Shown here: in pieces, positions 1 through 64,000 of the stretch
How positions within the stretch are numbered: the stretch's first letter is position 1
Layout of the letters: the number at the start of each line of letters is the position of its first letter
Assembly (NCBI RefSeq): GCF_001753245.1
Contig: NZ_CP017415.1
Span: 3,342,040-3,406,039 of the forward strand
From: Acidihalobacter yilgarnensis
GTDB lineage: Bacteria; Pseudomonadota; Gammaproteobacteria; DSM-5130; Acidihalobacteraceae
Length of the DNA: 64,000 bases
Direction of reading: 5' to 3'
Program-made: the position numbers and the translations under genes
Notes under the pieces: model-generated
What the model was told of the DNA's origin: nothing
The model's input: the letters and a program-made list of their open reading frames with translations, nothing else
Database searches by the model: none

Positions 1-1
1 C

Positions 2-904
2 GTGACCGGGCACGAGTATTACGACGCGCCTGCGCTGTGCGTGCTCGTTGGCGACTTCCCGCCGCACAGCTTCCGCATGATGCCGCTGATCGACAGCGAT
101 CCATCACATTACCTCGCGCTGCACCGCGACTGGCTGCAGCGCGAGGAGACCATGGTCGCGCTGGTGCACGGCGATCCCACCAACCCGCGCACCCCCCAGC
201 TCATCGGCGCACTGGCCGAAGCCGTCCCCAACCTGTTCATGTTCGGTGGCATCACCTCCAGTCAAGGCGAACATCGCCAGGTCGCGGACCTGGTCGTCGG
301 CGGCGGGTTATCGGGCGTCATATTTGGCCCAGAGGTCGGTCTGGTCACCGCTCACACGCAAGGCTGCACCCCCATCGGGCCGCGCCACCGCATCACCCGC
401 AGCGACCGCAATCTTGTGGTCGATCTCGACCACGAACCGGCGCTCCAGGTCATGAAGGCCGACATCGGCGAGGTACTCGCGCGCGACCTCAACCGCGTTG
501 GCGGCTACATCTTCGCCGGCCTGCCGGTGCCCGGCAGCGACGATGACGACTATCTGATCCGCAATCTCGTCGGTGTCGACCAGCCACGCCAGATCCTCGC
601 CATCGGGGATTACGCCGAAGAAGGCGGCGAGCTGATGTTCTGCCGGCGCGACGGCAACACCGCGCGCGCCGATCTCCAGCGCATGCTCGGCGACCTTCAA
701 GGACGAATGAACGGCACGCCGCGCGGCGCCGTCTACGTTTCCTGCGTCGGGCGCGGACGCTATCAGTTCGGTGACGACTCCGCCGAACTCAAGCTCATTC
801 AAGAGGCGCTCGGCGACGTGCCGCTGGTGGGCTTCTTCGCCAACGGCGAGATCTTCCGCAACCGGCTCTACGGCTTCACCGGCGTCCTCACCCTATTCCT
901 CTAA
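2..904 (+). CDS. FIST-domain sensory protein, 5' end outside window
   Basis: About 300 residues of a FIST (F-box and intracellular signal transduction) protein are visible. FIST domains are thought to bind small ligands such as amino acids in bacterial signalling. The C-terminal FIST_C half is intact and ends with the typical GFFANGEIF and GFTGVLTLF segments, and the GGITSS segment belongs to the FIST_N half. FIST proteins are usually near 380-400 residues, so the true N-terminus lies upstream and the GTG at position 2 is probably internal. The stop is 23 bases before the next gene, so the two may be co-transcribed. Ligand and partner are unknown. Confidence 0.8.
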   Translation: MTGHEYYDAPALCVLVGDFPPHSFRMMPLIDSDPSHYLALHRDWLQREETMVALVHGDPTNPRTPQLIGALAEAVPNLFMFGGITSSQGEHRQVADLVVGGGLSGVIFGPEVGLVTAHTQGCTPIGPRHRITRSDRNLVVDLDHEPALQVMKADIGEVLARDLNRVGGYIFAGLPVPGSDDDDYLIRNLVGVDQPRQILAIGDYAEEGGELMFCRRDGNTARADLQRMLGDLQGRMNGTPRGAVYVSCVGRGRYQFGDDSAELKLIQEALGDVPLVGFFANGEIFRNRLYGFTGVLTLFL

Positions 905-926
905 CCCCCGCTCACGGAGAACCCCC

Positions 927-1964
927 ATGCAATACCGTCCCCTGGGACATACCGACCTGTCGGTCAGTCTGATCTGCCTCGGCACCATGACCTTCGGCGA
1001 GCAGAATACCGAGGCCGAGGCACACAGCCAGCTCGACCGCGCGCTGGCTGCCGGCATCAACTTCGTCGATGCCGCCGAGATGTATCCCGTGCCGCCAAGG
1101 GCCGAGACCCAGGGGCGTACCGAGTCCCATATCGGCAGCTGGCTGAAGAAAACGGGGCGTCGCAACGACATCGTGCTCGCGAGCAAGGTCGCCGGACCCG
1201 GCAATGGTCTGGACTACCTGCGCGGCGGCCCACGCCTGACCACCGCACATATTAATCAGGCCGTTGAGGACAGCCTGCGCCGACTGAACACCGACGTCAT
1301 CGACCTCTATCAGGTGCACTGGCCAGATCGCAATACCAACTTCTTCGGTCAACTTGGCTACACCCACAACGCCGACGAGAACGCCACCCCGATCGAGGAA
1401 ACCCTCACCGCACTGGCCCGTCTGGTCGAACAGGGCAAGATTCGTCACATCGGCCTATCCAACGAGACACCCTGGGGCGCAATGCGCTACCTGCATCTCG
1501 CCGAAACGCTCGGCCTGCCAAAACCGATCAGCATCCAGAATCCATACAACCTGCTCAACCGCAGCTTCGAGGCCGGTCTCGCCGAGGTGGCGCACCGCGA
1601 GGGGCTGGGTCTGCTCGCCTATTCGCCGCTCGCCTTCGGCGTGCTCAGTGGCAAGTACCTCGGCGGCAAGCGTCCTGCGGGGGCTCGCGTCACCCTGTTC
1701 GAACGCTTCCAGCGATACAGCGCGCCCTACGTCGACGGCATCGTCGCACAATACGCACAGCTGGCCACCGACCACGACCTGAGCCTCACGCAGTTGGCAC
1801 TGGCCTACGTAAACAGCCGCAGTTTCCTGACCAGCAACATTATCGGCGCCACCACGTTGGAACAGCTCGACGAAGATATCGGCAGTGCAGACGTCACCCT
1901 CAGCGAAGAAGTACTCGCCGCCATCGAACAGATCCACGAGCGGCACCCCTACCCCTGCCCCTAA
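927..1964 (+). CDS. tas: NADP(H)-dependent aldo-keto reductase, Tas family
   Basis: This is a 345-residue cytoplasmic aldo-keto reductase, the same length as E. coli Tas (346). The start MQYRPLGHTDLSVS is the family N-terminus. The catalytic tetrad is visible as D48, Y53 (in VDAAEMY), K87 (in LASKVAG) and H131 (in YQVHWPD). The long insert between strands 3 and 4 (NTNFFGQLGYTHN) is typical of the Tas branch. The physiological substrate is not known; these enzymes reduce aldehydes and ketones with NADPH. A GGAG-like ribosome site (ACGGAGAA) precedes the ATG. The longer frame upstream overlaps the FIST gene and is not used. Confidence 0.9.
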   Translation: MQYRPLGHTDLSVSLICLGTMTFGEQNTEAEAHSQLDRALAAGINFVDAAEMYPVPPRAETQGRTESHIGSWLKKTGRRNDIVLASKVAGPGNGLDYLRGGPRLTTAHINQAVEDSLRRLNTDVIDLYQVHWPDRNTNFFGQLGYTHNADENATPIEETLTALARLVEQGKIRHIGLSNETPWGAMRYLHLAETLGLPKPISIQNPYNLLNRSFEAGLAEVAHREGLGLLAYSPLAFGVLSGKYLGGKRPAGARVTLFERFQRYSAPYVDGIVAQYAQLATDHDLSLTQLALAYVNSRSFLTSNIIGATTLEQLDEDIGSADVTLSEEVLAAIEQIHERHPYPCP

Positions 1965-2032
1965 GACGAAACCCCGCGCAGCCCAGCATCGGCATGCCGG
2001 CCGCGCGGGGCGCTCTGCGTTATGCTCAGCAC

Positions 2033-2817
2033 ATGTCCGTAACGCAGATTCCCTCACTGATCGACAGCCATTGCCATCTCGACGACGAGCATTTCAACGT
2101 CGACCGCGCTTCGGTGCTGACGCGCGCGCGCGCGGCCGGTGTCGGTGCCATCATCCTGCCGGCGGTCAGCGCCGCGAGCTGGTCGCGGTTGCGGGCCATC
2201 GCCGACCCAGGGCAAGGGCTGTACCCCGCCTACGGCCTTCACCCAATGTACCTGCCCGAACACCGCCCCGAACACCTAGGCGAATTGTCCGAATGGCTCG
2301 GACGCGAGCGCCCAGTCGCCGTGGGTGAGTGCGGGCTGGATTTCTATGTCGGCGGCCTCGATCCCGCCACGCAAACCGAATACCTGATCGCCCAACTGAG
2401 ACTCGCACGCGAGTTCGACCTACCGGTGATTCTGCATGCGCGCCGCGCGCTGGATGCAGTCATGAAGCAACTGCGCCGTCACCCAGGCCTGCGTGGTGTA
2501 GTGCACAGCTTTTCCGGCAGCCTGCAACAGGCCGAACAGCTCTTCGACATGGGTTTTTGTATCGGCCTCGGCGGTCCACTCACCTACCCTCGCGCACAGC
2601 GACTGCGCGGGTCGCGTCACGGCTGCCTCTGGAGGCCATCCTGCTTGAGACCGATGCACCAGACCAACCCGGCATTGCCCACCGCGGCGCACGTAACGAA
2701 CCCGGCTTCGTCGACGAAATTTGCAGCGTCCTGGCCGAGCTGCGCGCCACGGATTCGAGTACCATTGCCATGGCTACGACGGCCAACGCACGCCGATTAT
2801 TCGCGCTACCCGACTGA
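2033..2817 (+). pseudogene. TatD-family (YjjV-like) metal-dependent DNase, single-base frameshift
   Basis: The N-terminal 190 or so codons encode a TatD/YjjV TIM-barrel hydrolase, with metal ligands in DSHCHLD (H13, H15), VGECGLDFY and ILHARRA. Translation in that frame derails at about 2605-2611, just after TYPRAQRLR. The correct continuation, LPLEAILLETDAPDQPG followed by a normal C-terminus, lies in the next frame and stops at 2817. E. coli YjjV has no gap here (TYPRASKTRD then LPLASLLLETDAPD), so restoring one base rebuilds a complete protein of about 261 residues. It is either a recent lesion or a sequencing/assembly error; the perfect conservation downstream favours an error or a very young mutation. 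Confidence 0.85.
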
Positions 2818-2844
2818 CCCAGAAACCCGCTACGGAACTGCAAG

Positions 2845-3609
2845 ATGCCGCCAGATGCTACCGCCATCCCCGCCGCCCATGAGCGTACCGCCATCCTGAT
2901 CGGTGCCACCGGCATCGAGCGCCTGCGAGATGTCCATGTGCTGGTCGCCGGTCTCGGTGGCGTCGGTGGCAACGCGGCCGAAGCCCTCGGCCGCGCCGGC
3001 GTCGGCCATATTACGCTGCTCGACCACGACACGGTCGCACCGTCCAATCTCAACCGGCAAGCGATCGCGCTACATTCCACACTGGGCCGTTCCAAGGCCA
3101 CGCTGATGGCCGAGCGCCTGCTCGATATCAACCCCGATATCACCACCACCGTGCTCACCGATTTCCTCCGCCCTGAGGATGCTGATGCGCTGATCGCGCG
3201 CGCGCCATTCGACTACATACTCGATTGCATCGACTCGATCGCCTGCAAGGCTGCCTTGGTCGCCGCCGCGCAGCGTGCCGGCCGGCCGATCATGTCGAGC
3301 ATGGGTGCAGGTGGGCGTATGGACCCGAGCCGCATCCATGTCGCGACGCTCAATCAAACCCACACCTGCGCACTCGCCCGGGAAATGCGCAAATCGCTCA
3401 AGGACCTGGGCGCGCGGCTCAACTACCCAGTGGTCTTCTCCGACGAACCACCGGTAGTCAAGGGACTGGCACACCAACCTGTGGACGACCCGGCCGGACG
3501 ACCGCGCGCGGTCAATGGCACCATTAGCTATATGCCCGCACTGTTCGGCCTCACGCTCGCCGGCCATGCAATCCGTACCCTGTTATCCGAAGCCACCCAA
3601 GCGCGATAA
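2845..3609 (+). CDS. tcdA: tRNA threonylcarbamoyladenosine dehydratase
   Basis: This 254-residue ThiF/E1-like ATPase catalyses ATP-dependent cyclisation of t6A37 to ct6A in ANN-decoding tRNAs. The nucleotide-binding GLGGVGGN is at residues 36-43 and the adenylation signature (DHDTVAPSNLNRQ) at 60-72. The tail (PRAVNGTISYMPALFGLTLAG) matches TcdA (CsdL/YgdL) rather than MoeB or ThiF, and there are no CxxC zinc motifs as in MoeB. E. coli TcdA is 268 residues. It follows the tatD-like gene by 27 bases. The sulfur-transfer partners CsdA and CsdE are not in this window. Confidence 0.9.
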   Translation: MPPDATAIPAAHERTAILIGATGIERLRDVHVLVAGLGGVGGNAAEALGRAGVGHITLLDHDTVAPSNLNRQAIALHSTLGRSKATLMAERLLDINPDITTTVLTDFLRPEDADALIARAPFDYILDCIDSIACKAALVAAAQRAGRPIMSSMGAGGRMDPSRIHVATLNQTHTCALAREMRKSLKDLGARLNYPVVFSDEPPVVKGLAHQPVDDPAGRPRAVNGTISYMPALFGLTLAGHAIRTLLSEATQAR

Positions 3610-3789
3610 GTCATACCGATGGAGGCTGTCTGCCGATAAATTTTATTGATCGGCGCCTAGGCTGGCTCACTTTGAAGCGCCGCCCCATTTCCTCTAAGCT
3701 ACGCGCGCCTTGACTCCCAGCAGGCGCCGGCGAGCAGTACGTCAGACGCAGCCCAGCGCCGACACCCAGTACACGACCCGAGGTACCGC

Positions 3790-4710
3790 ATGGACATCTT
3801 CCTGCCCATCGCCCACATGGATGTGAATCTCCTTCTCATCCTGTTCTTCGGAGCCATCGTCGGTTTTCTCTCCGGCCTGGTGGGCGTCGGTGGCGGCTTC
3901 CTGATCACCCCGTTGTTGCTGTTCATCGGCGTGCCGCCCCTGGTTGCTGTGGCCACCGGCGCCGCTCAGATCGTGGGTACCTCTGCCAGCGGCAGTTATG
4001 CCCATTGGCGCCTGGGCAACATCGACTTCCGCATGGCCTTCGTGTTACTAGTCGGCAGCTGGACCGGCGGCGCGGTCGGCGTGCACATCGCGCAAGTGCT
4101 GGAGGCTGGCGGCCACTTCGGCACCATCGTGACCTTCCTCTACGTCGGCCTGCTCGGTATCGTCGGCGCCAGCATGCTGATCGAATCGCTCAATGCCCTG
4201 CGTGGGAGTTCGAAGGCCAAGGCCGCGAAATCCGAAGGCAAGACCGGGCAAGGCGGCTGGATGACACGGTTGCCCTTGCAGGTGGATTTTCCGGTCTCCC
4301 AACTCAAGCTGTCGCTGATCGTGCCGGTGATCATCGGCTTTGGCGTCGGTATTCTCACCTCGCTGATGGGCGTCGGCGGCGGCTTCATCATGGTGCCGGT
4401 AATGATCTACCTGCTGCGCATGCCGACCAAGGTCGTGGTCGGCACCTCGTTGTTCCAGCTACTGTTCACCACCGCCGAGGTCAGCATTCTGCAGGCTGGC
4501 GTGAATCATGCGGTCGACCCCTTTCTCGCACTGGTGCTGGTCATCGGTTCCGCGCTTGGCACCCAGTGGGGCACCAAGCTCGGATCGCGTCTCCCGGGTG
4601 AACAGCTACGCCTGATTCTCGCACTGGTGGTGGTCGCGGTCGCGGTGAAGATGCTGTTCGGGATACTGATCAAACCCCACGACATCTACAGCCTGGTACT
4701 TGCCCGATGA
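3790..4710 (+). CDS. TauE/SafE-family sulfite/sulfur-anion exporter-like membrane protein
   Basis: This is a 306-residue polytopic inner-membrane protein of the TauE/SafE (DUF81) family, proposed to export sulfite, sulfoacetate or other sulfur anions. Two homologous halves are visible, each opening with the same motif: GFLSGLVGVGGGFLITPLLL near residue 20 and GILTSLMGVGGGFIMVPVMI near 185, consistent with the family's internal duplication. A hydrophilic loop rich in Lys/Ala/Gly separates the halves. The stop overlaps the next start by four bases (ATGA at 4707), so the two are translationally coupled. The substrate is inferred only from the family and the sulfur-related context. Confidence 0.85.
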   Translation: MDIFLPIAHMDVNLLLILFFGAIVGFLSGLVGVGGGFLITPLLLFIGVPPLVAVATGAAQIVGTSASGSYAHWRLGNIDFRMAFVLLVGSWTGGAVGVHIAQVLEAGGHFGTIVTFLYVGLLGIVGASMLIESLNALRGSSKAKAAKSEGKTGQGGWMTRLPLQVDFPVSQLKLSLIVPVIIGFGVGILTSLMGVGGGFIMVPVMIYLLRMPTKVVVGTSLFQLLFTTAEVSILQAGVNHAVDPFLALVLVIGSALGTQWGTKLGSRLPGEQLRLILALVVVAVAVKMLFGILIKPHDIYSLVLAR

Positions 4711-5468
4711 AGATGAGACTCGTACTCGCCGCAATCGCCCTGCTGCCCGCATTGGCCCACGCCCAAACCCCGGCGAAACCAGCACACCTGGTCACCGAGC
4801 TGAGCAGCGATCACGTCGACATCTCCACGCGCTACACTGGCGACGAGATCACCCTATTCGGCGCCATGTCAGAACCCGCTCAGGTGGTGGTGAAGGTCAC
4901 CTCGCCGACCCAAGCCGTGTCGATCAAACAGAAAGGGCGCGTCGGTCCGTTCTGGTTAAGCGTCGCCAAATACGACATCGCCGACACGCCCGGTCTGTAT
5001 TTCCTGCTGTCCTCGGCACCGATCGACAAAATTCTGCCGGCAACCGCGCAACGCCGCTACGGCCTCGGCCTTCAGGACGCACTGAGTGGCATGCACGTAT
5101 CGCCGACGCCGGCCGATGCCGCGACCTTCCGCCACGCACTGCTCGACCTGAAGGCGCGCCACCACGAATACGTGGTCAACGGCCAGGCCGTGAAGATACT
5201 GGGGCAACGACTCTACTCGACCACCATCAAACTGCCCGCACAACTACCGCTGGGCACCTATCGGGTAGACATCTACCTCGTGCGCAACGGGCAGGTAATC
5301 GCCACCGACCACCGACAGATCAATGTCGCGGAGGTGCGTATCGAGCACTGGATATCCAGTATCGCGGACAAGCGTTCCTGGCTGTTCGGTATCAGCTTCA
5401 CACTGGCGGTGATGGCCCTCGGGCTGTTCCTCGGGGTGGTCATGGGGCGCGGTGGCAAGAAGGCCTGA
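4707..5468 (+). CDS. TIGR02186-family membrane-anchored protein paired with TauE exporter
   Basis: A 253-residue envelope protein with a cleavable signal peptide (cleavage near ALAHA-QT, residue 20), a periplasmic region and one C-terminal transmembrane helix (WLFGISFTLAVMALGLFLGV) followed by a short basic tail. It resembles the TIGR02186 family, which is repeatedly found next to TauE/SafE permeases. The VTELSSDHVDISTRYTGDEITLFG segment near the N-terminus fits that family. Its biochemical role is not established; the four-base overlap with the permease suggests they act together, perhaps as an accessory periplasmic subunit. Confidence 0.75.
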   Translation: MKMRLVLAAIALLPALAHAQTPAKPAHLVTELSSDHVDISTRYTGDEITLFGAMSEPAQVVVKVTSPTQAVSIKQKGRVGPFWLSVAKYDIADTPGLYFLLSSAPIDKILPATAQRRYGLGLQDALSGMHVSPTPADAATFRHALLDLKARHHEYVVNGQAVKILGQRLYSTTIKLPAQLPLGTYRVDIYLVRNGQVIATDHRQINVAEVRIEHWISSIADKRSWLFGISFTLAVMALGLFLGVVMGRGGKKA

Positions 5469-5492
5469 AAAGGGCTTCCTGTTCCCCAAGCG

Positions 5493-6116
5493 CTAGTCGT
5501 CCAGCGCGCGTTCGACCGCGGCCTTGACGGCCGCACCCGCACCGGGCCCGAAGCGGGTCGTGTCCGGATCGAAGTCGTCGGTGAAGGCGTATTCGAAAGC
5601 AAGATCCTGTATCCCCAACACGCCGAACAGCCGGTTTTCCATCGAGTAGTCGTCGGGCATGAATATCAGAGTCGGCCAACCGTCTTGCCCCGGGCTTAGC
5701 GCCGGACCGAAGAACACCGCGCCGGGCTTGTTCTTGAGACGCATCGCACAACTGCCCTCGGTCACGCCGGACATGGGTAAAAAATCGATGGTGCGGGTCA
5801 ATCGACTTTTGTTGTCCAACACGAGATCGATCGTACCCTCGATCGCTGCGGCCTCCGCGCCAAAGGCCAATACCTCGGCGCCACTGGCCGAGCGCCACCG
5901 CTCGATATCCAAGGCTCCGCGCCGGCTGGGCAGAAAAATGTAGCGCAGCTGACGCTCAGCCTGCAGCGTCGTCAGCAGATCCGCATCGAAGGCCGGCGCG
6001 TTCACCAGTATGCCCTGCGCCTGATGATCGGCAATGTAGTACACGGCGGGTTCGCTGCCCACCAGCCACAAGATGCGACGGTCGGGAAATTCGGCCAACA
6101 AACGCAACGCACTCAT
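5493..6116 (-). CDS. Conserved unknown, metallo-beta-lactamase-like fold without metal ligands
   Basis: I do not recognise a characterised family for this 207-residue protein. Its order of segments mimics an MBL-fold hydrolase: a strand with VNAPAFDADLL, a YIFLPSRRGALDIERW segment where HxHxDH is expected, a FLPMSGVTEGSCAMRL segment resembling 'PGHTxGS', and AVFFGPALSP resembling 'lfxGDxL'. The metal-binding histidines are absent from all of these. The start chosen (MSALRLLAEFP) overlaps the plsC stop by four bases; an upstream in-frame start would lie inside plsC. It is the last gene of the glyQ-glyS-gmhB-plsC run. The MBL relationship is inference. Confidence 0.65.
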   Translation of the reverse strand: MSALRLLAEFPDRRILWLVGSEPAVYYIADHQAQGILVNAPAFDADLLTTLQAERQLRYIFLPSRRGALDIERWRSASGAEVLAFGAEAAAIEGTIDLVLDNKSRLTRTIDFLPMSGVTEGSCAMRLKNKPGAVFFGPALSPGQDGWPTLIFMPDDYSMENRLFGVLGIQDLAFEYAFTDDFDPDTTRFGPGAGAAVKAAVERALDD

Positions 6117-6844
6117 TGTGATTTCTCCTCGGCCAGCAGCCCCGGCATGCAACCTTCGATCCAGGCCTCGGCCTCGGCGTTGACCGCATCAGGCTCGCGC
6201 CCCGCGGTCTCGATCAGCGGCCCGATGACCACTCGAATCGTGCCCGAACGCTTGCCGCCATCGCGCAGCCAATAGAGCCCGGCGTTATGCGCCACGGGCA
6301 CCACCGGCACGCCGGCATTCACGGCAAGCACCGCGCCACCCGATTTGTAACGTCCGTGCTCGCCAGGCGCGACCCGTGTACCTTCCGGGAACACGACCAC
6401 CCATATCCCGCGATTCAGGCGCTCGCGCCCCTGGCGAATCAGCTGAACAACCGCCTTGCGCCCGGCACTACGATCAATGGCGATGGGTTCGAGCATGCGC
6501 AAACCCCAACCGAAGAAGGGGATGCGCAGCAACTCACGCTTGAGCACCCAGACCTGCGGCGGGAAGATCACCTGGAAGGCCAGCGTCTCCCAGGCCGACT
6601 GGTGCTTGGCGAGGATCACCGCCGCGCCAGCGGGCAGATGTTCGGCCCCTTCAACGCGGAAATCCAGGTCACAGGTCACGCGTAACCACCACACCGCGAA
6701 ACGCGTCCAACGCGTGATCACGGCATAACGCACCTTGAAGGGTGCTGCGAACAAGAGCAGACCGAGCAGGGAAAAGAGAATCGTCGACGGCGCCACCAAC
6801 GCCAGCCACAACCAGGAGCGGAACCTGGCCACCGACGTGCTCAT
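6113..6844 (-). CDS. plsC: 1-acyl-sn-glycerol-3-phosphate acyltransferase
   Basis: This 243-residue inner-membrane acyltransferase would convert lysophosphatidic acid to phosphatidic acid. An N-terminal hydrophobic helix (residues about 8-33) is followed by the acyltransferase blocks: AKHQSAWETLAFQ (HxxxxE, where Asp is more usual), a VLKRELLRIPFFGWGL block, and FPEGTR as the glycerol-phosphate-binding block. The start overlaps the gmhB stop by four bases and the stop overlaps the following gene. plsC next to gmhB and glyS is a common gammaproteobacterial arrangement. Confidence 0.93.
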   Translation of the reverse strand: MSTSVARFRSWLWLALVAPSTILFSLLGLLLFAAPFKVRYAVITRWTRFAVWWLRVTCDLDFRVEGAEHLPAGAAVILAKHQSAWETLAFQVIFPPQVWVLKRELLRIPFFGWGLRMLEPIAIDRSAGRKAVVQLIRQGRERLNRGIWVVVFPEGTRVAPGEHGRYKSGGAVLAVNAGVPVVPVAHNAGLYWLRDGGKRSGTIRVVIGPLIETAGREPDAVNAEAEAWIEGCMPGLLAEEKSQ

Positions 6845-7392
6845 GTCATTTCTCCGGTGTTGACCAAGGTGTCAGCCACGTGGGCTAGGTCGTCAAAGAT
6901 CGGCACATCGCCCGACACTTTGCCCGCGGCCAAGGTCCGCTGACCCTTCCCCGTGCGCACCAGCATGGGTTGAGCGCCCACGGCCTGTGCGACCTCGATG
7001 TCGCGTAAGGAATCGCCGACCGCGGGAACGCCGCCAAGATCGACACCGAAGCGCTGGGCAATTTCCGCAAACAGACCAGGGGCGGGCTTGCGACAACCGC
7101 AGCGTTGTCCCGGCGCATGCGGGCAGAAAAACACCGCATCGATATGCCCCCCATACGCGGCCAGCAAACGGTGCATTTTCTCGTGCATGGCGGCCAGCGT
7201 CTCGACATCGAACAGACCGCGGCCGATACCCGACTGATTGGTCGCCACCACGACTTGATAACCGGCCTCGTTGAGGCGTGCAATCGCCTCCAGGCTGCCG
7301 GGGATGGGTCTCCACTCGTCCGGTGACTTGATGTAGTCGTCCGAATCCTCGTTGATGACCCCGTCGCGATCGAGGATGATCAGTTTCATCAT
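6841..7392 (-). CDS. gmhB: D-glycero-beta-D-manno-heptose-1,7-bisphosphate 7-phosphatase
   Basis: This 183-residue HAD-superfamily phosphatase acts in the ADP-heptose pathway for the LPS inner core. The catalytic DRDGVIN (nucleophile D8, acid D10) is at the N-terminus. The zinc site CPHAPGQRCGC matches the Cys-x-His...Cys-x-Cys arrangement of E. coli GmhB, and GDSLRDIEVA provides the motif IV acidic residues. Two adjacent ATG codons open the frame. The stop overlaps plsC by four bases and the gene begins one base after the glyS stop, so this is a tight operon. Confidence 0.93.
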   Translation of the reverse strand: MMKLIILDRDGVINEDSDDYIKSPDEWRPIPGSLEAIARLNEAGYQVVVATNQSGIGRGLFDVETLAAMHEKMHRLLAAYGGHIDAVFFCPHAPGQRCGCRKPAPGLFAEIAQRFGVDLGGVPAVGDSLRDIEVAQAVGAQPMLVRTGKGQRTLAAGKVSGDVPIFDDLAHVADTLVNTGEMT

Positions 7393-7393
7393 C

Positions 7394-9478
7394 TCAGCCT
7401 ACCGTCTGTAACCGGGAAATATCGGCGACTCGCAGAAACAGCTCGGATAAGCGTGCAAGCACGCCCACGCGATTGCGTCGCAAAGCTTCATCTTCCGCCA
7501 TCACCAGGGTCTCGTCGAAGAAGCGGTCGACCGGGGCGCGCAGCGCCGCCAAATGCGTCAGCGCGGCGCCATAATGACCCTGTTGGAACTGTGGCGCGGT
7601 CGCAGCCTCCGCCACGAGCAGGGCCTCGAACAGGTCTCGCTCGGCCGATTCCACCAATAGGTCCCGCTCCACCTCGAGGGCAGTCGCACTGCCATTCTGA
7701 CGCAGGATATTGCGAATGCGCTTGTTGGCCGCTGCCAGAGCCTCGGCCTCGGGCAGGGCACGAAACGCCTGCACTGCCTGCACGCGACGATCGAGATCGG
7801 TCAAGCGTGTCGGACGGCAGGCAAGCACGGCGTCGACCACGTCGGAGGGAATGCCGCGATCGGCGTAATAGGCGGTCAAGCGCTCCATCACATAATCGAA
7901 CACCTCGCTCACCGCAGCGCCTGCATCCAACCGCGACGCCAAGGCCTCGGCGGCTTGCCCGAGCAGCACCTCAAGATCGAGTTCGAGCCCACCCTCGATG
8001 AGGATGCGCACGACACCCAGTGCGGCACGGCGCAGCGCAAAGGGGTCCTTAGTGCCGCTCGGACGCTGGCCAATGGCGAAGATGCCGACCAGGGTATCGA
8101 GCTTGTCGGCGAGCGCCAGGGCCTGCGCGACGGGGGCATCGGGCAGGCGGTCACCAGCATGCGCCGGGCGATACTGGTCCTCGATCGCACGCGCCACGCC
8201 CGCCGGCTCGCCATCGTGCGTGGCGTAATAGCGCCCCATCACGCCTTGCAGCTCTGGAAACTCGAACACCATCGCGGTCACCAAATCGCACTTGGCCAGC
8301 TCGCCTGCACGCACGCCCTCCTCCGGCGCGGCACCCAGCTCGCCGGCAATCGTGCCGGCGAGGCGCGCCATGCGGTCGCTTCGATCGTAGAGCGTGCCCA
8401 GCTTGCTCTGGAACACCATGCCCTTGAGCGCCTCGCGACGGGTGACCAGTGGCTGACGTCGGTCCTGCTGCCAAAAGAACTCGGCATCGTGCAAGCGCGG
8501 GCGGATCACGCGTTCATTGCCGGCCCGCACCTGCGCAGGATCGCGGCTTTCGAGATTCGCGATGGTGATGAAGTGCGGCATCAAGCGGCCATCTGCATCG
8601 AGTACCGGGAAATAGCGCTGATTGTCCATCATCGTGGTAATCAGCGCTTCGTGCGGCACCTCCAGAAAGCGCGCCTCGAAGCCGCCCGCCACCGCGACCG
8701 GCCATTCGACCAACGCGGTCACTTCATCAAGCAGCGCCTCGTCGAGCATCGCACGCCCGCCGAGCCCGGCCGCCAATGCTTCGATCTGGGCCTTGATCGC
8801 GGCCCGACGTGCGTCGAAATCCGGCAGTACGTGGCCCTGCGTCTCAAGCAGCGGCGCATAGGCGGCGGGATCCGCGAGGCACAGTGGTTCCGGGTGGTGT
8901 GCCCGGTGTCCGTGCGTCATGCGTCCGCTCTTCACGCCGAGAATTTCGGTCTCGATCACGGTCTCCCCGAGCAACAGCACGATCCAATGCACCGGGCGCA
9001 CAAACTCGGCCTCACTCGCCCCCCAGCGCATGCGCTTGGCGATGGGTAGCTTGCCCAATGCCGCCGTCAACATTTCGGGTATCAGCGCCGCCGTGGCGCG
9101 CCCGGGTTCGTGCAGATATGCGCACAGCCAGGTGCCTTTATCGGTTTCCAGGCGCTCCAATGCATCCACTTCGAGACCCACCGAACGGGCAAAGCCCTGT
9201 GCGGCCTTGGTTGCCTGTCCCTCGGCATCGAAGGCCGCCGTCAGTGCCGGGCCACGGCGTTCGATGCGACGATCGGGCTGCATCAGGGGAACCTGCTCGA
9301 AGCGCACGGCCAGGCGGCGCGGCGTCGCATAAACATGCCGCACGCCACCGCAGACGCCGGCGGCCTCAAGTCGCGTGGCCAGCTCATCCGCCAGCGTCTC
9401 GGCCAGGCGGCGCAACGAGCCGGGTGGTAGCTCTTCTGTCCCGATCTCAATCAGCAGGTCGGCGCGGGATTCATTCAT
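7394..9478 (-). CDS. glyS: Glycyl-tRNA synthetase, beta subunit
   Basis: The 694-residue beta subunit of the heterotetrameric bacterial glycyl-tRNA synthetase. The start [19 protein letters not shown] is the family signature. Later blocks include [27 protein letters not shown] and the C-terminal anticodon-binding helical domain. The length matches the usual 690 or so residues. The first eight bases overlap the end of glyQ, which suits stoichiometric synthesis of the two subunits. The longer upstream frame lies inside glyQ and is not used. Confidence 0.97.
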
Positions 9479-10391
9479 GGTGTGTCTCCTGCACGCCCGC
9501 GAGCAGGGGAAAACCGAGCCTCTCCCGCGCCGCGTAATAGGCCTCGGCAATGGCGCGCGACAGGGTCCGTACACGCAGAATGTATCGCTGACGCTCGGTC
9601 ACCGAGATGGCCTGACGGGCATCGAGCAGATTGAAGGTATGCGAAGCCTTGAGCATTTGCTCGTAGGCCGGCAACGGCAAACCGGCTTCGATCAGGCGCG
9701 CACTCTCAGCCTCGCAGGTGTCGAACCATCCCAGCAAGGCCTCGACGTTGGCCTGCTCGAAGTTGTAGCTCGATTGCTCGACCTCGTTCTGATGGAATAC
9801 GTCGCCGTAGCGCACCACACCCTGCGGACCTCGTGTCCACACCAGGTCATACACGCTTTCGACGCCCTGCAGATACATCGCGATGCGCTCCAGCCCATAG
9901 GTAATTTCGCCGGTCACCGGGCGGCAATCAAGGCCACCCACCTGCTGGAAATAGGTGAACTGGCTGACTTCCATGCCATTGAGCCAGACTTCCCAACCGA
10001 GCCCCCAGGCACCCAAGGTGGGCGATTCCCAGTTGTCCTCGACAAAGCGTATGTCGTGCACCAACTGATCAAGCCCGAGGGCCGTCAGAGAGCCCAGATA
10101 CAGTGCCTGAATGTCGTCCGGCGAAGGCTTGAGCATCACCTGAAACTGATAATAATGCTGCAGACGGTTTGGATTTTCGCCATAACGACCATCGGTAGGA
10201 CGGCGCGAGGGCTGGGGATAGGCCGCCCGCCACGGTTCGGGGCCAATGGCACGCAGAAAGGTCGCGGGGTGGAAGGTGCCGGCGCCCATCTCCATGTCAT
10301 AGGGCTGCAGAATCACGCAACCCTCGCCGGACCAGTAATCCTGCAGGGCACGAATCAGGGATTGGAAGGTGGAGACATCGTAGCTGGTCAT
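9471..10391 (-). CDS. glyQ: Glycyl-tRNA synthetase, alpha subunit
   Basis: The 306-residue catalytic alpha subunit. The N-terminus [20 protein letters not shown] and the blocks [19 protein letters not shown] and [19 protein letters not shown]-like class II motif 2 region are characteristic. The much longer open frame upstream of the ATG is antisense to the unknown gene at 10515 and is not coding. The first gene of the glyQ-glyS-gmhB-plsC-unknown operon; its promoter must sit in the 123 bases shared with the divergent gene at 10515. Confidence 0.97.
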
Positions 10392-10514
10392 GGTCCTCGG
10401 CACCGCGCGGAAATCGGCGGCAAGTATAACCCGCCGCGGGCGGACGCCAGCAAGGCGGGCCGGCACGGCGTGTGCTAAGGAAATAAGGCAAGCCCGCGTG
10501 AGGAGGAGGAGATT

Positions 10515-11087
10515 ATGAGCGATCTGATCCTTGAACCCACCATCGCCGCTCTGTGGCAGCGCCTTGTCCGGGAAGGTGCCAACGACACAGGCCACCCGCT
10601 CGATGCCCACCTGGAGGCTTACCTCATGATGCTGCTTCAACGCTTCAGCCGCAGACCCGAGCTGGCACGCACCCTCATGGCGCTCGAATACCTCAAGGCG
10701 CAGACAATGACCGGCAGCCTGCGCGCGGAGCATCTGCGCGATGTCGGCGACCAGTGCCTGCTCTTCGCTGGGCTGTTTCCGGGAATCGCCCGCAGACGGC
10801 GTGTCGGCATCGACTACTTCATTGATCTGGGCCGCAGCGCCTACCTCGACCTTGCCGGCGCCCTGAATCAGGGCAGCGGGCAGCTCTTCCGTACCCTGGC
10901 CGCCGCCTTCGTCTCCCTGATGGACACGCTCAACGCGATGCGTGCCCGCCCGGCCTTCGAAGCACTCAGCGCGCTCGATCAATTCGAACTGTGGTCGAAC
11001 AGCGGTAGCCAGGCCGCCCGGAGGGCTCTCGCACATCGGACCGACGCCACCCCCATTCCCACACCACGGGGAACGCGCGCGCACTAG
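10515..11087 (+). CDS. Conserved unknown, helical cytoplasmic protein
   Basis: I do not recognise a named family for this 190-residue protein. It is predicted to be mostly alpha-helical and soluble, with no signal peptide or membrane segment and a low-complexity C-terminal tail ([12 protein letters not shown]). Coding is supported by a very strong ribosome site (GAGGAGGAGA) seven bases ahead of the ATG and by codon use like the neighbours. It diverges from glyQ and is 71 bases ahead of the PP-loop gene, so it may head that transcript. Confidence 0.7.
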
Positions 11088-11158
11088 ACAACGGCGAACT
11101 TGGGGTGCCGGCGACGGGTTTGTTAAGATGCCCGCCCATTCAATACCCATATAGACCG

Positions 11159-12208
11159 ATGACCCAGCGCAAGGCCGTTGCCCTGATATCCGGCGGGCTA
11201 GACTCCATGCTCGCCGCACGCGCGATCCAGGCCCAGGGCGTGCATGTCGAGGGCATCAACTTCTTCACCGGCTTCTGCGTCGAGGGTCACACCCACGCGA
11301 TCCGCAAGCAAGCGAACACGGCGAAACCCAAGCGCAACAATGCGCTATGGGTTGCCGAGCAGCTCGGCATTCGCCTGCACATCGTCGATATCGTGGAGGA
11401 ATACAAGGACGTCGTCCTGAATCCCAAGCATGGCTATGGCGCGAATCTCAATCCCTGCCTCGACTGCAAGATATTCATGGTGGGCAAGGCCCGCGAATGG
11501 ATGCAGGCCCACGACTTCGACTTCATCATCACCGGCGAGGTCATCGGCCAAAGACCCAAGTCGCAACGCAAGGTGACCATGCCCATCGTTGCGCGCGAAT
11601 CCGGGGCAGACGACCGCCTGTTGCGCCCACTGTGTGCGCGGAATCTCGCACCCACGCTACCTGAACGTGAGGGCTGGATCGATCGCCAACAGCTCTTCGA
11701 TTTTTCTGGGCGCTCACGCAAACCGCAGATCGCGCTGGCCGAGCACTATGGCTTCGACGACTACGCCCAACCGGCTGGCGGCTGCTGTTTTCTCACCGAC
11801 GAGAGCTATTCGCGCAAGCTCGGCGACCTCTGGCAGCATCGTGGCGAGAAACGTTACGAACTGGATGACATCATGCTGCTCAAAGTGGGGCGCCACCTGC
11901 GCCCCCGCGAACATTTCAAGCTGATCGTCTCGCGGGAGGAAGGCGAGTCCCGTTTCCTCGAGGGTTACCGCAAACAGTTCGTACACCTGTTACCAATCAG
12001 CCATGCCGGCCCACTGACCCTGGTCGAAGCCAGCCACGCACTCAGCGCCGAAGATTTGTCGCTGGCCGCGCGCATCGTTGCCCGCTTTAGCCAGGGACGA
12101 GACGCCGACTGGGTTGAAGTGGCCGTAGCCGAGCCCGGTGACGAACCACGCGCGTTGAAGGTAGTGCCGCTATCGGCGGACGAAGTCCCCCAGTCCTGGT
12201 ACGTTTGA
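11159..12208 (+). CDS. PP-loop ATPase, tRNA 2-thiouridylase-like, with C-terminal NFACT-R-like domain
   Basis: This 349-residue protein starts with an N-type ATP pyrophosphatase domain (SGGLDS, residues 11-16) as in MnmA and ThiI. A CxxC pair (C100, C103 in NPCLDCK) may be the persulfide or metal-binding site, and [10 protein letters not shown] at 207-216 adds a second Cys pair. The C-terminal third ([31 protein letters not shown]) resembles the NFACT-R/DUF814 domain. It is often annotated as a tRNA (5-methylaminomethyl-2-thiouridylate) enzyme but differs from canonical MnmA. A tusA-like gene begins four bases after its stop, which suggests a dedicated sulfur donor. Confidence 0.75.
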
Positions 12209-12212
12209 AGTC

Positions 12213-12458
12213 GTGGCCGAATACACGCTCGACGCACGCCGACTGCTGTGCCCGCTGCCGGTCATCCGCGTACAAACCCGCGTCGCCGAACTGATGCCGG
12301 GCGATACCTTGCGCGTCCACTGTACCGATCCTGGCGCCCTACTCGACATACCCGCCTGGTGCCGCGTACATGGACATCGCGTACTGGAGTCGCATCAGGA
12401 TGCAGGCGAGGTCAGCCTGGTGATTCTGATACAGACCAACGAAGCCACGACACGCTAA
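12213..12458 (+). CDS. TusA-family sulfur carrier
   Basis: An 81-residue TusA/SirA-fold protein with the conserved CPLPVIRV motif; C13 would carry the persulfide. The start is GTG, four bases after the stop of the PP-loop gene, so the two are coupled. TusA proteins pass sulfur to tRNA thiolation enzymes or to oxidative sulfur metabolism. Its position makes it the likely sulfur donor for the upstream enzyme rather than a general TusA; that is inference. Confidence 0.85.
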   Translation: MAEYTLDARRLLCPLPVIRVQTRVAELMPGDTLRVHCTDPGALLDIPAWCRVHGHRVLESHQDAGEVSLVILIQTNEATTR

Positions 12459-12532
12459 CGCTAACGGCATGGGTATTGCGCCCGCGCCGGTGGCATAATC
12501 CCCAGCCCGACACGAGACCCCCCTTGCGCGCC

Positions 12533-13705
12533 ATGGAAACCATCGACACCTCCACTCCAGACGCACGTTACGGCGCCATGCGCCGCGTCACCCTGATCGG
12601 CTCCCTGGTCAACCTGGTCGTCTCAACGGCCCAGATCGCGGGCGGAATCATGGCCCACTCTCAGGCCTTGGTCGCTGACGGGCTGCACACCCTCTCCGAC
12701 CTCGCCAGCGACGTCGTTGTGCTGCTCGCCGCCAAACACGGCAGCCAGGATGCCGATGACGAGCATCCCTATGGGCACCGGCGCATCGAAACCCTCGGCT
12801 CGGTCATTGTTGGCCTCGCGCTGATGGCCGTGGCGACCGGCATCGCCATCGACGCTTTCAGCCACCTATTGCAACCCGAACATGGCCCCGGCCCCGAACC
12901 CATCGCACTCGCCTTCGCCGCCTTGGCTATCCTCGCCAAAGAATCGCTGTATCACTACACCATGCACGTCGCGAAGCAGGTTAAATCGACGCTGCTCAAG
13001 GCCAACGCCTGGCATCATCGCTCCGACGTCCTCTCCTCGTTGATCGTGTTCGCGGGCATCGGCGGCACGCTGCTCGGCTTCGACCACCTCGACGCCATCG
13101 CTGCCATCGCCGTATCGGCAATGATCCTGCGCATCGGCTGGCAACTGGCGACCAGCGGTGTACGCGAGCTGATCGACACCGGTCTCGATGCGGACGAGGT
13201 TCAGGCGATTCGCGGCAGCATCCTCGCGCTGGACGGCGTCAAGAACCTACATACGTTGCGCACACGCCGCATGGGCGGCGAGGCACTGGCCGACGTCCAT
13301 ATTCAAGTCAATCCGCGGATCAGTGTCTCGGAAGGCCATCACATCGGCGAAGCCGTTCGCAACCACCTGATCGAACACTACGAGCACGTCTCCGACGTCA
13401 CGGTGCATGTCGATCCAGAGGATGACGAACGCGAGGCCAGCTGTGCGCATCTACCCCTACGCCAGACACTGCTTGCAGCCCTACGCGCACAGTGGAAAGA
13501 TATCCCCGCGGCGAGGGAACTCGAAAACGTTCATCTCCACTATCTCAACGGGCGAGCCCATCTCGATCTCTTCATGCCGCTCCGCGGACCGGTAGAAACG
13601 GCAGAGATGGCCCGCCTTGTCGCGGAACAACTCGTCACGGCGAGCAAGGCACTACCAGAAATCGGCGAGGTAAAGGTCTATTTCCGCTGCGAACGCACCG
13701 ATTAG
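12533..13705 (+). CDS. Cation diffusion facilitator, zinc-type, extended C-terminus
   Basis: A 390-residue inner-membrane proton/metal antiporter of the CDF family. Transport-site residues are H52 and D56 in helix 2 (DGLHTLSD) and H161 and D165 in helix 5 (NAWHHRSD), an HD-HD site that in this family usually means Zn. A cytoplasmic ferredoxin-like domain follows (about 215-300), and a further 90 residues (EREASCAHLPLR to VKVYFRCE) extend it beyond the roughly 300 residues of FieF, like a second regulatory lobe. The ATG at 12533 is chosen because the open frame upstream overlaps tusA. Confidence 0.85.
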   Translation: METIDTSTPDARYGAMRRVTLIGSLVNLVVSTAQIAGGIMAHSQALVADGLHTLSDLASDVVVLLAAKHGSQDADDEHPYGHRRIETLGSVIVGLALMAVATGIAIDAFSHLLQPEHGPGPEPIALAFAALAILAKESLYHYTMHVAKQVKSTLLKANAWHHRSDVLSSLIVFAGIGGTLLGFDHLDAIAAIAVSAMILRIGWQLATSGVRELIDTGLDADEVQAIRGSILALDGVKNLHTLRTRRMGGEALADVHIQVNPRISVSEGHHIGEAVRNHLIEHYEHVSDVTVHVDPEDDEREASCAHLPLRQTLLAALRAQWKDIPAARELENVHLHYLNGRAHLDLFMPLRGPVETAEMARLVAEQLVTASKALPEIGEVKVYFRCERTD

Positions 13706-13723
13706 GTGCAAATACGATGGCTG

Positions 13724-13740
13724 CGCACCATAAATGCGCA
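13724..13740 (-). promoter_or_regulatory. Candidate NtrC-binding site upstream of glnA
   Basis: On the minus strand the 17-mer reads TGCGCATTTATGGTGCG, close to the NtrC consensus TGCACyA-N3-TGGTGCA, with the right half (TGGTGC) intact. It lies about 50 bases ahead of the sigma-54 element, a normal enhancer distance. TGCGCACCA occurs twice in direct orientation here, so adjacent half-sites may be used. Confidence 0.5.
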
Positions 13741-13789
13741 CCACTTACCCGCAGCCGGTCGCCAGGAGCGGGCGCGCCGGCATTTAGCT

Positions 13790-13804
13790 TGGCATTTTTT
13801 GTGC
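13790..13804 (+). promoter_or_regulatory. Sigma-54 promoter of glnA
   Basis: TGGCATTTTTTGTGC has GG and GC at the required -24/-12 spacing (consensus TGGCAC-N5-TTGC), with only the TT of the -12 box altered to GT. Transcription would begin near 13815, giving a leader of about 80 bases before glnA. With the NtrC box upstream it fits nitrogen-limited induction of glnA. Confidence 0.6.
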
Positions 13805-13897
13805 CTATGAATCGCAACACACGGCGGGGCTCGGCCGGCAACAGAGCTGCAAGTCAGGAACTATATCTAACGAACCACGCGTGAGGAGCCAATAAGC

Positions 13898-15307
13898 ATG
13901 TCCCCGAATGATGTTCTCAACATGATGAAGGAACACGACGCCAAGTACGTCGATTTCCGTTTTACCGACACCCGCGGCAAGGAACAGCACGTGAGCGTGC
14001 CGGCACACACGATCGACGAGTCGCTCTTCGAGGACGGCAAGATGTTCGACGGCTCATCGATCGCCGGCTGGAAGGGCATCGAGGCCTCCGACATGATCCT
14101 GATGCCCGACGCGAGCACTGCGGTCATCGATCCCTTTTTCAATGAAGTCACGCTGATCCTGCGTTGCGATGTCATTGAGCCCTCCACCATGCAAGGCTAC
14201 GAGCGCGACCCACGCTCCATCGCCAAGCGCGCCGAGGCCTACCTGAAATCGACCGGGATTGCCGATACCGCGTTCTTCGGCCCCGAGCCCGAATTCTTCG
14301 TCTTCGACGACGTGCGTTGGGGCTCCAACATGCAGGGCGCGTTCTACAAGATCGACTCCGACGAGGCCGGCTGGAATTCCGAGAAGGTGTTCGAGGAAGG
14401 CAACATCGGTCACCGCCCCGGCGTCAAGGGCGGCTATTTCCCCGTTCCGCCGGTCGATTCCCTGCAGGACCTGCGTTCGGCCATGTGCTTGGTCCTTGAG
14501 GAAATGGGCGTCCCCACCGAGGTGCACCACCATGAGGTGGCGACCGCCGGCCAGTGCGAGATCGGCTCCAAGTTCAACACGCTGGTCACCCGCGCCGACT
14601 GGAACCAAATACTCAAATACGTGGTCATGAACGTCGCTCACAACTATGGCAAGACCGTGACCTTCATGCCCAAGCCCCTGGTCGGCGACAACGGCAACGG
14701 TATGCACGTCCACCAGTCGCTGGCCAAGGATGGCGTCAACCTGTTCGCCGGCGACCTCTATGGCGGCCTGTCCGAAACCGCACTGTTCTACATCGGCGGC
14801 ATCATCAAGCACGCGCATGCGATCAACGCACTAACCAACGCCTCGACCAACAGCTATAAGCGACTGGTCCCCGGTTTTGAAGCCCCGGTCATGCTGGCCT
14901 ATTCCGCGCGCAATCGCTCGGCCTCGATCCGCATTCCGTGGGTGTCCAGCCCCAAGGCGCGCCGCATTGAGGTTCGCTTCCCTGACTCCACCGGCAACCC
15001 TTATCTGGCCTTCACGGCCATGCTGATGGCCGGCCTCGACGGCATCCAGAACAAGATCCATCCCGGCGACGCCATGGATAAGAATCTCTACGATCTGCCG
15101 CCCGAAGAGGAGAAGAAGATACCTCAGGTTTGCAGTGCCCTCGACCAGGCGCTCGCGGCCCTGGACAAGGATCGCGCCTTCCTCACCGCCGGCGGTGTAT
15201 TTACCGACGACGCCATCGACGCCTATATCACACTCAAGATGGAGGAAGTCACCCGCATGCGGATGACCACCCATCCGGTTGAGTTCGACATGTATTACAG
15301 CCTCTGA
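13898..15307 (+). CDS. glnA: Glutamine synthetase, type I
   Basis: A 469-residue GSI-beta enzyme that makes glutamine from glutamate, ammonia and ATP in a dodecamer. Visible blocks are [18 protein letters not shown] (metal ligands), [22 protein letters not shown], and the adenylylation loop NLYDLPPEE with the target tyrosine near residue 398. That loop implies control by GlnE and PII. A GAGGAG ribosome site precedes the ATG. The ntrBC genes follow after a DUF4124 gene, as in many gammaproteobacteria. Confidence 0.98.
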
Positions 15308-15334
15308 TCTTCTTCCACTGAAGATCGCACGACG

Positions 15335-15366
15335 GACGCCTCCGGAAACGGGGGCGTCTTTCGTTT
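15335..15366 (+). terminator. Rho-independent terminator of glnA
   Basis: A nine-pair stem (GACGCCTCC with GGGGGCGTC, one G-U pair) with a six-base loop is followed by TTTCGTTT. It starts 27 bases after the glnA stop. Confidence 0.75.
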
Positions 15367-15428
15367 GCGTCCAGACAAAGTCGCCTAGCACTTGCAGCCA
15401 GGGCCAGTGCCGGCCTATGCTGTCGCCA

Positions 15429-16076
15429 ATGGCGCGCCTGCTTTTCATCTTCTGCCTGCTGTTTACTACTGCGGCCCAGGCAACGATCTATCGTTGGGTC
15501 AATGCCCAGGGCGATGTCGTCTTTTCAGACGTCCCGCCGCCCAACGGCAACGCCCAAAAGCTTGAGCTCAATCATCCGCTGAACACCATGCAAACGCCGC
15601 AACAACTCAGTGGGCCGCAGCCGGCCACTGGCTCCAGCGGACAAGTGGCGCCCTACCGCTCGCTGGCGATCACCTCGCCAACCAACAATCAATCCGTGCG
15701 TGCCAACAACGGCGACATCACGGTTTCGCTAAGCCTTTCGCCGGCCCTGCGGCCCGGCGACCGCATACGCCTGTTCATGGACGGCGCGCAGGTATACAGC
15801 GGCACCTCCACGCAGATACCCCTGAGCAACGTCAATCGCGGTACCCATATGCTGTATGCCGCCGTCGAGACTGCCGGCGGTAGTGTCGCAATCCGCTCGT
15901 CGGGCATCAGCTTCACGCTGCTACGCCACTCCATCCTATTCAACCCGCAGCAAGCGGCACCGGGTACGGGTAACACGGGTAACACGCCTGCGCCCAATGG
16001 TATTTCTGGCGGCGTACATCAAGCCCCTCGGGCACCCATGATGCCCCGCGCGCCGCAGTTTCACGCCCCCAACTGA
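15429..16076 (+). CDS. DUF4124-domain exported protein
   Basis: A secreted protein of 215 residues with a signal peptide (MARLLFIFCLLFTTAAQA, cleavage before TIYRWV). The N-terminal IYRWVNAQGDVVFSDVPPP is the DUF4124 signature. The middle region (ITSPTNNQSVRANNGDITVSLSLSPALRPGDRIRLFMDG) looks like an Ig-like beta domain, and the C-terminus is rich in Pro, Ala and Asn. Function is unknown; DUF4124 proteins occur between glnA and ntrB in several gammaproteobacteria. An in-frame ATG at 15417 is an equally possible start; neither has a strong ribosome site. Confidence 0.8.
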   Translation: MARLLFIFCLLFTTAAQATIYRWVNAQGDVVFSDVPPPNGNAQKLELNHPLNTMQTPQQLSGPQPATGSSGQVAPYRSLAITSPTNNQSVRANNGDITVSLSLSPALRPGDRIRLFMDGAQVYSGTSTQIPLSNVNRGTHMLYAAVETAGGSVAIRSSGISFTLLRHSILFNPQQAAPGTGNTGNTPAPNGISGGVHQAPRAPMMPRAPQFHAPN

Positions 16077-16115
16077 TCTCCCCCCTCCCCGCATCACACG
16101 CGAGCCCCGATAGCA

Positions 16116-16132
16116 CGCACTATATTGGTGCA
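16116..16132 (+). promoter_or_regulatory. NtrC-binding site overlapping the ntrB promoter region
   Basis: CGCACTATATTGGTGCA matches the NtrC dyad consensus (TGCACCAAAATGGTGCA type) in both half-sites. It overlaps a possible -10 hexamer (CATAAT, 16131-16136). In enteric bacteria a similar site at glnLp lets NtrC repress its own operon. Confidence 0.7.
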
Positions 16133-16150
16133 TAATATCTGCGCTTATTG

Positions 16151-16196
16151 CCGTGTCTATAGGCCACACGCGGCCTGTAGACACGGCGCGCTTTTT
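16151..16196 (+). terminator. Terminator-like hairpin just ahead of ntrB
   Basis: A 15-pair stem with one G-U pair (CCGTGTCTATAGGCC with GGCCTGTAGACACGG, six-base loop) is followed by CGCGC and five T. The GCGC at 16141-16144 can pair with GCGC at 16188-16191 and bring the stem against the T-run. It sits between the NtrC box/-10 region and ntrB, so it may terminate the upstream transcript or attenuate ntrBC. Confidence 0.65.
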
Positions 16197-16209
16197 GCTT
16201 GCCAGTGCG

Positions 16210-17295
16210 ATGATGACAACGATGATGCCGCCTACCCACATGGTTCCGACCGAAGCCGAGATACTCGACAACCTCACGACCGCAATCCTGTACTTCGACA
16301 GCGGATTGATCCTGCGTCTGCTCAATCCAGCAGGTGAGATGCTGCTCGAGCATAGCGCGCAAAATGTCGTCGGTAGCCCGGCCGAACTTCTGTTCCCCGG
16401 AGACGAGGTCTTTATCGAGGCACTGCGAGAGGCCGTGGCTACGGCGCACCCACTGACGGAACGCGAGAAGCTTCTGCATCTACCCGGACATCGCCAAACC
16501 AACGTCGATTGCACGATCACACCCTGGATCATCGGGGAATACGTGGATGGCGTCATGCTTGAACTCAGCCACATCGACCGTCAGCTGCGCATCACCCGCG
16601 AAAAGCGGCTGCTCAGCCAACAGTCCACCGCACGCGAGTTACTGCGTGGGTTGGCCCATGAAATCAAGAACCCCCTGAGCGGGCTGCGCGGCGCGGCGCA
16701 ATTGCTTGAACGCGAACTGATTGCAGACGACCTGCGCGAATACACTCGCATCATCGTTGCCGAAGCCGACCGCCTGCGTGCGCTGGTCGACCGCATGCTG
16801 GGTCCGAACAGTCGCCCGCGCATGAACATCAGCAATATTCACGAAGTACTTGAGCGTGCCCGTCAGCTGGTCAATGTCGACCTGCCCGCGGACATCCGAC
16901 TGGCCACCGATTACGACCCCAGCATTCCTGAATTGCTGTTCGACCGGGACATGATCTTCCAGGCTGTGCTCAACATCGTGCAGAACGCCGTCCATGCCGT
17001 CGGTCACTCCGGCGAAATCCTGCTGCGTACCCGTATCACACGCAATCACACCATCGGCAGCGTCCGCCACCGCTTGGTGGCCGTTATCCACGTGGTAGAC
17101 GATGGCCCCGGCGTACCCGAAGGGCTAATCGACCGTATTTTCTACCCCATGGTATCCGGGCGCCCAGAGGGCTCCGGACTTGGTTTGGCCATCTCCCAGT
17201 CACTGATAACCCAGCATGGAGGATTGATCGAATGTCAATCGCGGCCAGGGCACACACAATTCACCATTCTGCTCCCTCTGGGGACCGAAACATGA
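16210..17295 (+). CDS. ntrB: Nitrogen regulation sensor histidine kinase NtrB
   Basis: A 361-residue soluble kinase/phosphatase that sets the phosphorylation of NtrC in response to PII. A PAS domain covers residues about 15-120 (ILDNLTTAILYFDSGLILRLLN), the phospho-accepting H150 lies in GLAHEIKNPLSG, and the ATPase boxes are NIVQNAVHAV, DDGPGVPE and GSGLGLAI. The start at 16210 is chosen because an earlier GTG at 16153 lies inside the terminator-like hairpin. The stop overlaps ntrC by four bases. Confidence 0.95.
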   Translation: MMTTMMPPTHMVPTEAEILDNLTTAILYFDSGLILRLLNPAGEMLLEHSAQNVVGSPAELLFPGDEVFIEALREAVATAHPLTEREKLLHLPGHRQTNVDCTITPWIIGEYVDGVMLELSHIDRQLRITREKRLLSQQSTARELLRGLAHEIKNPLSGLRGAAQLLERELIADDLREYTRIIVAEADRLRALVDRMLGPNSRPRMNISNIHEVLERARQLVNVDLPADIRLATDYDPSIPELLFDRDMIFQAVLNIVQNAVHAVGHSGEILLRTRITRNHTIGSVRHRLVAVIHVVDDGPGVPEGLIDRIFYPMVSGRPEGSGLGLAISQSLITQHGGLIECQSRPGHTQFTILLPLGTET

Positions 17296-18731
17296 CCGAA
17301 AATACGGACACGATCTGGGTCGTCGACGACGACCGCTCGATCCGCTGGGTACTGGAGCGCGCGCTTGGCGGCGCTGGGTTCGAGGTCGCCGTCTTCGAGG
17401 ATGCCGAATCCGTATTGCGTCAACTTGAGCAGCAGCGGCCGCGTGTCATCATCAGCGACATCCGCATGCCCGGACAGGATGGGCTCAACCTGCTCGAACG
17501 CCTGCGCACCCAGTACCCCGAGATCCCAGTCATCATCATCACCGCACACTCGGATCTCGATGCCGCGGTTGCAGCTTACCAAGGTGGCGCGTTCGAATAC
17601 CTGCCCAAGCCCTTCGACGTCGACGAGGCCGTGGAACTGGCCCGTCGCGCCTGCCAACGCGCACGCCAGCAGACGACCGCGATTGAGCTGGAGGCCGCGC
17701 GCGAGGAAACCCCGGAAATCCTCGGCGAGGCCCCGGCCATGCAGGAGGTATTCCGCGCCATCGGCCGACTGGCGCGCTCCAACATCACCGTACTGATCAC
17801 CGGTGAATCGGGCACTGGCAAGGAACTGGTCGCCCGCGCACTGCATCGACACAGCCCGCGCGCCACAGGACCTTACATCGCGCTCAACACCGCCGCGATA
17901 CCTCGCGACCTGCTCGAATCCGAACTCTTCGGACACGAGCGCGGCGCCTTTACCGGAGCCCAGGCGCAACGCCGAGGCCGCTTCGAACAGGCCGACGGCG
18001 GCACGCTGTTTCTGGACGAAATCGGCGACATGCCCGCCGAGCTACAAACCAGGCTCTTGCGCGTGCTCGCGGACGGCGAGTTCTACCGCGTCGGCGGACA
18101 CACGCCTATCCGGGTCGATGTACGCATCATTGCGGCGACCCACCAGGATCTCGAGCGCCGTGTGAAGGAGGGCTTGTTTCGCGAGGATCTGTACCACCGC
18201 CTCAACGTCATTCGCATCCGTATTCCGCCATTGCGTGAGCGGAACGAGGACATTCCCCTACTGCTAGACCATTTTCTCAAACAAGCCGCGGATGAACTTC
18301 AGGCCAGCCCCAAGACGCCGCGTCCCGATGTCAGCGACTATCTACGACGCTATCAATGGCCAGGCAACGTACGCGAGCTAGAAAACACCTGTCGCTGGCT
18401 GACCGTGATGGCCTCTGGCAACGAGATTCATCTGGAGGACCTGCCCCCCGAGCTGCGTCAGATCAATACCGAAGAGGGCGGATTGGATTGGGAGGACCCG
18501 CTCACCCGTTGGGCGGAGCGCCAGGCCGCACTCAACGAGCAACCCCTGCTCGACATGGCCACCCCGCGTATGGAACGGATACTGATCGAGGTTGCCCTAC
18601 GGCGTACCGGCGGTCGTCGTCAGGATGCAGCCAAACTGCTCGGCTGGGGTCGCAACACCCTCACACGCAAAATCAAGGAATTGGGCATGACCGTAGGCGA
18701 AGAGGACGGACACGAGGAAGACGAGGACTGA
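17292..18731 (+). CDS. ntrC: Nitrogen regulation response regulator NtrC
   Basis: A 479-residue sigma-54 activator. The receiver domain has D56 (IISDIRMP), the AAA+ domain has Walker A GESGTGKE (171-178), the sigma-54-contacting GAFTGA (218-223) and Walker [12 protein letters not shown], and the C-terminus ends in a Fis-type helix-turn-helix ([20 protein letters not shown]). It would act at the sigma-54 promoter of glnA and at the site ahead of ntrB. Coupled to ntrB by ATGA. Confidence 0.97.
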
Positions 18732-18788
18732 GTCGCCATCCGCCCCGCTGTGGGCGGGCGCGGCTGCCATGCGAGCCATTCGAAGGTC

Positions 18789-19754
18789 TCAAATACAGGC
18801 GCCACCCGGGCCATTGGGTACCAATGCGCCGGTTAGCTCGGCGATACTGCCAACCTCGTGACGCGTCATATAGGCCAGCAGACCATCGTTGATCCGCGAC
18901 AGAATCAGCGGGTCATAGAACAGCGCCGTGCCGACGCCAATCGCGGAAGCACCGGCCAATAGAAACTCGATTGCGTCCTCCGCACTGGCGACGCCACCCT
19001 GCCCGATGATTGGAATCCCGTGCGGCCGTGCCACCTGATAGACCTGCCAGACCTTGAGCAGGGCGATGGGCTTGATCGCCGGCCCCGACAATCCGCCCTG
19101 GTTGTTGCCGATATGCGGCCTTCGCGCATGAATGTCGATGGCCATCCCCATCAAGGTGTTGATGGCTGCAAAGGCATCCGTACCCGCCTCGATACAACGT
19201 CGCGCGTTCTCGGCGATATCGGTCTGGTTCGGGGAGAGCTTGGTGATCAGCGGTTTGTCCGTCACTCGCCGACAGGCCTCGACCACGCGCGCGGACATAT
19301 CCGGGTCATTCCCGAAGGCCACCCCGCCTTCCTTCACATTGGGGCAGGATATATTGATCTCGATGGCATCGATGGGCGAATCGTCGAAGCGACGCGTCAC
19401 CGCTTCGTATTCCTCGATGGTGGAACCGGATACATTGGCGATATAGCGCGTCTCGCCAAAATCCAGGGTCGGCAGAATCTCGTCGACCACCTTCGCGGCG
19501 CCGGGGTTCTGAAGGCCGATCGCGTTGAGCATGCCCGCGGGCGTCTCGTAGACGCGATGTGCCGGATTGCCCAAACGCGGACTCCCGGTGGTGCCCTTGA
19601 GACAGATCGCACCCACCTCCCGATTGGAGTAGCCCACCACGCGCGTGTATTCTTCGCCGAAGCCGACGCAACCCGACAGCAATACCAACGGTGTCGCCAG
19701 CTTCAGGCCACAAAAATCCACCGCCAATCGAAGGTCGTTAACGCGCTCGCTCAT
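18789..19754 (-). CDS. pyrD: Dihydroorotate dehydrogenase, class 1B catalytic subunit
   Basis: This 321-residue FMN enzyme oxidises dihydroorotate to orotate in pyrimidine synthesis. The class 1 catalytic Cys is C137 in [12 protein letters not shown], and the FMN-site blocks are [37 protein letters not shown] and [12 protein letters not shown]. The KxGG after SCPNV marks class 1B, which normally pairs with PyrK (FAD and 2Fe-2S) to pass electrons to NAD. No pyrK lies nearby. Most gammaproteobacteria carry the quinone-linked class 2 enzyme, so this may be an addition or replacement. Its start codon overlaps that of trmL on the other strand. Confidence 0.85.
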
Positions 19755-20217
19755 GTTTCACGTCGTCCTCTATCAACCTGAAATTCCACCCAATACGGGC
19801 AATGTGATCCGTCTGTGTGCCAACACCGGCTGCCGGCTGCACCTGATCCGCCCGCTAGGCTTCACCCTGGACGACCGCCGCCTACGGCGTGCCGGCCTCG
19901 ACTATCACGAGTGGGCGCAGGTGCAGGAGTATGACAGCCTGCAGGATTTCGCTGAAGCTGTCCGTCCTCTGCGCAGCTTCGCCATGAGCACCCGCGGCGC
20001 ACAGCCGCTCGCCGAGGCCCGCTTCGCGCCGGGCGATGCTTTCGTATTCGGCCCCGAGACTCGCGGCCTGCCAGAATCTGTGCTCGCGGACTACCCGGCT
20101 GATCGGCGCTTGCGACTACCGATGCGCCCACACAGTCGCAGCCTGAATCTCTCCAACAGCGTGGCCGTAACCGTGTTCGAGGCTTGGCGCCAGAACGGCT
20201 TCGAGGGTGGTGCCTAA
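19753..20217 (+). CDS. trmL: tRNA (cytidine/uridine-34 2'-O-)-methyltransferase
   Basis: A 154-residue SPOUT methyltransferase that methylates the ribose of wobble C/cmnm5U in tRNA-Leu. The start [26 protein letters not shown] and the trefoil-knot blocks FGPETRGLP and [24 protein letters not shown] are diagnostic. The length matches E. coli TrmL (157). The longer upstream frame runs antisense through pyrD and is not used. Confidence 0.95.
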
Positions 20218-20233
20218 GCGCCGTCAAGAGATC

Positions 20234-21256
20234 CTAGTCCGCGAAGGACGCGCCCAACTCCGGGCGCGGGTCGCGCGTGAGCAGGGCCTGCACCGCATCC
20301 TGCGCAGGCATGTCCCGGTGAATCACGCCATAAACCTGCTCGCAGATCGGCAGCTCGACACCGTAGCGGCCGGCAACGCGCATAACTCCCTCAGCCGTAG
20401 TCACCCCCTCGACCACCCGACCTATCGCTTGCAGCGCCGAAGTCAGTGACTCGCCGCGCCCCAGGGCCAATCCCAGACGACGGTTGCGAGACTGGTCGTC
20501 GGTACACGTGAGCACCAAATCACCCAGGCCCGACAAGCCCATCAGCGTCTCAGGGCGCGCACCGGCCGCCTGAAACAGGCGCATCAGCTCCGCTAAGCCG
20601 CGCGTGATCAGCGCGGCGCGTGCGTTGGCGCCATAACCCAGACCATCGGAGATGCCGACCGCGATGGCCAGCACGTTCTTGAGTGCGCCGCCCAATTCGA
20701 CGCCGAGCATGTCATCACTGGTGTAGACGCGAAACACGGGGTTACGCAGCCAACCAGCCACCGTTTCAGCAAAGGCGATGTCTGGGGAGGCCACCGTGAC
20801 TGCTGTCGGCTGCCCTCGGGCCACTTCAGAGGCGAAACTGGGACCGGATATCACCGCCCGCAATCGATCTTCGCCCAGCACGCTGGCGATCACGCAATCG
20901 AGCGTATCGGCCGTGTCGTGGGCAAGCCCCTTGGTCAACCAAGCCAGGCGGGCATTGTCGGCCAAGCGCCCGCGTAGTCCCTCGACGAACGTCGTAAAAC
21001 CCGCGCTGGGGATCGCAATCACCAAGTCGCTGGCTCGATCCAACACGGCATCAAGATCGCCCGTGGGCTCTACGCCCGCGGGCAGGGGAATATCACCCAG
21101 GTAACGTGCGTTCCGGCGAGTAGCGGCCATGCACGCCGCGTGCGCCGGGTCACGACTCCACAACAGGCACTGACGACCGTTGCTGGCCAGCAGTACGGCA
21201 ACCGCCGTACCCCAGGATCCGGCACCCAGCACAGCTAGGGGCGCATCGTCTTGCAT
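20234..21256 (-). CDS. gpsA: sn-glycerol-3-phosphate dehydrogenase [NAD(P)+]
   Basis: This 340-residue cytoplasmic enzyme reduces DHAP to glycerol-3-phosphate for phospholipids. The dinucleotide motif GAGSWGTA (11-18), the WLTKGLAHDT block, and the active-site GGALKNVLAIAVGISDGLGYGANA segment are conserved. It is the last gene of the rhodanese-grxC-secB-gpsA series, 11 bases after secB. It is convergent with trmL, with 16 bases between stops. Confidence 0.96.
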   Translation of the reverse strand: MQDDAPLAVLGAGSWGTAVAVLLASNGRQCLLWSRDPAHAACMAATRRNARYLGDIPLPAGVEPTGDLDAVLDRASDLVIAIPSAGFTTFVEGLRGRLADNARLAWLTKGLAHDTADTLDCVIASVLGEDRLRAVISGPSFASEVARGQPTAVTVASPDIAFAETVAGWLRNPVFRVYTSDDMLGVELGGALKNVLAIAVGISDGLGYGANARAALITRGLAELMRLFQAAGARPETLMGLSGLGDLVLTCTDDQSRNRRLGLALGRGESLTSALQAIGRVVEGVTTAEGVMRVAGRYGVELPICEQVYGVIHRDMPAQDAVQALLTRDPRPELGASFAD

Positions 21257-21267
21257 CGTGCTGTCGA

Positions 21268-21747
21268 TCAGTGGCTGGTGTTTGCCGCTTCGGCCGCCGC
21301 GCCCTGCTGCTCAAGCTGCTGCATGTACAAGGCATCGAAATTGATCGGTGCGAGCAGGAGCTGAGGGAAGCCGCCCTTGGCAACCAAATCCGCAACGGCT
21401 TCGCGGGCGAATGGGAACAACAGATTCGGGCAGTAGCTGCCCAGCAGATGGCCCATGTGCTCCTCGGGGATGTTCTGGGCGGTGAACACGCCGGCTTGTT
21501 TGATCTCCACGAGATAGAAGGTCCGCTCGCCGGAACGTGCCGTCACCGTCACCTGCAGCTCAACCTCCCAAACACCGGCATCCAGCGCCTGATGCGACAC
21601 GTTCAGCTGCACCTCGGCCTCGGGCTGCCACTCACGCGTGAAGACCTGCGGCGCGTCAGGTGACTCAAAGGACACGTCTTTCAAATAAATTTTCTGGATG
21701 CCGAATTGCTGGTCGGCGGCTTCGGTGTTGCTGGTTTCGTCGGTCAT
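21268..21747 (-). CDS. secB: Protein-export chaperone SecB
   Basis: A 159-residue cytosolic tetrameric chaperone that keeps Sec substrates unfolded and hands them to SecA. The blocks IQKIYLKDVSFESPDAP, YLVEIKQAGVF and NLLFPFAREAVADLVAKGGFPQLLLAPINFDALY are typical. Position upstream of gpsA and downstream of grxC is the classical arrangement. Confidence 0.97.
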   Translation of the reverse strand: MTDETSNTEAADQQFGIQKIYLKDVSFESPDAPQVFTREWQPEAEVQLNVSHQALDAGVWEVELQVTVTARSGERTFYLVEIKQAGVFTAQNIPEEHMGHLLGSYCPNLLFPFAREAVADLVAKGGFPQLLLAPINFDALYMQQLEQQGAAAEAANTSH

Positions 21748-21867
21748 GGGCTTTCTCGAGGCAGGGAATGTCGGGGAGGTATGGTAATCGCTCGCGCCGC
21801 GCGGCGGAACCGCCCATTGCGATCAAGCCCGGTTCTATATCGTTGCCGATACGGGACACGCCCCGAT

Positions 21868-22134
21868 TTAGTCTGCGGCGAGATCACCTAGAAGCGGGTC
21901 GAGTTCGCCACGGCGATCCAGAGTGGCCATCTCGTCGTAACCGCCGATATGCCGGTCACCGATGAATATCTGCGGCACGCTGGTACGCCCACTGCGCACT
22001 TCCATCTCGGTGCGCAGATCGTGGCGTCCTTCGATCCGCCGCTCCTCGTAGATAGCGCCCTTTCTTTCCAGCAAACCGCGCGCAGCAACGCAGTACGGGC
22101 AGTATTCAGTGGTATAGAGTACGACGGCAGACAT
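21868..22134 (-). CDS. grxC: Glutaredoxin 3
   Basis: An 88-residue dithiol glutaredoxin with active site C12-P-Y-C15, the cis-proline region TSVPQIFIG and the GG motif (HIGGYDE). It reduces disulfides and glutathione-mixed disulfides using glutathione. The ATG at 22134 gives the usual length; the longer frame runs into the rhodanese gene, which ends four bases upstream. Confidence 0.95.
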   Translation of the reverse strand: MSAVVLYTTEYCPYCVAARGLLERKGAIYEERRIEGRHDLRTEMEVRSGRTSVPQIFIGDRHIGGYDEMATLDRRGELDPLLGDLAAD

Positions 22135-22138
22135 GGGA

Positions 22139-22564
22139 TTAACGCTTACGAACCGGCAGGTTAGCTTCGCGCCATGCGAGCATGCCGCCACGCAGATTGA
22201 CCACCTTCTCGAATCCCGCCTTGCGCAGCATCCGGCAGGCCTGCGAGGAACGGTTGCCAGAACGGCAATAGGCGATGACGGTCTTGTCCCGGTGCTTATC
22301 GAGCTCCACCAGCCGCTGGCCTAGCGAGGCCAGCGGGATATGCTTTGGTTTGCCGATCATGCCTTCGCGCACCTCGGCATCGTCACGCACGTCAAGCACG
22401 ATCGCGTCGTCGCGGTTCATGAGCTGGACCACTTCGCCTGCGCTCAAGTGTTTGACGCCGCTGGTCAGGCGAGAGAATTCCACCCAGCCGATCATCGCGA
22501 CATTGAAGACCAATGCAACGAACGGCAGCGGATTGCTGACGACAAACTGAAGATAGGCTTGCAT
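22139..22564 (-). CDS. Membrane-anchored rhodanese-like protein
   Basis: A 141-residue protein with one N-terminal transmembrane helix (residues 8-30) and a single rhodanese domain carrying the active-site C100 in AYCRSGNRS. It is the YibN-type protein found upstream of grxC and secB in gammaproteobacteria. The six-residue active loop is of the sulfurtransferase kind, so it can carry a persulfide. An ArsR gene with SqrR-like cysteine spacing lies just upstream on the same strand. Confidence 0.9.
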   Translation of the reverse strand: MQAYLQFVVSNPLPFVALVFNVAMIGWVEFSRLTSGVKHLSAGEVVQLMNRDDAIVLDVRDDAEVREGMIGKPKHIPLASLGQRLVELDKHRDKTVIAYCRSGNRSSQACRMLRKAGFEKVVNLRGGMLAWREANLPVRKR

Positions 22565-22619
22565 GTGACCCTGAACCCTCGACTGGCAAAACCGGCACTA
22601 TAGCCCACAAGGCCGCGAG

Positions 22620-22937
22620 CTATATACCGCTACTGCAGAAGACTTCCTGCATCATGCCGATCAGGCGCAGCGTGCGGCGGTCGCTCACTCGGTAGAACAC
22701 CTTGTTGGCGTCCTTGCGCGACGCCAGAATGCCCTTGTCACGCAGGATCGCCAGATGCTGCGAGATATTGCTCTGCGAGGTGCCTACGCTGTCAACGATG
22801 TCCTGCACGCTGATTTCCTGATCGCCCAGCGTGCAAAGAATCTTCAAACGCAAAGGGTGCGACATGGCTTTGAGGGAACGCGAGGCTCGATCTATATCCT
22901 CATCCAGCGTCATCAATTCGGGGTTCACGACTTCCAT
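22620..22937 (-). CDS. ArsR-family regulator with persulfide-sensor cysteine spacing
   Basis: A 105-residue winged-helix regulator. The recognition region reads VGTSQSNISQHLAILRDKGIL and the wing ASRKDANKVFYRV. Its only two cysteines are C35 (in LKILCTLGD, helix alpha-2) and C101 (EVFC, helix alpha-5), 66 residues apart. SqrR (C41/C107) and BigR (C42/C108) have the same positions and spacing and form polysulfide bridges, so this is probably a reactive-sulfur sensor rather than a metal sensor; arsenic- or zinc-type ligand sets are absent. The adjacent rhodanese gene fits. Targets are inferred. Confidence 0.85.
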   Translation of the reverse strand: MEVVNPELMTLDEDIDRASRSLKAMSHPLRLKILCTLGDQEISVQDIVDSVGTSQSNISQHLAILRDKGILASRKDANKVFYRVSDRRTLRLIGMMQEVFCSSGI

Positions 22938-22968
22938 GCATCTAACCTTTAAGGTGGCGCGGCCGCCG

Positions 22969-22983
22969 GTTCAACCGCTGAAT
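22969..22983. promoter_or_regulatory. Candidate operator ahead of the ArsR gene
   Basis: GTTCAACCGCTGAAT is an imperfect dyad (TTCA-N5-TGAA core) 32-46 bases upstream of the ArsR start, followed by the AT-rich palindrome TAATATTA (22983-22990). It is the best-placed symmetrical element for autoregulation, but no experimental consensus can be checked here. Confidence 0.35.
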
Positions 22984-23162
22984 AATATTAGCACTTTCCG
23001 ATTAACCCATCCCGTCCCCTCAACCGGAGGCGCCAAAGGCGGGTCAAAACCCCGCAAGAGGCGGGACACCATACATTCGGGCCGGATGGGTATACTGGCC
23101 CACATTCGGCGTGTACTAAGTTTGTAAATTACCAACTCCTTAATTATTACCCTGAATAATCC

Positions 23163-24347
23163 ATGCGGGCTAGTCGTTTTTATACCATCCTAAGATTGGC
23201 CGCCCTCGCGGTCTTCTCCCTGCTGCTTTTCCCGCAAGGCGTGGTCCTGGCTGCGAACGATGATCCCACTGCCCATAAATTACGGGAAATCCAGGGCCGT
23301 ATACGGACGGTAACCCGAGAAATCGAAAAGGCCCAGGGCCAACGAGGCCAGATCGAAGCGCAGCTACGGCGCAGCGAGCAATCCATCGGTGCAGCCGAGG
23401 ACGCGCTACGCCTAACTCGGTTGCGCCTGACCCAGCAACAGACTCGGCTGAGCACCTTGATGTCTCGCGCCGGACGACAACAGGCGCGCCTCAAACATCA
23501 GATCAACGCCTTGAGCACCCAGGTGATTTCGGCCTACAAGGCTGGCCAGCAGCCCCGATTGCAGTTATTGCTCAATCAGGAAGACCCCGCCAAAATCAGC
23601 CGAATGCTGGCCTACTACGACTACCTCAATCGTGCTCGGCTTCAGGAAATCGCCAGCGCGAAACACAATCTCGCTGGCCTGATCCAAACCCAGCGAGCGC
23701 TCAAGACCGAGACCCGTGCGCTCGACGCCACCCTCGCACAACAGCGAAGCCATCAGGCCGAGCTGACTCGGGCAGAGCAGCAGCGACGTCTCGCACTGAC
23801 CCAGCTCAACCAGACCATCAGCGACAAGCAAGCACGCCTCAGCAGCCTCAAACAGGACGCCAAGCGACTGCAGGACATCGTTGATTCAATCGGACGGGCG
23901 GTCGCCCATAGCGCATCAATCAACACGCTTAACCACACCCCCTTCGACCGCTTGCGTGGCCGCCTGCCCTGGCCAGTATCCGGCAGCATCGCGGCGAGCT
24001 TTGGCCAAGCACGAGACGGCAGCGATGGCGTCCTGCGCTGGCAGGGCACCTTTATTAAAACCCATCGTGGCGCACCGATTCATGCCGTGGATGCGGGTCG
24101 TGTCGTGTTCGCTGACTGGCTGCGCGGCTACGGTCTACTGCTGATCATCGACCACGGCAAAGGCTTCATGACCCTCTACGGGCACGACCAAGCCATTTAT
24201 CGCCCGGTAGGGTCATGGGTGCGTGCCGGCGAGGTCGTGGCCAGTGTTGGCGATAGCGGCGGCGCACGCAGCAGCGGCGTCTACTTTGCCATACGCCGCG
24301 ACGGGCGGCCGCTCAATCCGGAGCATTGGTGCAGTGGCCGCCCCTGA
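23163..24347 (+). CDS. envC: EnvC-type murein hydrolase activator (degenerate LytM domain)
   Basis: A 394-residue periplasmic protein: signal peptide (cleavage near VVLAAN, residue 30), long coiled coils (about 33-245) and a C-terminal LytM/M23 domain (about 270-390). In active LytM enzymes the first zinc ligands sit in an HxGiD motif; here the equivalent stretch (GTFIKTHRGAPIHAVDAG) lacks that pattern, as in EnvC, which activates amidases AmiA/B instead of cutting peptidoglycan. The ctpA-type protease and divergent deacetylase follow, the usual gammaproteobacterial trio. Confidence 0.88.
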   Translation: MRASRFYTILRLAALAVFSLLLFPQGVVLAANDDPTAHKLREIQGRIRTVTREIEKAQGQRGQIEAQLRRSEQSIGAAEDALRLTRLRLTQQQTRLSTLMSRAGRQQARLKHQINALSTQVISAYKAGQQPRLQLLLNQEDPAKISRMLAYYDYLNRARLQEIASAKHNLAGLIQTQRALKTETRALDATLAQQRSHQAELTRAEQQRRLALTQLNQTISDKQARLSSLKQDAKRLQDIVDSIGRAVAHSASINTLNHTPFDRLRGRLPWPVSGSIAASFGQARDGSDGVLRWQGTFIKTHRGAPIHAVDAGRVVFADWLRGYGLLLIIDHGKGFMTLYGHDQAIYRPVGSWVRAGEVVASVGDSGGARSSGVYFAIRRDGRPLNPEHWCSGRP

Positions 24348-24451
24348 CATCGATCGAATGACCACAACCTGCGGCGACCTCTGCCGGCTGAGATGGTAGA
24401 ATCCGAACCACTGCCCCGCCCAGCCTCGGGGCCCCTGCCTTGGAGCACTGC

Positions 24452-25786
24452 ATGACGTCCAGATTCCGCATCCTGAGTATTCTGTGTCTGACGCTGGCCA
24501 TAGGCATCGGCCCAGGAGTGCGCTACGCACTGGCTGCCGGCACCCCAGCGGGAACCGCACAAGCTCAGAAGGACATGCTGCCGCTCAAGGAACTGCAGAC
24601 CTTCAGCGAGATTTTTCAGCGCATCAAACAAGACTATGTCAAGCCGGTCAGCGACAAGGAACTGCTCGACAACGCTATTCAAGGCATGCTGACCGGGCTT
24701 GATCCTCACTCGGCCTATCTCGACGCCAACGCCTTCAAGCAGCTGCAAATCGACACCACCGGCGAATTCGGCGGACTCGGTCTTGTGGTCGGCACCAAGG
24801 ACGGTTTCATCCAGGTCGTCTCGCCCATCGACGATACGCCGGCACAACGTGCCGGGATCAAGCCTGGCGACATCATTACCCGTATCAACGACGTATCGGT
24901 GCAGGGCCTCGGCCTCGACCAGGCAGTCAAGATGATGCGCGGGAAACCCGGTAGCGAGGTTAAGCTGGAGATTGCACGCCAAGGCGTCAGCAAGCCACTG
25001 CACTTCGTCCTCAAGCGCGAGGTGATTCGCGTCGACAGCGTCAAGAGTCATATGCTCGAACCGGGCTACGGCTATGTCCGCATCACCAGCTTCCAGGCCA
25101 ACACGCCGGCCAGCCTGAAAAAGGCCATCGACAAGCTCGATCACGAAAACAAGGGTCCGCTCAAGGGCCTGGTACTCGATCTGCGCAACAATCCGGGTGG
25201 TGTACTCAGTGCCGCCGTGGGGGTTTCCAACGCCTTTCTCAATCGGGGCCTGATCGTCTACACCAAAGGCCGCCTGGCCGACTCCGATCTGCGTTACGAA
25301 GCCACGCCGGGCGATGCCCTGCACGGCGCACCGATGGTCGTGCTGGTCAACGGCGGCACCGCCTCCGCGGCCGAAATCGTCTCCGGCGCGCTCAAGGACA
25401 ACCACCGCGCGCTGATCGTCGGGACGCGCACCTTCGGCAAGGGTTCGGTGCAAACCGTGCTCCCGCTGTCGCATGACACCGCCGTCAAACTCACCACAGC
25501 GCTCTACTTCACACCGAACGGGCATTCGATCCAGGCAGAGGGCATCGAACCCAACATCGTGGTTGAGCCGCTCGCCGTCGGCAAATCACTTAGCGATGGC
25601 TTCCAGATGCTGCGCGAGGCCGATCTGGCGGGCCATTTGGCCAATCCAGACGGCAAGGCCAAGGCCGCACGCGATGGCAAGGGGGACCCCAGCCTCGCAC
25701 ACACCGATTTTCAGCTCTACGAGGCCCTGACCGTGCTCAAGAGCCTGGCGCTCAGCCAGAGCTTCCGCGCCGCCTCCACCGGGTAG
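24452..25786 (+). CDS. Carboxyl-terminal processing protease, S41A family
   Basis: A 444-residue periplasmic serine protease with signal peptide (to about residue 30), a PDZ domain (about 100-190, FGGLGLVVGTKDG and RAGIKPGDIITRINDV) and an S41 domain. The nucleophile is S305 in NGGTASAAE and the general base K330 in TFGKGS, the Ser-Lys dyad of CtpA/Prc. Such proteases trim C-termini and are implicated in controlling peptidoglycan hydrolases. The ATG at 24452 is chosen over an upstream TTG. It follows envC by 104 bases. Confidence 0.93.
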   Translation: MTSRFRILSILCLTLAIGIGPGVRYALAAGTPAGTAQAQKDMLPLKELQTFSEIFQRIKQDYVKPVSDKELLDNAIQGMLTGLDPHSAYLDANAFKQLQIDTTGEFGGLGLVVGTKDGFIQVVSPIDDTPAQRAGIKPGDIITRINDVSVQGLGLDQAVKMMRGKPGSEVKLEIARQGVSKPLHFVLKREVIRVDSVKSHMLEPGYGYVRITSFQANTPASLKKAIDKLDHENKGPLKGLVLDLRNNPGGVLSAAVGVSNAFLNRGLIVYTKGRLADSDLRYEATPGDALHGAPMVVLVNGGTASAAEIVSGALKDNHRALIVGTRTFGKGSVQTVLPLSHDTAVKLTTALYFTPNGHSIQAEGIEPNIVVEPLAVGKSLSDGFQMLREADLAGHLANPDGKAKAARDGKGDPSLAHTDFQLYEALTVLKSLALSQSFRAASTG

Positions 25787-25795
25787 CCGGGTTCA

Positions 25796-27465
<1,670 letters not shown>

Positions 27466-27572
27466 CCGTTTGTGACCGCCTCGCAGCGGTCAAGCATCAT
27501 CCCGCGCAGGCGGAGAGCGAGAACCGCGCCGATCTCATACGGCATGGACGGTGCGTAAGCCCTCGCACGGTC

Positions 27573-28580
27573 TTATTCCGTCTCGCCGAAATACGCACCT
27601 TCGATTTCCACCAACAACTCCGAACGGCAGACATCGCCTTGCAGCAACACCATCGGCAGACGTTTGCCCAGGCGTTCGCGCAGCCAAGCCTCCGTAGCTA
27701 CGGCATCGGCCGGATTACGCAGATAAACCTTGATCAGGCTCAGTTCGTTGGGCGTGTGAACTTTCAAGCCCTCGACGCGGTGCGCTTCGCCCACCACCGC
27801 CTCGATGTTGGCCAAGGTCTCACCCAGCTGCGATTCGAGGGTCTCATGCAGCGAGGCATGGCCGACGATGCTTGCCGTCCCCGAAATATAGAGATGCACG
27901 CCCTCACGCCAGCGCTTGAGGGTCGCCCGCGAGAACGAGGGGCTGCGCGGCCCGTAACGCTGCGGATAACGGAAGGCACTGACCTGTCGCGGATTTTCGA
28001 TCTGAATGCCGGGTTCTCGGGCGGCAATGGCATAGACCTGTAGCCCGCCGCCACATGAACCCAGCGCGCTGGCGGCGGGCAGCCGTGCGTCGTCGAGCGC
28101 ACGCACCGCCTCCAGCGCGGCCGCGCGGCCGACACAGAAGGAACGGTAGCGTTCATGCCCCGCTTCCTCCGCGTTGATTCTGGGAAGATAGTTCCAGACC
28201 CTCACCAGGTGCGGATAACCCTCCGCGCGCAACACCGTCATCAATTCGGCGTATACAACCTGCGCGTCCTCTTCCACTCGCCCCGTATCCGGCCACATCA
28301 GGCGCAGGAACAACAGCTCCGAAGTACGGGCGAGATGGAAATTACCGCGACGTTCATACGCCACCGGCTCTGTGCTGTGCCAATACTCACAGACGGGTAG
28401 GCCGCCGACCTGTGGCAACCATTCGGCAAAATCCGACGTGCCGTCCGGCACGCGCACGCCCTCGGTAAAATCGATCAACGCAAGCGCGTGCGGATCGTTG
28501 ACCAGACGTGTTCGCTCGGTCACGGGCACATAGGCCATGCCGAAGGGGCCGGTATATGTGCTGGCGATATCCACTGTCAT
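27573..28580 (-). CDS. Chorismatase (FkbO/Hyg5/XanB2 family), hydroxybenzoate-forming
   Basis: A 335-residue protein of the chorismatase family, which hydrolyses or rearranges chorismate. Recognisable parts are VCEYWHS, FLRLMWPD, RVWNYLPRIN, RYRSFCVGRAAAL, PRQVSAFRYPQRYGPRSPSFSRA and the C-terminal GDVCRSELLVEIEG. A Cys in this last region is found in Hyg5/XanB2-type enzymes that make 3-hydroxybenzoate; I recall this only approximately. XanB2 supplies the aryl starter of xanthomonadin, and an aryl-polyene operon lies 3.8 kb away, so that role is likely here. The start overlaps the halogenase stop by four bases. Confidence 0.82.
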   Translation of the reverse strand: MTVDIASTYTGPFGMAYVPVTERTRLVNDPHALALIDFTEGVRVPDGTSDFAEWLPQVGGLPVCEYWHSTEPVAYERRGNFHLARTSELLFLRLMWPDTGRVEEDAQVVYAELMTVLRAEGYPHLVRVWNYLPRINAEEAGHERYRSFCVGRAAALEAVRALDDARLPAASALGSCGGGLQVYAIAAREPGIQIENPRQVSAFRYPQRYGPRSPSFSRATLKRWREGVHLYISGTASIVGHASLHETLESQLGETLANIEAVVGEAHRVEGLKVHTPNELSLIKVYLRNPADAVATEAWLRERLGKRLPMVLLQGDVCRSELLVEIEGAYFGETE

Positions 28581-29926
28581 TCCCTGTCCACCGGCAACGT
28601 GCCGCCCTCGAATACCACTGCGCGATTGCGGCGGCGCCTGCGCCAAACCGCCCATGAGGCGGGTAGATGCACCAAGGCCGTTATGTAATAGATGAGCTTG
28701 AACAGACCGATGGATCGATCCATCGGCGTGCGCCGGAACACATCGCCTGCCAGCAGCGTGGTCACAGCCTCCAACATGCGGAAGGTATTGCGCGGGGACA
28801 GAAACAAATTCTGCATAGCGTGCGTATTAAATCGGTAGATGAACCAGGAAAAGGTCTTCATGCCGCGGCGTAGACGCCGCTCGTAGCGCGCGCACAGACG
28901 GGCCGCATCGGCCGGGCGATCGAGTACGGCATCCACCGTTGCCGCCGCCTCGAAACCGCCGGTAATGGCAAGATGCACGCCACTGGAAAAGACCGGATCC
29001 AGGAAGGCGAAGGCATCGCCGACCAGCAGGTAGCCAGCACCGTAGGCCATCTTCGACAGATAGGTGAAATTACCGGTCGCCTGCACCTCACCGATCAGCG
29101 CCGCACCAGCCATGCGCGCCTGCATGCCTGGGGAAAGGGCAATGGTACGCATCAGGAATTCCGCCGGCGAACAGTCGCGGCCGCGCAGATATTCAGGCCA
29201 GCACACCGCCCCCACGCTCATGGTGCCGTCGCGCAGCGGAATCATCCAGAACCAGCCATGGTCGAACCAATACACGCTGATGTTGCCCGCATCGTCGCCG
29301 TCACGACGTTCGACATTGTTGAAGTGACCGAACAATGCCGCGCTATTATGTGCCGGGTTACGTTCGCGCAGGTCGAAGCGGCGCGAAAGCAAGGTATCGC
29401 GACCCGTGGCATCGACCACGAAGCGCGTCTCCCAAATCTGTTCGGCACCCGACTCGTCCACGGCGCACACGCGTGCGCCGCCCGCGGCGCGAAATTCGAC
29501 GCCGGTCACCCGCACGCCCTCGCGCGCATCCGCACCCTTACAAGCCGCGTTACGGAATAAGGCTTCGTCGAATTCCGAGCGGCGCACTTCGTAGGCGTAG
29601 GGGTAGCGCTTGTCCCAAGCCTCGCGAAAGTAATACACCTGACGATGCTTCGGGTGCGTATCGGAATTAAATTCAGCGCCCGGCTTGAGCATGCCGATGC
29701 GCGCATGTACCTCGTCGAGGACACCGAGCTCTTCAAGCAGCGGCAGGGTCATGGGCAGAAGCGATTCGCCGATGTGGAAGCGCGGATGATGCCCCTTCTC
29801 AAGCAGCACCACCTGCCGCCCGCGTTCGGCCAAGCGCGCCGCCGTGGTCGCGCCAGCCGGCCCCCCGCCGATAACGACGACATCGCAGGCCTGCCCTACC
29901 TTTTCATCCTCACGTTTAACTTCCAC
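28577..29926 (-). CDS. Flavin-dependent halogenase-like oxidoreductase
   Basis: A 449-residue FAD enzyme: GGGPAG dinucleotide motif (20-25), HIGESLLP near 51-58, and W225-F-W-M-I-P230, the WxWxIP signature of flavin-dependent halogenases. GDAFAFLDPVFSSG is the second FAD block. Xanthomonadins are brominated aryl polyenes, so ring halogenation of the hydroxybenzoate-derived polyene is a plausible job, but many proteins of this subfamily are unproven. The GTG at 29926 is chosen for its AAGGAG site 10 bases upstream; a TTG at 29932 is possible. Coupled to the chorismatase gene. Confidence 0.8.
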   Translation of the reverse strand: MEVKREDEKVGQACDVVVIGGGPAGATTAARLAERGRQVVLLEKGHHPRFHIGESLLPMTLPLLEELGVLDEVHARIGMLKPGAEFNSDTHPKHRQVYYFREAWDKRYPYAYEVRRSEFDEALFRNAACKGADAREGVRVTGVEFRAAGGARVCAVDESGAEQIWETRFVVDATGRDTLLSRRFDLRERNPAHNSAALFGHFNNVERRDGDDAGNISVYWFDHGWFWMIPLRDGTMSVGAVCWPEYLRGRDCSPAEFLMRTIALSPGMQARMAGAALIGEVQATGNFTYLSKMAYGAGYLLVGDAFAFLDPVFSSGVHLAITGGFEAAATVDAVLDRPADAARLCARYERRLRRGMKTFSWFIYRFNTHAMQNLFLSPRNTFRMLEAVTTLLAGDVFRRTPMDRSIGLFKLIYYITALVHLPASWAVWRRRRRNRAVVFEGGTLPVDRE

Positions 29927-30021
29927 GCCCAAGCTTCTCCTTGATTTCGGAGGCGGGATTATCGCATGCCTCGTCCCATTGGCCATGTGTCACAAATAAC
30001 TTTGAGTTATGTATTATCGGC

Positions 30022-30047
30022 AACGCCTGATCTAGACATCAGGCGTT
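30022..30047. promoter_or_regulatory. Perfect 10-bp dyad in the halogenase/lipoprotein divergent region
   Basis: AACGCCTGAT and ATCAGGCGTT flank a six-base centre (CTAGAC). It lies 29 bases before the lipoprotein start and about 96 bases before the halogenase start. No T-run follows on either strand, so an operator is more likely than a terminator. Confidence 0.5.
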
Positions 30048-30075
30048 ACATTCATAACGGTATAAGGATAAGAAA

Positions 30076-30489
30076 ATGCTCAGATGGGTACTGAAATCAC
30101 TCGCGGTTGCCACCGCGTTACTCGCGCTGGCCGGCTGCACTGCCGTTCCGCTCAAGCCTGCTGCACCGATCAGCGTCCCCTCAGGACTGAGTCACGGACA
30201 GGTTCGCCAGGCAATTCTCAGCGCGCTAACGGGCCGCGGGTGGACCATAGACCATACCGGCAAGCGAAAAATACTTTCGACACTATACCTGCGCGGTCAT
30301 TCCGCAACCGTACGCATCGACTACAGCCAGAGTTCGGTGGACATCACTTACGTTTCCAGCAATAAGCTCGAATATCACATACAGAATGGCAAACCCTATA
30401 TCCACCGCAACTACAACGGATGGGTGGGCTATCTCGAAAGCGATATCCGACGCAATTTGCAAAATAGCCGTTACACGAGCGGAAATTAA
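30076..30489 (+). CDS. Small lipoprotein of unknown function
   Basis: A 137-residue lipoprotein with a type II signal (lipobox LAGC, Cys at residue 21). The mature domain (QAILSALTGRGWTIDHTGKRKILSTL, then VRIDYSQSSVDITYVSS) suggests a small alpha-beta fold. The residue after Cys is Thr, so outer-membrane sorting is expected. Its function is unknown; it diverges from the halogenase-chorismatase pair, sharing a dyad. An AAGGATAAGAAA leader provides the ribosome site. Confidence 0.8.
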   Translation: MLRWVLKSLAVATALLALAGCTAVPLKPAAPISVPSGLSHGQVRQAILSALTGRGWTIDHTGKRKILSTLYLRGHSATVRIDYSQSSVDITYVSSNKLEYHIQNGKPYIHRNYNGWVGYLESDIRRNLQNSRYTSGN

Positions 30490-30523
30490 CCGACATCACG
30501 CGCTGGCCCGTCGGGAAGACGGG

Positions 30524-31339
30524 TCAGCGCTGACAGCTCGGACAATAGAAGGTATTGCGCTGCGCCAGCACGACGGCCTGTATCCCTGTCCCGCAAACCA
30601 GGCACGGCTGGCCGGCACGGCCGTAGACCCTCAGGCTCACACTGAAATAACCGGGGCGCCCATCCTCGCGCACAAAGTCGCGCAAGGTCGTCCCGCCCGC
30701 CTCGATCGCCTCGATCAACACCTCTCGCACGCAAGTGGCTAAGCGCTCGTAACGTACGGCGGCAACGCGTCCGGCAGCGCGACGCGGATCGATTCCTGCC
30801 CGGAACAACGATTCACTGGCGTAGATGTTGCCGACGCCAACCACCACCCGTCCATCCATCAGCAGCGCCTTGACCGGGCTACGCCGCCCGCGTGCATAGG
30901 CCTGCAGGCGAGCACCATCGAACCCATCGGACAGCGGCTCCGGCCCCAGAGATGCCAGTAACGGGTGCGATTCGGGATCATCCTGCGTCCACAGTAACGC
31001 GCCAAAACGACGGGGGTCGTGCAGGCGTAGAGCCATGCCACCCGTCAGACGGATATCCACGTGATCATGACGTGCCGGGAGGCTGTCGGCCGACACAATC
31101 CGCAAACTACCCGACATCCCGAGGTGCAGGATAGCGGTGCCGGCGGCAGTGCGTAGCAACAGGTACTTACCGCGTCGCTCGACCGCCTGAATCCGTTGCC
31201 CCTGGAGAGAAGCCTTCAGCGTCGAAGGGATCGGCCAGCGCAGGCGGGCTTCGCGCACCACCACGTCCGTGACGCGGCGGTCGAGCAAATGCGGTGCAAT
31301 CCCTCTGCGTGTGGTTTCGACCTCCGGCAATTCCGGCAC
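30524..31339 (-). CDS. mutM: Formamidopyrimidine-DNA glycosylase (Fpg)
   Basis: A 271-residue base-excision enzyme for 8-oxoguanine and formamidopyrimidines. After Met removal the chain starts [12 protein letters not shown], with catalytic P2 and E3. The helix-two-turn-helix block ([19 protein letters not shown]) and the C-terminal zinc finger (CLVC ... CPSC) are present. The start is GTG. It begins one base after the stop of the OmpV-type gene, so both are on one transcript. Confidence 0.96.
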
Positions 31340-31340
31340 T

Positions 31341-32210
31341 TCAAGGCTCCTCGGACTCAACCAGGCGCGAGGAAGTGGCAAATATCCAGCTCATGCCCAC
31401 ACCCACCGCGAAATACTGCTGCGTCTCGACCAAGGGACTATTCACAAAACTCGCACCAGCCAAATTGTCGTAACGCAGGAAACCGCCTACCCAGTAGTGG
31501 GCAAAGCGCCGGCTGACGGTCAGGTATACGCTGCTACCGCTGTAGCCAGCTCCCGCGGCATAGGCGGGCCGGCCCGGACGAACATAGGCCGGCGCCACAT
31601 CGTAAAAATAGGCGTGGTAACGACTATCGGCGAAATTAGGGCCGATCGAGGCACCCAGCATCCAACCACTGCCGCGATAATCGGGCAATGTGAGATTGAG
31701 ATTCGGCGTACTCACCCAGCCGATGGGCTTGAACGACAGCGTGAAGGCCGCCCGCAGCGGCCAACGCAGATCCAGCATCGTGCCGGGCGTATCAATCAGG
31801 ACATACTGCAAGGAGGGCCCGATCTCGAAGCTGGGGCTGAGATTGGGCATGCCAGTACGTGCCGGAATCTGTCCGCTCTGTACCGGTGGGCCCGCATAAG
31901 CGCTCAAATTGAGCTGGAATCGATCGTTCTGGTAAAACACGCCACGAATGCCCTGGCGATCCGAGCGCAGAAAACGCCCTCGATAGACGAGATATGGCAA
32001 TGGCAAGAAATAGACAACTTCGCCACGCGCACCCCGATAGGCTGGAATGCTCGTAACGCCCATACCCACGCCCAATTCCCACAGCGGTCGAAGCTCGCCA
32101 TGGGCTGTTGACGCCCAGGCCAACACGCCAGCCAGCAGGGGTATGCGTCCACGGTGCGCCAACCATATCCGGCGCAATCGTCGGGGTAAGGCGGACTGCT
32201 TGCGCATCAT
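31341..32210 (-). CDS. MipA/OmpV-family outer-membrane protein
   Basis: A 289-residue protein with a signal peptide (cleavage after STAHG, residue about 38) and alternating amphipathic beta strands ending in an aromatic-rich pattern (GVGMSWIF), followed by a short polar tail. The opening [18 protein letters not shown] is the MipA/OmpV signature. In E. coli MipA scaffolds MltA and PBP1B; other members are porin-like. It diverges from the aryl-polyene operon and is coupled to mutM. Confidence 0.85.
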
Positions 32211-32382
32211 CGGGGAGGTCCATCACAGGCTTGAGGGGATTCAGGGCGAGTATCCGGCAATCCCGACGCATCGAATGCGGGCTTTTGCCATTTCCGGGCC
32301 GTTGGTAAGATACCATAGACGGTTTCAGGCGCCTGACGGGCTACGCAGAGACGCCAACCAAGTTCAAAACAGGGGGGACAGA

Positions 32383-32652
32383 ATGGATCAAGCGGGCGGG
32401 ATCGAGCAGGAAGTGGCCGATCTGATTATCTCCACGCTCAACCTCGATGAGGTTGGCGTCACCGAAATCGACCCGGAGGCTCCGTTGTTCCGCGAAGGCC
32501 TCGGACTCGACTCCATCGACGCTCTGGAACTCGCACTCGCCATATCAAACCGTTATGGCTTCCAGATCAAATCCGACGATAGCGATACATTGAGTATATT
32601 TACCTCTTTGCGCACCCTGTCCGAGCATATCCAGCAACACCGGGTCACCTGA
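32383..32652 (+). CDS. Acyl carrier protein of the aryl-polyene operon
   Basis: An 89-residue dedicated ACP. The phosphopantetheine attachment site is S44 in GLGLDSIDALEL. It differs from housekeeping AcpP (sequence DSLDTVE) and matches the ACPs of aryl-polyene/xanthomonadin clusters (DSIDALEL). It heads the operon, with AGGGGGGA ahead of the ATG, and would carry the growing polyene chain. Confidence 0.93.
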   Translation: MDQAGGIEQEVADLIISTLNLDEVGVTEIDPEAPLFREGLGLDSIDALELALAISNRYGFQIKSDDSDTLSIFTSLRTLSEHIQQHRVT

Positions 32653-32666
32653 GCCGAAGCAAAAGT

Positions 32667-33281
32667 ATGATGCGATTCTGGCCGCTATTGGTCCTGATGT
32701 ACCCTCTCACGGCCCACCTCAGTATCGTCTACGGTGTACCGCTCCCGGCTGCGCTGCTACTGGTCACCGTATTATCGCTGAGTTTCAGGCAAGCCATGGC
32801 GCGGCGCGACCGCACCAACGTGCTGATGTTGACGCTATACGCGGTATTTACGCTGATGATGGTCGAGTGGACCGGGTTGCGAGGCGCGCTCTACCTCCCC
32901 CCCGTGGTCATGAATGCCTCTGTCGCCTATTTGTTTGCTCGCTCGCTGATGCCCGGACGCACTGATCTGATCACCCTGATCGCCACTCACGTCGAGCCCG
33001 AAGTAACGCCGGCGATGCAGCGCTACGCGCGCCGTGCGTGTTGGGCCTGGATGTATTTCTCCGCTTCACTTGCCATTGCCGCCGCCATCCTCGCGCTGTA
33101 TGCCCCGATAGAAATCTGGTCATGGTCTACCAACGTACTGAACTACCTGCTGATCGCAGGCTTTTTCATTGGTGAATGGTTGGTTCGCATGTGGGTATTG
33201 GGTCGTAACCAAACGGCAGGTCCGTTGGCAACCCTGCGGGCCATGTCGAGCTTTGACTACAAGCAGCTACTGCAGACATGA
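32667..33281 (+). CDS. Polytopic membrane protein of aryl-polyene clusters (COG4648 type)
   Basis: A 204-residue inner-membrane protein with about six hydrophobic segments and the motif LPPVVMNASVAYLFARSLMPGRTDLIT. Such proteins sit between the ACP and the acyl-AMP ligase in aryl-polyene clusters; their role is unknown. It is 14 bases after the ACP gene and overlaps the next gene by four bases. Confidence 0.8.
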   Translation: MMRFWPLLVLMYPLTAHLSIVYGVPLPAALLLVTVLSLSFRQAMARRDRTNVLMLTLYAVFTLMMVEWTGLRGALYLPPVVMNASVAYLFARSLMPGRTDLITLIATHVEPEVTPAMQRYARRACWAWMYFSASLAIAAAILALYAPIEIWSWSTNVLNYLLIAGFFIGEWLVRMWVLGRNQTAGPLATLRAMSSFDYKQLLQT

Positions 33282-34597
33282 CGCCAGCTTCACTACCCCT
33301 GATCCACGTTGGCAAACCGCACTTCCCCATCGCCGTGCGCGAGGGAGAGATCATCAGCCGCGAGCAGTTTCTCGTTGATGTGCATACGGCGGCGTCCCAC
33401 CTACCCGACAGACCTCACGTCATCAATCTCTGCTTCGACCGTTACCACTTCATGGTGGCCTTCGCAGCAGCCTTATTACGTGGTCAACTCAGCCTCCTGC
33501 CGCCAAGCCGGGCGCCGGAAGTAATCGCGGAAGTCGTCAACGAATACGATGCCTATTGCCTATCCGACCGCGCCATCGACGGGCTAGGTCAAGCACCTTA
33601 CCCACTGCGCCTGACACCTGCCATCGAAGGCGCAATGCTACCCAACATAGAGGCCGGGCAAGCGGCCATCATGATATTCACCTCCGGCAGCACGGGTCGC
33701 GCACAGCCCAATCGCAAGACCTGGGGCCAACTCGTCACCGGCACCCGACTGGCCCTGCACCGCTTCGGTCTTGACACGAATCCGCACTACCTGCTCGCAA
33801 CGGTCCCGCCTCAGCACATGTACGGACTCGAATCGACCGTGCTCTACGCCATGCTGGGCCCGAACGCGGTACACGCGGGCCAACCTTTTTACCCCGAAGA
33901 CCTCCGTTTTGCCCTGACGCAGTTGCCAATGCCCCGGATGTTAGTGACCACCCCGGCCCACCTGCGCGTCCTGACACGCTCCGAACTTGAATGGCCTAAA
34001 CCGGATTTCATACTCTGTGCGACCGCGCCGCTCGATGGCAGTCTCGCGGCAGAGGCCGAACAGGCCTTCGGCTGCCCATTGCACGAAATTTATGGCTGCA
34101 CCGAGGCAGGCGCCATTGCCAGTCGCCAGCCCGTCCGTGATCAGTGCTGGCGCCTCTACGAAGGCATGCACCTGATACACCAAGGCGAGAATTGGTTGAT
34201 CGCGGGACCGCAGCTCGATCAACCCCAAACGCTCTCCGATCGGATCGAATATGACGATGACGGCTGTTTCGCGCTCCTCGGACGCAAATCCGAGTTGCTC
34301 AACATTGCCGGCAAGCGCACCACCATCGGCGAACTGAATCACCGCCTGCTATCCATTCCCGGGGTCATTGATGGTTGTTTCATCCAACCCGATCCAACCC
34401 GCGAGCGCTTGGCTGCGCTAGTGGTGGCCCCCGATCTGGACGAAGCGACCCTGCTGCGCCAGCTCGCGCGCAGCATGGACCCGGTCTTCCTGCCCCGCCC
34501 GCTGATCAAACTCACGGCCTTACCCAGAACCGACTCCGGCAAGCTCCCCAGACAAGCCCTGCTGACACTGATCGACAACGCCAGGCTGTCGGCATGA
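33278..34597 (+). CDS. Acyl/aryl-AMP ligase of the aryl-polyene operon
   Basis: A 439-residue ANL-superfamily enzyme, shorter than typical 500-residue members. The ATP-binding loop is IFTSGSTGRAQPN, the A5 block is EIYGCTEAG, and a hinge block (DDDGCFALLGRKSEL) precedes a C-terminal lobe ending LPRTDSGKLPRQAL with the catalytic Lys. It would activate a hydroxybenzoate (from the chorismatase) and load it on the ACP. Overlaps both neighbours by four bases. Confidence 0.87.
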   Translation: MTPASLPLIHVGKPHFPIAVREGEIISREQFLVDVHTAASHLPDRPHVINLCFDRYHFMVAFAAALLRGQLSLLPPSRAPEVIAEVVNEYDAYCLSDRAIDGLGQAPYPLRLTPAIEGAMLPNIEAGQAAIMIFTSGSTGRAQPNRKTWGQLVTGTRLALHRFGLDTNPHYLLATVPPQHMYGLESTVLYAMLGPNAVHAGQPFYPEDLRFALTQLPMPRMLVTTPAHLRVLTRSELEWPKPDFILCATAPLDGSLAAEAEQAFGCPLHEIYGCTEAGAIASRQPVRDQCWRLYEGMHLIHQGENWLIAGPQLDQPQTLSDRIEYDDDGCFALLGRKSELLNIAGKRTTIGELNHRLLSIPGVIDGCFIQPDPTRERLAALVVAPDLDEATLLRQLARSMDPVFLPRPLIKLTALPRTDSGKLPRQALLTLIDNARLSA

Positions 34598-34902
34598 ACC
34601 CACCCAGTTTTGTCGTGAATGCTGGCCACCCGGCCTTGGCCGGGCATTTCCCGGGTCATCCACTGGTACCTGGCGTCGTCATACTCGATGAAGTGATCGC
34701 TGCCGCATCCTCAATGCAACCGGGGCTGTCCGTCATCGGACTGAAAGAAGTCAAATTTCATCGACCCCTGCACCCCGGTAATCGATGCGTGCTCCATTTC
34801 TCGCCCCCTGCAAACGGGCATGTTCGTTTCCAGGGCCGGCATGGCGACGACCTCGTGGCCGAAGGTCGTCTGATCGTCGCAGAAGAGCGCACGACCGAAT
34901 GA
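34594..34902 (+). CDS. FabZ-like 3-hydroxyacyl-ACP dehydratase (hotdog)
   Basis: A 102-residue hotdog protein with HFPGHPLVPGV, the FabZ-type catalytic block (His18), then LDEVIAAASSM where FabZ has its Glu. It would dehydrate 3-hydroxyacyl-ACP and produce the conjugated double bonds of the polyene. It is shorter than FabZ (about 150), as is usual in aryl-polyene clusters (ApeI type). Overlaps both neighbours by four bases. Confidence 0.87.
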   Translation: MNPPSFVVNAGHPALAGHFPGHPLVPGVVILDEVIAAASSMQPGLSVIGLKEVKFHRPLHPGNRCVLHFSPPANGHVRFQGRHGDDLVAEGRLIVAEERTTE

Positions 34903-35789
34903 GTCGCGCGTGGACCGCGCAAACGGAGCTAAGCAACCGCTGGGCCATGGGATTCATACGCTGGGTGGCGCTTAGCCTGGGCAGGCGCGTGGCCCGGCTG
35001 GCGCTACTACCCATCACGGCCTATTACCTGCTACGCGCCGGAGAGTCGCGCCGCCAGTCGCGCGCCTATCTCAGCCGCGTACTGGGGCGCCCCGCACGCC
35101 TGACCGACGTCGCACGCCACATGCACTGCTTCGCCGCCACCATTCTCGACCGTGTCTTCCTACTCTCCGGTCGGGATGCGGGCCTCGACGTCCGCGTCCA
35201 CGGCGAGGCATTGCTCCGAACCCAGATCGAGCACGGCGAAGGCTGCCTGCTCCTCGGTGCCCACCTCGGGAGCTTCGAGGTGCTGCGCGCACTCGGTGTG
35301 CAGCGCCACGCCTTGCCCATCCGCGTGCTCATGTATCCCGAACACAATCAGACCTTGACCCGCATGTTGAGCGCGCTCAATCCGGCAATCGCAGACACTG
35401 TGATTCCGCTCGGCGGTATCGACACCCTGCTGCGGGTCAAAGAGTGCCTCGCAGCCGGCGACCTCGTCGGACTGCTCGGCGACCGTATCGCTGAAAGCGA
35501 CAAAACCCTGCCTTGCGACTTCCTCGGCGGTATCGCGACCTTCCCCCGCGGGCCGCTGCTGACCGCTGCGGCGCTGAAGGCTCCGGTACTGCTATGCTTC
35601 GGCCTCTACCGTGGTGGCAAGCGCTACGACATCCACTTTGAGCGGCTGACCCCGGCCCTTGATATCCCCCGCGCCCAGCGCGACGCGGTAACCACCGAAC
35701 TGACCCGACGCTATGCCGAACGGCTGGAGCATTACACGCGCCTCGCACCATACAACTGGTTCAATTTCTATGACTACTGGCAATCCTAA
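34899..35789 (+). CDS. Lysophospholipid/LpxL-like acyltransferase
   Basis: A 296-residue acyltransferase of the LpxL/HtrB group, with an N-terminal hydrophobic stretch and the catalytic block GAHLGSFEVLR (HxxxxE), then LLGDRIAES. In aryl-polyene clusters this enzyme is thought to attach the finished polyene or an acyl chain to a lipid anchor. It overlaps the dehydratase by four bases and the LolA-like gene by 20. Confidence 0.87.
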   Translation: MSRAWTAQTELSNRWAMGFIRWVALSLGRRVARLALLPITAYYLLRAGESRRQSRAYLSRVLGRPARLTDVARHMHCFAATILDRVFLLSGRDAGLDVRVHGEALLRTQIEHGEGCLLLGAHLGSFEVLRALGVQRHALPIRVLMYPEHNQTLTRMLSALNPAIADTVIPLGGIDTLLRVKECLAAGDLVGLLGDRIAESDKTLPCDFLGGIATFPRGPLLTAAALKAPVLLCFGLYRGGKRYDIHFERLTPALDIPRAQRDAVTTELTRRYAERLEHYTRLAPYNWFNFYDYWQS

Positions 35790-36408
35790 ACCCGTGCGAA
35801 GTCACGGCAGCGGCTTCCACAGCCTCGTCAGCCTGTTTTGCCTCGGGATACTGCTCTCCGCTCAACCCGCCTTCGCGTCCGGCTGGACCCTCACCGATCT
35901 GCTGCAGGGGTTCGCACGCATCACCTCGGCAACGGCGCGTTACACCGAAACCCGCAGCTCCAGCTTCGTGGATATCCCACTGATCAGCCGCGGCCATTTC
36001 AGCTACCGCGCACCCGACTATCTCGCCAAACGGGCAGGCAATGGCGACGGTGGCTATATCGTCCGTGGCAACGAGGTCGAGGTGCTCGGCACCCACCCAC
36101 CGCGGCAACTGCACCTGGACGATTACCCGCCGCTTGCTGCCCTGGTCGCCGCGCTGCGCGCCACGCTTTCAGGCGATGCCTCGACCCTGCACCGCTACTT
36201 CGATCTGCGCCTCAGCGGCAGCGCCAACGGCTGGCGATTGCAACTGACGCCCACCCAACCTGCACTGGCCCAAGCCATCCGCGACATCACGCTGCACGGC
36301 ATTGCCAATCGTCTGACACGCGTGGACATCCGACAAGCGAATGGCGATCACAGCGAATTGACCCTCAGCCATCAGGTCATCCGTGAGCAACCGCACCCTG
36401 CGCCCTGA
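35770..36408 (+). CDS. LolA-like outer-membrane carrier of the aryl-polyene operon
   Basis: A 212-residue periplasmic protein with a signal peptide (cleavage near AFASG, residue 37). The domain (LQGFARITSATARYTETRSSSFVDIPLISRGHFSYRAPDYL) matches LolA-like/LolA_3 carriers, proposed to ferry the polyene lipid to the outer membrane. The start lies inside the acyltransferase 3' end (20-base overlap) and its stop overlaps the exporter by 26 bases. Confidence 0.83.
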   Translation: MTTGNPKPVRSHGSGFHSLVSLFCLGILLSAQPAFASGWTLTDLLQGFARITSATARYTETRSSSFVDIPLISRGHFSYRAPDYLAKRAGNGDGGYIVRGNEVEVLGTHPPRQLHLDDYPPLAALVAALRATLSGDASTLHRYFDLRLSGSANGWRLQLTPTQPALAQAIRDITLHGIANRLTRVDIRQANGDHSELTLSHQVIREQPHPAP

Positions 36409-38755
36409 CCGCCGTTGGGCAGGGCCACTGATCTGGCTCATGCTGTGCGTGGCCGGTGCCTTTTATCTCGCCAGTCATGCACGCTTTGCCACCAGCCTCG
36501 CGAGCTTCATGCCGCCGGGCAAAACGCAGGCACAGCGGCTCATGCTCACCCAGATGCAGGACTCGCCCGCCACCCGCGCGGTGCTGATCGGCATTTCTGG
36601 CGGCACGCCACTGCAACGCGCGGCGGCCAGTCAGGCCTATGCCCACGCACTCAAGGCCAGCGACCAATTCGTCCGTGTGGCCAACGGCGCCTTCAAGCTC
36701 GACGCAAGCGACGACAACCGATTGTTCGCCTGGCGATACCTGCTCAGTCCGGCCGTAAAACCCGCTGATTTCACTGTCGACGGCCTGCACACCGCGCTCA
36801 AACGCCAGCTTGATGCCCTGAATTCACCACTCGGCATGCTGACCCAGCGTTACCTCGCGGCCGATCCCACGGGCAGCTATCTGACCATGCTCTCCGCCTG
36901 GAAACCGGCACAAGCACCCAAGCGTCAAGCAGGCATATGGGTCTCGCCGGACGGGCGAATCGCCCTACTGCTGGCGCAGACGCGCGCACCCGGCCTTGAT
37001 CTCGACGCGATGCAACAGGTTGTCAAGACCCTGCACCGCCGCTTCGATGCGCTGCCGCAGGCGCGCGACCTACGTCTGATACTCAGCGGCACACCGGTCA
37101 TCGCGGTCCATTCTCGGGATATCATCAAGGCCGACGCGCAAGCCTTCAGCGGCGCCGCCAGCCTGGCGCTCATGCTGCTGCTCCTCCTCGCCTACCGCTC
37201 CTTACGCCTGCTGGTACTCGCGGCATTACCCCTGCTCAGCGCCGTGCTCGCAGGCACGGTCGCGGTCAATCTGGGCTTCGGGGAGGTTCAAGGCATTACC
37301 TTGGCCTTTGGCTCGACCCTCCTGGGCGTGGCGGTCGACTATCCGATGCATCTGTTCAGCCACCTCGACCGTAACACCCCGGCTCGGCATAGTCTGGCGC
37401 ACATCTGGCCAACCCTGCGGCTCGGCGTGCTAACCACCGCGGCCGGTTATGTGGGTCTGCTCGGCACGCACTTCACCGGCCTGATGCAACTTGGCGTATT
37501 CGCCATCGCCGGCCTGCTCGCCGCGGCAGCGGTGACCCGCTGGGTCTTGCCCCAACTGCTGCCGCCCGGCTACGCACCCGTGCTGCGCCTGCATACGCTT
37601 GTACGCATATCGGAAGCCGCACGCCGCATGCCCATCGGCACGAAATCGGGGTTGGCCCTGGCACTTGCACTCATCTCTCTCGGCAGCTTATGGCTGCACC
37701 GTGGACACCTGTGGGAAGACAATCTGGCGGCACTCAGCCCGGTCAGCCCCGCAAGCCTAGCCACCGACCGGCGCTTGCGTGCAGACCTCAATGCCCCCGA
37801 TGTCGGCCAGCTCGTGATCATCGAGGCTCGCGATGCCCAGACCGTGCTGGCACGCAGTCAAGCGCTCGCCCATGCACTCAAGGTACCGCTCGCGCGCGGC
37901 TGGCTGCGCGGCGACGAAATGGCCGCCCGCTACCTGCCCGACATCACCGTCCAGCAGCGGCGTCAGGCCGCAATTCCGCCCGCCCCGGTGCTCGCCGAAC
38001 GCCTACAGCGCGCGTTGGTAGGGCTACCCTTCCGCCCTGGCGTATTCCAGCCCTTCCTCGAATCCGCCGAGGCCGCACGCCACCTGTCACCAGTGACGCC
38101 GGCGGATGCCCGCGGCACCCTGCTCAGCGCCCGTATCGACAACCTGCTCTATAAACAGGGCGGGCATTGGTACGCCCTGGTCCCACTGATCGGCGTCAGC
38201 GCACCCCAGACACTCGCTCACTGGTTCGCTACCCACCCAGCGCCGGGCGTGACCTACCTCGATACCCATGCGGAATCGACCCGCTTGATGCACAGCTTCC
38301 GCGAACAGACCGTGGGCCAGCTCGGCATGGTCGCCGCCACGATCCTACTGGTCCTGTTTATCGGCCTACGTCGCCCCCGCGAGGTGGCCCGCGTGCTGGT
38401 ACCGCTCGCGCTCGCCGAACTGATCGATCTTGCCGTGCTCGTCACGCTGGGCGAGCGTCTGACCCTGTTCCATCTGATCGCCTTGTTGATGGTGGCCGGC
38501 ATCAGCATCGATTACGCCCTGTTCTTTGCCCGCCCCGCCCCCGATCCCCTGAGCCGCAAACGCACCCTGCATGCCCTCACGCTCTGCGCTGCCTCCACTA
38601 TCGGCGTATTTGGTATCCTTGCCCTTTCGTCACTACCCGTACTGCGTGCCCTCGGCCTGACTGCGGCGATCGGGGTCGGCACGGCCTACCCGCTTGCGAT
38701 GATGCTGGCCCAACGCAACAGCCCTCAGACGGCCACGGGGCGTACAACATCATGA
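36383..38755 (+). CDS. MMPL/RND-type exporter of the aryl-polyene operon
   Basis: A 790-residue inner-membrane transporter with two repeats of one isolated helix, a large periplasmic loop and five clustered helices; the first cluster includes SLALMLLLLLAYRSLRLL and GSTLLGVAVDYPMHLFSHLDR, the second ISIDYALFFARP. The paired GxxxDYPMHLF and GISIDYALFF motifs hold the proton-relay Asp residues. It probably moves the aryl-polyene lipid across the membrane. The start is GTG. The stop overlaps the ketosynthase gene. Confidence 0.9.
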   Translation: MSNRTLRPDRRWAGPLIWLMLCVAGAFYLASHARFATSLASFMPPGKTQAQRLMLTQMQDSPATRAVLIGISGGTPLQRAAASQAYAHALKASDQFVRVANGAFKLDASDDNRLFAWRYLLSPAVKPADFTVDGLHTALKRQLDALNSPLGMLTQRYLAADPTGSYLTMLSAWKPAQAPKRQAGIWVSPDGRIALLLAQTRAPGLDLDAMQQVVKTLHRRFDALPQARDLRLILSGTPVIAVHSRDIIKADAQAFSGAASLALMLLLLLAYRSLRLLVLAALPLLSAVLAGTVAVNLGFGEVQGITLAFGSTLLGVAVDYPMHLFSHLDRNTPARHSLAHIWPTLRLGVLTTAAGYVGLLGTHFTGLMQLGVFAIAGLLAAAAVTRWVLPQLLPPGYAPVLRLHTLVRISEAARRMPIGTKSGLALALALISLGSLWLHRGHLWEDNLAALSPVSPASLATDRRLRADLNAPDVGQLVIIEARDAQTVLARSQALAHALKVPLARGWLRGDEMAARYLPDITVQQRRQAAIPPAPVLAERLQRALVGLPFRPGVFQPFLESAEAARHLSPVTPADARGTLLSARIDNLLYKQGGHWYALVPLIGVSAPQTLAHWFATHPAPGVTYLDTHAESTRLMHSFREQTVGQLGMVAATILLVLFIGLRRPREVARVLVPLALAELIDLAVLVTLGERLTLFHLIALLMVAGISIDYALFFARPAPDPLSRKRTLHALTLCAASTIGVFGILALSSLPVLRALGLTAAIGVGTAYPLAMMLAQRNSPQTATGRTTS

Positions 38756-39963
38756 TGCGGCAGCTTGGACCCCACATGCAGGCTCTAAAAATATCGGCAT
38801 ACACCCTGACCAATGCCATGGGACAGGGATGCAAGGCCACGCTGGCCGCCCTGCGCGACCGGCAGGGCGGACTAAGACCCAATGACTTCGACACCGATGG
38901 CCCGACCACCTGGATCGGACGGGTCGATGGCATTGAAGCGTCGCCGCTCAGCGATCCGCTGGGCGCCTACGACTGCCGCAACAATCGGCTCGCGGCGATG
39001 GCCCTCGTCTGTGACGACTTCGAGGCACGCTGCGCTGAAGCCCGCGAGCGCTTGGGCGCCGATCGTATCGGCGTGTTCATGGGCACCAGCACCTCCGGCG
39101 TCGAGCAGACCGAACGCGCCTACCAGGCGCGCAAGCATACGGATTCGCCACTACCCGATTGGTACGACTATACGCACACCCACGACATGTTCTCGCTGGC
39201 GGCCTTCGTGCGCGCGCGCCTCGGCCTGAGAGGACCTGCCGCGACCGTGTCCACCGCCTGTTCGTCCAGCGCCAAGGTCTTCGCCACCGCCTGGCGGCAC
39301 ATCGAAGCAGGTTTGTGTTCGGCCGCCGTCGTCGGCGGTGTCGACAGCCTCTGCCGCATGACGCTCCACGGCTTCGACGCCCTGCAACTGGTTTCGCCAT
39401 TACCCTGCAGACCCGCAGACGGCGCGCGCGACGGCATCAGTATCGGCGAAGCCGCCGCTTTCGCCCTGCTCGAACCCGTCGACGACCATACGGACGGGCT
39501 GTGCGTACTCGGCTATGGCGAAAGCAACGACGCCTATCACATGTCTGCCCCCGAACCTTCGGGGCGCGGTGCCGCAAGCGCCATGCGCGCAGCCCTCAAT
39601 CGCGCCGGCTTGGATGCCGCCGATATCGACTTCATCCATTTGCACGGCACCGCAACACCAGCCAACGACGCTGCCGAGGATGTGGCCGTGAGCGCCTTAT
39701 TCGGCGCACGTGTCCCTTGCGCCTCCACCAAGGGCTGGACAGGGCACACCCTTGGCGCGGCCGGTGCCAGCAATGCCCTGATCGCCGCATTGTGCATCGA
39801 GCATGCATTCATCCCCGGCAGCCTCAACACCGAATCGATAGACCCGACCTTCAGCAGCCATGTACAGATCGAGGGCATCCAAGCTCCGCTCGCTCGGGTC
39901 ATGAGCAACGCCTTCGGCTTCGGTGGCAGCAACGCCAGCCTGATTATCGGACGCCGGCCGTGA
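38752..39963 (+). CDS. 3-oxoacyl-ACP synthase (FabF/ApeO-like)
   Basis: A 403-residue condensing enzyme with the triad C170 (VSTACSSSAK), H298 (HLHGTATPAND) and H332 (GWTGHTLGAAGA), so catalytically complete. It would extend the aryl starter with malonyl units. A much longer open frame upstream is antisense-free but lies inside the exporter and is not used. The start overlaps the exporter stop (ATGATG at 38752). Confidence 0.92.
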   Translation: MMRQLGPHMQALKISAYTLTNAMGQGCKATLAALRDRQGGLRPNDFDTDGPTTWIGRVDGIEASPLSDPLGAYDCRNNRLAAMALVCDDFEARCAEARERLGADRIGVFMGTSTSGVEQTERAYQARKHTDSPLPDWYDYTHTHDMFSLAAFVRARLGLRGPAATVSTACSSSAKVFATAWRHIEAGLCSAAVVGGVDSLCRMTLHGFDALQLVSPLPCRPADGARDGISIGEAAAFALLEPVDDHTDGLCVLGYGESNDAYHMSAPEPSGRGAASAMRAALNRAGLDAADIDFIHLHGTATPANDAAEDVAVSALFGARVPCASTKGWTGHTLGAAGASNALIAALCIEHAFIPGSLNTESIDPTFSSHVQIEGIQAPLARVMSNAFGFGGSNASLIIGRRP

Positions 39964-40760
39964 TCGCCTGCCGCGTTCTCGGTGTGGGCATAGCCGCCCC
40001 TGGTCTGGCCGACTGGGCCGCTGCTCAACCAATACTGACCGGCACCACACCCTATATCGCCGCACCGATGCCGCGCCTCAACCCCGCTCGGCTGCCCGCC
40101 AACGAGCGACGGCGCGCCAGCGCAGCCATACGCCTGGCACTCGCGGTAGCCGACGAGGCAGCGCAGGCCGCAGGCATCGACCCGGCACAAACCGCCACCG
40201 TTTTCACTTCTTCCGGCGGCGATATCGATGTAGTCCACGGCATCTGCCAGGCTCTGTGCGAACCCGCACCGGCTCTCTCGCCAACAGCCTTTCATAATTC
40301 GGTTCACAATGCCCCAGCCGGCTATTGGTCGATTGCCACCGGCGCCACTCCCCCTTATACCGCCCTCTCCGCGCTGGACGGCAGCGTGGCAGCCGGGCTG
40401 ATAGAGGCCTGCACCCAACTGCTGAGCGAAGGCGGGCCGATCCTGATGGTCGCCTATGAAGTGCCGATGCCCCTGCCACTCAGTACACAGCGCCCTGCAC
40501 ATGAAGCCTTTGCCTGCGCCCTGGTATTGGATCGCGCAACCGCTACCGGCACCTCTCGCCTCGAACTCGAATATCTTGACGATCTGGACCAGACGCGCGA
40601 GACCACACTGGAAAATCCAGCACTCGAAATCCTGCGCCGCGACAACGCCGCCGCCCGCGTGCTGCCCCTACTCGCGCTGTTGGCCACCGACCGGCCGGGG
40701 CAGGTCACGCTACCGTCAAACAGCGAAGGCTGGCTTCGGCTGCGCTACACCTCATGTTGA
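39960..40760 (+). CDS. Beta-ketoacyl synthase-like chain-length factor
   Basis: A 266-residue truncated ketosynthase fold (Ketoacyl-synt_2 type). It keeps VFTSSGGDIDVVHGICQAL and AFHNSVHNAPAGYWSIATG, but the catalytic Cys is absent from the equivalent position, so it is probably the non-catalytic partner that sets polyene length (ApeC-like). The start is GTG in a GTGA overlap with the ketosynthase stop, which suits heterodimer assembly. Confidence 0.83.
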   Translation: MIACRVLGVGIAAPGLADWAAAQPILTGTTPYIAAPMPRLNPARLPANERRRASAAIRLALAVADEAAQAAGIDPAQTATVFTSSGGDIDVVHGICQALCEPAPALSPTAFHNSVHNAPAGYWSIATGATPPYTALSALDGSVAAGLIEACTQLLSEGGPILMVAYEVPMPLPLSTQRPAHEAFACALVLDRATATGTSRLELEYLDDLDQTRETTLENPALEILRRDNAAARVLPLLALLATDRPGQVTLPSNSEGWLRLRYTSC

Positions 40761-41191
40761 TTGAACGCCCCGCCATCGCGACGCTCATCCCGCATGCCGG
40801 CGACATGTGCCTGATCGAATCCGTATCCAGCTGGGACGATACCCATATCGCTTGCCATAGCCACACACATCTGGACCCAGCCAATCCCTTGCGGCGCGCG
40901 GGCCGGCTGGCTTGCGTCCACGGTATCGAATACGCCGCCCAAGCCGCCGCCCTGCATGGGGCACTGCTCGCGCAACGTGCCGGACTCTCGCTCGCCACCG
41001 GACGTCTGGCGGCCGTCCGCGACATCGACTTTCAAGCTGCCCGTCTGGATGAGATAGAAGCACCGCTCGACATCGGCGCCGAACGCCTGATCGCGACGGG
41101 CGACAGCTTCATTTATGGGTTTCGCGTGACGGTCGGCGGGCAGCCGCTACTCTCCGGCCGTCTCAGTGTCATCGCCGGCGCCGGCGCATGA
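40754..41191 (+). CDS. Second hotdog dehydratase-like protein (ApeP type)
   Basis: A 145-residue hotdog protein with IPHAGDMCLIESV, the opening typical of the ApeP/FabA-like group, then LACVHGIEYAAQAAALHGAL with the conserved acidic residue, and GRLAAVRDIDF. It probably works with the FabZ-like subunit as a dehydratase heterodimer. It overlaps the chain-length factor by seven bases and the glycosyltransferase by four. Confidence 0.83.
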   Translation: MLIERPAIATLIPHAGDMCLIESVSSWDDTHIACHSHTHLDPANPLRRAGRLACVHGIEYAAQAAALHGALLAQRAGLSLATGRLAAVRDIDFQAARLDEIEAPLDIGAERLIATGDSFIYGFRVTVGGQPLLSGRLSVIAGAGA

Positions 41192-41961
41192 AGATATTTG
41201 TCGTCATCCCCGCATACAACGAAGCCCGCACACTGCCAGATGTGGTGGCGCGTGCCTGCGCACATGCCGACCACGTCATCATCGTCGACGACGGCTCTCA
41301 CGACGGCACGGACACGTGTCTTGCCGAACCACTCACCAACGTTACCGTACTGCGCCACGACACCAATCGCGGCAAAGCCGCCGCCCTCTGGCGCGGGTTT
41401 CAATATGCATTGGATGCGGGTGCCTGCCATATCGTCACCCTGGATGCCGACGGTCAGCACCGCCCGGAAGACATACCCCACCTGTTAACCGCGCTGTGTG
41501 AGCAACAGGAAGCACTGATCATCGGTGAACGGCGCAACAAGCGATATTCGGCGCCGCGATCGCGGCGCTTTGCCAATGCCTTCGCCGATTTCTGGATATC
41601 GCTCGCGGCCGGGGAGCGCGTTCACGACAGCCAATCCGGTTTCCGTGTCTATCCAGCCAGTCTGTTGAAAAACCTGCATTTCGTCGATCGCCGCAGGAAA
41701 AGCTTCACCTTCGAGACCGAATTGCTGGTATCTGCCAGCCTTCAAGGCTACGCAGTTCGCTATCGGCCCATCGAAAGCCTCTACCTGAAGGATGCACGCG
41801 CCAGTCATTACCGGGCCGTTTACGACACGACGCAGATCGTGCTGGTCGTGGCCGGCATGCTGCTCAACCCACGCCTGATGCGTCCTCGTTTGCGACGCCT
41901 GCTGAACGGACCCGCGCGCGCCCGCGAACGTCGCCGAATCGCCGCGCAATCGCGTGACTGA
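41188..41961 (+). CDS. Family 2 glycosyltransferase
   Basis: A 257-residue inverting GT2 enzyme of the dolichyl-phosphate-mannose-synthase-like type. The nucleotide-sugar block is IVDDGSHDGT, the metal site DADGQH and the acceptor block DSQSGFRVYP. Aryl-polyene clusters carry such a gene, suggested to glycosylate the lipid anchor. It is the last gene of the operon; the ketoreductase found in many such clusters is missing. The stop is inside a 20-base palindrome shared with the next, convergent gene. Confidence 0.85.
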   Translation: MKIFVVIPAYNEARTLPDVVARACAHADHVIIVDDGSHDGTDTCLAEPLTNVTVLRHDTNRGKAAALWRGFQYALDAGACHIVTLDADGQHRPEDIPHLLTALCEQQEALIIGERRNKRYSAPRSRRFANAFADFWISLAAGERVHDSQSGFRVYPASLLKNLHFVDRRRKSFTFETELLVSASLQGYAVRYRPIESLYLKDARASHYRAVYDTTQIVLVVAGMLLNPRLMRPRLRRLLNGPARARERRRIAAQSRD

Positions 41962-41978
41962 GCTAGGGCCCTAGCTCA
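41959..41978. repeat. Perfect 20-bp palindrome holding two convergent stop codons
   Basis: TGAGCTAGGGCCCTAGCTCA is an exact palindrome. Its first three bases are the TGA of the glycosyltransferase and its last three, read on the minus strand, are the TGA of the DsrE gene. It may terminate both transcripts, though no T-run is seen. Confidence 0.75.
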
Positions 41979-42419
41979 CGGCCAGGCGATCACCCAGCCC
42001 TGGGACTGCCGGCGCTGTAACTCCACCACTGAATCCTCGACGATGCCCACGTCTTCGGCCACGCGCGAAATCGGAATGTGCGCGGCCGCCAGATTGCGAC
42101 GGCACAGCACGAACTTCGCGCCATACAAGCTGAGGCTCTGAATGTCCGCTGCGTAGGGCGTGCCCTTGAGCAAAAGCCCCATACCGGGGCCAATGGCCAT
42201 CAATTCGAGCACCGAGTGATCGATGCCCTGATAACGGATCGTGTGGTGCACCAGATTCATCGCCACTTTCCAGCTTTCAGGCGAAGACCGGTCTACCACC
42301 ACCAGCATGCGCACGGTAACCGGCTCGGACGACGTGGGTGCGGCCTCGACCACAAATGCCGCGGCCCCCAGGGTCAACAGCAAAATGAAGCCTTGCAGTA
42401 TGCGCGTCGATGCCTTCAT
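41976..42419 (-). CDS. Exported DsrE/DsrF-like protein
   Basis: A 147-residue protein with a signal peptide (cleavage near VVEAA-PT, residue 26) and a DsrE-like Rossmann fold (VRMLVVVDRSSPESWKVAMNLVHHTI, then SVLELMAIGPGMGLL). A single conserved Cys lies in AKFVLCRRNL, the usual sulfur-carrying position of DsrE-type proteins. Periplasmic members are found in sulfur oxidisers; the function here is unknown. It diverges from the haem-porin gene, sharing two FNR-like boxes. Confidence 0.75.
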   Translation of the reverse strand: MKASTRILQGFILLLTLGAAAFVVEAAPTSSEPVTVRMLVVVDRSSPESWKVAMNLVHHTIRYQGIDHSVLELMAIGPGMGLLLKGTPYAADIQSLSLYGAKFVLCRRNLAAAHIPISRVAEDVGIVEDSVVELQRRQSQGWVIAWP

Positions 42420-42484
42420 TGCGTCCCCTATGTGTCGATCTGCGGATTGCCAGGGCATTATCGGGATCCCCAGCGAATATCGAC

Positions 42485-42498
42485 TTGATCCGGATCAT
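42485..42498. promoter_or_regulatory. FNR/ANR-like box 1
   Basis: TTGATCCGGATCAT matches the FNR/CRP-type consensus TTGAT-N4-ATCAA at nine of ten positions. Confidence 0.6.
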
Positions 42499-42533
42499 CC
42501 ACAGCTGCGTGACGATCTATTGCACGTACGCGA

Positions 42534-42547
42534 TTGACGCAGATCAA
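42534..42547. promoter_or_regulatory. FNR/ANR-like box 2
   Basis: TTGACGCAGATCAA matches TTGAT-N4-ATCAA at nine of ten positions. The centres of the two boxes are 49 bases apart, so two dimers could bind on nearly the same DNA face. Confidence 0.55.
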
Positions 42548-42735
42548 ACGGCCGCCCAAGCGTTGTTTACCCACACCGCTCATAAGAATATTCATATAAG
42601 TCGATGCATTGGCCGGGCAGCGACACGTATAGCGCCCACCCGGTAAGCGCGATCTATCGTTCGCCCCACAAAAGACGGATGGGGAGCTGTACGCCCACTC
42701 ATCCATGCCTAGGTGTTCATTTAGGGAGGTTCGCC

Positions 42736-44085
42736 ATGTCCATATCCATTCACCGCCACTTGCGTCTTCCGGCCGGCGCCATCAGCCTACTGCTACCCTT
42801 CGCGCCGGCACATGCCGTGCCTTCATTCGCGCGTCAGCTCGGCGTCTCCTGTGCTGCCTGCCACACGGCCTACCCGCAGCTCACGCCCTTCGGGCGGCAA
42901 TTCAAGTTGCTTGGCTATACCATGCAGAACGAACCCACCGTCAAGGCCGACAATGGCAAACGGCTGGACATTGACCGTTGGGCGCCGCTGTCATTGATGG
43001 TCATGGTCAGCGATTCGCTGCCGCAGCACCCGGGACCTGGTAACGATGCCAGTCAGGTTGAATTCCCCAATCAGCTCAGCCTCTTCTACGCCGGCGCGAT
43101 CACCGACCACATCGGCACCTTCCTGCAATACACGGCCGGCGACGGCGGTGCCTTTGGACTCGACAACACCGACGTGCGTTACGCCAACCAGACCAGTCTG
43201 GGCAGCACCTCGGTGATCTACGGCATCGACCTCAACAACAACCCCACCGTGCAAGATGTGTGGAACAGCACCCCGGCCTGGCAATTCCCGTATTTCACGC
43301 CGGGCGATACCTTCACCACCGCCGGCGGCGCGGCCGTACCGGCGACCCTGATCGAAGGTGCACTTGCCCAGCAGGTTGCCGGACTAACCGCCTACGGCTA
43401 TTTCGACAACACCTATTACGTCGAGGCCGGCGTCTATCACGGCATGAACAACCCCTCCACCGACAGTCCCGCCAACGGCGGTCAGTACATCAAGGGCATG
43501 GCGCCCTATTGGCGGCTGGCCTACACCGGCCAAGCCGGTAACAGCAACTGGGAGGTCGGCACCCTGGGCCTGATCGCCGACGTGCCTGTGGACGGTCCGA
43601 CCGGCCCTACGGACAAGTTCACCGACATCGGCTTCGACGGACAGTATCAATGGCTCGCCGGCAAGAACACGGTAACCGTCCATGGCGCCTACTACCACGA
43701 GCACCAAAATCTCAACGGCACCACGGCGCTCACGGGAACCTCCTACGGTAGCCAGCACCTCGACACCTATAACGTCAGCGCCACCTATTACTACCGGCGC
43801 ATGTACGGAGCCACGCTGGCCTATCTAGGTGCGAGTTCCTCGTCCAACGCGGTAGATCAGGGGTCGCTGGCAGGACCGGCGGGCGCCAGCACGGCGAGCG
43901 GCATACCGACCACCTACGCCCCCGGCGACAGGGGTGCCTCGGCTTATATCGCCCAACTCGATTACGTGCCTTGGTACAACACGCAATTCAGCCTGCAGTA
44001 CATGGCCTTCAACAAGGTCAACGGCACGACCACGGATGCGGCACTCAACAACTATTTCATGTTGGGCATGTGGTACGCCTATTGA
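42736..44085 (+). CDS. Cyc2-like outer-membrane monohaem cytochrome-porin fusion
   Basis: A 449-residue protein: signal peptide (cleavage after AHA, residue 27), one haem motif C39-A-A-C42-H43 inside VPSFARQLGVSCAACHTAYPQLTPFGRQFKLLGY, then about 380 residues of alternating beta strands ending in FMLGMWYAY, a beta-barrel C-terminus with terminal aromatic. A single c-haem plug on a porin is the Cyc2 architecture, the outer-membrane iron oxidase of acidophilic and neutrophilic iron oxidisers; related proteins of unknown role occur elsewhere. Length fits Cyc2 (about 430-490). No coxBACD/rusticyanin genes lie nearby, so the electron donor is open. Confidence 0.8.
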   Translation: MSISIHRHLRLPAGAISLLLPFAPAHAVPSFARQLGVSCAACHTAYPQLTPFGRQFKLLGYTMQNEPTVKADNGKRLDIDRWAPLSLMVMVSDSLPQHPGPGNDASQVEFPNQLSLFYAGAITDHIGTFLQYTAGDGGAFGLDNTDVRYANQTSLGSTSVIYGIDLNNNPTVQDVWNSTPAWQFPYFTPGDTFTTAGGAAVPATLIEGALAQQVAGLTAYGYFDNTYYVEAGVYHGMNNPSTDSPANGGQYIKGMAPYWRLAYTGQAGNSNWEVGTLGLIADVPVDGPTGPTDKFTDIGFDGQYQWLAGKNTVTVHGAYYHEHQNLNGTTALTGTSYGSQHLDTYNVSATYYYRRMYGATLAYLGASSSSNAVDQGSLAGPAGASTASGIPTTYAPGDRGASAYIAQLDYVPWYNTQFSLQYMAFNKVNGTTTDAALNNYFMLGMWYAY

Positions 44086-44092
44086 GATGGAT

Positions 44093-44128
44093 GACTTGTA
44101 CCGGGTTTATCCCTGCCTGGTACAAGTC
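44093..44128. terminator. Inverted repeat between convergent haem-porin and HD-GYP genes
   Basis: GACTTGTACC pairs perfectly with GGTACAAGTC across a 16-base loop. It lies between two convergent stops (44085 and 44136) and could terminate both; there is no T-run. Confidence 0.45.
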
Positions 44129-44135
44129 TCGGCGA

Positions 44136-45464
44136 TCATGCCATCGCGGAACCAAGCTCGAAATCCTCGGCCACCAAGGCCTTCACATCGATGCCATACG
44201 CCGCCGGGTCAAGCACGTGGCGAACACCCCAACGGCGCCAGTTGGCCTCGGTATCCGCCAGTTCCGTGAGGTTGATGAGCCGCCGTTCGCTATAAGGCCG
44301 ACCCTCAGGATCGCGCAACAAACGGATCAACGGTTTGAGCCGGTGCTGCGTATCGGCGGATAACACCACACCCAGCTCGCCGGTGGTCAGCTCCACGAGG
44401 CTACCGATGGGATAAATGCCGACGCAGCGAATGAATTCCTCGACCAGTTCACGTCCAAAGCTATGCGGCGCGATCTCATAGAGCAGGCGTAACCCGCGGT
44501 GAGCAGGTATCCCGGCGTGATAACAGCGATCGCTGGTCACTGCATCGTAGACATCTACGAGCGAGGTGATCAACACCGGCAACGGGATACGCTGGTCCGA
44601 CCAGCCGTCCGGGTAGCCATTGCCGGCAATACGTTCATGATGGTGCCGGATGATATTCAAGATCATCGGCGGCAAGCGCTCGCCTCCCGCACGGATCAGG
44701 TCATGCCCCTCCACGGGATGGCGTTTCATGATCTCGAATTCGTCCCGTGTCAATGGACCGGGTTTGTTCAGCACCTCTTGCGGTGTCTTGATCTTGCCAA
44801 TGTCGTGCAGTAAGGCGCCCAGTCCCAGAATCTTGAGTTCTTCCTCGCCGAGGCCAAGATGGCGACCAAAGGCAATGGCGAGGATGCAGACGTTCAGACA
44901 ATGGATCGACGTGTATTCGTCCTTGTTACGCAGATTCGTCAACCAAAGTGAGGCATTGACGTTGACCGTAATCGAGTCGACCAATTCAGTCACCACCGCA
45001 CGCGCTTCGTCCGTGTCCACACTGGACCCCAGGCGCACGTCCTCGAAGGCGTGATTGAGATAAGCGTGGGTACGCGCCTGGATGCGCGTGGCGCGGCCCA
45101 GTTCCTGTCGGAAGGCGACCGGATCGGACTGACCGCGCAGGTCGGGCGCCGGACCTTTGCGGATACGCACCACGCGGCGCTCGGTCACGACCGCGGGTGC
45201 GGGTGCGGGTGCGGGTGCGGGTGCGGGTGCCGACGCTGTCGACTGCGGCACGGGCACGGGCACGGTGGAGCGCGCGGGGTCGACATAGACATACTCACAA
45301 CACGCTCGAAGCTGTGCCAGCTGCGTATCGCTGACGATCCGAAACCCCTGCAGCAGAAAAGGCGTATCCTTCCAGTCGCAGTCAAGATCGGCCACGAACA
45401 TGCCCGTGCGCAAAGACAGGACGTCTAGCTTCGCATGCAGCGTATTGTTGAGCCCGGACGACAT
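44136..45464 (-). CDS. HD-GYP cyclic-di-GMP phosphodiesterase with DUF3391 domain
   Basis: A 442-residue cytoplasmic protein. DUF3391 covers about residues 12-65, a Pro-Ala/Pro-Val linker runs about 68-91, and the HD-GYP domain covers about 170-350. Metal ligands are visible as H220-D221 (LLHDIGKIKTP), H249, H254 and H274-H275 (RHHHERIAGNGYPDG), with the GYP at 283-285, so an active phosphodiesterase is expected. The start follows GGGGGGAGGT directly; an earlier in-frame TTG is possible. The linker is built from hexanucleotide repeats and could vary in length. Confidence 0.92.
   Translation of the reverse strand: MSSGLNNTLHAKLDVLSLRTGMFVADLDCDWKDTPFLLQGFRIVSDTQLAQLRACCEYVYVDPARSTVPVPVPQSTASAPAPAPAPAPAPAVVTERRVVRIRKGPAPDLRGQSDPVAFRQELGRATRIQARTHAYLNHAFEDVRLGSSVDTDEARAVVTELVDSITVNVNASLWLTNLRNKDEYTSIHCLNVCILAIAFGRHLGLGEEELKILGLGALLHDIGKIKTPQEVLNKPGPLTRDEFEIMKRHPVEGHDLIRAGGERLPPMILNIIRHHHERIAGNGYPDGWSDQRIPLPVLITSLVDVYDAVTSDRCYHAGIPAHRGLRLLYEIAPHSFGRELVEEFIRCVGIYPIGSLVELTTGELGVVLSADTQHRLKPLIRLLRDPEGRPYSERRLINLTELADTEANWRRWGVRHVLDPAAYGIDVKALVAEDFELGSAMA
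45193..45228. repeat. Six tandem GCGGGT hexamers in the HD-GYP gene
   Basis: Six exact copies of GCGGGT (ACCCGC on the coding strand) encode an Ala-Pro run. A nearby run of three GCACGG units (about 45248-45265) encodes Val-Pro. Copy-number change would keep frame and alter linker length. Confidence 0.9.
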
Positions 45465-45572
45465 ACCTCCCCCCAATCGGCACGACGCCTACGCACCCGC
45501 GATGCAAGCGCCGGACAAGCGGCCTCATTAAGCTATAGGCAAGCAAATACCCAGGGGAGTTCCGAACGAATT

Positions 45573-45606
45573 CGCCCCTGACCGCAGAATACGGCGGTCA
45601 GGGGCG
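45573..45606 (-). terminator. Hairpin downstream of livF
   Basis: A perfect 13-pair stem (CGCCCCTGACCGC with GCGGTCAGGGGCG) with an eight-base loop lies 13 bases past the livF stop. The minus strand continues AATTCGTT, a weak U-tract, so termination of the liv operon is likely. Confidence 0.6.
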
Positions 45607-45619
45607 GAAAGCGGTGATA

Positions 45620-46330
45620 TCAGACCGAGGCGCCGGCCAGCGCGCGCACGCGGTCCTTGTCCTCGAGCAGTTCGCGGGCCATGCCATCAAAGACGATTTG
45701 CCCGTTGTCGATGACGTAGGCGCGACTCGATATTTCGAGTGCCATGAAGGCATTCTGTTCGGCAAGCAGAACGGCTTGACCATCCTTGACCATATCCTGG
45801 ATCAGCGCATAGATCTCCTGCACGATCTTCGGTGCGAGACCCTGCGAGGGCTCGTCCATGATGAACAGATCGGGATTCGTGATCAGCGCGCGACCGACCG
45901 CCAGCATCTCCTGCTCGCCGCCGGAAAGCTGCCCGCCAGGATGGCGACGCCGTTCGTGCAGGCGCGGGAAGAACTTGTAGATTTCGGCCAGGTTCCAGCG
46001 TCCGGGGCGGGCTACCGGCACTGCGAGATTTTCCTCCACGGTCAGATGCGGAAAGATCTTGCGGCCCTCGGGCACATAGCCCACACCCAGCCGGGCCACG
46101 CCGTGCGGCGGCAAACGCTCGGCGCGCTTGCCAGAGATGGTAATCGTACCCTCGGCACGCGCCGCCAAGCCCATGATGCCCTTGATGGTGGTGGTCTTAC
46201 CGGCGCCATTGCGGCCCAGCAAGCACACGACTTCGCCCCGATTCACATTCAACGAGACACCGTGAAGAATGTGGCTCTTACCGTAATAGACATGCAGGCC
46301 CTCGACCCGCAGCAAGTTTTGATCGCTCAT
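45620..46330 (-). CDS. livF: Branched-chain-type ABC importer ATP-binding protein LivF
   Basis: A 236-residue ABC ATPase with Walker A LGRNGAGKTTT, signature LSGGEQEM and Walker B LFIMDEPSQGLAP, ending in the H-loop region. It is of the LivF type (short, opening LLRVEGLHVYYG). Coupled to livG by a four-base overlap; together they energise LivH/LivM. The substrate is not set by this subunit. Confidence 0.92.
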   Translation of the reverse strand: MSDQNLLRVEGLHVYYGKSHILHGVSLNVNRGEVVCLLGRNGAGKTTTIKGIMGLAARAEGTITISGKRAERLPPHGVARLGVGYVPEGRKIFPHLTVEENLAVPVARPGRWNLAEIYKFFPRLHERRRHPGGQLSGGEQEMLAVGRALITNPDLFIMDEPSQGLAPKIVQEIYALIQDMVKDGQAVLLAEQNAFMALEISSRAYVIDNGQIVFDGMARELLEDKDRVRALAGASV

Positions 46331-47082
46331 ATCGTGCTGCTTCCCAGATAGGCTTCCTGTACGCGTTCGTTGTCCGCGATCTCCCGCGGCGTGCCCTCAG
46401 CGAGCAACCGCCCGTTGTCCAGCACGGTGATGCTATGCGCCAGATTGAACACCAGATGCATGTCGTGTTCGACGAACAGCACGGTCAGGTCGAAGGTCTG
46501 ATGCAGACGCTTGATCAGCGTCACCATGTGGTCCGTCTCATGATCGCTCATGCCCGCGGTCGGTTCGTCGAGCAACAGCAATCGCGGGTCCATCGCCAGC
46601 GCCATGGCCACCTCGACCACACGCTGGTCGCCATGCGCCAGCTCGCCCACCTCCCGGTCTGCCTTACGGGTAAGCTGCGTGGCCTCAAGCAGTTCGTCGA
46701 GCTTGCGCTTGACGTCCTCGCGCTTGCCGCGCGAGATCCAGGGCAGCAGGCTCACACCCATCTCGGCCTCGACCGCGATGCGCAGATTCTCGTAGACGCT
46801 CAGTTCCTTGAACACCTCGGTGATCTGGAAGGTCCGCACGATGCCGGTACGTACGCGCTGCTCCACGCTCTGATGGCTGATCTCGACGTCGTTGAAGTGA
46901 ATCGAACCCTCGGTGGGCGTGAACATGCCGCTGATCAGGTTGAACAGCGTTGTTTTCCCGGCACCATTAGGGCCGAGCAAGGCGCGGATTTCGCCCTTGC
47001 TCACCTTCAGGTTGATGCCGCCAAGGGCTTGCAGCTGTCCGAAACGCTTGGAGACCTCGTGTACGTTGAGTAGTGTTGTCAT
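46327..47082 (-). CDS. livG: Branched-chain-type ABC importer ATP-binding protein LivG
   Basis: A 251-residue ABC ATPase: Walker A LGPNGAGKTTL, the LivG-type insert before the signature, LAHGDQRVVEVAMALA as degenerate signature, Walker B LLLLDEPTAGMS and C-terminal YLGSSTI. The ATG at 47082 lies in the end of livM (four-base overlap). The longer upstream frame is inside livM. Confidence 0.93.
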   Translation of the reverse strand: MTTLLNVHEVSKRFGQLQALGGINLKVSKGEIRALLGPNGAGKTTLFNLISGMFTPTEGSIHFNDVEISHQSVEQRVRTGIVRTFQITEVFKELSVYENLRIAVEAEMGVSLLPWISRGKREDVKRKLDELLEATQLTRKADREVGELAHGDQRVVEVAMALAMDPRLLLLDEPTAGMSDHETDHMVTLIKRLHQTFDLTVLFVEHDMHLVFNLAHSITVLDNGRLLAEGTPREIADNERVQEAYLGSSTI

Positions 47083-48083
47083 GATTTCACCCGCGTGCGA
47101 AGCATGCCCAGCAGGCCCTTGGGGAAGAACAGGACGATCAGGATGAACATGACGCCCAGTGCCGACATCCAATTATTGGTGTAGGAACTCAGGAAATTTT
47201 CTGCCAGCACGTAGACGGTGGCGCCGAGCAGCGGCCCCCAGAAGCTGCGCATTCCCCCGAGCACACACATCATCACGAAGTCGCCCGACAACGTCCAATG
47301 CAGAGCTGCCGGAGAAATGAAGTTATTGAGCAGCGCATAAAGCGCGCCCGCCAAGCCGCCGATCATGCCGGACAGGATGAACGCAATCCACAGCAAATTG
47401 CGGGCGCCAACGCCGAGAAATTCCAGTCGCCGCTCATTCTCGCGTACGGCGATGAAGGCATGCCCCAGCGGTGAGCGCAACAACAGTGCAATCAGTCCGG
47501 CAACCACTGCGAAGCAAAGCAGCACAAGATAGTAATACTGCACGCTGTCGAGTTTGAGCGCGAAATTGCCGAGGTCGATGGGCTGACGATTGAAACCCAG
47601 CAAACCATCCTCACCACCGGTGAAGCTGTTCCAATTCACCACGATGAAGTAGAAGGCCTGCCCGAAGGCAATCGTGATCATCGAAAAGTAGATACCGCGC
47701 AGACGCACCGCGATGGGTCCCAGAATGGCGGCCGCAAGACCGCCAACCAGGATGCCCATCACGATGGCGATCGGTGTACTCGGCGCGAGGTGCATCAGCG
47801 TCTCGCCGGCGGCATAACCACCGAGGCCAAAAAAGGCCGCCTGACCGAATGACAGGGCGCCGGAAGTGCCAAGCAACAGGTTCAGCCCCATCGCCGCCAG
47901 ACCCAGCGTCAGCGCGCGCGTGGCCAACAGGTTGTAGCCGCCCAGCCAGGAAAACCAGATCGGCACCGTCAGCAGCGCCAGCCAAATGAAGGTCGGCGCG
48001 ATCAGCTTACGGTAAGGATTGGCGTTCGGCTCGGCGCCCGATGCCGGTTTGGACGATTGATTCATGCTTTGTGTAGCGCTCAT
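47079..48083 (-). CDS. livM: Branched-chain-type ABC importer permease LivM
   Basis: A 334-residue permease with eight or more hydrophobic segments and the family block GLNLLLGTSGALSFGQAAFFGLGGYAAG. The cytoplasmic EAA-like loop is AFIAVRENERRLEFLGV. It overlaps livH and livG by four bases each. Confidence 0.93.
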   Translation of the reverse strand: MSATQSMNQSSKPASGAEPNANPYRKLIAPTFIWLALLTVPIWFSWLGGYNLLATRALTLGLAAMGLNLLLGTSGALSFGQAAFFGLGGYAAGETLMHLAPSTPIAIVMGILVGGLAAAILGPIAVRLRGIYFSMITIAFGQAFYFIVVNWNSFTGGEDGLLGFNRQPIDLGNFALKLDSVQYYYLVLLCFAVVAGLIALLLRSPLGHAFIAVRENERRLEFLGVGARNLLWIAFILSGMIGGLAGALYALLNNFISPAALHWTLSGDFVMMCVLGGMRSFWGPLLGATVYVLAENFLSSYTNNWMSALGVMFILIVLFFPKGLLGMLRTRVKS

Positions 48084-48946
48084 CCGAAAACACTCTCTTT
48101 ACCCAGCAAACCGCGCGGACGGATTGCCAGAACCAATGCCATGATGATGTAGATGACCAATTCGCTGGCCTGCGGATAGAAAGCCGAGGTGATGCCAGAG
48201 GCCAGGCCGATCAGCAATCCACCCAGCAGACTGCCGAGCAGACTGCCGACACCGCCGACGATAATGGCGACGAAGCTCGGCATGATGAGGTTGTCGCCCA
48301 TTTGCGGACTCAGGCCCTGCCAGCCGGCCGCGAGTACGCCCGCGACGCCCGCCAGGAAAATGCCCGCGGCGAAGCTCAGGGCGCGCAACTGATAGATGCT
48401 CACACCCAGGGCAGAAACGGTGTCCAGATCGGACGCCCCCGCCAAAATCCGCAGTCCGACACGCGTGTACCTCAAGAACGCCAGCAATCCCAGCGAGAAC
48501 GTCACCGCGATGACCAGGATCAGCACGCGATAGCCGGTAATAAAAAAATAAGTCTGACTCAGCGCGCCCTGCAAAAAATGGGGGATCTGCAGCGGTAGCC
48601 CCTGCGCACCCCAAATGGTGCGAATCATGTCTTCCATGATCAGCACGAGACCGAAGGTCAAGAGCAGGCTGAACAAAGGATCCCTGCCGTACAGGGGCCT
48701 GATCAGCAGGCGCTCGACCACCACGCCGAGCAACGCCGCAAGCAACGGCGCCACGAGAAGGGCGCCGGCGAAGCCGATGTACGGTAGCAATGTGTAGGCG
48801 AGATATCCGGCCAGGGCCAGAAAGCCGCCATGCGCAAAGTTGATGACCCGGTTCAGACCGAGTATCAGTGACAATCCCAAGGCCATGAGCGCGTAGAACA
48901 CGCCCAGCAACAGGCCGTTGAGCACATCGAACAGTATCAGCTCCAC
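48080..48946 (-). CDS. livH: Branched-chain-type ABC importer permease LivH
   Basis: A 288-residue permease opening MELILFDVLNGLLLGVFYALMALGLSL, with GLNRVINFAHGGFLALAGYLAYTLL and SLLGSLLGGLLIGLASG as family blocks. It follows the binding-protein gene by 10 bases and overlaps livM by four. Confidence 0.94.
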   Translation of the reverse strand: MELILFDVLNGLLLGVFYALMALGLSLILGLNRVINFAHGGFLALAGYLAYTLLPYIGFAGALLVAPLLAALLGVVVERLLIRPLYGRDPLFSLLLTFGLVLIMEDMIRTIWGAQGLPLQIPHFLQGALSQTYFFITGYRVLILVIAVTFSLGLLAFLRYTRVGLRILAGASDLDTVSALGVSIYQLRALSFAAGIFLAGVAGVLAAGWQGLSPQMGDNLIMPSFVAIIVGGVGSLLGSLLGGLLIGLASGITSAFYPQASELVIYIIMALVLAIRPRGLLGKESVFG

Positions 48947-48956
48947 CGGCTTCTCC

Positions 48957-50246
48957 TCAGCTCGGGTAGGTCATATGGCAGCCCTTTTCGGCAGCGCTCT
49001 GGGTGATGCTGGCGCCGGGCTCGTATTTGAGAACATTGAACAGGTCGGGGTATTGCCCGCCGGATTTGACCTCACCTGCAAAGATGCCCGCCATCAGCTG
49101 GTGGTCGTCCGCGCGGAACTGCAGCTTGGCCGGTGACAGGCCGACGCTGGCCGGCAAGGTCATACCCGCCATGGCGCGCGACACCTTGACCGAATCCAGC
49201 GACTTGGCCTCGTTGGCCGCCTGCGCGATGGCATGCGTGGCTACATAGCCGAACCAGCTGCGTGCGGTCGGGTACTTGCCGCCGTTGCGCTGCCGGTAAT
49301 GCTCGACGAAGGGTTTGACTTCGGGCACGTTCGGCTGATTCCACCACCACTCGAAGCTCCAGTCACCGACGCGGGCCGCTGCGGGTAGCGCCTGCAGCAC
49401 TTCAAGCTCCATCATGCCGCCCGCCACGCCGAACTTCTTCTGCAGACCAAACTGATTCACCTGGGTCAAGGCATGTACGAGGTCGTCGCCAGCCTGCAGG
49501 ATGATCAGGCAGTCTGGCTTGGCGGCCTGAGCCTGGATCAGGTAGGAGGAAAAGTCGGTGGTGCCGAGGGGTGCCAGTGCCGAGCCCAGCACGGTGCCGC
49601 CGTGCGCCTTGAGGATGCGTTCGAAGGCCGCCTGTTCGGTCAAGCCGAAGGCGTAGTTCGGGGTCAGGAAGTACCAGCGCTTGCCGTACTTGTTCATCAG
49701 GGTCTCGGCGATGCCCGCGGCCAGCATGTAGGTGGTCGTGCACACGCGGAAGGTACTCCAGCTGCAGTGCGTACCGGTCACCGGGGTCGCGTGGCCGCCG
49801 GAATCCACGAACAGCACGCCCATTTCGCGGCTAGCCTGTTCGATTGCCTCGGACACCGCCGAGGACACGGTTCCCTGCATGAAGTGCACGCCGTGCTGTT
49901 TCACGAGCTGATGCGCCTTGGACACGGCCAAGCCAGTCTTCGAGCCAGTATCGGTTACGATCAGCTCAAGCTTGCGGCCCAGCACGCCGCCATGGGCGTT
50001 GACTTCGGCGGCGGCCATCTCGGCGCCGCGGGTCTGGTTGCGACCCAATTCCGCGTAGGTGCCAGTGGATGGGTTGAGTACGCCGATACGCACCGCATCG
50101 CTTGCGGCATAAGCGTTGCGCGAACCCAGCGTGAGCGCCTGCGAGGCGGCGAGTACCGCGCCCGCCTTCAGAAAGTCGCGTCGTGAAAACGCACTCCGCC
50201 CTTCATTGCCTTCCCCCGTCGAACCGGGTGTTTTCTTGTCGGCCAT
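48957..50246 (-). CDS. Tat-exported substrate-binding protein of the liv-type importer
   Basis: A 429-residue periplasmic-binding protein. Unusually it carries a twin-arginine signal (SRRDFLKAGAVLAASQAL, RR at residues 22-23), suggesting folded or cofactor-bound export, followed by the Peripla_BP_6 fold (VRIGVLNPSTGTYAELGRNQTRGAEMAAAEVNAHGGVLG). It heads the operon and determines its substrate; amino acids, amides and short-chain acids are all possible. GAGGAGAGG precedes the ATG. Confidence 0.9.
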   Translation of the reverse strand: MADKKTPGSTGEGNEGRSAFSRRDFLKAGAVLAASQALTLGSRNAYAASDAVRIGVLNPSTGTYAELGRNQTRGAEMAAAEVNAHGGVLGRKLELIVTDTGSKTGLAVSKAHQLVKQHGVHFMQGTVSSAVSEAIEQASREMGVLFVDSGGHATPVTGTHCSWSTFRVCTTTYMLAAGIAETLMNKYGKRWYFLTPNYAFGLTEQAAFERILKAHGGTVLGSALAPLGTTDFSSYLIQAQAAKPDCLIILQAGDDLVHALTQVNQFGLQKKFGVAGGMMELEVLQALPAAARVGDWSFEWWWNQPNVPEVKPFVEHYRQRNGGKYPTARSWFGYVATHAIAQAANEAKSLDSVKVSRAMAGMTLPASVGLSPAKLQFRADDHQLMAGIFAGEVKSGGQYPDLFNVLKYEPGASITQSAAEKGCHMTYPS

Positions 50247-50421
50247 GACCTCTCCTCCTCATGAATTTCAATAGTTTGCTTGGTCAACTGTTACGGTGGC
50301 AATCTGAGTATATAACCGCAACTAATTCCCGAACAATCTGAGGTTATCGATGCTAAGCGCTGCCGACGAGAGTGGCCAGCCGGCAGAGGGCGCAGAGTAT
50401 GCCCCCTTGACCCTCGATTGG

Positions 50422-50516
50422 CCAAGCCCCTGCGACTTTATGTCCGCAAGGGGCTTGGGTTCAAGGCCATTTAGCGCCAAGATACCGGGGCTGTCGGCAA
50501 CGTGCCGGCAGCCCCG
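50422..50516 (+). other. Two tandem hairpins ahead of the amidotransferase gene
   Basis: Hairpin 1 pairs CCAAGCCCCT (50422-50431) with AGGGGCTTGG (50449-50458). Hairpin 2 pairs CGGGGCTGTCGGCA (50486-50499) with TGCCGGCAGCCCCG (50503-50516), one G-U pair, tiny loop. The second ends 23 bases before the GTG start. No T-run follows. The rest of the 293-base gap contains no visible gene. Confidence 0.5.
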
Positions 50517-50539
50517 CAACTGGAACCGAAAGGCACCCC

Positions 50540-51292
50540 GTGAGCACCATTATCGGCATCTCGACATTCGGCCCCACCCCTCGCGGGCGCTACGAGTGTC
50601 CCAAGGGCTATCCTGCCGCCATCCACCGCGCCGGTGGCCTGCCATTGCCGCTGCTACCGTTGCCGGTGCGCATGGCCGAATACCTGGAACTGATCGACGG
50701 GCTGATTCTGATCGGCGGCGAAGACATCGACCCCACGGCCTACGGCGAGGCGCCGCGCATGCCGCTCTCTCACCTGAATCCGCATCGCGACCGAGCCGAG
50801 ATGACGCTTGCGCGCGCCGCCGTTGCCCGCAATATCCCCTTGCTTGCGATTTGCCGCGGCATGCAGATCGTGAACGTGACCCTTGGCGGCGGAATCCACA
50901 GCCACCTGCCCGATGTATACGGTCAAGATGTTGCTCACGTCGGCGATGAATGGGCCGTCCTGCCCCATGAAATACGCCTTGCGCCAGATAGTCGCTTGCA
51001 CGGCTGGCTGGGCACATCGCAATTTTCGTCTCTGTCTGGCCACCACCAGGCCATTTCGACGCTGGGGCGCGGATTGCGCGCCAATGCCTGGGCTCCCGAC
51101 GGCGTGATCGAGGCCTTCGAGCACGAAACGCATCCCTTCCTGGTAGGCGTGCAATGGCACCCGGAACTCAACGCCGACAAGGATCCAGTACAACAACGGC
51201 TGTTCGACTGCCTGGTCGCCGCCGCGCTGGGCTACAAGCGAACCGCCGCACCGGGATCGCCATCCTTGCCTTCCGGTTCGGCAAAGGCATAA
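50540..51292 (+). CDS. Class I glutamine amidotransferase-like hydrolase (peptidase C26, PuuD type)
   Basis: A 250-residue cytoplasmic hydrolase. The nucleophile Cys lies in AICRGMQIVNVTLGG, the His/Glu in GVQWHPELNADKD, and GEDIDPTAYGE is the C26 family block. Family members cleave gamma-glutamyl-GABA (PuuD) or related gamma-glutamyl amides. No puuABC genes are nearby, so the substrate is open. The start is GTG, after AAAGGCACCCC. The last 61 bases overlap the 3' end of the convergent diguanylate cyclase gene. Confidence 0.87.
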   Translation: MSTIIGISTFGPTPRGRYECPKGYPAAIHRAGGLPLPLLPLPVRMAEYLELIDGLILIGGEDIDPTAYGEAPRMPLSHLNPHRDRAEMTLARAAVARNIPLLAICRGMQIVNVTLGGGIHSHLPDVYGQDVAHVGDEWAVLPHEIRLAPDSRLHGWLGTSQFSSLSGHHQAISTLGRGLRANAWAPDGVIEAFEHETHPFLVGVQWHPELNADKDPVQQRLFDCLVAAALGYKRTAAPGSPSLPSGSAKA

Positions 51293-53124
51293 CCATCCTT
51301 GGTACTGTGCTTGATGCGATACATCGCGCGGTCGGCCTGATTGATCAACGTCTCCGGCGCGTCACCGTCCTGCGGGTAAAGCGCCACACCCAGGCTGCAA
51401 CCCACGTACATCGGCTCGCCATTCCCCGTGAATAATGGAGGATGTAGCAAATCGGCGACCTTTCGTGCGATACGCTCGGCGCCCTCACGCCCATCCAGTG
51501 CACCGGCCACAATCAGAAATTCGTCGCCGCCGATACGCGCGACCGTGTCCACCTCGCGCAACCCTTCGGACAAACGTGTGGCAACCTGCTTGAGCACTTC
51601 GTCGCCAATAACATGTCCATAGGTGTCGTTTACCGGCTTGAAGCCATCGAGGTCCAGGAACATGACCGCCATCAGTTTTCGGGTACGACGTGCTTCGGCA
51701 ATGGCCTGCTCCAATCGGTCGTTGGCCAGCCGTGCGGTGGGTAGGTCGGTCAATGGGTCGTGGGTGGCCATGTGCCGGATTTCCTCCTCGGCGCGGCGAC
51801 GAGCGGTGATGTCGCGCATCACGCCCACGAAACGGCGTTCGCCGGACACGCGCATCTCCGAGATCGACAGCGCAAGCGGAAAGGCCCGTCCATCGCGGCG
51901 TTGTCCCTCGACTTCGCGGCCGATACCGATGATCTTGCGTTCGCCCGTATCGAGATAACCGCGAATATAGCCATCATGTTCGCCAGCCTGAGGCGCGGGC
52001 ATCAGCATGCTGACGTTGCTACCCAACATCTCGCTCTGCGGATAGCCGAACATAGCCTGCGCCGCTGGATTGGCGGACAGGATGTGCCCTTCCATGTCGA
52101 TGGTGACAATACTATCCAGCACGGCCTCGAAGACCGCACGGCTTTGGGACTCGCTGTCGCGCAGTGCCGCCTCCACACGATGACGCTCGGAAATTTCAGC
52201 CTTAAGCGACGCGTTCATCGCTGCGCCGCGCAACAAGGCGTACGAGGCGCGCTGATACAGGAACACCATATAGACGGCGAGCAGTACCAGTCCCAGCCCA
52301 CCGATCAACGCCACCTCCGCCTGTTCCGAATGCGTGCGCGCGAAGAATCGCGCCGTCGGCCAAACCGTGACGACGAGACGCCGATTGAGCAATTCGAGGT
52401 GATTGCGTTGTCGCCACGTGGCCACGAGTGGGTCGCCCGACACATGCCCGACCGAGAACAACGCTTGCCCGCCAAAGCGAATCGACAACCCATAATCGCG
52501 GTCAAGATTGATCTCATCGCTGTGCATAAGCACATCGTTCAACCAAGCGTCGGCCTGCACCACTGCCACGATGAACCCATCGGCCCTGCCATGAGCGTTG
52601 AGCGGCAGATAGATTGCAAAGCCATGACCGTGATCGCCGAGCGGGATGACCGGTCCCGCCGTGGACTCACGCCGGTCCGGGTGTTGCTGCCCATCGGGCA
52701 GCATCGGCGGCGGCGGGGCGCTGGCGGGCATGATCCAGCGCACCCGGCCACTCGGCCCCACCCAGGCCAGCGACTGGAAACCCGGCATGTCGGCGAGATA
52801 ACTACGCGCATCCGCCTCCCAGGCGATTCGCGTACTCCCCCCCTCCGCATCCCAACGTCTGGCCATGCGCTGCAAGGCTGGTATGCGCATGCGTAGATCG
52901 CCGTCGATCACTGCGGCAATGCGCTCGCTTTCCGCCTTGATGATCAGCTTGAGGCGCGCATGATCCCCGGCATGGAGCATGATCCACAGCAGGAAGACCA
53001 ACAGCAGCAGTATCGCCCCCACCAGTACGGGCAGCACCCAAGTGTTGTCCTTGAACCATGCCTTTTCCCGTCGCTCCCAGCCCAGCGCCCCGCCCTCCGA
53101 TGTGCCGGCGGCCTGTCTCTGCAC
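51232..53124 (-). CDS. Membrane diguanylate cyclase with PAS and GGDEF domains
   Basis: A 630-residue sensor: membrane helix (about 28-50), periplasmic sensory domain (about 55-270), second helix (about 275-295), coiled coil, PAS (about 320-435) and GGDEF (about 460-615). The active motif is GGDEF with the product-inhibition site RxxD five residues before it (REVDTVARIGGDEF), so an active, feedback-controlled c-di-GMP synthase is expected. There is no EAL domain. The 3' end overlaps the amidotransferase gene by 61 bases. Confidence 0.9.
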   Translation of the reverse strand: MQRQAAGTSEGGALGWERREKAWFKDNTWVLPVLVGAILLLLVFLLWIMLHAGDHARLKLIIKAESERIAAVIDGDLRMRIPALQRMARRWDAEGGSTRIAWEADARSYLADMPGFQSLAWVGPSGRVRWIMPASAPPPPMLPDGQQHPDRRESTAGPVIPLGDHGHGFAIYLPLNAHGRADGFIVAVVQADAWLNDVLMHSDEINLDRDYGLSIRFGGQALFSVGHVSGDPLVATWRQRNHLELLNRRLVVTVWPTARFFARTHSEQAEVALIGGLGLVLLAVYMVFLYQRASYALLRGAAMNASLKAEISERHRVEAALRDSESQSRAVFEAVLDSIVTIDMEGHILSANPAAQAMFGYPQSEMLGSNVSMLMPAPQAGEHDGYIRGYLDTGERKIIGIGREVEGQRRDGRAFPLALSISEMRVSGERRFVGVMRDITARRRAEEEIRHMATHDPLTDLPTARLANDRLEQAIAEARRTRKLMAVMFLDLDGFKPVNDTYGHVIGDEVLKQVATRLSEGLREVDTVARIGGDEFLIVAGALDGREGAERIARKVADLLHPPLFTGNGEPMYVGCSLGVALYPQDGDAPETLINQADRAMYRIKHSTKDGYAFAEPEGKDGDPGAAVRL

Positions 53125-53272
53125 CCCCGCATTGAATTGAGTCTAGTCGACCGGGCGCATTTGTCGGATTGAACCCCGTTGCATAGTCCCGGTCCCAATA
53201 TCGGCACTGACATGCGCCGGCAGTTTCCCGATAATGTCACGCTCCGGCATCGTCATCGCTTCAGGAGGTTTT

Positions 53273-54046
53273 TTGAATCATATGGATACGGCGGCACGAG
53301 AGGCCCCTGCGGCTCTGATCACCGGCGGCGCCCAGGGCATCGGGCTCGGCATCGCCCGCCGCCTGCGCGAAGACGGTTACCGGGTCATGATCGCGGATAT
53401 CGATAGCGAGGCCGGCGAGATCGCATCCCGCCGTTGGGATCTAGCCTTCGAGTGCGTCGACACTGCGGAGGAGACCGACGTGGCGCGCTGCGTGCAAGCG
53501 GCCGTCACGCGTTACGGCCGTCTTGATGCGCTGGTCAACAATGCGGGCATCGCAGGCCCCGAGTGCGGGCCAGTGGAATCGCTGGATCTGGCCGACTGGA
53601 ACCGCTGGCTCGGCGTCAACCTCACCGGCTACTTTCTCACCGTCAAACACGCCGTGCCCGCCCTGCGCGCGGCTCGCGGCACAGTGGTCAACATCGCCTC
53701 GACCCGCGCCCTGCAGTCGGAGCCGAATACCGAGGCCTATGCAGCCTCCAAGGGCGGCGTAGTGGCGCTGACTCACGCGCTGGCCGTCAGCCTGGGCCCA
53801 GATATCCGCGTCAATTGCATCTCGCCGGGCTGGATCGAGGTGCGCGACTGGCGCAAGCCTTCGCGTGCGGAGCTACCCACACTCAGCCCCGAGGATCACG
53901 CCCAACACCCCGCCGGACGCGTCGGCGTACCTGGCGACGTGGCCGCGCTCGCCGCCTTCCTGCTCTCCACCGAGGCCGGCTTCATCACCGGACAGAACTA
54001 CGTCGTCGACGGCGGTATGACCCGCCGCATGATCTACCGCGACTAG
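53273..54046 (+). CDS. Short-chain dehydrogenase/reductase
   Basis: A classical SDR of about 257 residues: NAD(P)-binding TGGAQGIGLG, NNAG, catalytic Ser in NIASTRA, YAASK and the ISPGWI loop. The acidic IADIDSEAG after the second strand suggests NAD preference. The substrate is unknown; it could in principle serve as the ketoreductase missing from the aryl-polyene operon, but it is 11 kb away and not of clear FabG type. The TTG at 53273 lies four bases after AGGAGG; an ATG at 53282 is the alternative. Confidence 0.85.
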   Translation: MNHMDTAAREAPAALITGGAQGIGLGIARRLREDGYRVMIADIDSEAGEIASRRWDLAFECVDTAEETDVARCVQAAVTRYGRLDALVNNAGIAGPECGPVESLDLADWNRWLGVNLTGYFLTVKHAVPALRAARGTVVNIASTRALQSEPNTEAYAASKGGVVALTHALAVSLGPDIRVNCISPGWIEVRDWRKPSRAELPTLSPEDHAQHPAGRVGVPGDVAALAAFLLSTEAGFITGQNYVVDGGMTRRMIYRD

Positions 54047-54085
54047 CCGACCTTCGCCGTCTCGCGCAACAGGAACCCTGTACGC

Positions 54086-54988
54086 ATGAATGCCAACCGT
54101 CTCGCCTATGTACTGCTCACGCTGACCGCCCTGTTCTGGGCCGGCAACTTCGTCCTCGCGCGTGCGGTTCACAACAGTGTTCCGCCTGTAGGCTTGGCCT
54201 TCTGGCGCTGGCTGGTCGTCGCCGTCTTCGTCATACCCTGGGGACTGCAGGAACTGCGCGCGCAATGGCCGCTGATGCGGCGTAGACCCGTGCTGATGCT
54301 GATTCTCGGGCTGCTCAGCGTAGGGGCCTTCAACACCTTGATTTATGTGGGCGTGCAGACCACCAGTGCAGTCAACGCCTTGCTGCTGATCTCGGCAATT
54401 CCGGTCTTCATCCTGCTGCTCGCGCCCCCGCTACTCGGCAATCCGCTGCGCCCGCGTCAAACGCTCGGCGTCGCGATCTCCGCTGCCGGCGTGTTGCTGG
54501 TGCTCAGTCACGGCCACCTCGCCGCCTTCGGCAGCCTGATCCACCACACCGGCAATCTCTGGGTACTCGCCGGCGTCTTCAGCTGGGCGCTGTACTCCGT
54601 GCTCCTGCGCCGCCTGCCCCCGGGCATCGGTGGGCGCGGACTGTTCGTCGCCACCGTCATCATCGGCCTGACCATCCTGCTGCCTTTCTACCTGCTGGAA
54701 ACCTTCGTCGAACATCGTCCGGTGCACTTCGACGGCACCTTGGTCGTCAGCGTGGCCTACCTCGCCCTATTCGCCTCGGTGCTCGCCTATATGTTCTGGA
54801 ACAAGGCGGTGGGCATGATCGGCGCCGAGCACGCCGGGGTATTCATCCATCTCATGCCAGCCTTCGGACTGATACTCTCGGCCGTGTTGCTCGGCGAGCG
54901 CGTCAGCCTCCCCGATCTCGGTGGGCTTGCGCTGATCCTCGCCGGCCTGTTCGTGGCGACCGGTCGCCTACCCTTTCGACGCGCATAG
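54086..54988 (+). CDS. EamA-family (DMT) transporter
   Basis: A 300-residue inner-membrane protein with ten hydrophobic helices in two EamA repeats; the first repeat opens LLTLTALFWAGNFVLARAVHNSVPPVGLAFWRW, the second LAGVFSWALYSVLLRRL. Members export metabolites such as amino acids; the substrate is unknown. It is 39 bases after the SDR gene and probably co-transcribed with it. Confidence 0.88.
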   Translation: MNANRLAYVLLTLTALFWAGNFVLARAVHNSVPPVGLAFWRWLVVAVFVIPWGLQELRAQWPLMRRRPVLMLILGLLSVGAFNTLIYVGVQTTSAVNALLLISAIPVFILLLAPPLLGNPLRPRQTLGVAISAAGVLLVLSHGHLAAFGSLIHHTGNLWVLAGVFSWALYSVLLRRLPPGIGGRGLFVATVIIGLTILLPFYLLETFVEHRPVHFDGTLVVSVAYLALFASVLAYMFWNKAVGMIGAEHAGVFIHLMPAFGLILSAVLLGERVSLPDLGGLALILAGLFVATGRLPFRRA

Positions 54989-55196
54989 GGACCCGGCAAA
55001 GCTCGGGGCGAGCTTCGCGCCGTACACCGGTACGATACCGCTACATCACCCCGTATGACGCTGGACGGGCATATCCGCCGGAAGGGGTGAAGAACACACC
55101 GCTGTACCGCAAGGTAGCGTGTTTCCGGTATCGACGGGCGCGGCTTACTTCACACCCCCCGGTGCGGCGGCCATCGCGGCGCAGGCCGATAGCGTC

Positions 55197-56575
55197 TCAG
55201 GCGTTCATCTGCTTGGGTGCAGGCAAGGCAGGCAACATGGCCGGCAAGCTGAGCGTCATGCACAGCCCACCATCGGCACGATTCTCGGCCAGGATGGTTC
55301 CCTTGTGAGTCTCCACCGCATGCTTGGCGATGGCGAGCCCCAGGCCGTAGCCGGCACGCCCCCGGTCGGGGACTGTGCGCCACGCACGAAGGGTTCGAAC
55401 ACCGTGGCGAGCAACGGCTCACTCATGCCCGGCCCACGATCACAAACCCGCACGAGAATATCGCTGCCTGCCAGGGTAACCGATACCTCGACCTGATCAT
55501 TCGGAGGCGAGAAGCGCAGGGCATTGCGCACCACATTCTCCAGCGCCCGACGCAACAATTCCTCACGCCCCATCAGCTGCGCCGTGCCGACGCACTCGAG
55601 CACCACGCTACGTCCGTCGGAAGCCTCGAAATTGGCATCGGAGACCACCTGCCCGATCAGCGCCGCGAGATCTACGCGCTCCTCCGGCCCCATGTCCACC
55701 CCCGCATTCATGCGCGAGAGCGTCAGCAGTTCGCCGACCAGCTCGTCCAGACGGCCACTCTCGCGCTCGATGCGCGTCAACGCCGTTCCCAGTTTGTCTG
55801 GTTGCTGACGTGCCAGCGCGACGGCGACGCCGAGGCGTGCCAGCGGTGAACGCAGCTCATGAGAAACGTCGTGCAGCAAGCGCTGCTGCGCCGTCACCAA
55901 TGCCTGCAAACGTGTCGCCATATGGTCGAAATCCCGCCCAAGATCGGCGATTTCGTCACGCCGGGTGCCCATGCGCGGCAGTACGCGCGTGTCCAGCGAG
56001 CCCGCCGCCAAGGCGCGCGTGGCACGCTGCAGGTGACGCACCGGACGCGTCAGATACCAGGCAAGACCCAGACTGAACAACAGGCTGGCGGCAAGCGCGG
56101 CCCCCAGGCGGACAATCAACTCGTCGCGCACCAGCGCCCTGCGCGCCGCAGCGCTCGGGTGCACCCGCAGCTCGATAGGGATGAACATCAGGTAACGCTT
56201 GCCATCGGGCGCCGCGACCAGTCGCAGACCGGGACCGGCATCACCGGCAGCGAGGGCGGACTGCGCCTTACCCAGCACCGTCGCCGGTACCGAACGCCCG
56301 AAGATATCCACGCCTTTGTCGCTCACGACCAGCACCGGGAAGTGTTGCCAAAAGCTGGAGCTGGTAAACAGTTCACGCAGCGCCGGCACGCCGCCAAAGT
56401 GCAGCACGGTGGCAGCGGAGGTCACCGCAAAGTCCACCTGCGGCCCACCAGCCACATCCGTGATCTCACGCATGCGCGCCTGGTTGTGCAGATATACCGC
56501 CGCGCCCACGGCCGCCCCGATGGCGATCTGCACCACCCAGAAACCAAGGAATATCTTCCAAAATAGTCGCCCCAC
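55197..56575 (-). pseudogene. CpxA-like sensor histidine kinase, single-base frameshift near the C-terminus
   Basis: The intact part has two membrane helices (about 7-29 and 155-175), a periplasmic domain, HAMP, the phospho-accepting H239 in HDVSHELRSPL, the N box ENVVRNALRFS and DRGPGMSE. Translation derails in a run of four G (plus strand, 55368-55371) after FVRGAQSP. In the adjacent frame the expected GRAGYGLGLAIAKHAVETH and a normal C-terminus follow, stopping at 55197. One restored base gives a complete kinase of about 459 residues. Start is GTG, three bases after the regulator stop. Either a real lesion that removes the last ATP-binding box or a homopolymer sequencing error. Confidence 0.85.
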
Positions 56576-56578
56576 GAA

Positions 56579-57262
56579 CTAGGCCGCCACGAGCTGATAA
56601 CCGATACCGCGCACCGTCTGAATCGGCGAACGTCCGTCCGGTAATTGCCCAAGCTTGCGCCGCAGATTGCTCACATGAACATCCACACTACGGTCGTATC
56701 GCGACAACGGATGCCCGAGAACACGCTCGGAAATCTCCTCCTTGCTAACCACTCGCCCGGCCTGACGCGCCAAGGTTTCCAGCAGGTTGAATTCCGTGCT
56801 GGTCAGGGCCATGCGCTCACCTGCCCACTCGGCCACCCGCTCGGCCGAGCGGAGGGTCACTTCGCCCACGCGCAACGTCTCCCGCGAAGCGCCGGGCGTT
56901 GCCCGGCGCAATACCGCACGCAACCGTGCCACCAGTTCACGCGGATTGCATGGCTTGGGCAGGTAGTCGTCGGCGCCCAACTCAAGGCCGACGATACGGT
57001 CGACGTCATCGCCCTTGGCGGTCAACATGAGCACGGGCACCAGCGACTGTTGGCGAATCTGCCGGAGCGACTCCAGGCCACTCTGGCCCGGCAGCATGAT
57101 ATCCAGCACCACGGCATCGGCGTCGCCGGCAAGCGCCTGCTGCACGCCATCCTCTCCGTTATGCGCCGACGTCACATCGAAGCCTTCGGCCTCAAGATAT
57201 TCCGCAAGCATCTCGCACAATTCTTCGTCATCGTCGATCAACAACACACGATTCATCGTCAT
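56579..57262 (-). CDS. cpxR: CpxR-like response regulator (OmpR family)
   Basis: A 227-residue regulator: receiver with D10-D11-D12 and phospho-acceptor D54 (VVLDIMLPG), Thr in MLTAKGD, Lys in DDYLPKPCNPRELVAR, then a winged-helix DNA-binding domain (LTSTEFNLLETLARQAGRVVSKEEISERVLGHPLSRYDRSVDVHVSNLRRKL). The RYDRSVDVHVSNLRRKLG part is very close to CpxR. A perfect CpxR box lies 79 bases upstream. It probably senses envelope stress with the downstream kinase. Confidence 0.9.
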   Translation of the reverse strand: MTMNRVLLIDDDEELCEMLAEYLEAEGFDVTSAHNGEDGVQQALAGDADAVVLDIMLPGQSGLESLRQIRQQSLVPVLMLTAKGDDVDRIVGLELGADDYLPKPCNPRELVARLRAVLRRATPGASRETLRVGEVTLRSAERVAEWAGERMALTSTEFNLLETLARQAGRVVSKEEISERVLGHPLSRYDRSVDVHVSNLRRKLGQLPDGRSPIQTVRGIGYQLVAA

Positions 57263-57340
57263 CCTGGCCCGTCTGTCCTTGGTTTACCTGAAATCATGCT
57301 GCCACAGCCCACGTGCCTCGGCAGCAAAGTATTGCCCCGC

Positions 57341-57355
57341 TTTACATAGCTTTAC
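57341..57355. promoter_or_regulatory. CpxR box (GTAAA-N5-GTAAA) between cpxR and the miniprotein
   Basis: The plus strand reads TTTACATAGCTTTAC; the minus strand therefore reads GTAAA-GCTAT-GTAAA, an exact CpxR consensus. It is 79 bases upstream of the cpxR start and 92 bases upstream of the miniprotein start, so it may serve both divergent transcripts. Confidence 0.8.
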
Positions 57356-57446
57356 CCATTCAGCATGCACCTTTGCGGGGCTCACGCGGATACTGCATCC
57401 ATCGCAGGACAATGACGTTCAGCAGACACGGAAGGAGCGGTGGATC

Positions 57447-57554
57447 ATGACGCATCAAGACGCAATCTGCTTCGGATGCCAAGGCTTTACCGCTCCCTGC
57501 CAACGTCATACCAATCCACGACGACCGCATCCGACGCCTGCGGCCATCGCTTGA
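57447..57554 (+). CDS. 35-residue Cys-containing miniprotein, possibly Cpx-regulated
   Basis: A small open frame, MTHQDAICFGCQGFTAPCQR and 15 further residues, rich in Pro, His and Arg. It has a C8-F-G-C11 pair, a third Cys at 18 and several His, suggesting metal or disulfide chemistry. A strong AAGGAG site lies nine bases before the ATG, a perfect CpxR box lies upstream and a strong terminator 58 bases downstream, so it behaves like a free-standing gene. I know no family for it. In E. coli the divergent partner of cpxRA is cpxP; this protein is unrelated in sequence. Confidence 0.6.
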   Translation: MTHQDAICFGCQGFTAPCQRHTNPRRPHPTPAAIA

Positions 57555-57612
57555 TACATCCGCGCCAGCTCACGCGACACCTCAGGCGAGACCCCTAGCT
57601 CTCCTCCTGACT

Positions 57613-57638
57613 CGGCCCCTACAGTGGGGCCGTTTTTT
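57613..57638 (+). terminator. Rho-independent terminator after the miniprotein
   Basis: CGGCCCC pairs with GGGGCCG around a six-base loop and is followed by six T. The region between it and the binding-protein gene at 57908 holds nothing else recognisable. Confidence 0.85.
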
Positions 57639-57907
57639 ATGCGCACCGCTCAAATGCAGCCGCGCGCATTGCGCGACATTTCTGCTTGAAATCCAACCCT
57701 CTGAAATACGGTCGCGACGGCACGAATCGTGGCATGTGCGGGCACGTCATTAAATCCAGCAACCTCGTATTTCGCACCGATAAAACAATCAAACTGGATT
57801 CCATACGATCCCACCCTGCGGGATGTTCGCCTGAACCCCTTACGAATAATGTGGTCGATTACATGTCTTTATGACAAAAATCCATTCGCGCAAGGGAGAA
57901 GCACTGG

Positions 57908-59182
57908 ATGACTCATCGCCTCAAAAATCTCATCGTGCCAAGCCTGATGGTCTTACCACTGACCACGCTCATGGCGCATGCCGCCTGCACCATTCCCATC
58001 GGTATCGTGTTGCCGACCTCCGGCGAACTGAGCGCTCAGGGGCAAGAAAACGTACAAATGGCACAGCTCGCCATTCAACAGATCGACAAGGCCGGCGGGC
58101 CGGGCGTCTGCCGCCTCAAGGCCGTGATCAGCAACAGCCAGACCAAGCCAGCCATCGGCGTCGATGCTGCGAAAAAACTGGTCGACCTCGACCATGTACC
58201 GGCCATCGTCGGCGCATCGTCCAGCGGCGTCTCGATGGCGATATTGACTTCGGTGACCGCGCCAAGCCACGTCGTACAGATTTCGCCGTCGTCCACCTCG
58301 CCGGCGTTCACCACGCTCGCCCAGCAAGGCAAGACCGGCGGCTATTGGTTCCGCACGGCACCTTCCGATGCCCTGCAAGGCGTGGCCATGGCCTCTGTCG
58401 CCCACCAGCAAGCCAAGCTCAAGCGCGTCGCCGTGATGTACCTCAACAATCCTTATGGCAGCGGCCTGGCGGGTCGCTTCGAGCATGAATTCAAGGCCAT
58501 GGGCGGCACGGTCACCGCCAGCATCGCCTTCAATCCGCGGCAGCCGTCCTACCGCAGCGAGGTACATCAGGCCATGCAAGGGCATCCCCAGGCGCTGTTC
58601 CTGGTCGGCTACCCGAACACCGGCGAGGTGATCGTACGCGAATGGATCAGCGCCGGCGGTCCGCATACCTACCTGTTCCCCGACGCCCTGCACGCGCCGC
58701 AATTCGTCAGTGCCATCGGCGGCCGTTATCTCGACGGGCATACCTGGGGCACCGTGCCGGGCAATACCCGCACGCGCAGCCTCGGCTATGTTGCGAAGGC
58801 CTTCAAGCGTGCCTACGGGCATCCCATGAGCGAGTCCTACGATGCCTCGACCTACGACGCGACGGCCATCGCGGCACTCGCGGCCTATGCCGCCAAGGCA
58901 GGCGGCGCCGTCACCGGCGCGCGCGTGCGTGACATGATCCCGCGCGTCACCGACCCGAAGGGCGCCCCGATCTACGCCTCGGTGCGCGGTTTCCGCAAGG
59001 CGGAAAAATTGCTCGCCGCCGGCAAGCCGATCCGTTACATCGGCGCCTCAGGCGCGCTGCACTTCAACGCCACCGGCGACGTCAAGGGACCGATGGTCGT
59101 CTGGCGCGTCAAACAGGGCCATATCGACCCGATCGGAACCCTCAGTGCAAAACAAATCGCCAACATCGGCGCGCACGGCTGA
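57908..59182 (+). CDS. Orphan branched-chain-type ABC substrate-binding protein
   Basis: A 424-residue periplasmic protein with a Sec signal (cleavage after AHA, residue about 20) and the Peripla_BP_6 fold (CTIPIGIVLPTSGELSAQGQENVQMAQLAIQQID, then AAKKLVDLDHVPAIVGASSSGVSMA). No permease or ATPase genes are next to it, so it may share the LivHMGF complex encoded 8 kb upstream or act as a sensor. It has two Cys (after signal cleavage and at KAGGPGVCRL). GGGAGAAG precedes the ATG. Confidence 0.88.
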   Translation: MTHRLKNLIVPSLMVLPLTTLMAHAACTIPIGIVLPTSGELSAQGQENVQMAQLAIQQIDKAGGPGVCRLKAVISNSQTKPAIGVDAAKKLVDLDHVPAIVGASSSGVSMAILTSVTAPSHVVQISPSSTSPAFTTLAQQGKTGGYWFRTAPSDALQGVAMASVAHQQAKLKRVAVMYLNNPYGSGLAGRFEHEFKAMGGTVTASIAFNPRQPSYRSEVHQAMQGHPQALFLVGYPNTGEVIVREWISAGGPHTYLFPDALHAPQFVSAIGGRYLDGHTWGTVPGNTRTRSLGYVAKAFKRAYGHPMSESYDASTYDATAIAALAAYAAKAGGAVTGARVRDMIPRVTDPKGAPIYASVRGFRKAEKLLAAGKPIRYIGASGALHFNATGDVKGPMVVWRVKQGHIDPIGTLSAKQIANIGAHG

Positions 59183-59379
59183 CATCACTGCAAAGACACG
59201 GGACCATCTAATACGTGCGCCCCGTGTCGAAATCTTCACAAAATGGAGCCCGCGTGGGCTTTGCGACAAGCCCTCGACACCGGAATACCCGAATGTCGCG
59301 GACCGAGAGCTGGCTTGAATATTGCGTTGCCCGTCTGCCTGCAAGACAAATCGCAATCGCCACACTCAAGGAGAATCGC

Positions 59380-59553
59380 ATGAAGGATGAAACCCTGCCC
59401 TGGGACGATGCAGCACTGCTACGTCTGGAAAAAATGCCCTCGTTCGTACGCAGCATGGCCAAAGGCAAGATCGAAAAAGCTGCCAAAGAGGCCGGGGAGA
59501 GCCGCGTAACGGTGGCATTTCTGGATGCGAGCAAAGGCAAGCTAATGGGCTAG
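59380..59553 (+). CDS. Stand-alone PCP_red-domain small protein
   Basis: A 57-residue protein resembling the C-terminal domain of the light-independent protochlorophyllide reductase B subunit (PCP_red). Key features are the opening PW, LEKMPSFVRSMAKGKIEKAAKEAG and RVTVAFLDASK. Stand-alone copies occur in non-photosynthetic bacteria with unknown function. AAGGAGAA lies seven bases ahead of the ATG. No bchlB-like or other photosynthesis genes are present. Confidence 0.75.
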   Translation: MKDETLPWDDAALLRLEKMPSFVRSMAKGKIEKAAKEAGESRVTVAFLDASKGKLMG

Positions 59554-59650
59554 CGCCTGATCGCGTCCAGCGTCCGGATCTTCATGCTTCGCACTGGCAA
59601 GCGCTTCGATATACTCGAGCGGCGACTGCAACCCATCCCGGATCGCCGCC

Positions 59651-60190
59651 ATGACTGGAATGTCGAAGCCGCATATACGCATCGCTCGACCGGATGATGC
59701 GATCGCGATCGCCCGTATCCACGTCGAAGCCTGGCGTGCCACTTATCCCGGCATGATGCCGCAAGCGCATCTCGATGGCCTGAACGCCGGAGAATCGGCT
59801 CTCCGATGGATGCGCGTCCTCAGCGCAGACAATCCAGCGACGCAGGTGGTGCTCGCGCTGGATGGGCACGAGCATGTGGCCGGTTTCTGCGTGTATGGCA
59901 GTTCAAGGGATACCGACGCAGACGCCGCGCCCGGCGAATTGATCGCGCTGAATATCCATCCGGGGGCCTGGCGAAGGGGCCACGGGCGCCGTTTATGCGC
60001 GAGCGTCTTCGAACATGCCCATGCCGTCGGCTGGCAAGCGATCACGCTATGGGTGGTCCGTGACAATCACCGCGCCCGGCGCTTTTACGAAAAACAGGGG
60101 TTCACGTCCGACCGCACCGAAAAACAAGACCCCCGTTTCCTTGATGGCAAGGTACATGAGGTGCGCTACCGAAGAATCTTCACCGACTGA
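59651..60190 (+). CDS. GNAT-family N-acetyltransferase
   Basis: A 179-residue acetyltransferase. The acetyl-CoA loop is LNIHPGAWRRGHGRRL (Q/RxxGxG/A pattern) and the C-terminal motif is LWVVRDNHRARRFYEKQGF. The IRIARPDDAIAIARIHVEAWRATYPG opening is typical. The substrate is unknown. A second in-frame ATG at 59660 (MSKPHIRIA) is the alternative start. Confidence 0.88.
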   Translation: MTGMSKPHIRIARPDDAIAIARIHVEAWRATYPGMMPQAHLDGLNAGESALRWMRVLSADNPATQVVLALDGHEHVAGFCVYGSSRDTDADAAPGELIALNIHPGAWRRGHGRRLCASVFEHAHAVGWQAITLWVVRDNHRARRFYEKQGFTSDRTEKQDPRFLDGKVHEVRYRRIFTD

Positions 60191-60243
60191 AATAAAACGG
60201 AAATAAATATAGACGGACGTTTTTTGCCACAACACCAACACTC

Positions 60244-60750
60244 TCAGTCGTATATCGCAAGCTCACGTGCTCGACGTGCCGCATCGCCATCACGCACGAC
60301 CGGCACACTTTCCAGATGCGCCCAATAGGCTGCGGGCAGACCGTGCTCGCGGGCACCATTCAGCACATGCGCCTTGTACCCATCGAAGGGCAATACCCCA
60401 GATTCCGCGCGAAGTGCACGGTAGGTATGCGCGTAGACACGGCCACCATCCGGGCACTCGATTTCCAGCATGACGCGTTCGTAGGCAATCCCACGACCCT
60501 CATAACGATCCAGCACCGGCAACTCCCGTGCATCGAGACGAAACAGCACACCATGCACCACATCCGCTACGCACTCCTTGGCATAGGCATCACACTCGGC
60601 CGAGCCGTCGATACGGCTGAGCATGTGAAATTCCAGGCAATGCCCCATCAATCTACCTACGCCGATGTTGCGTGCCGAACCCACCCGCGCCTGCAGGCGT
60701 GCGCTCGACATGTTCGAGCCATAGGCAAAATAGAAAATCGTGTTAGACAT
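60244..60750 (-). CDS. Gamma-glutamylcyclotransferase-like protein
   Basis: A 168-residue protein of the GGCT/AIG2 fold. The substrate-loop YGSNMSSARL and the block VHGVLFRLDARELPVLDRYEG with its likely catalytic Glu are characteristic. GGCT enzymes release 5-oxoproline from gamma-glutamyl amino acids, though many bacterial members have not been tested. The second of two nearby ATG codons (MSNTIFYFAYGSNM) gives the family length. Confidence 0.85.
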   Translation of the reverse strand: MSNTIFYFAYGSNMSSARLQARVGSARNIGVGRLMGHCLEFHMLSRIDGSAECDAYAKECVADVVHGVLFRLDARELPVLDRYEGRGIAYERVMLEIECPDGGRVYAHTYRALRAESGVLPFDGYKAHVLNGAREHGLPAAYWAHLESVPVVRDGDAARRARELAIYD

Positions 60751-61082
60751 CACGATCATGTACAAAATCTGTCGGCGCGGGTTCAATATTGCCGGCCGCT
60801 TTATCGGATACGCCCCGAATCGCAGCGACCTGAGCCGTGTCATTTCGTCTCGCCGATGGGAAAAGTTATGCTTATGAACCAATGCGCCTAAAAAATGTCA
60901 CTATGACTGCGGTTATTCGAATCAGTAGCCCGCTGGCCGAATATAGTCGATTCGCCACCTGGTCACGTCAGGAACGAGCTATCCCATGACAACTGCACCC
61001 TCAATATTATTATTGAATACCCCACCTACGGCCCTTTGGCCTGGGCCACCCAGTTCTCGTACGCTGGAATAGGGTCTTGCGA
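60751..61082. other. Intergenic region between cyclotransferase and GGDEF/EAL genes
   Basis: These 332 bases hold no gene I can support. A small perfect dyad, TCAATA-TTAT-TATTGA, lies at 61001-61016, 67 bases before the sensor start, and AGGG at 61071-61074 serves as its ribosome site. Confidence 0.5.
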
Positions 61083-63473
61083 ATGGGTCTGCGCAGTCGG
61101 CTCCTGGCACTGATCGCACTGGCCTTGCTACCGGCCTTTGGGCTGATGTATTTCATCAGCCATATCGAACATGACGCCGTACGCGCAGAGGCTGAGCGAT
61201 ACGCACTGACCCTGACCCAAAAAGAGGCCGTCAACCAACTCAAGACCATCTATGAAGCGCGTACTGCCCTATCGATACTTGCGAGAATTCCGGAAATCGC
61301 GCAATCAGCCGACGTTTGTACGGGATTTTTGCGGCGCTACATCGACCAAGCACCACACTTGGCAAACATCGGCATCATCCAATCCGACGGTCATCTGTTA
61401 TGTAGCAGCGTTCCCTTATATGGCCACGATCCCGACATATCCACACTCCCCTATTTCAGGCAGCGCGTACCCAGACCACGCTTTATCCTGAGCGACCGCA
61501 TCATCGCGCCCTTGAACGGACGCCGGACGCTGGTCGCCACCTATCCTGTGCTGGACACCCAAGGCACGGCACGACGAATCCTCTTTGCCACCTTACCACT
61601 CGACTGGTTTTCAACCGCCGCATCCCACGCCCAATTACCAACCGGTGCATTTTTCAGCCTGCTCGACGCCAATGGCCATGTTCTCGCGCACTACCCGGAC
61701 TCAACCCGACTCATCCCGCACGAGCAAATACTCCTACACAATATTCAACCCCATACACGGACGGCCACCCCCTGGGCTGGGCGCACGCAAATCGACGGTC
61801 ATGAGTGGGCGGTTACCGTGACCGGGTTAAATACACACGCGCTAGGGCATGGCTTGCACGTCATCGTCGCAATTCCGATGACCTCGCCATTGCAGGATGC
61901 CGACAGCAGGCTGTACTGGAATTTCGGAGTGCTATCGACATTCGCGCTGATCACGCTGATCCTAGCCTGGTACGGTGGCAACCTGCTCATCCTGCGCCCC
62001 ATTCAGCGGCTGGCAAAGGCGGCCGACATGATCGCGTCCGGTCGTTATTCCGTACGCACACACATCCTCGCAGGACCCCGCGAAATAACCGCATTGGGCG
62101 ACGCCTTCGACAACATGGCCGGTGCGCTGGAAGAACGCATGCGCCAGGATGAAATTCAGAAACAACGCATCACAAGACTCAATCGAATCTATCACATACT
62201 CAGCGCCATCAATGGCGCCATCATCCGAATACGGGACCGCGATCAGCTCCTCAACGAAGCCTGCCGTATCGTGGTCGAACTCGGGCACCTGCAATTTGCC
62301 TGGATTGGCCTGATCGAGCCAGACCGCGATGCCTTACGTATCGCGGCACTGGCCGGTAATGCGGAAGCATTCGTACGTACCATTCGCGTCACGCTCGACC
62401 CCGGACAGCCCGAAGGCCAAGGTCTGGTGGGGGAGGCCATACGTGCCGGCGAGTGTAAATTCTCGAATCAGGTCAGCGAGGATCCCCGTCTGAACAAATG
62501 GCGCGAGGGTCTGGACGATGCCGGCATTCAGTCCGCAGCCGCCTTCCCGCTCAAGGTGCACGGCCTTACGGTCGGCGCACTCGCGCTATATACCAGCGAA
62601 CCCGATTTTTTCGATGAACAAGAGCTAACTTTGCTCAACGAGTTGGCGGCGGATACTGCGCTCGGTTTGGAACATATCGAAAAAGACCAGCAGATCAGCT
62701 TTTTGGCAAACCGGGACACGCTCACGCGTCTACCCAATCGCAATTTATTTGAAGATCGCCTACGTCAGGAATTGCGACGCTTCCATCACAATACCGTTCA
62801 AATGGCCGTTTTAGCCATCAGCGTCGTCAATTACCCACGAATCAACGACAGCAAAGGTCGGGCGATTGGCGATCAGGTGCTGCTCGCCGTGGCGGCACGC
62901 CTTGAGGCACTCGATCTGAGCGATGAATCGCAGGGCCTGCTTAAGGATCGCGTCGCCCGGCTCGGCAATCATGATTTTTGCCTGATCGTGGGCGACGCAG
63001 CCGACCCTGCTTACATCGAAGCCTTATCGGAGAAAATTCATGCGACGCTCGCCGAATCGGTCAAAACCGAACGCGAGGCAGTCGATCTTGACGTTCGGAT
63101 CGGGGCAGCCCTTTATCCGCGCGATGCCCGTCAGGTCGACGATCTTATCCACCATGCGCTGTTTGCGACACACATCCAAACTGCCGTCAGCCCGCACTCA
63201 CGCATTGCCTTCTATTCGGCCCAGGAAGATACGGCCGCGCAAAATCGTGATGCCCTCGAAGCTGGTTTACGGACAGCCGTCGAACGGCAAGAATTTTATC
63301 TGGAATATCAACCCAGAGTTAATGCCAAAACAGGCACCATTTCCAGCGCGGAAGCCCTCATCCAGAAGTGGACCCGGGAAATTGGACAGCCCGCTAAGTG
63401 CTCTCTCGGGTTATGCCGCCAGTCTGGCGGCGGATTCGTAGTACACGCTGTCGGGGGTGCGCCGGTCCAGTGA
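61083..63473 (+). pseudogene. Sensor with degenerate GGDEF and EAL domains, truncated by an IS element
   Basis: An N-terminal membrane helix (about 5-25), a Cache-type periplasmic domain (about 30-270), a second helix, HAMP, GAF (about 365-520) and GGDEF (about 545-695) are followed by only the first 30 residues of an EAL domain (EFYLEYQPRVNAKTGTISSAEALI). The GGDEF motif is replaced by LGNHDF, so cyclase activity was probably already lost. From about 63364 the frame reads into the IS end and stops at 63473, removing the catalytic EAL residues. It was probably a c-di-GMP phosphodiesterase or receptor before the insertion. Confidence 0.85.
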
Positions 63474-64000
63474 CTGGTGCCGCCTCTCAGCGTTGTAGAA
63501 GGCCAGGTATCGCCCCAGTGACCTTCGTGCATCGGCGATATTGTCGTAGGCCTTCAGATACACCTCCTCATATTTCACGCTGCGCCACAGGCGCTCGACG
63601 AACACGTTATCGACCCACCGACCCTTGCCATCCATGCTGATGCGGATGCCATGGTGCTTGAGAACGCCGGTGAACGCCTCGCTCGTGAACTGACTCCCCT
63701 GGTCGGTATTGAAGATCTCCGGGGCGCCGTAGGCCTCGATCGCCTCCTCAAGCGCATCGACGCAGAAGCTCACATCGAGCGTGTTCGATACGCGCCAGGA
63801 GAGCACCTTGCGCGAGTGCCAGTCCATGATGGCCACCAGATACACAAAGCCCCGCGCCATCGGGATGTAGGTCACGTCGGTCGCCCAGACCTGGTTCGGG
63901 CGGTCGATAACCCGATCCCGCAGCAGGTACGGATAGACCTTGTGCGCCTGATTGGCCAAGCTGAGGTTGCGCTTCGGGTACTGTGCCCTCAGGTCCATCG
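63365..64000. mobile_element. IS3-family insertion sequence, one end only
   Basis: The element enters near 63365, inside the EAL coding region. The end contains AGTGGACCCGGGAAATTGGACAG followed by CCCGCTAAGTG, resembling IS3-subgroup terminal repeats. Only the 3' half of the transposase frame is in the window and the other end is beyond position 64000, so the exact boundary and target duplication cannot be set. Confidence 0.85.
63411..64000 (-). CDS. IS3-family transposase (orfB/integrase core), 5' end outside window
   Basis: About 195 residues of an rve-type DDE transposase are visible: first Asp in VWATDVTYIPM, second in IFNTDQGSQFTS, Glu in VERLWRSVKYEE. The HKVYPYLLRDRVIDRPNQVWATDVTYI segment is typical of the IS3 subgroup. 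Translation would normally include orfA by frameshift; orfA is outside the window. The frame is open through the window edge. Confidence 0.93.
   Translation of the reverse strand, partial: MDLRAQYPKRNLSLANQAHKVYPYLLRDRVIDRPNQVWATDVTYIPMARGFVYLVAIMDWHSRKVLSWRVSNTLDVSFCVDALEEAIEAYGAPEIFNTDQGSQFTSEAFTGVLKHHGIRISMDGKGRWVDNVFVERLWRSVKYEEVYLKAYDNIADARRSLGRYLAFYNAERRHQSLDRRTPDSVYYESAARLAA

Follow-up and report, generated by a model that had tools for sequence, protein, structure and literature searches.

A candidate CpxQ-like small RNA gene at the cpxP site beside cpxRA in Acidihalobacter yilgarnensis

The window, a 64,000-nt stretch of the Acidihalobacter yilgarnensis genome analysed as a whole, carries cpxA-like and cpxR-like genes on its minus strand, with a CpxR box 79 nt upstream of the latter gene (Table 1). 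The first-pass annotation had proposed that this box, a ribosome site, a 35-codon frame and a strong terminator make up an independent short gene encoding a previously undescribed Cys miniprotein. All of these parts are indeed present at 57341-57638. The exact box is the sole match in the 64 kb and did not occur in any of 100 dinucleotide shuffles. It reads TTTAC-N5-TTTAC toward the plus-strand gene, in the same orientation as at Escherichia coli cpxP. The terminator stem (57613-57632) has 7 pairs, all of them GC, and T6 comes after it; the AAGGAG site and the frame with its three Cys, including C8-x-x-C11, were confirmed in the sequence.

Table 1. Features of the cpxRA locus and a candidate target gene in the window.
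Feature	Position	Strand	Remarks
cpxA-like sensor kinase	55256..56575	-	best NCBIfam models CpxA, under their cut-offs
cpxR-like response regulator	56579..57262	-	divergent from the RNA gene; best NCBIfam model CpxR, under its curated cut-off
CpxR box GTAAA-N5-GTAAA (TTTACATAGCTTTAC on the plus strand)	57341..57355	-	identical in both congeners
Third half-site-like TTTGC	57372..57376	+	16 nt past the box, compared with 15 nt at E. coli cpxP
Putative -10 element GATACT	57389..57394	+	33 nt past the box
Predicted small RNA transcript	57400..57638	+	from promoter and terminator
AAGGAG ribosome site	57432..57437	+	9 nt before ATG 57447; in the window genome only
35-codon frame, product MTHQDAICFGCQGFTAPCQRHTNPRRPHPTPAAIA, C8, C11, C18	57447..57554	+	within the RNA's middle segment, which is not conserved
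Conserved 3' module (GCGCCAGCTCA..GGCGAGACCCCTAGCTCTCCTCCTG..)	57562..57612	+	single copy per genome
CUCUCCUCCU stretch, candidate seed	57599..57608	+	complementary to Shine-Dalgarno sequences; putative function
Intrinsic terminator, U6 tail	57613..57638	+	ends the ~80-nt 3' module
ABC-type substrate-binding protein, weak candidate target	48957..50246	-	ribosome site AGGAGGAGAGGTCATG

The box, the half-site-like TTTGC and the putative -10 element appear in the geometry of the cpxP promoter and diverge from cpxR. At E. coli cpxP, the -10-like hexamer TAAACT lies 31 nt past the box, as opposed to 33 nt in the window, and 19 of the 49 boxes of cpxR loci have a -10-like hexamer starting at a distance of 33 or 34 nt. 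The predicted transcription start lies near 57400. At other cpxR loci, cpxP-like genes are found behind the same box. Since the box fronts cpxP-like genes elsewhere and the geometry matches that in E. coli, the unit stands at the usual place of cpxP. The idea of a short independent unit under a CpxR box adjoining cpxRA is supported at the sequence level, and its position is that of cpxP.

The surroundings of the box showed further features. A block between cpxR and the box, TGCTGCCACA (57297-57306), is conserved, also at L002-L006, and has a counterpart, TGCCACA, in more distant cpxR loci; it is possibly part of the cpxR promoter. At L011, a tiny Gly/Met-rich frame (MGGGMRGGMGGGG...) lies behind the CpxR box where cpxP would be. 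A different gene lies behind the box at L041, L045, L047, L051, L058 and L060, which are mainly betaproteobacterial cpxR loci, and three of these six have in common a 215-aa protein (MLSGINQASQMASMLFSKLDTKSQGYLEKSDLAAAF...) that looked EF-hand-like by eye.

We compared five genomes of the order: the window genome (G000), both congeners (G001 and G002), whose CpxR is 93% identical to that of G000, and two genomes of the sister genus (G003 and G004), whose cpxR genes share 74% DNA identity. Both congeners keep the identical box, the block GCGGATACTGCATCCATCGC, the -10 region and the 3' module with its terminator, and the predicted RNA is ~238 nt long in G000 and ~140-148 nt in the congeners. In alignments within the window genus, the identity was 87-91% for the whole 3' module, 86-89% for the block from the box to the predicted start and 83-88% for cpxR DNA, compared with 58-68% past the terminator and 0.67-0.74 (as a fraction) for the interval from cpxR to the box. 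The 3' module is conserved at least as well as cpxR DNA.

Two other readings of the locus were weighed. The box might serve only the autoregulation of cpxRA on the minus strand, with the plus-strand hairpin being the leftover terminator of a decayed cpxP, as the 79-nt distance from box to cpxR and the absence of cpxP would allow. However, conservation of the module extends beyond the terminator stem while the flanks have drifted, and the -10 region in the plus direction has been retained as well, which makes this reading very unlikely. The RNA could also be an attenuating leader of the ABC substrate-binding protein gene at 57908, and box, terminator and next gene are collinear in G000 and G001. 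In G002, however, the next gene is different, and the sequence farther on in G003 is unrelated; box and module nevertheless persist, and Rfam gave no leader match. We consider a leader extremely improbable. Because the downstream gene differs between relatives, the terminator is associated with the box rather than with the gene that follows.

The 35-codon frame is absent from both congeners, although their box, promoter, 3' module and terminator are retained. A frame not conserved in close relatives, with the terminator kept, is what the first-pass annotation had named as favouring a small RNA over its miniprotein, and it was found in both congeners. The middle segment holding the frame is 156 nt long in G000 versus 53-58 nt in the congeners, and an identity value for this segment between G000 and the other genomes has no meaning, as two thirds of its alignment consists of gaps. 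An ATG is present at about the same place in G001, but it opens a frame with neither a Cys nor a stop before the terminator. A tblastn search of the peptide in 20 relatives returned itself alone (8.4e-22), the next best matches (0.016) being at unrelated places. The peptide had no match in NCBIfam, and no LTxxQ motif, signal peptide or similarity to CpxP was found in the 35-aa frame. Its G+C contents at the three codon positions, 63/63/51% in a small sample of 35 codons, do not look like those of a gene; the values are 71/43/74 for cpxR and 63/50/80 for the next gene. The openness of the frame is no evidence for coding, since this reading frame already runs without a stop from 57015 through antisense cpxR. 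A Shine-Dalgarno 5-mer with an ATG and at least 35 codons occurred in 0.6% of shuffles of the 218-nt region (3.4% with a 4-mer), and the 64-kb window holds 17 frames of 25-60 aa with a Shine-Dalgarno sequence and ATG.

A real 35-residue Cys miniprotein under CpxR, metal or redox related, on an RNA without function of its own would accord with the good ribosome site and ATG and with how uncommon such a combination is among the region shuffles. It is nevertheless highly improbable, given a frame unconserved in two congeners though the rest of the unit persists, no family match in NCBIfam, a codon-position G+C unlike that of genes and no hydrophobic signal segment of the CpxP kind. Most likely, the frame is a by-product of the species-specific middle segment. 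The proposed parallel to CpxP without sequence relation is borne out as to the site of the unit, whereas the miniprotein itself is unsupported. The segment identities, the missing frame in the congeners and the codon-position G+C suggest that selection apparently acts on the promoter and the 3' end of the RNA.

We searched for the 3' module in other genomes using a covariance model, R1, built from the cpxR loci of the order. All five genomes of the order have the module beside cpxR, which is a description, and the strong R1 matches at these loci arise by construction because the model was built from them. Over 56 and 369 genomes, the weaker matches elsewhere adjoined neither a box nor cpxR; they look like chance terminators and were rejected as homologues of the module. 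No module was found beside a box or cpxR in the 369 genomes of the class outside the order, nor in more distant named relatives (CpxR identity of 65% or less). Rfam gave no match at the locus.

No cpxP coding sequence was found at the locus in G000 to G003, so that all three genomes of the window genus lack it there. The LTXXQ and Metal_resist families (PF07813, PF13801) had no match in G000 and G001, and one weak cpxP-like tblastn match in G000 lies elsewhere, beside another response regulator. Behind the box in G004, a genome of the sister genus, come a gene resembling cpxP (169 aa, with two motifs of the LTxxQ type) and a 3' UTR ending in ATCTCCCTCCTGAGAGCATTGGGCCCCGCACGGGGCC-T8, whereas G003 has no cpxP there, but a short stretch and ATCTCCCTCCTGAGAGCATTGGGCCCCGCAAGGGGC-T8. 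Over the last ~45 nt, the two sequences agree at all but one or two positions, compared with 74% identity for their cpxR DNA. The preceding hairpin is also conserved, with a change from U-A to C-G (GGUGGCG/CGCCACC versus GGCGGUG/CGCCGCC).

The modules of the two genera were compared by searching models from one genus on the other. R3 matched L003 with an E of 2.6e-4 and R2 matched L004 with an E of 0.006; the remaining members gave E values of 0.3-0.5, level with chance matches. Position, promoter and the motif TCTCC(C)TCCTG before the terminator agree between the genera, and common descent of their modules is likely. As many cpxR loci have cpxP beside them and G003 and G004 belong to one genus, the simplest count is two losses, and the cpxP coding sequence was apparently lost twice in the order.

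CpxQ is a standard case of a small RNA cleaved off the tail of an mRNA. In E. coli and Salmonella, it arises from the cpxP 3' UTR (PMC4817254, PMC9438474), and its Hfq-dependent pairing is established (PMC9438474). The unit in the window resembles CpxQ in being divergent from cpxR, with a CpxR box in the same orientation and at nearly the same spacing, in its terminator with U-tail and C-rich 3' part, and in a 3' end better conserved than the rest of the unit. In relatives and in E. coli, it is CpxP that occupies this promoter site next to cpxR. In contrast to CpxQ, the candidate seed is another one and there is no cpxP coding sequence in the window, which would make the RNA a primary transcript instead of an mRNA fragment. 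Location in the cpxP 3' UTR with release by RNase E, a feature of CpxQ, is absent in G000-G003 and holds in position only in G004. CpxQ is the best match of R1 in the E. coli locus, a weak one of 11.8 bits (E 0.013 in 4.5 kb). We call the RNA CpxQ-like, and not CpxQ, because it would not originate by processing of a cpxP mRNA and its sequence match to CpxQ is not significant. A limited search of the open literature found no cpxP-less CpxQ.

The box, promoter geometry, terminator, conservation pattern, absence of cpxP and related module behind a relative's cpxP, all features of the DNA itself, point to a CpxR-activated, probably Hfq-dependent CpxQ-like small RNA gene at the cpxP site, left by the loss of cpxP, and we regard this reading as likely. 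Phosphorylated CpxR would bind TTTAC-N5-TTTAC and start transcription near 57400, and the RNA would end at the terminator, at 57638. Its functional part would be the conserved ~80-nt 3' module with the U-tail, a region probably bound by Hfq and engaged in pairing with mRNAs; Hfq is encoded in the genome, and together with the U-tail of the terminator this makes Hfq-dependent pairing the natural expectation. Pairing would perhaps occur via CUCUCCUCCU at ribosome sites and lower translation under envelope stress. The origin is most likely a CpxQ-like RNA of the cpxP 3' UTR, left standing after the coding sequence was lost. The sister genus shows the same site in both states, as a cpxP tail in G004 and as a stand-alone unit in G003, with a nearly identical RNA end. 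If this is true, what is selected can be the RNA, and RNAs from mRNA tails can become independent genes once the coding sequence is lost. A testable RNA thereby takes the place of a proposed new protein family.

The RNA might also have a dual function, as does SgrS, which is named as such a small RNA in a review (PMC9438474). By analogy with SgrS/SgrT, the 3' module would do the work of a small RNA, with the species-specific insert translated as well, so that a stress RNA from the cpxP 3' UTR, having twice outlived its protein in one order, would have gained a translated Cys peptide here. As in SgrS, a short frame lies upstream of the putative pairing part, and one predicted transcript combines the conserved 3' module with a plausible translation start. 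Unlike in SgrS-type RNAs, however, the frame is unconserved even in congeners, being confined to one genome, and a dual function seems unlikely.

For the preferred CpxQ-like RNA, two candidate seeds were considered, the CU-rich stretch CUCUCCUCCU and the apical loop ACCCCUAG directly before it. The CU-rich stretch may not be the seed because it is partly paired in the window genus (mean unpaired 0.25-0.38); it is open in the sister genus (unpaired 0.60 and 0.85). The gene at 50246 has a 10-nt perfect match to CUCUCCUCCU spanning its ribosome site, and the match is similar in both congeners. Searching ribosome sites with AGGAGGAGA-ATG gave 5, 3 and 4 places in the three genomes of the window genus, among which only this substrate-binding protein recurs; as ribosome sites are conserved anyway, the recurrence is a lead only. 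By duplex energy in the window, the gene ranked third of 58 with the seed and fell outside the top eight with the longer module. The targets proposed for the RNA are guesses from sequence complementarity.

Two further features were also recorded. Another ABC substrate-binding protein gene (57908-59182) adjoins the RNA gene; it is also present in G001, but not at the corresponding place in G002. Outside the window, at G000:C1:3138653-3139403 and recorded under L151, L152 and L153, lies a tandem array of ~100-nt small-RNA-like units. Rfam gave no match for L151 and L152. The units are spaced ~150 nt apart, every one having a terminator of its own and a hairpin loop, CUUGUCUCCCCCCCUUCAAG, and number five in G000, six in G001, four in G002 and one or two in the sister genus.
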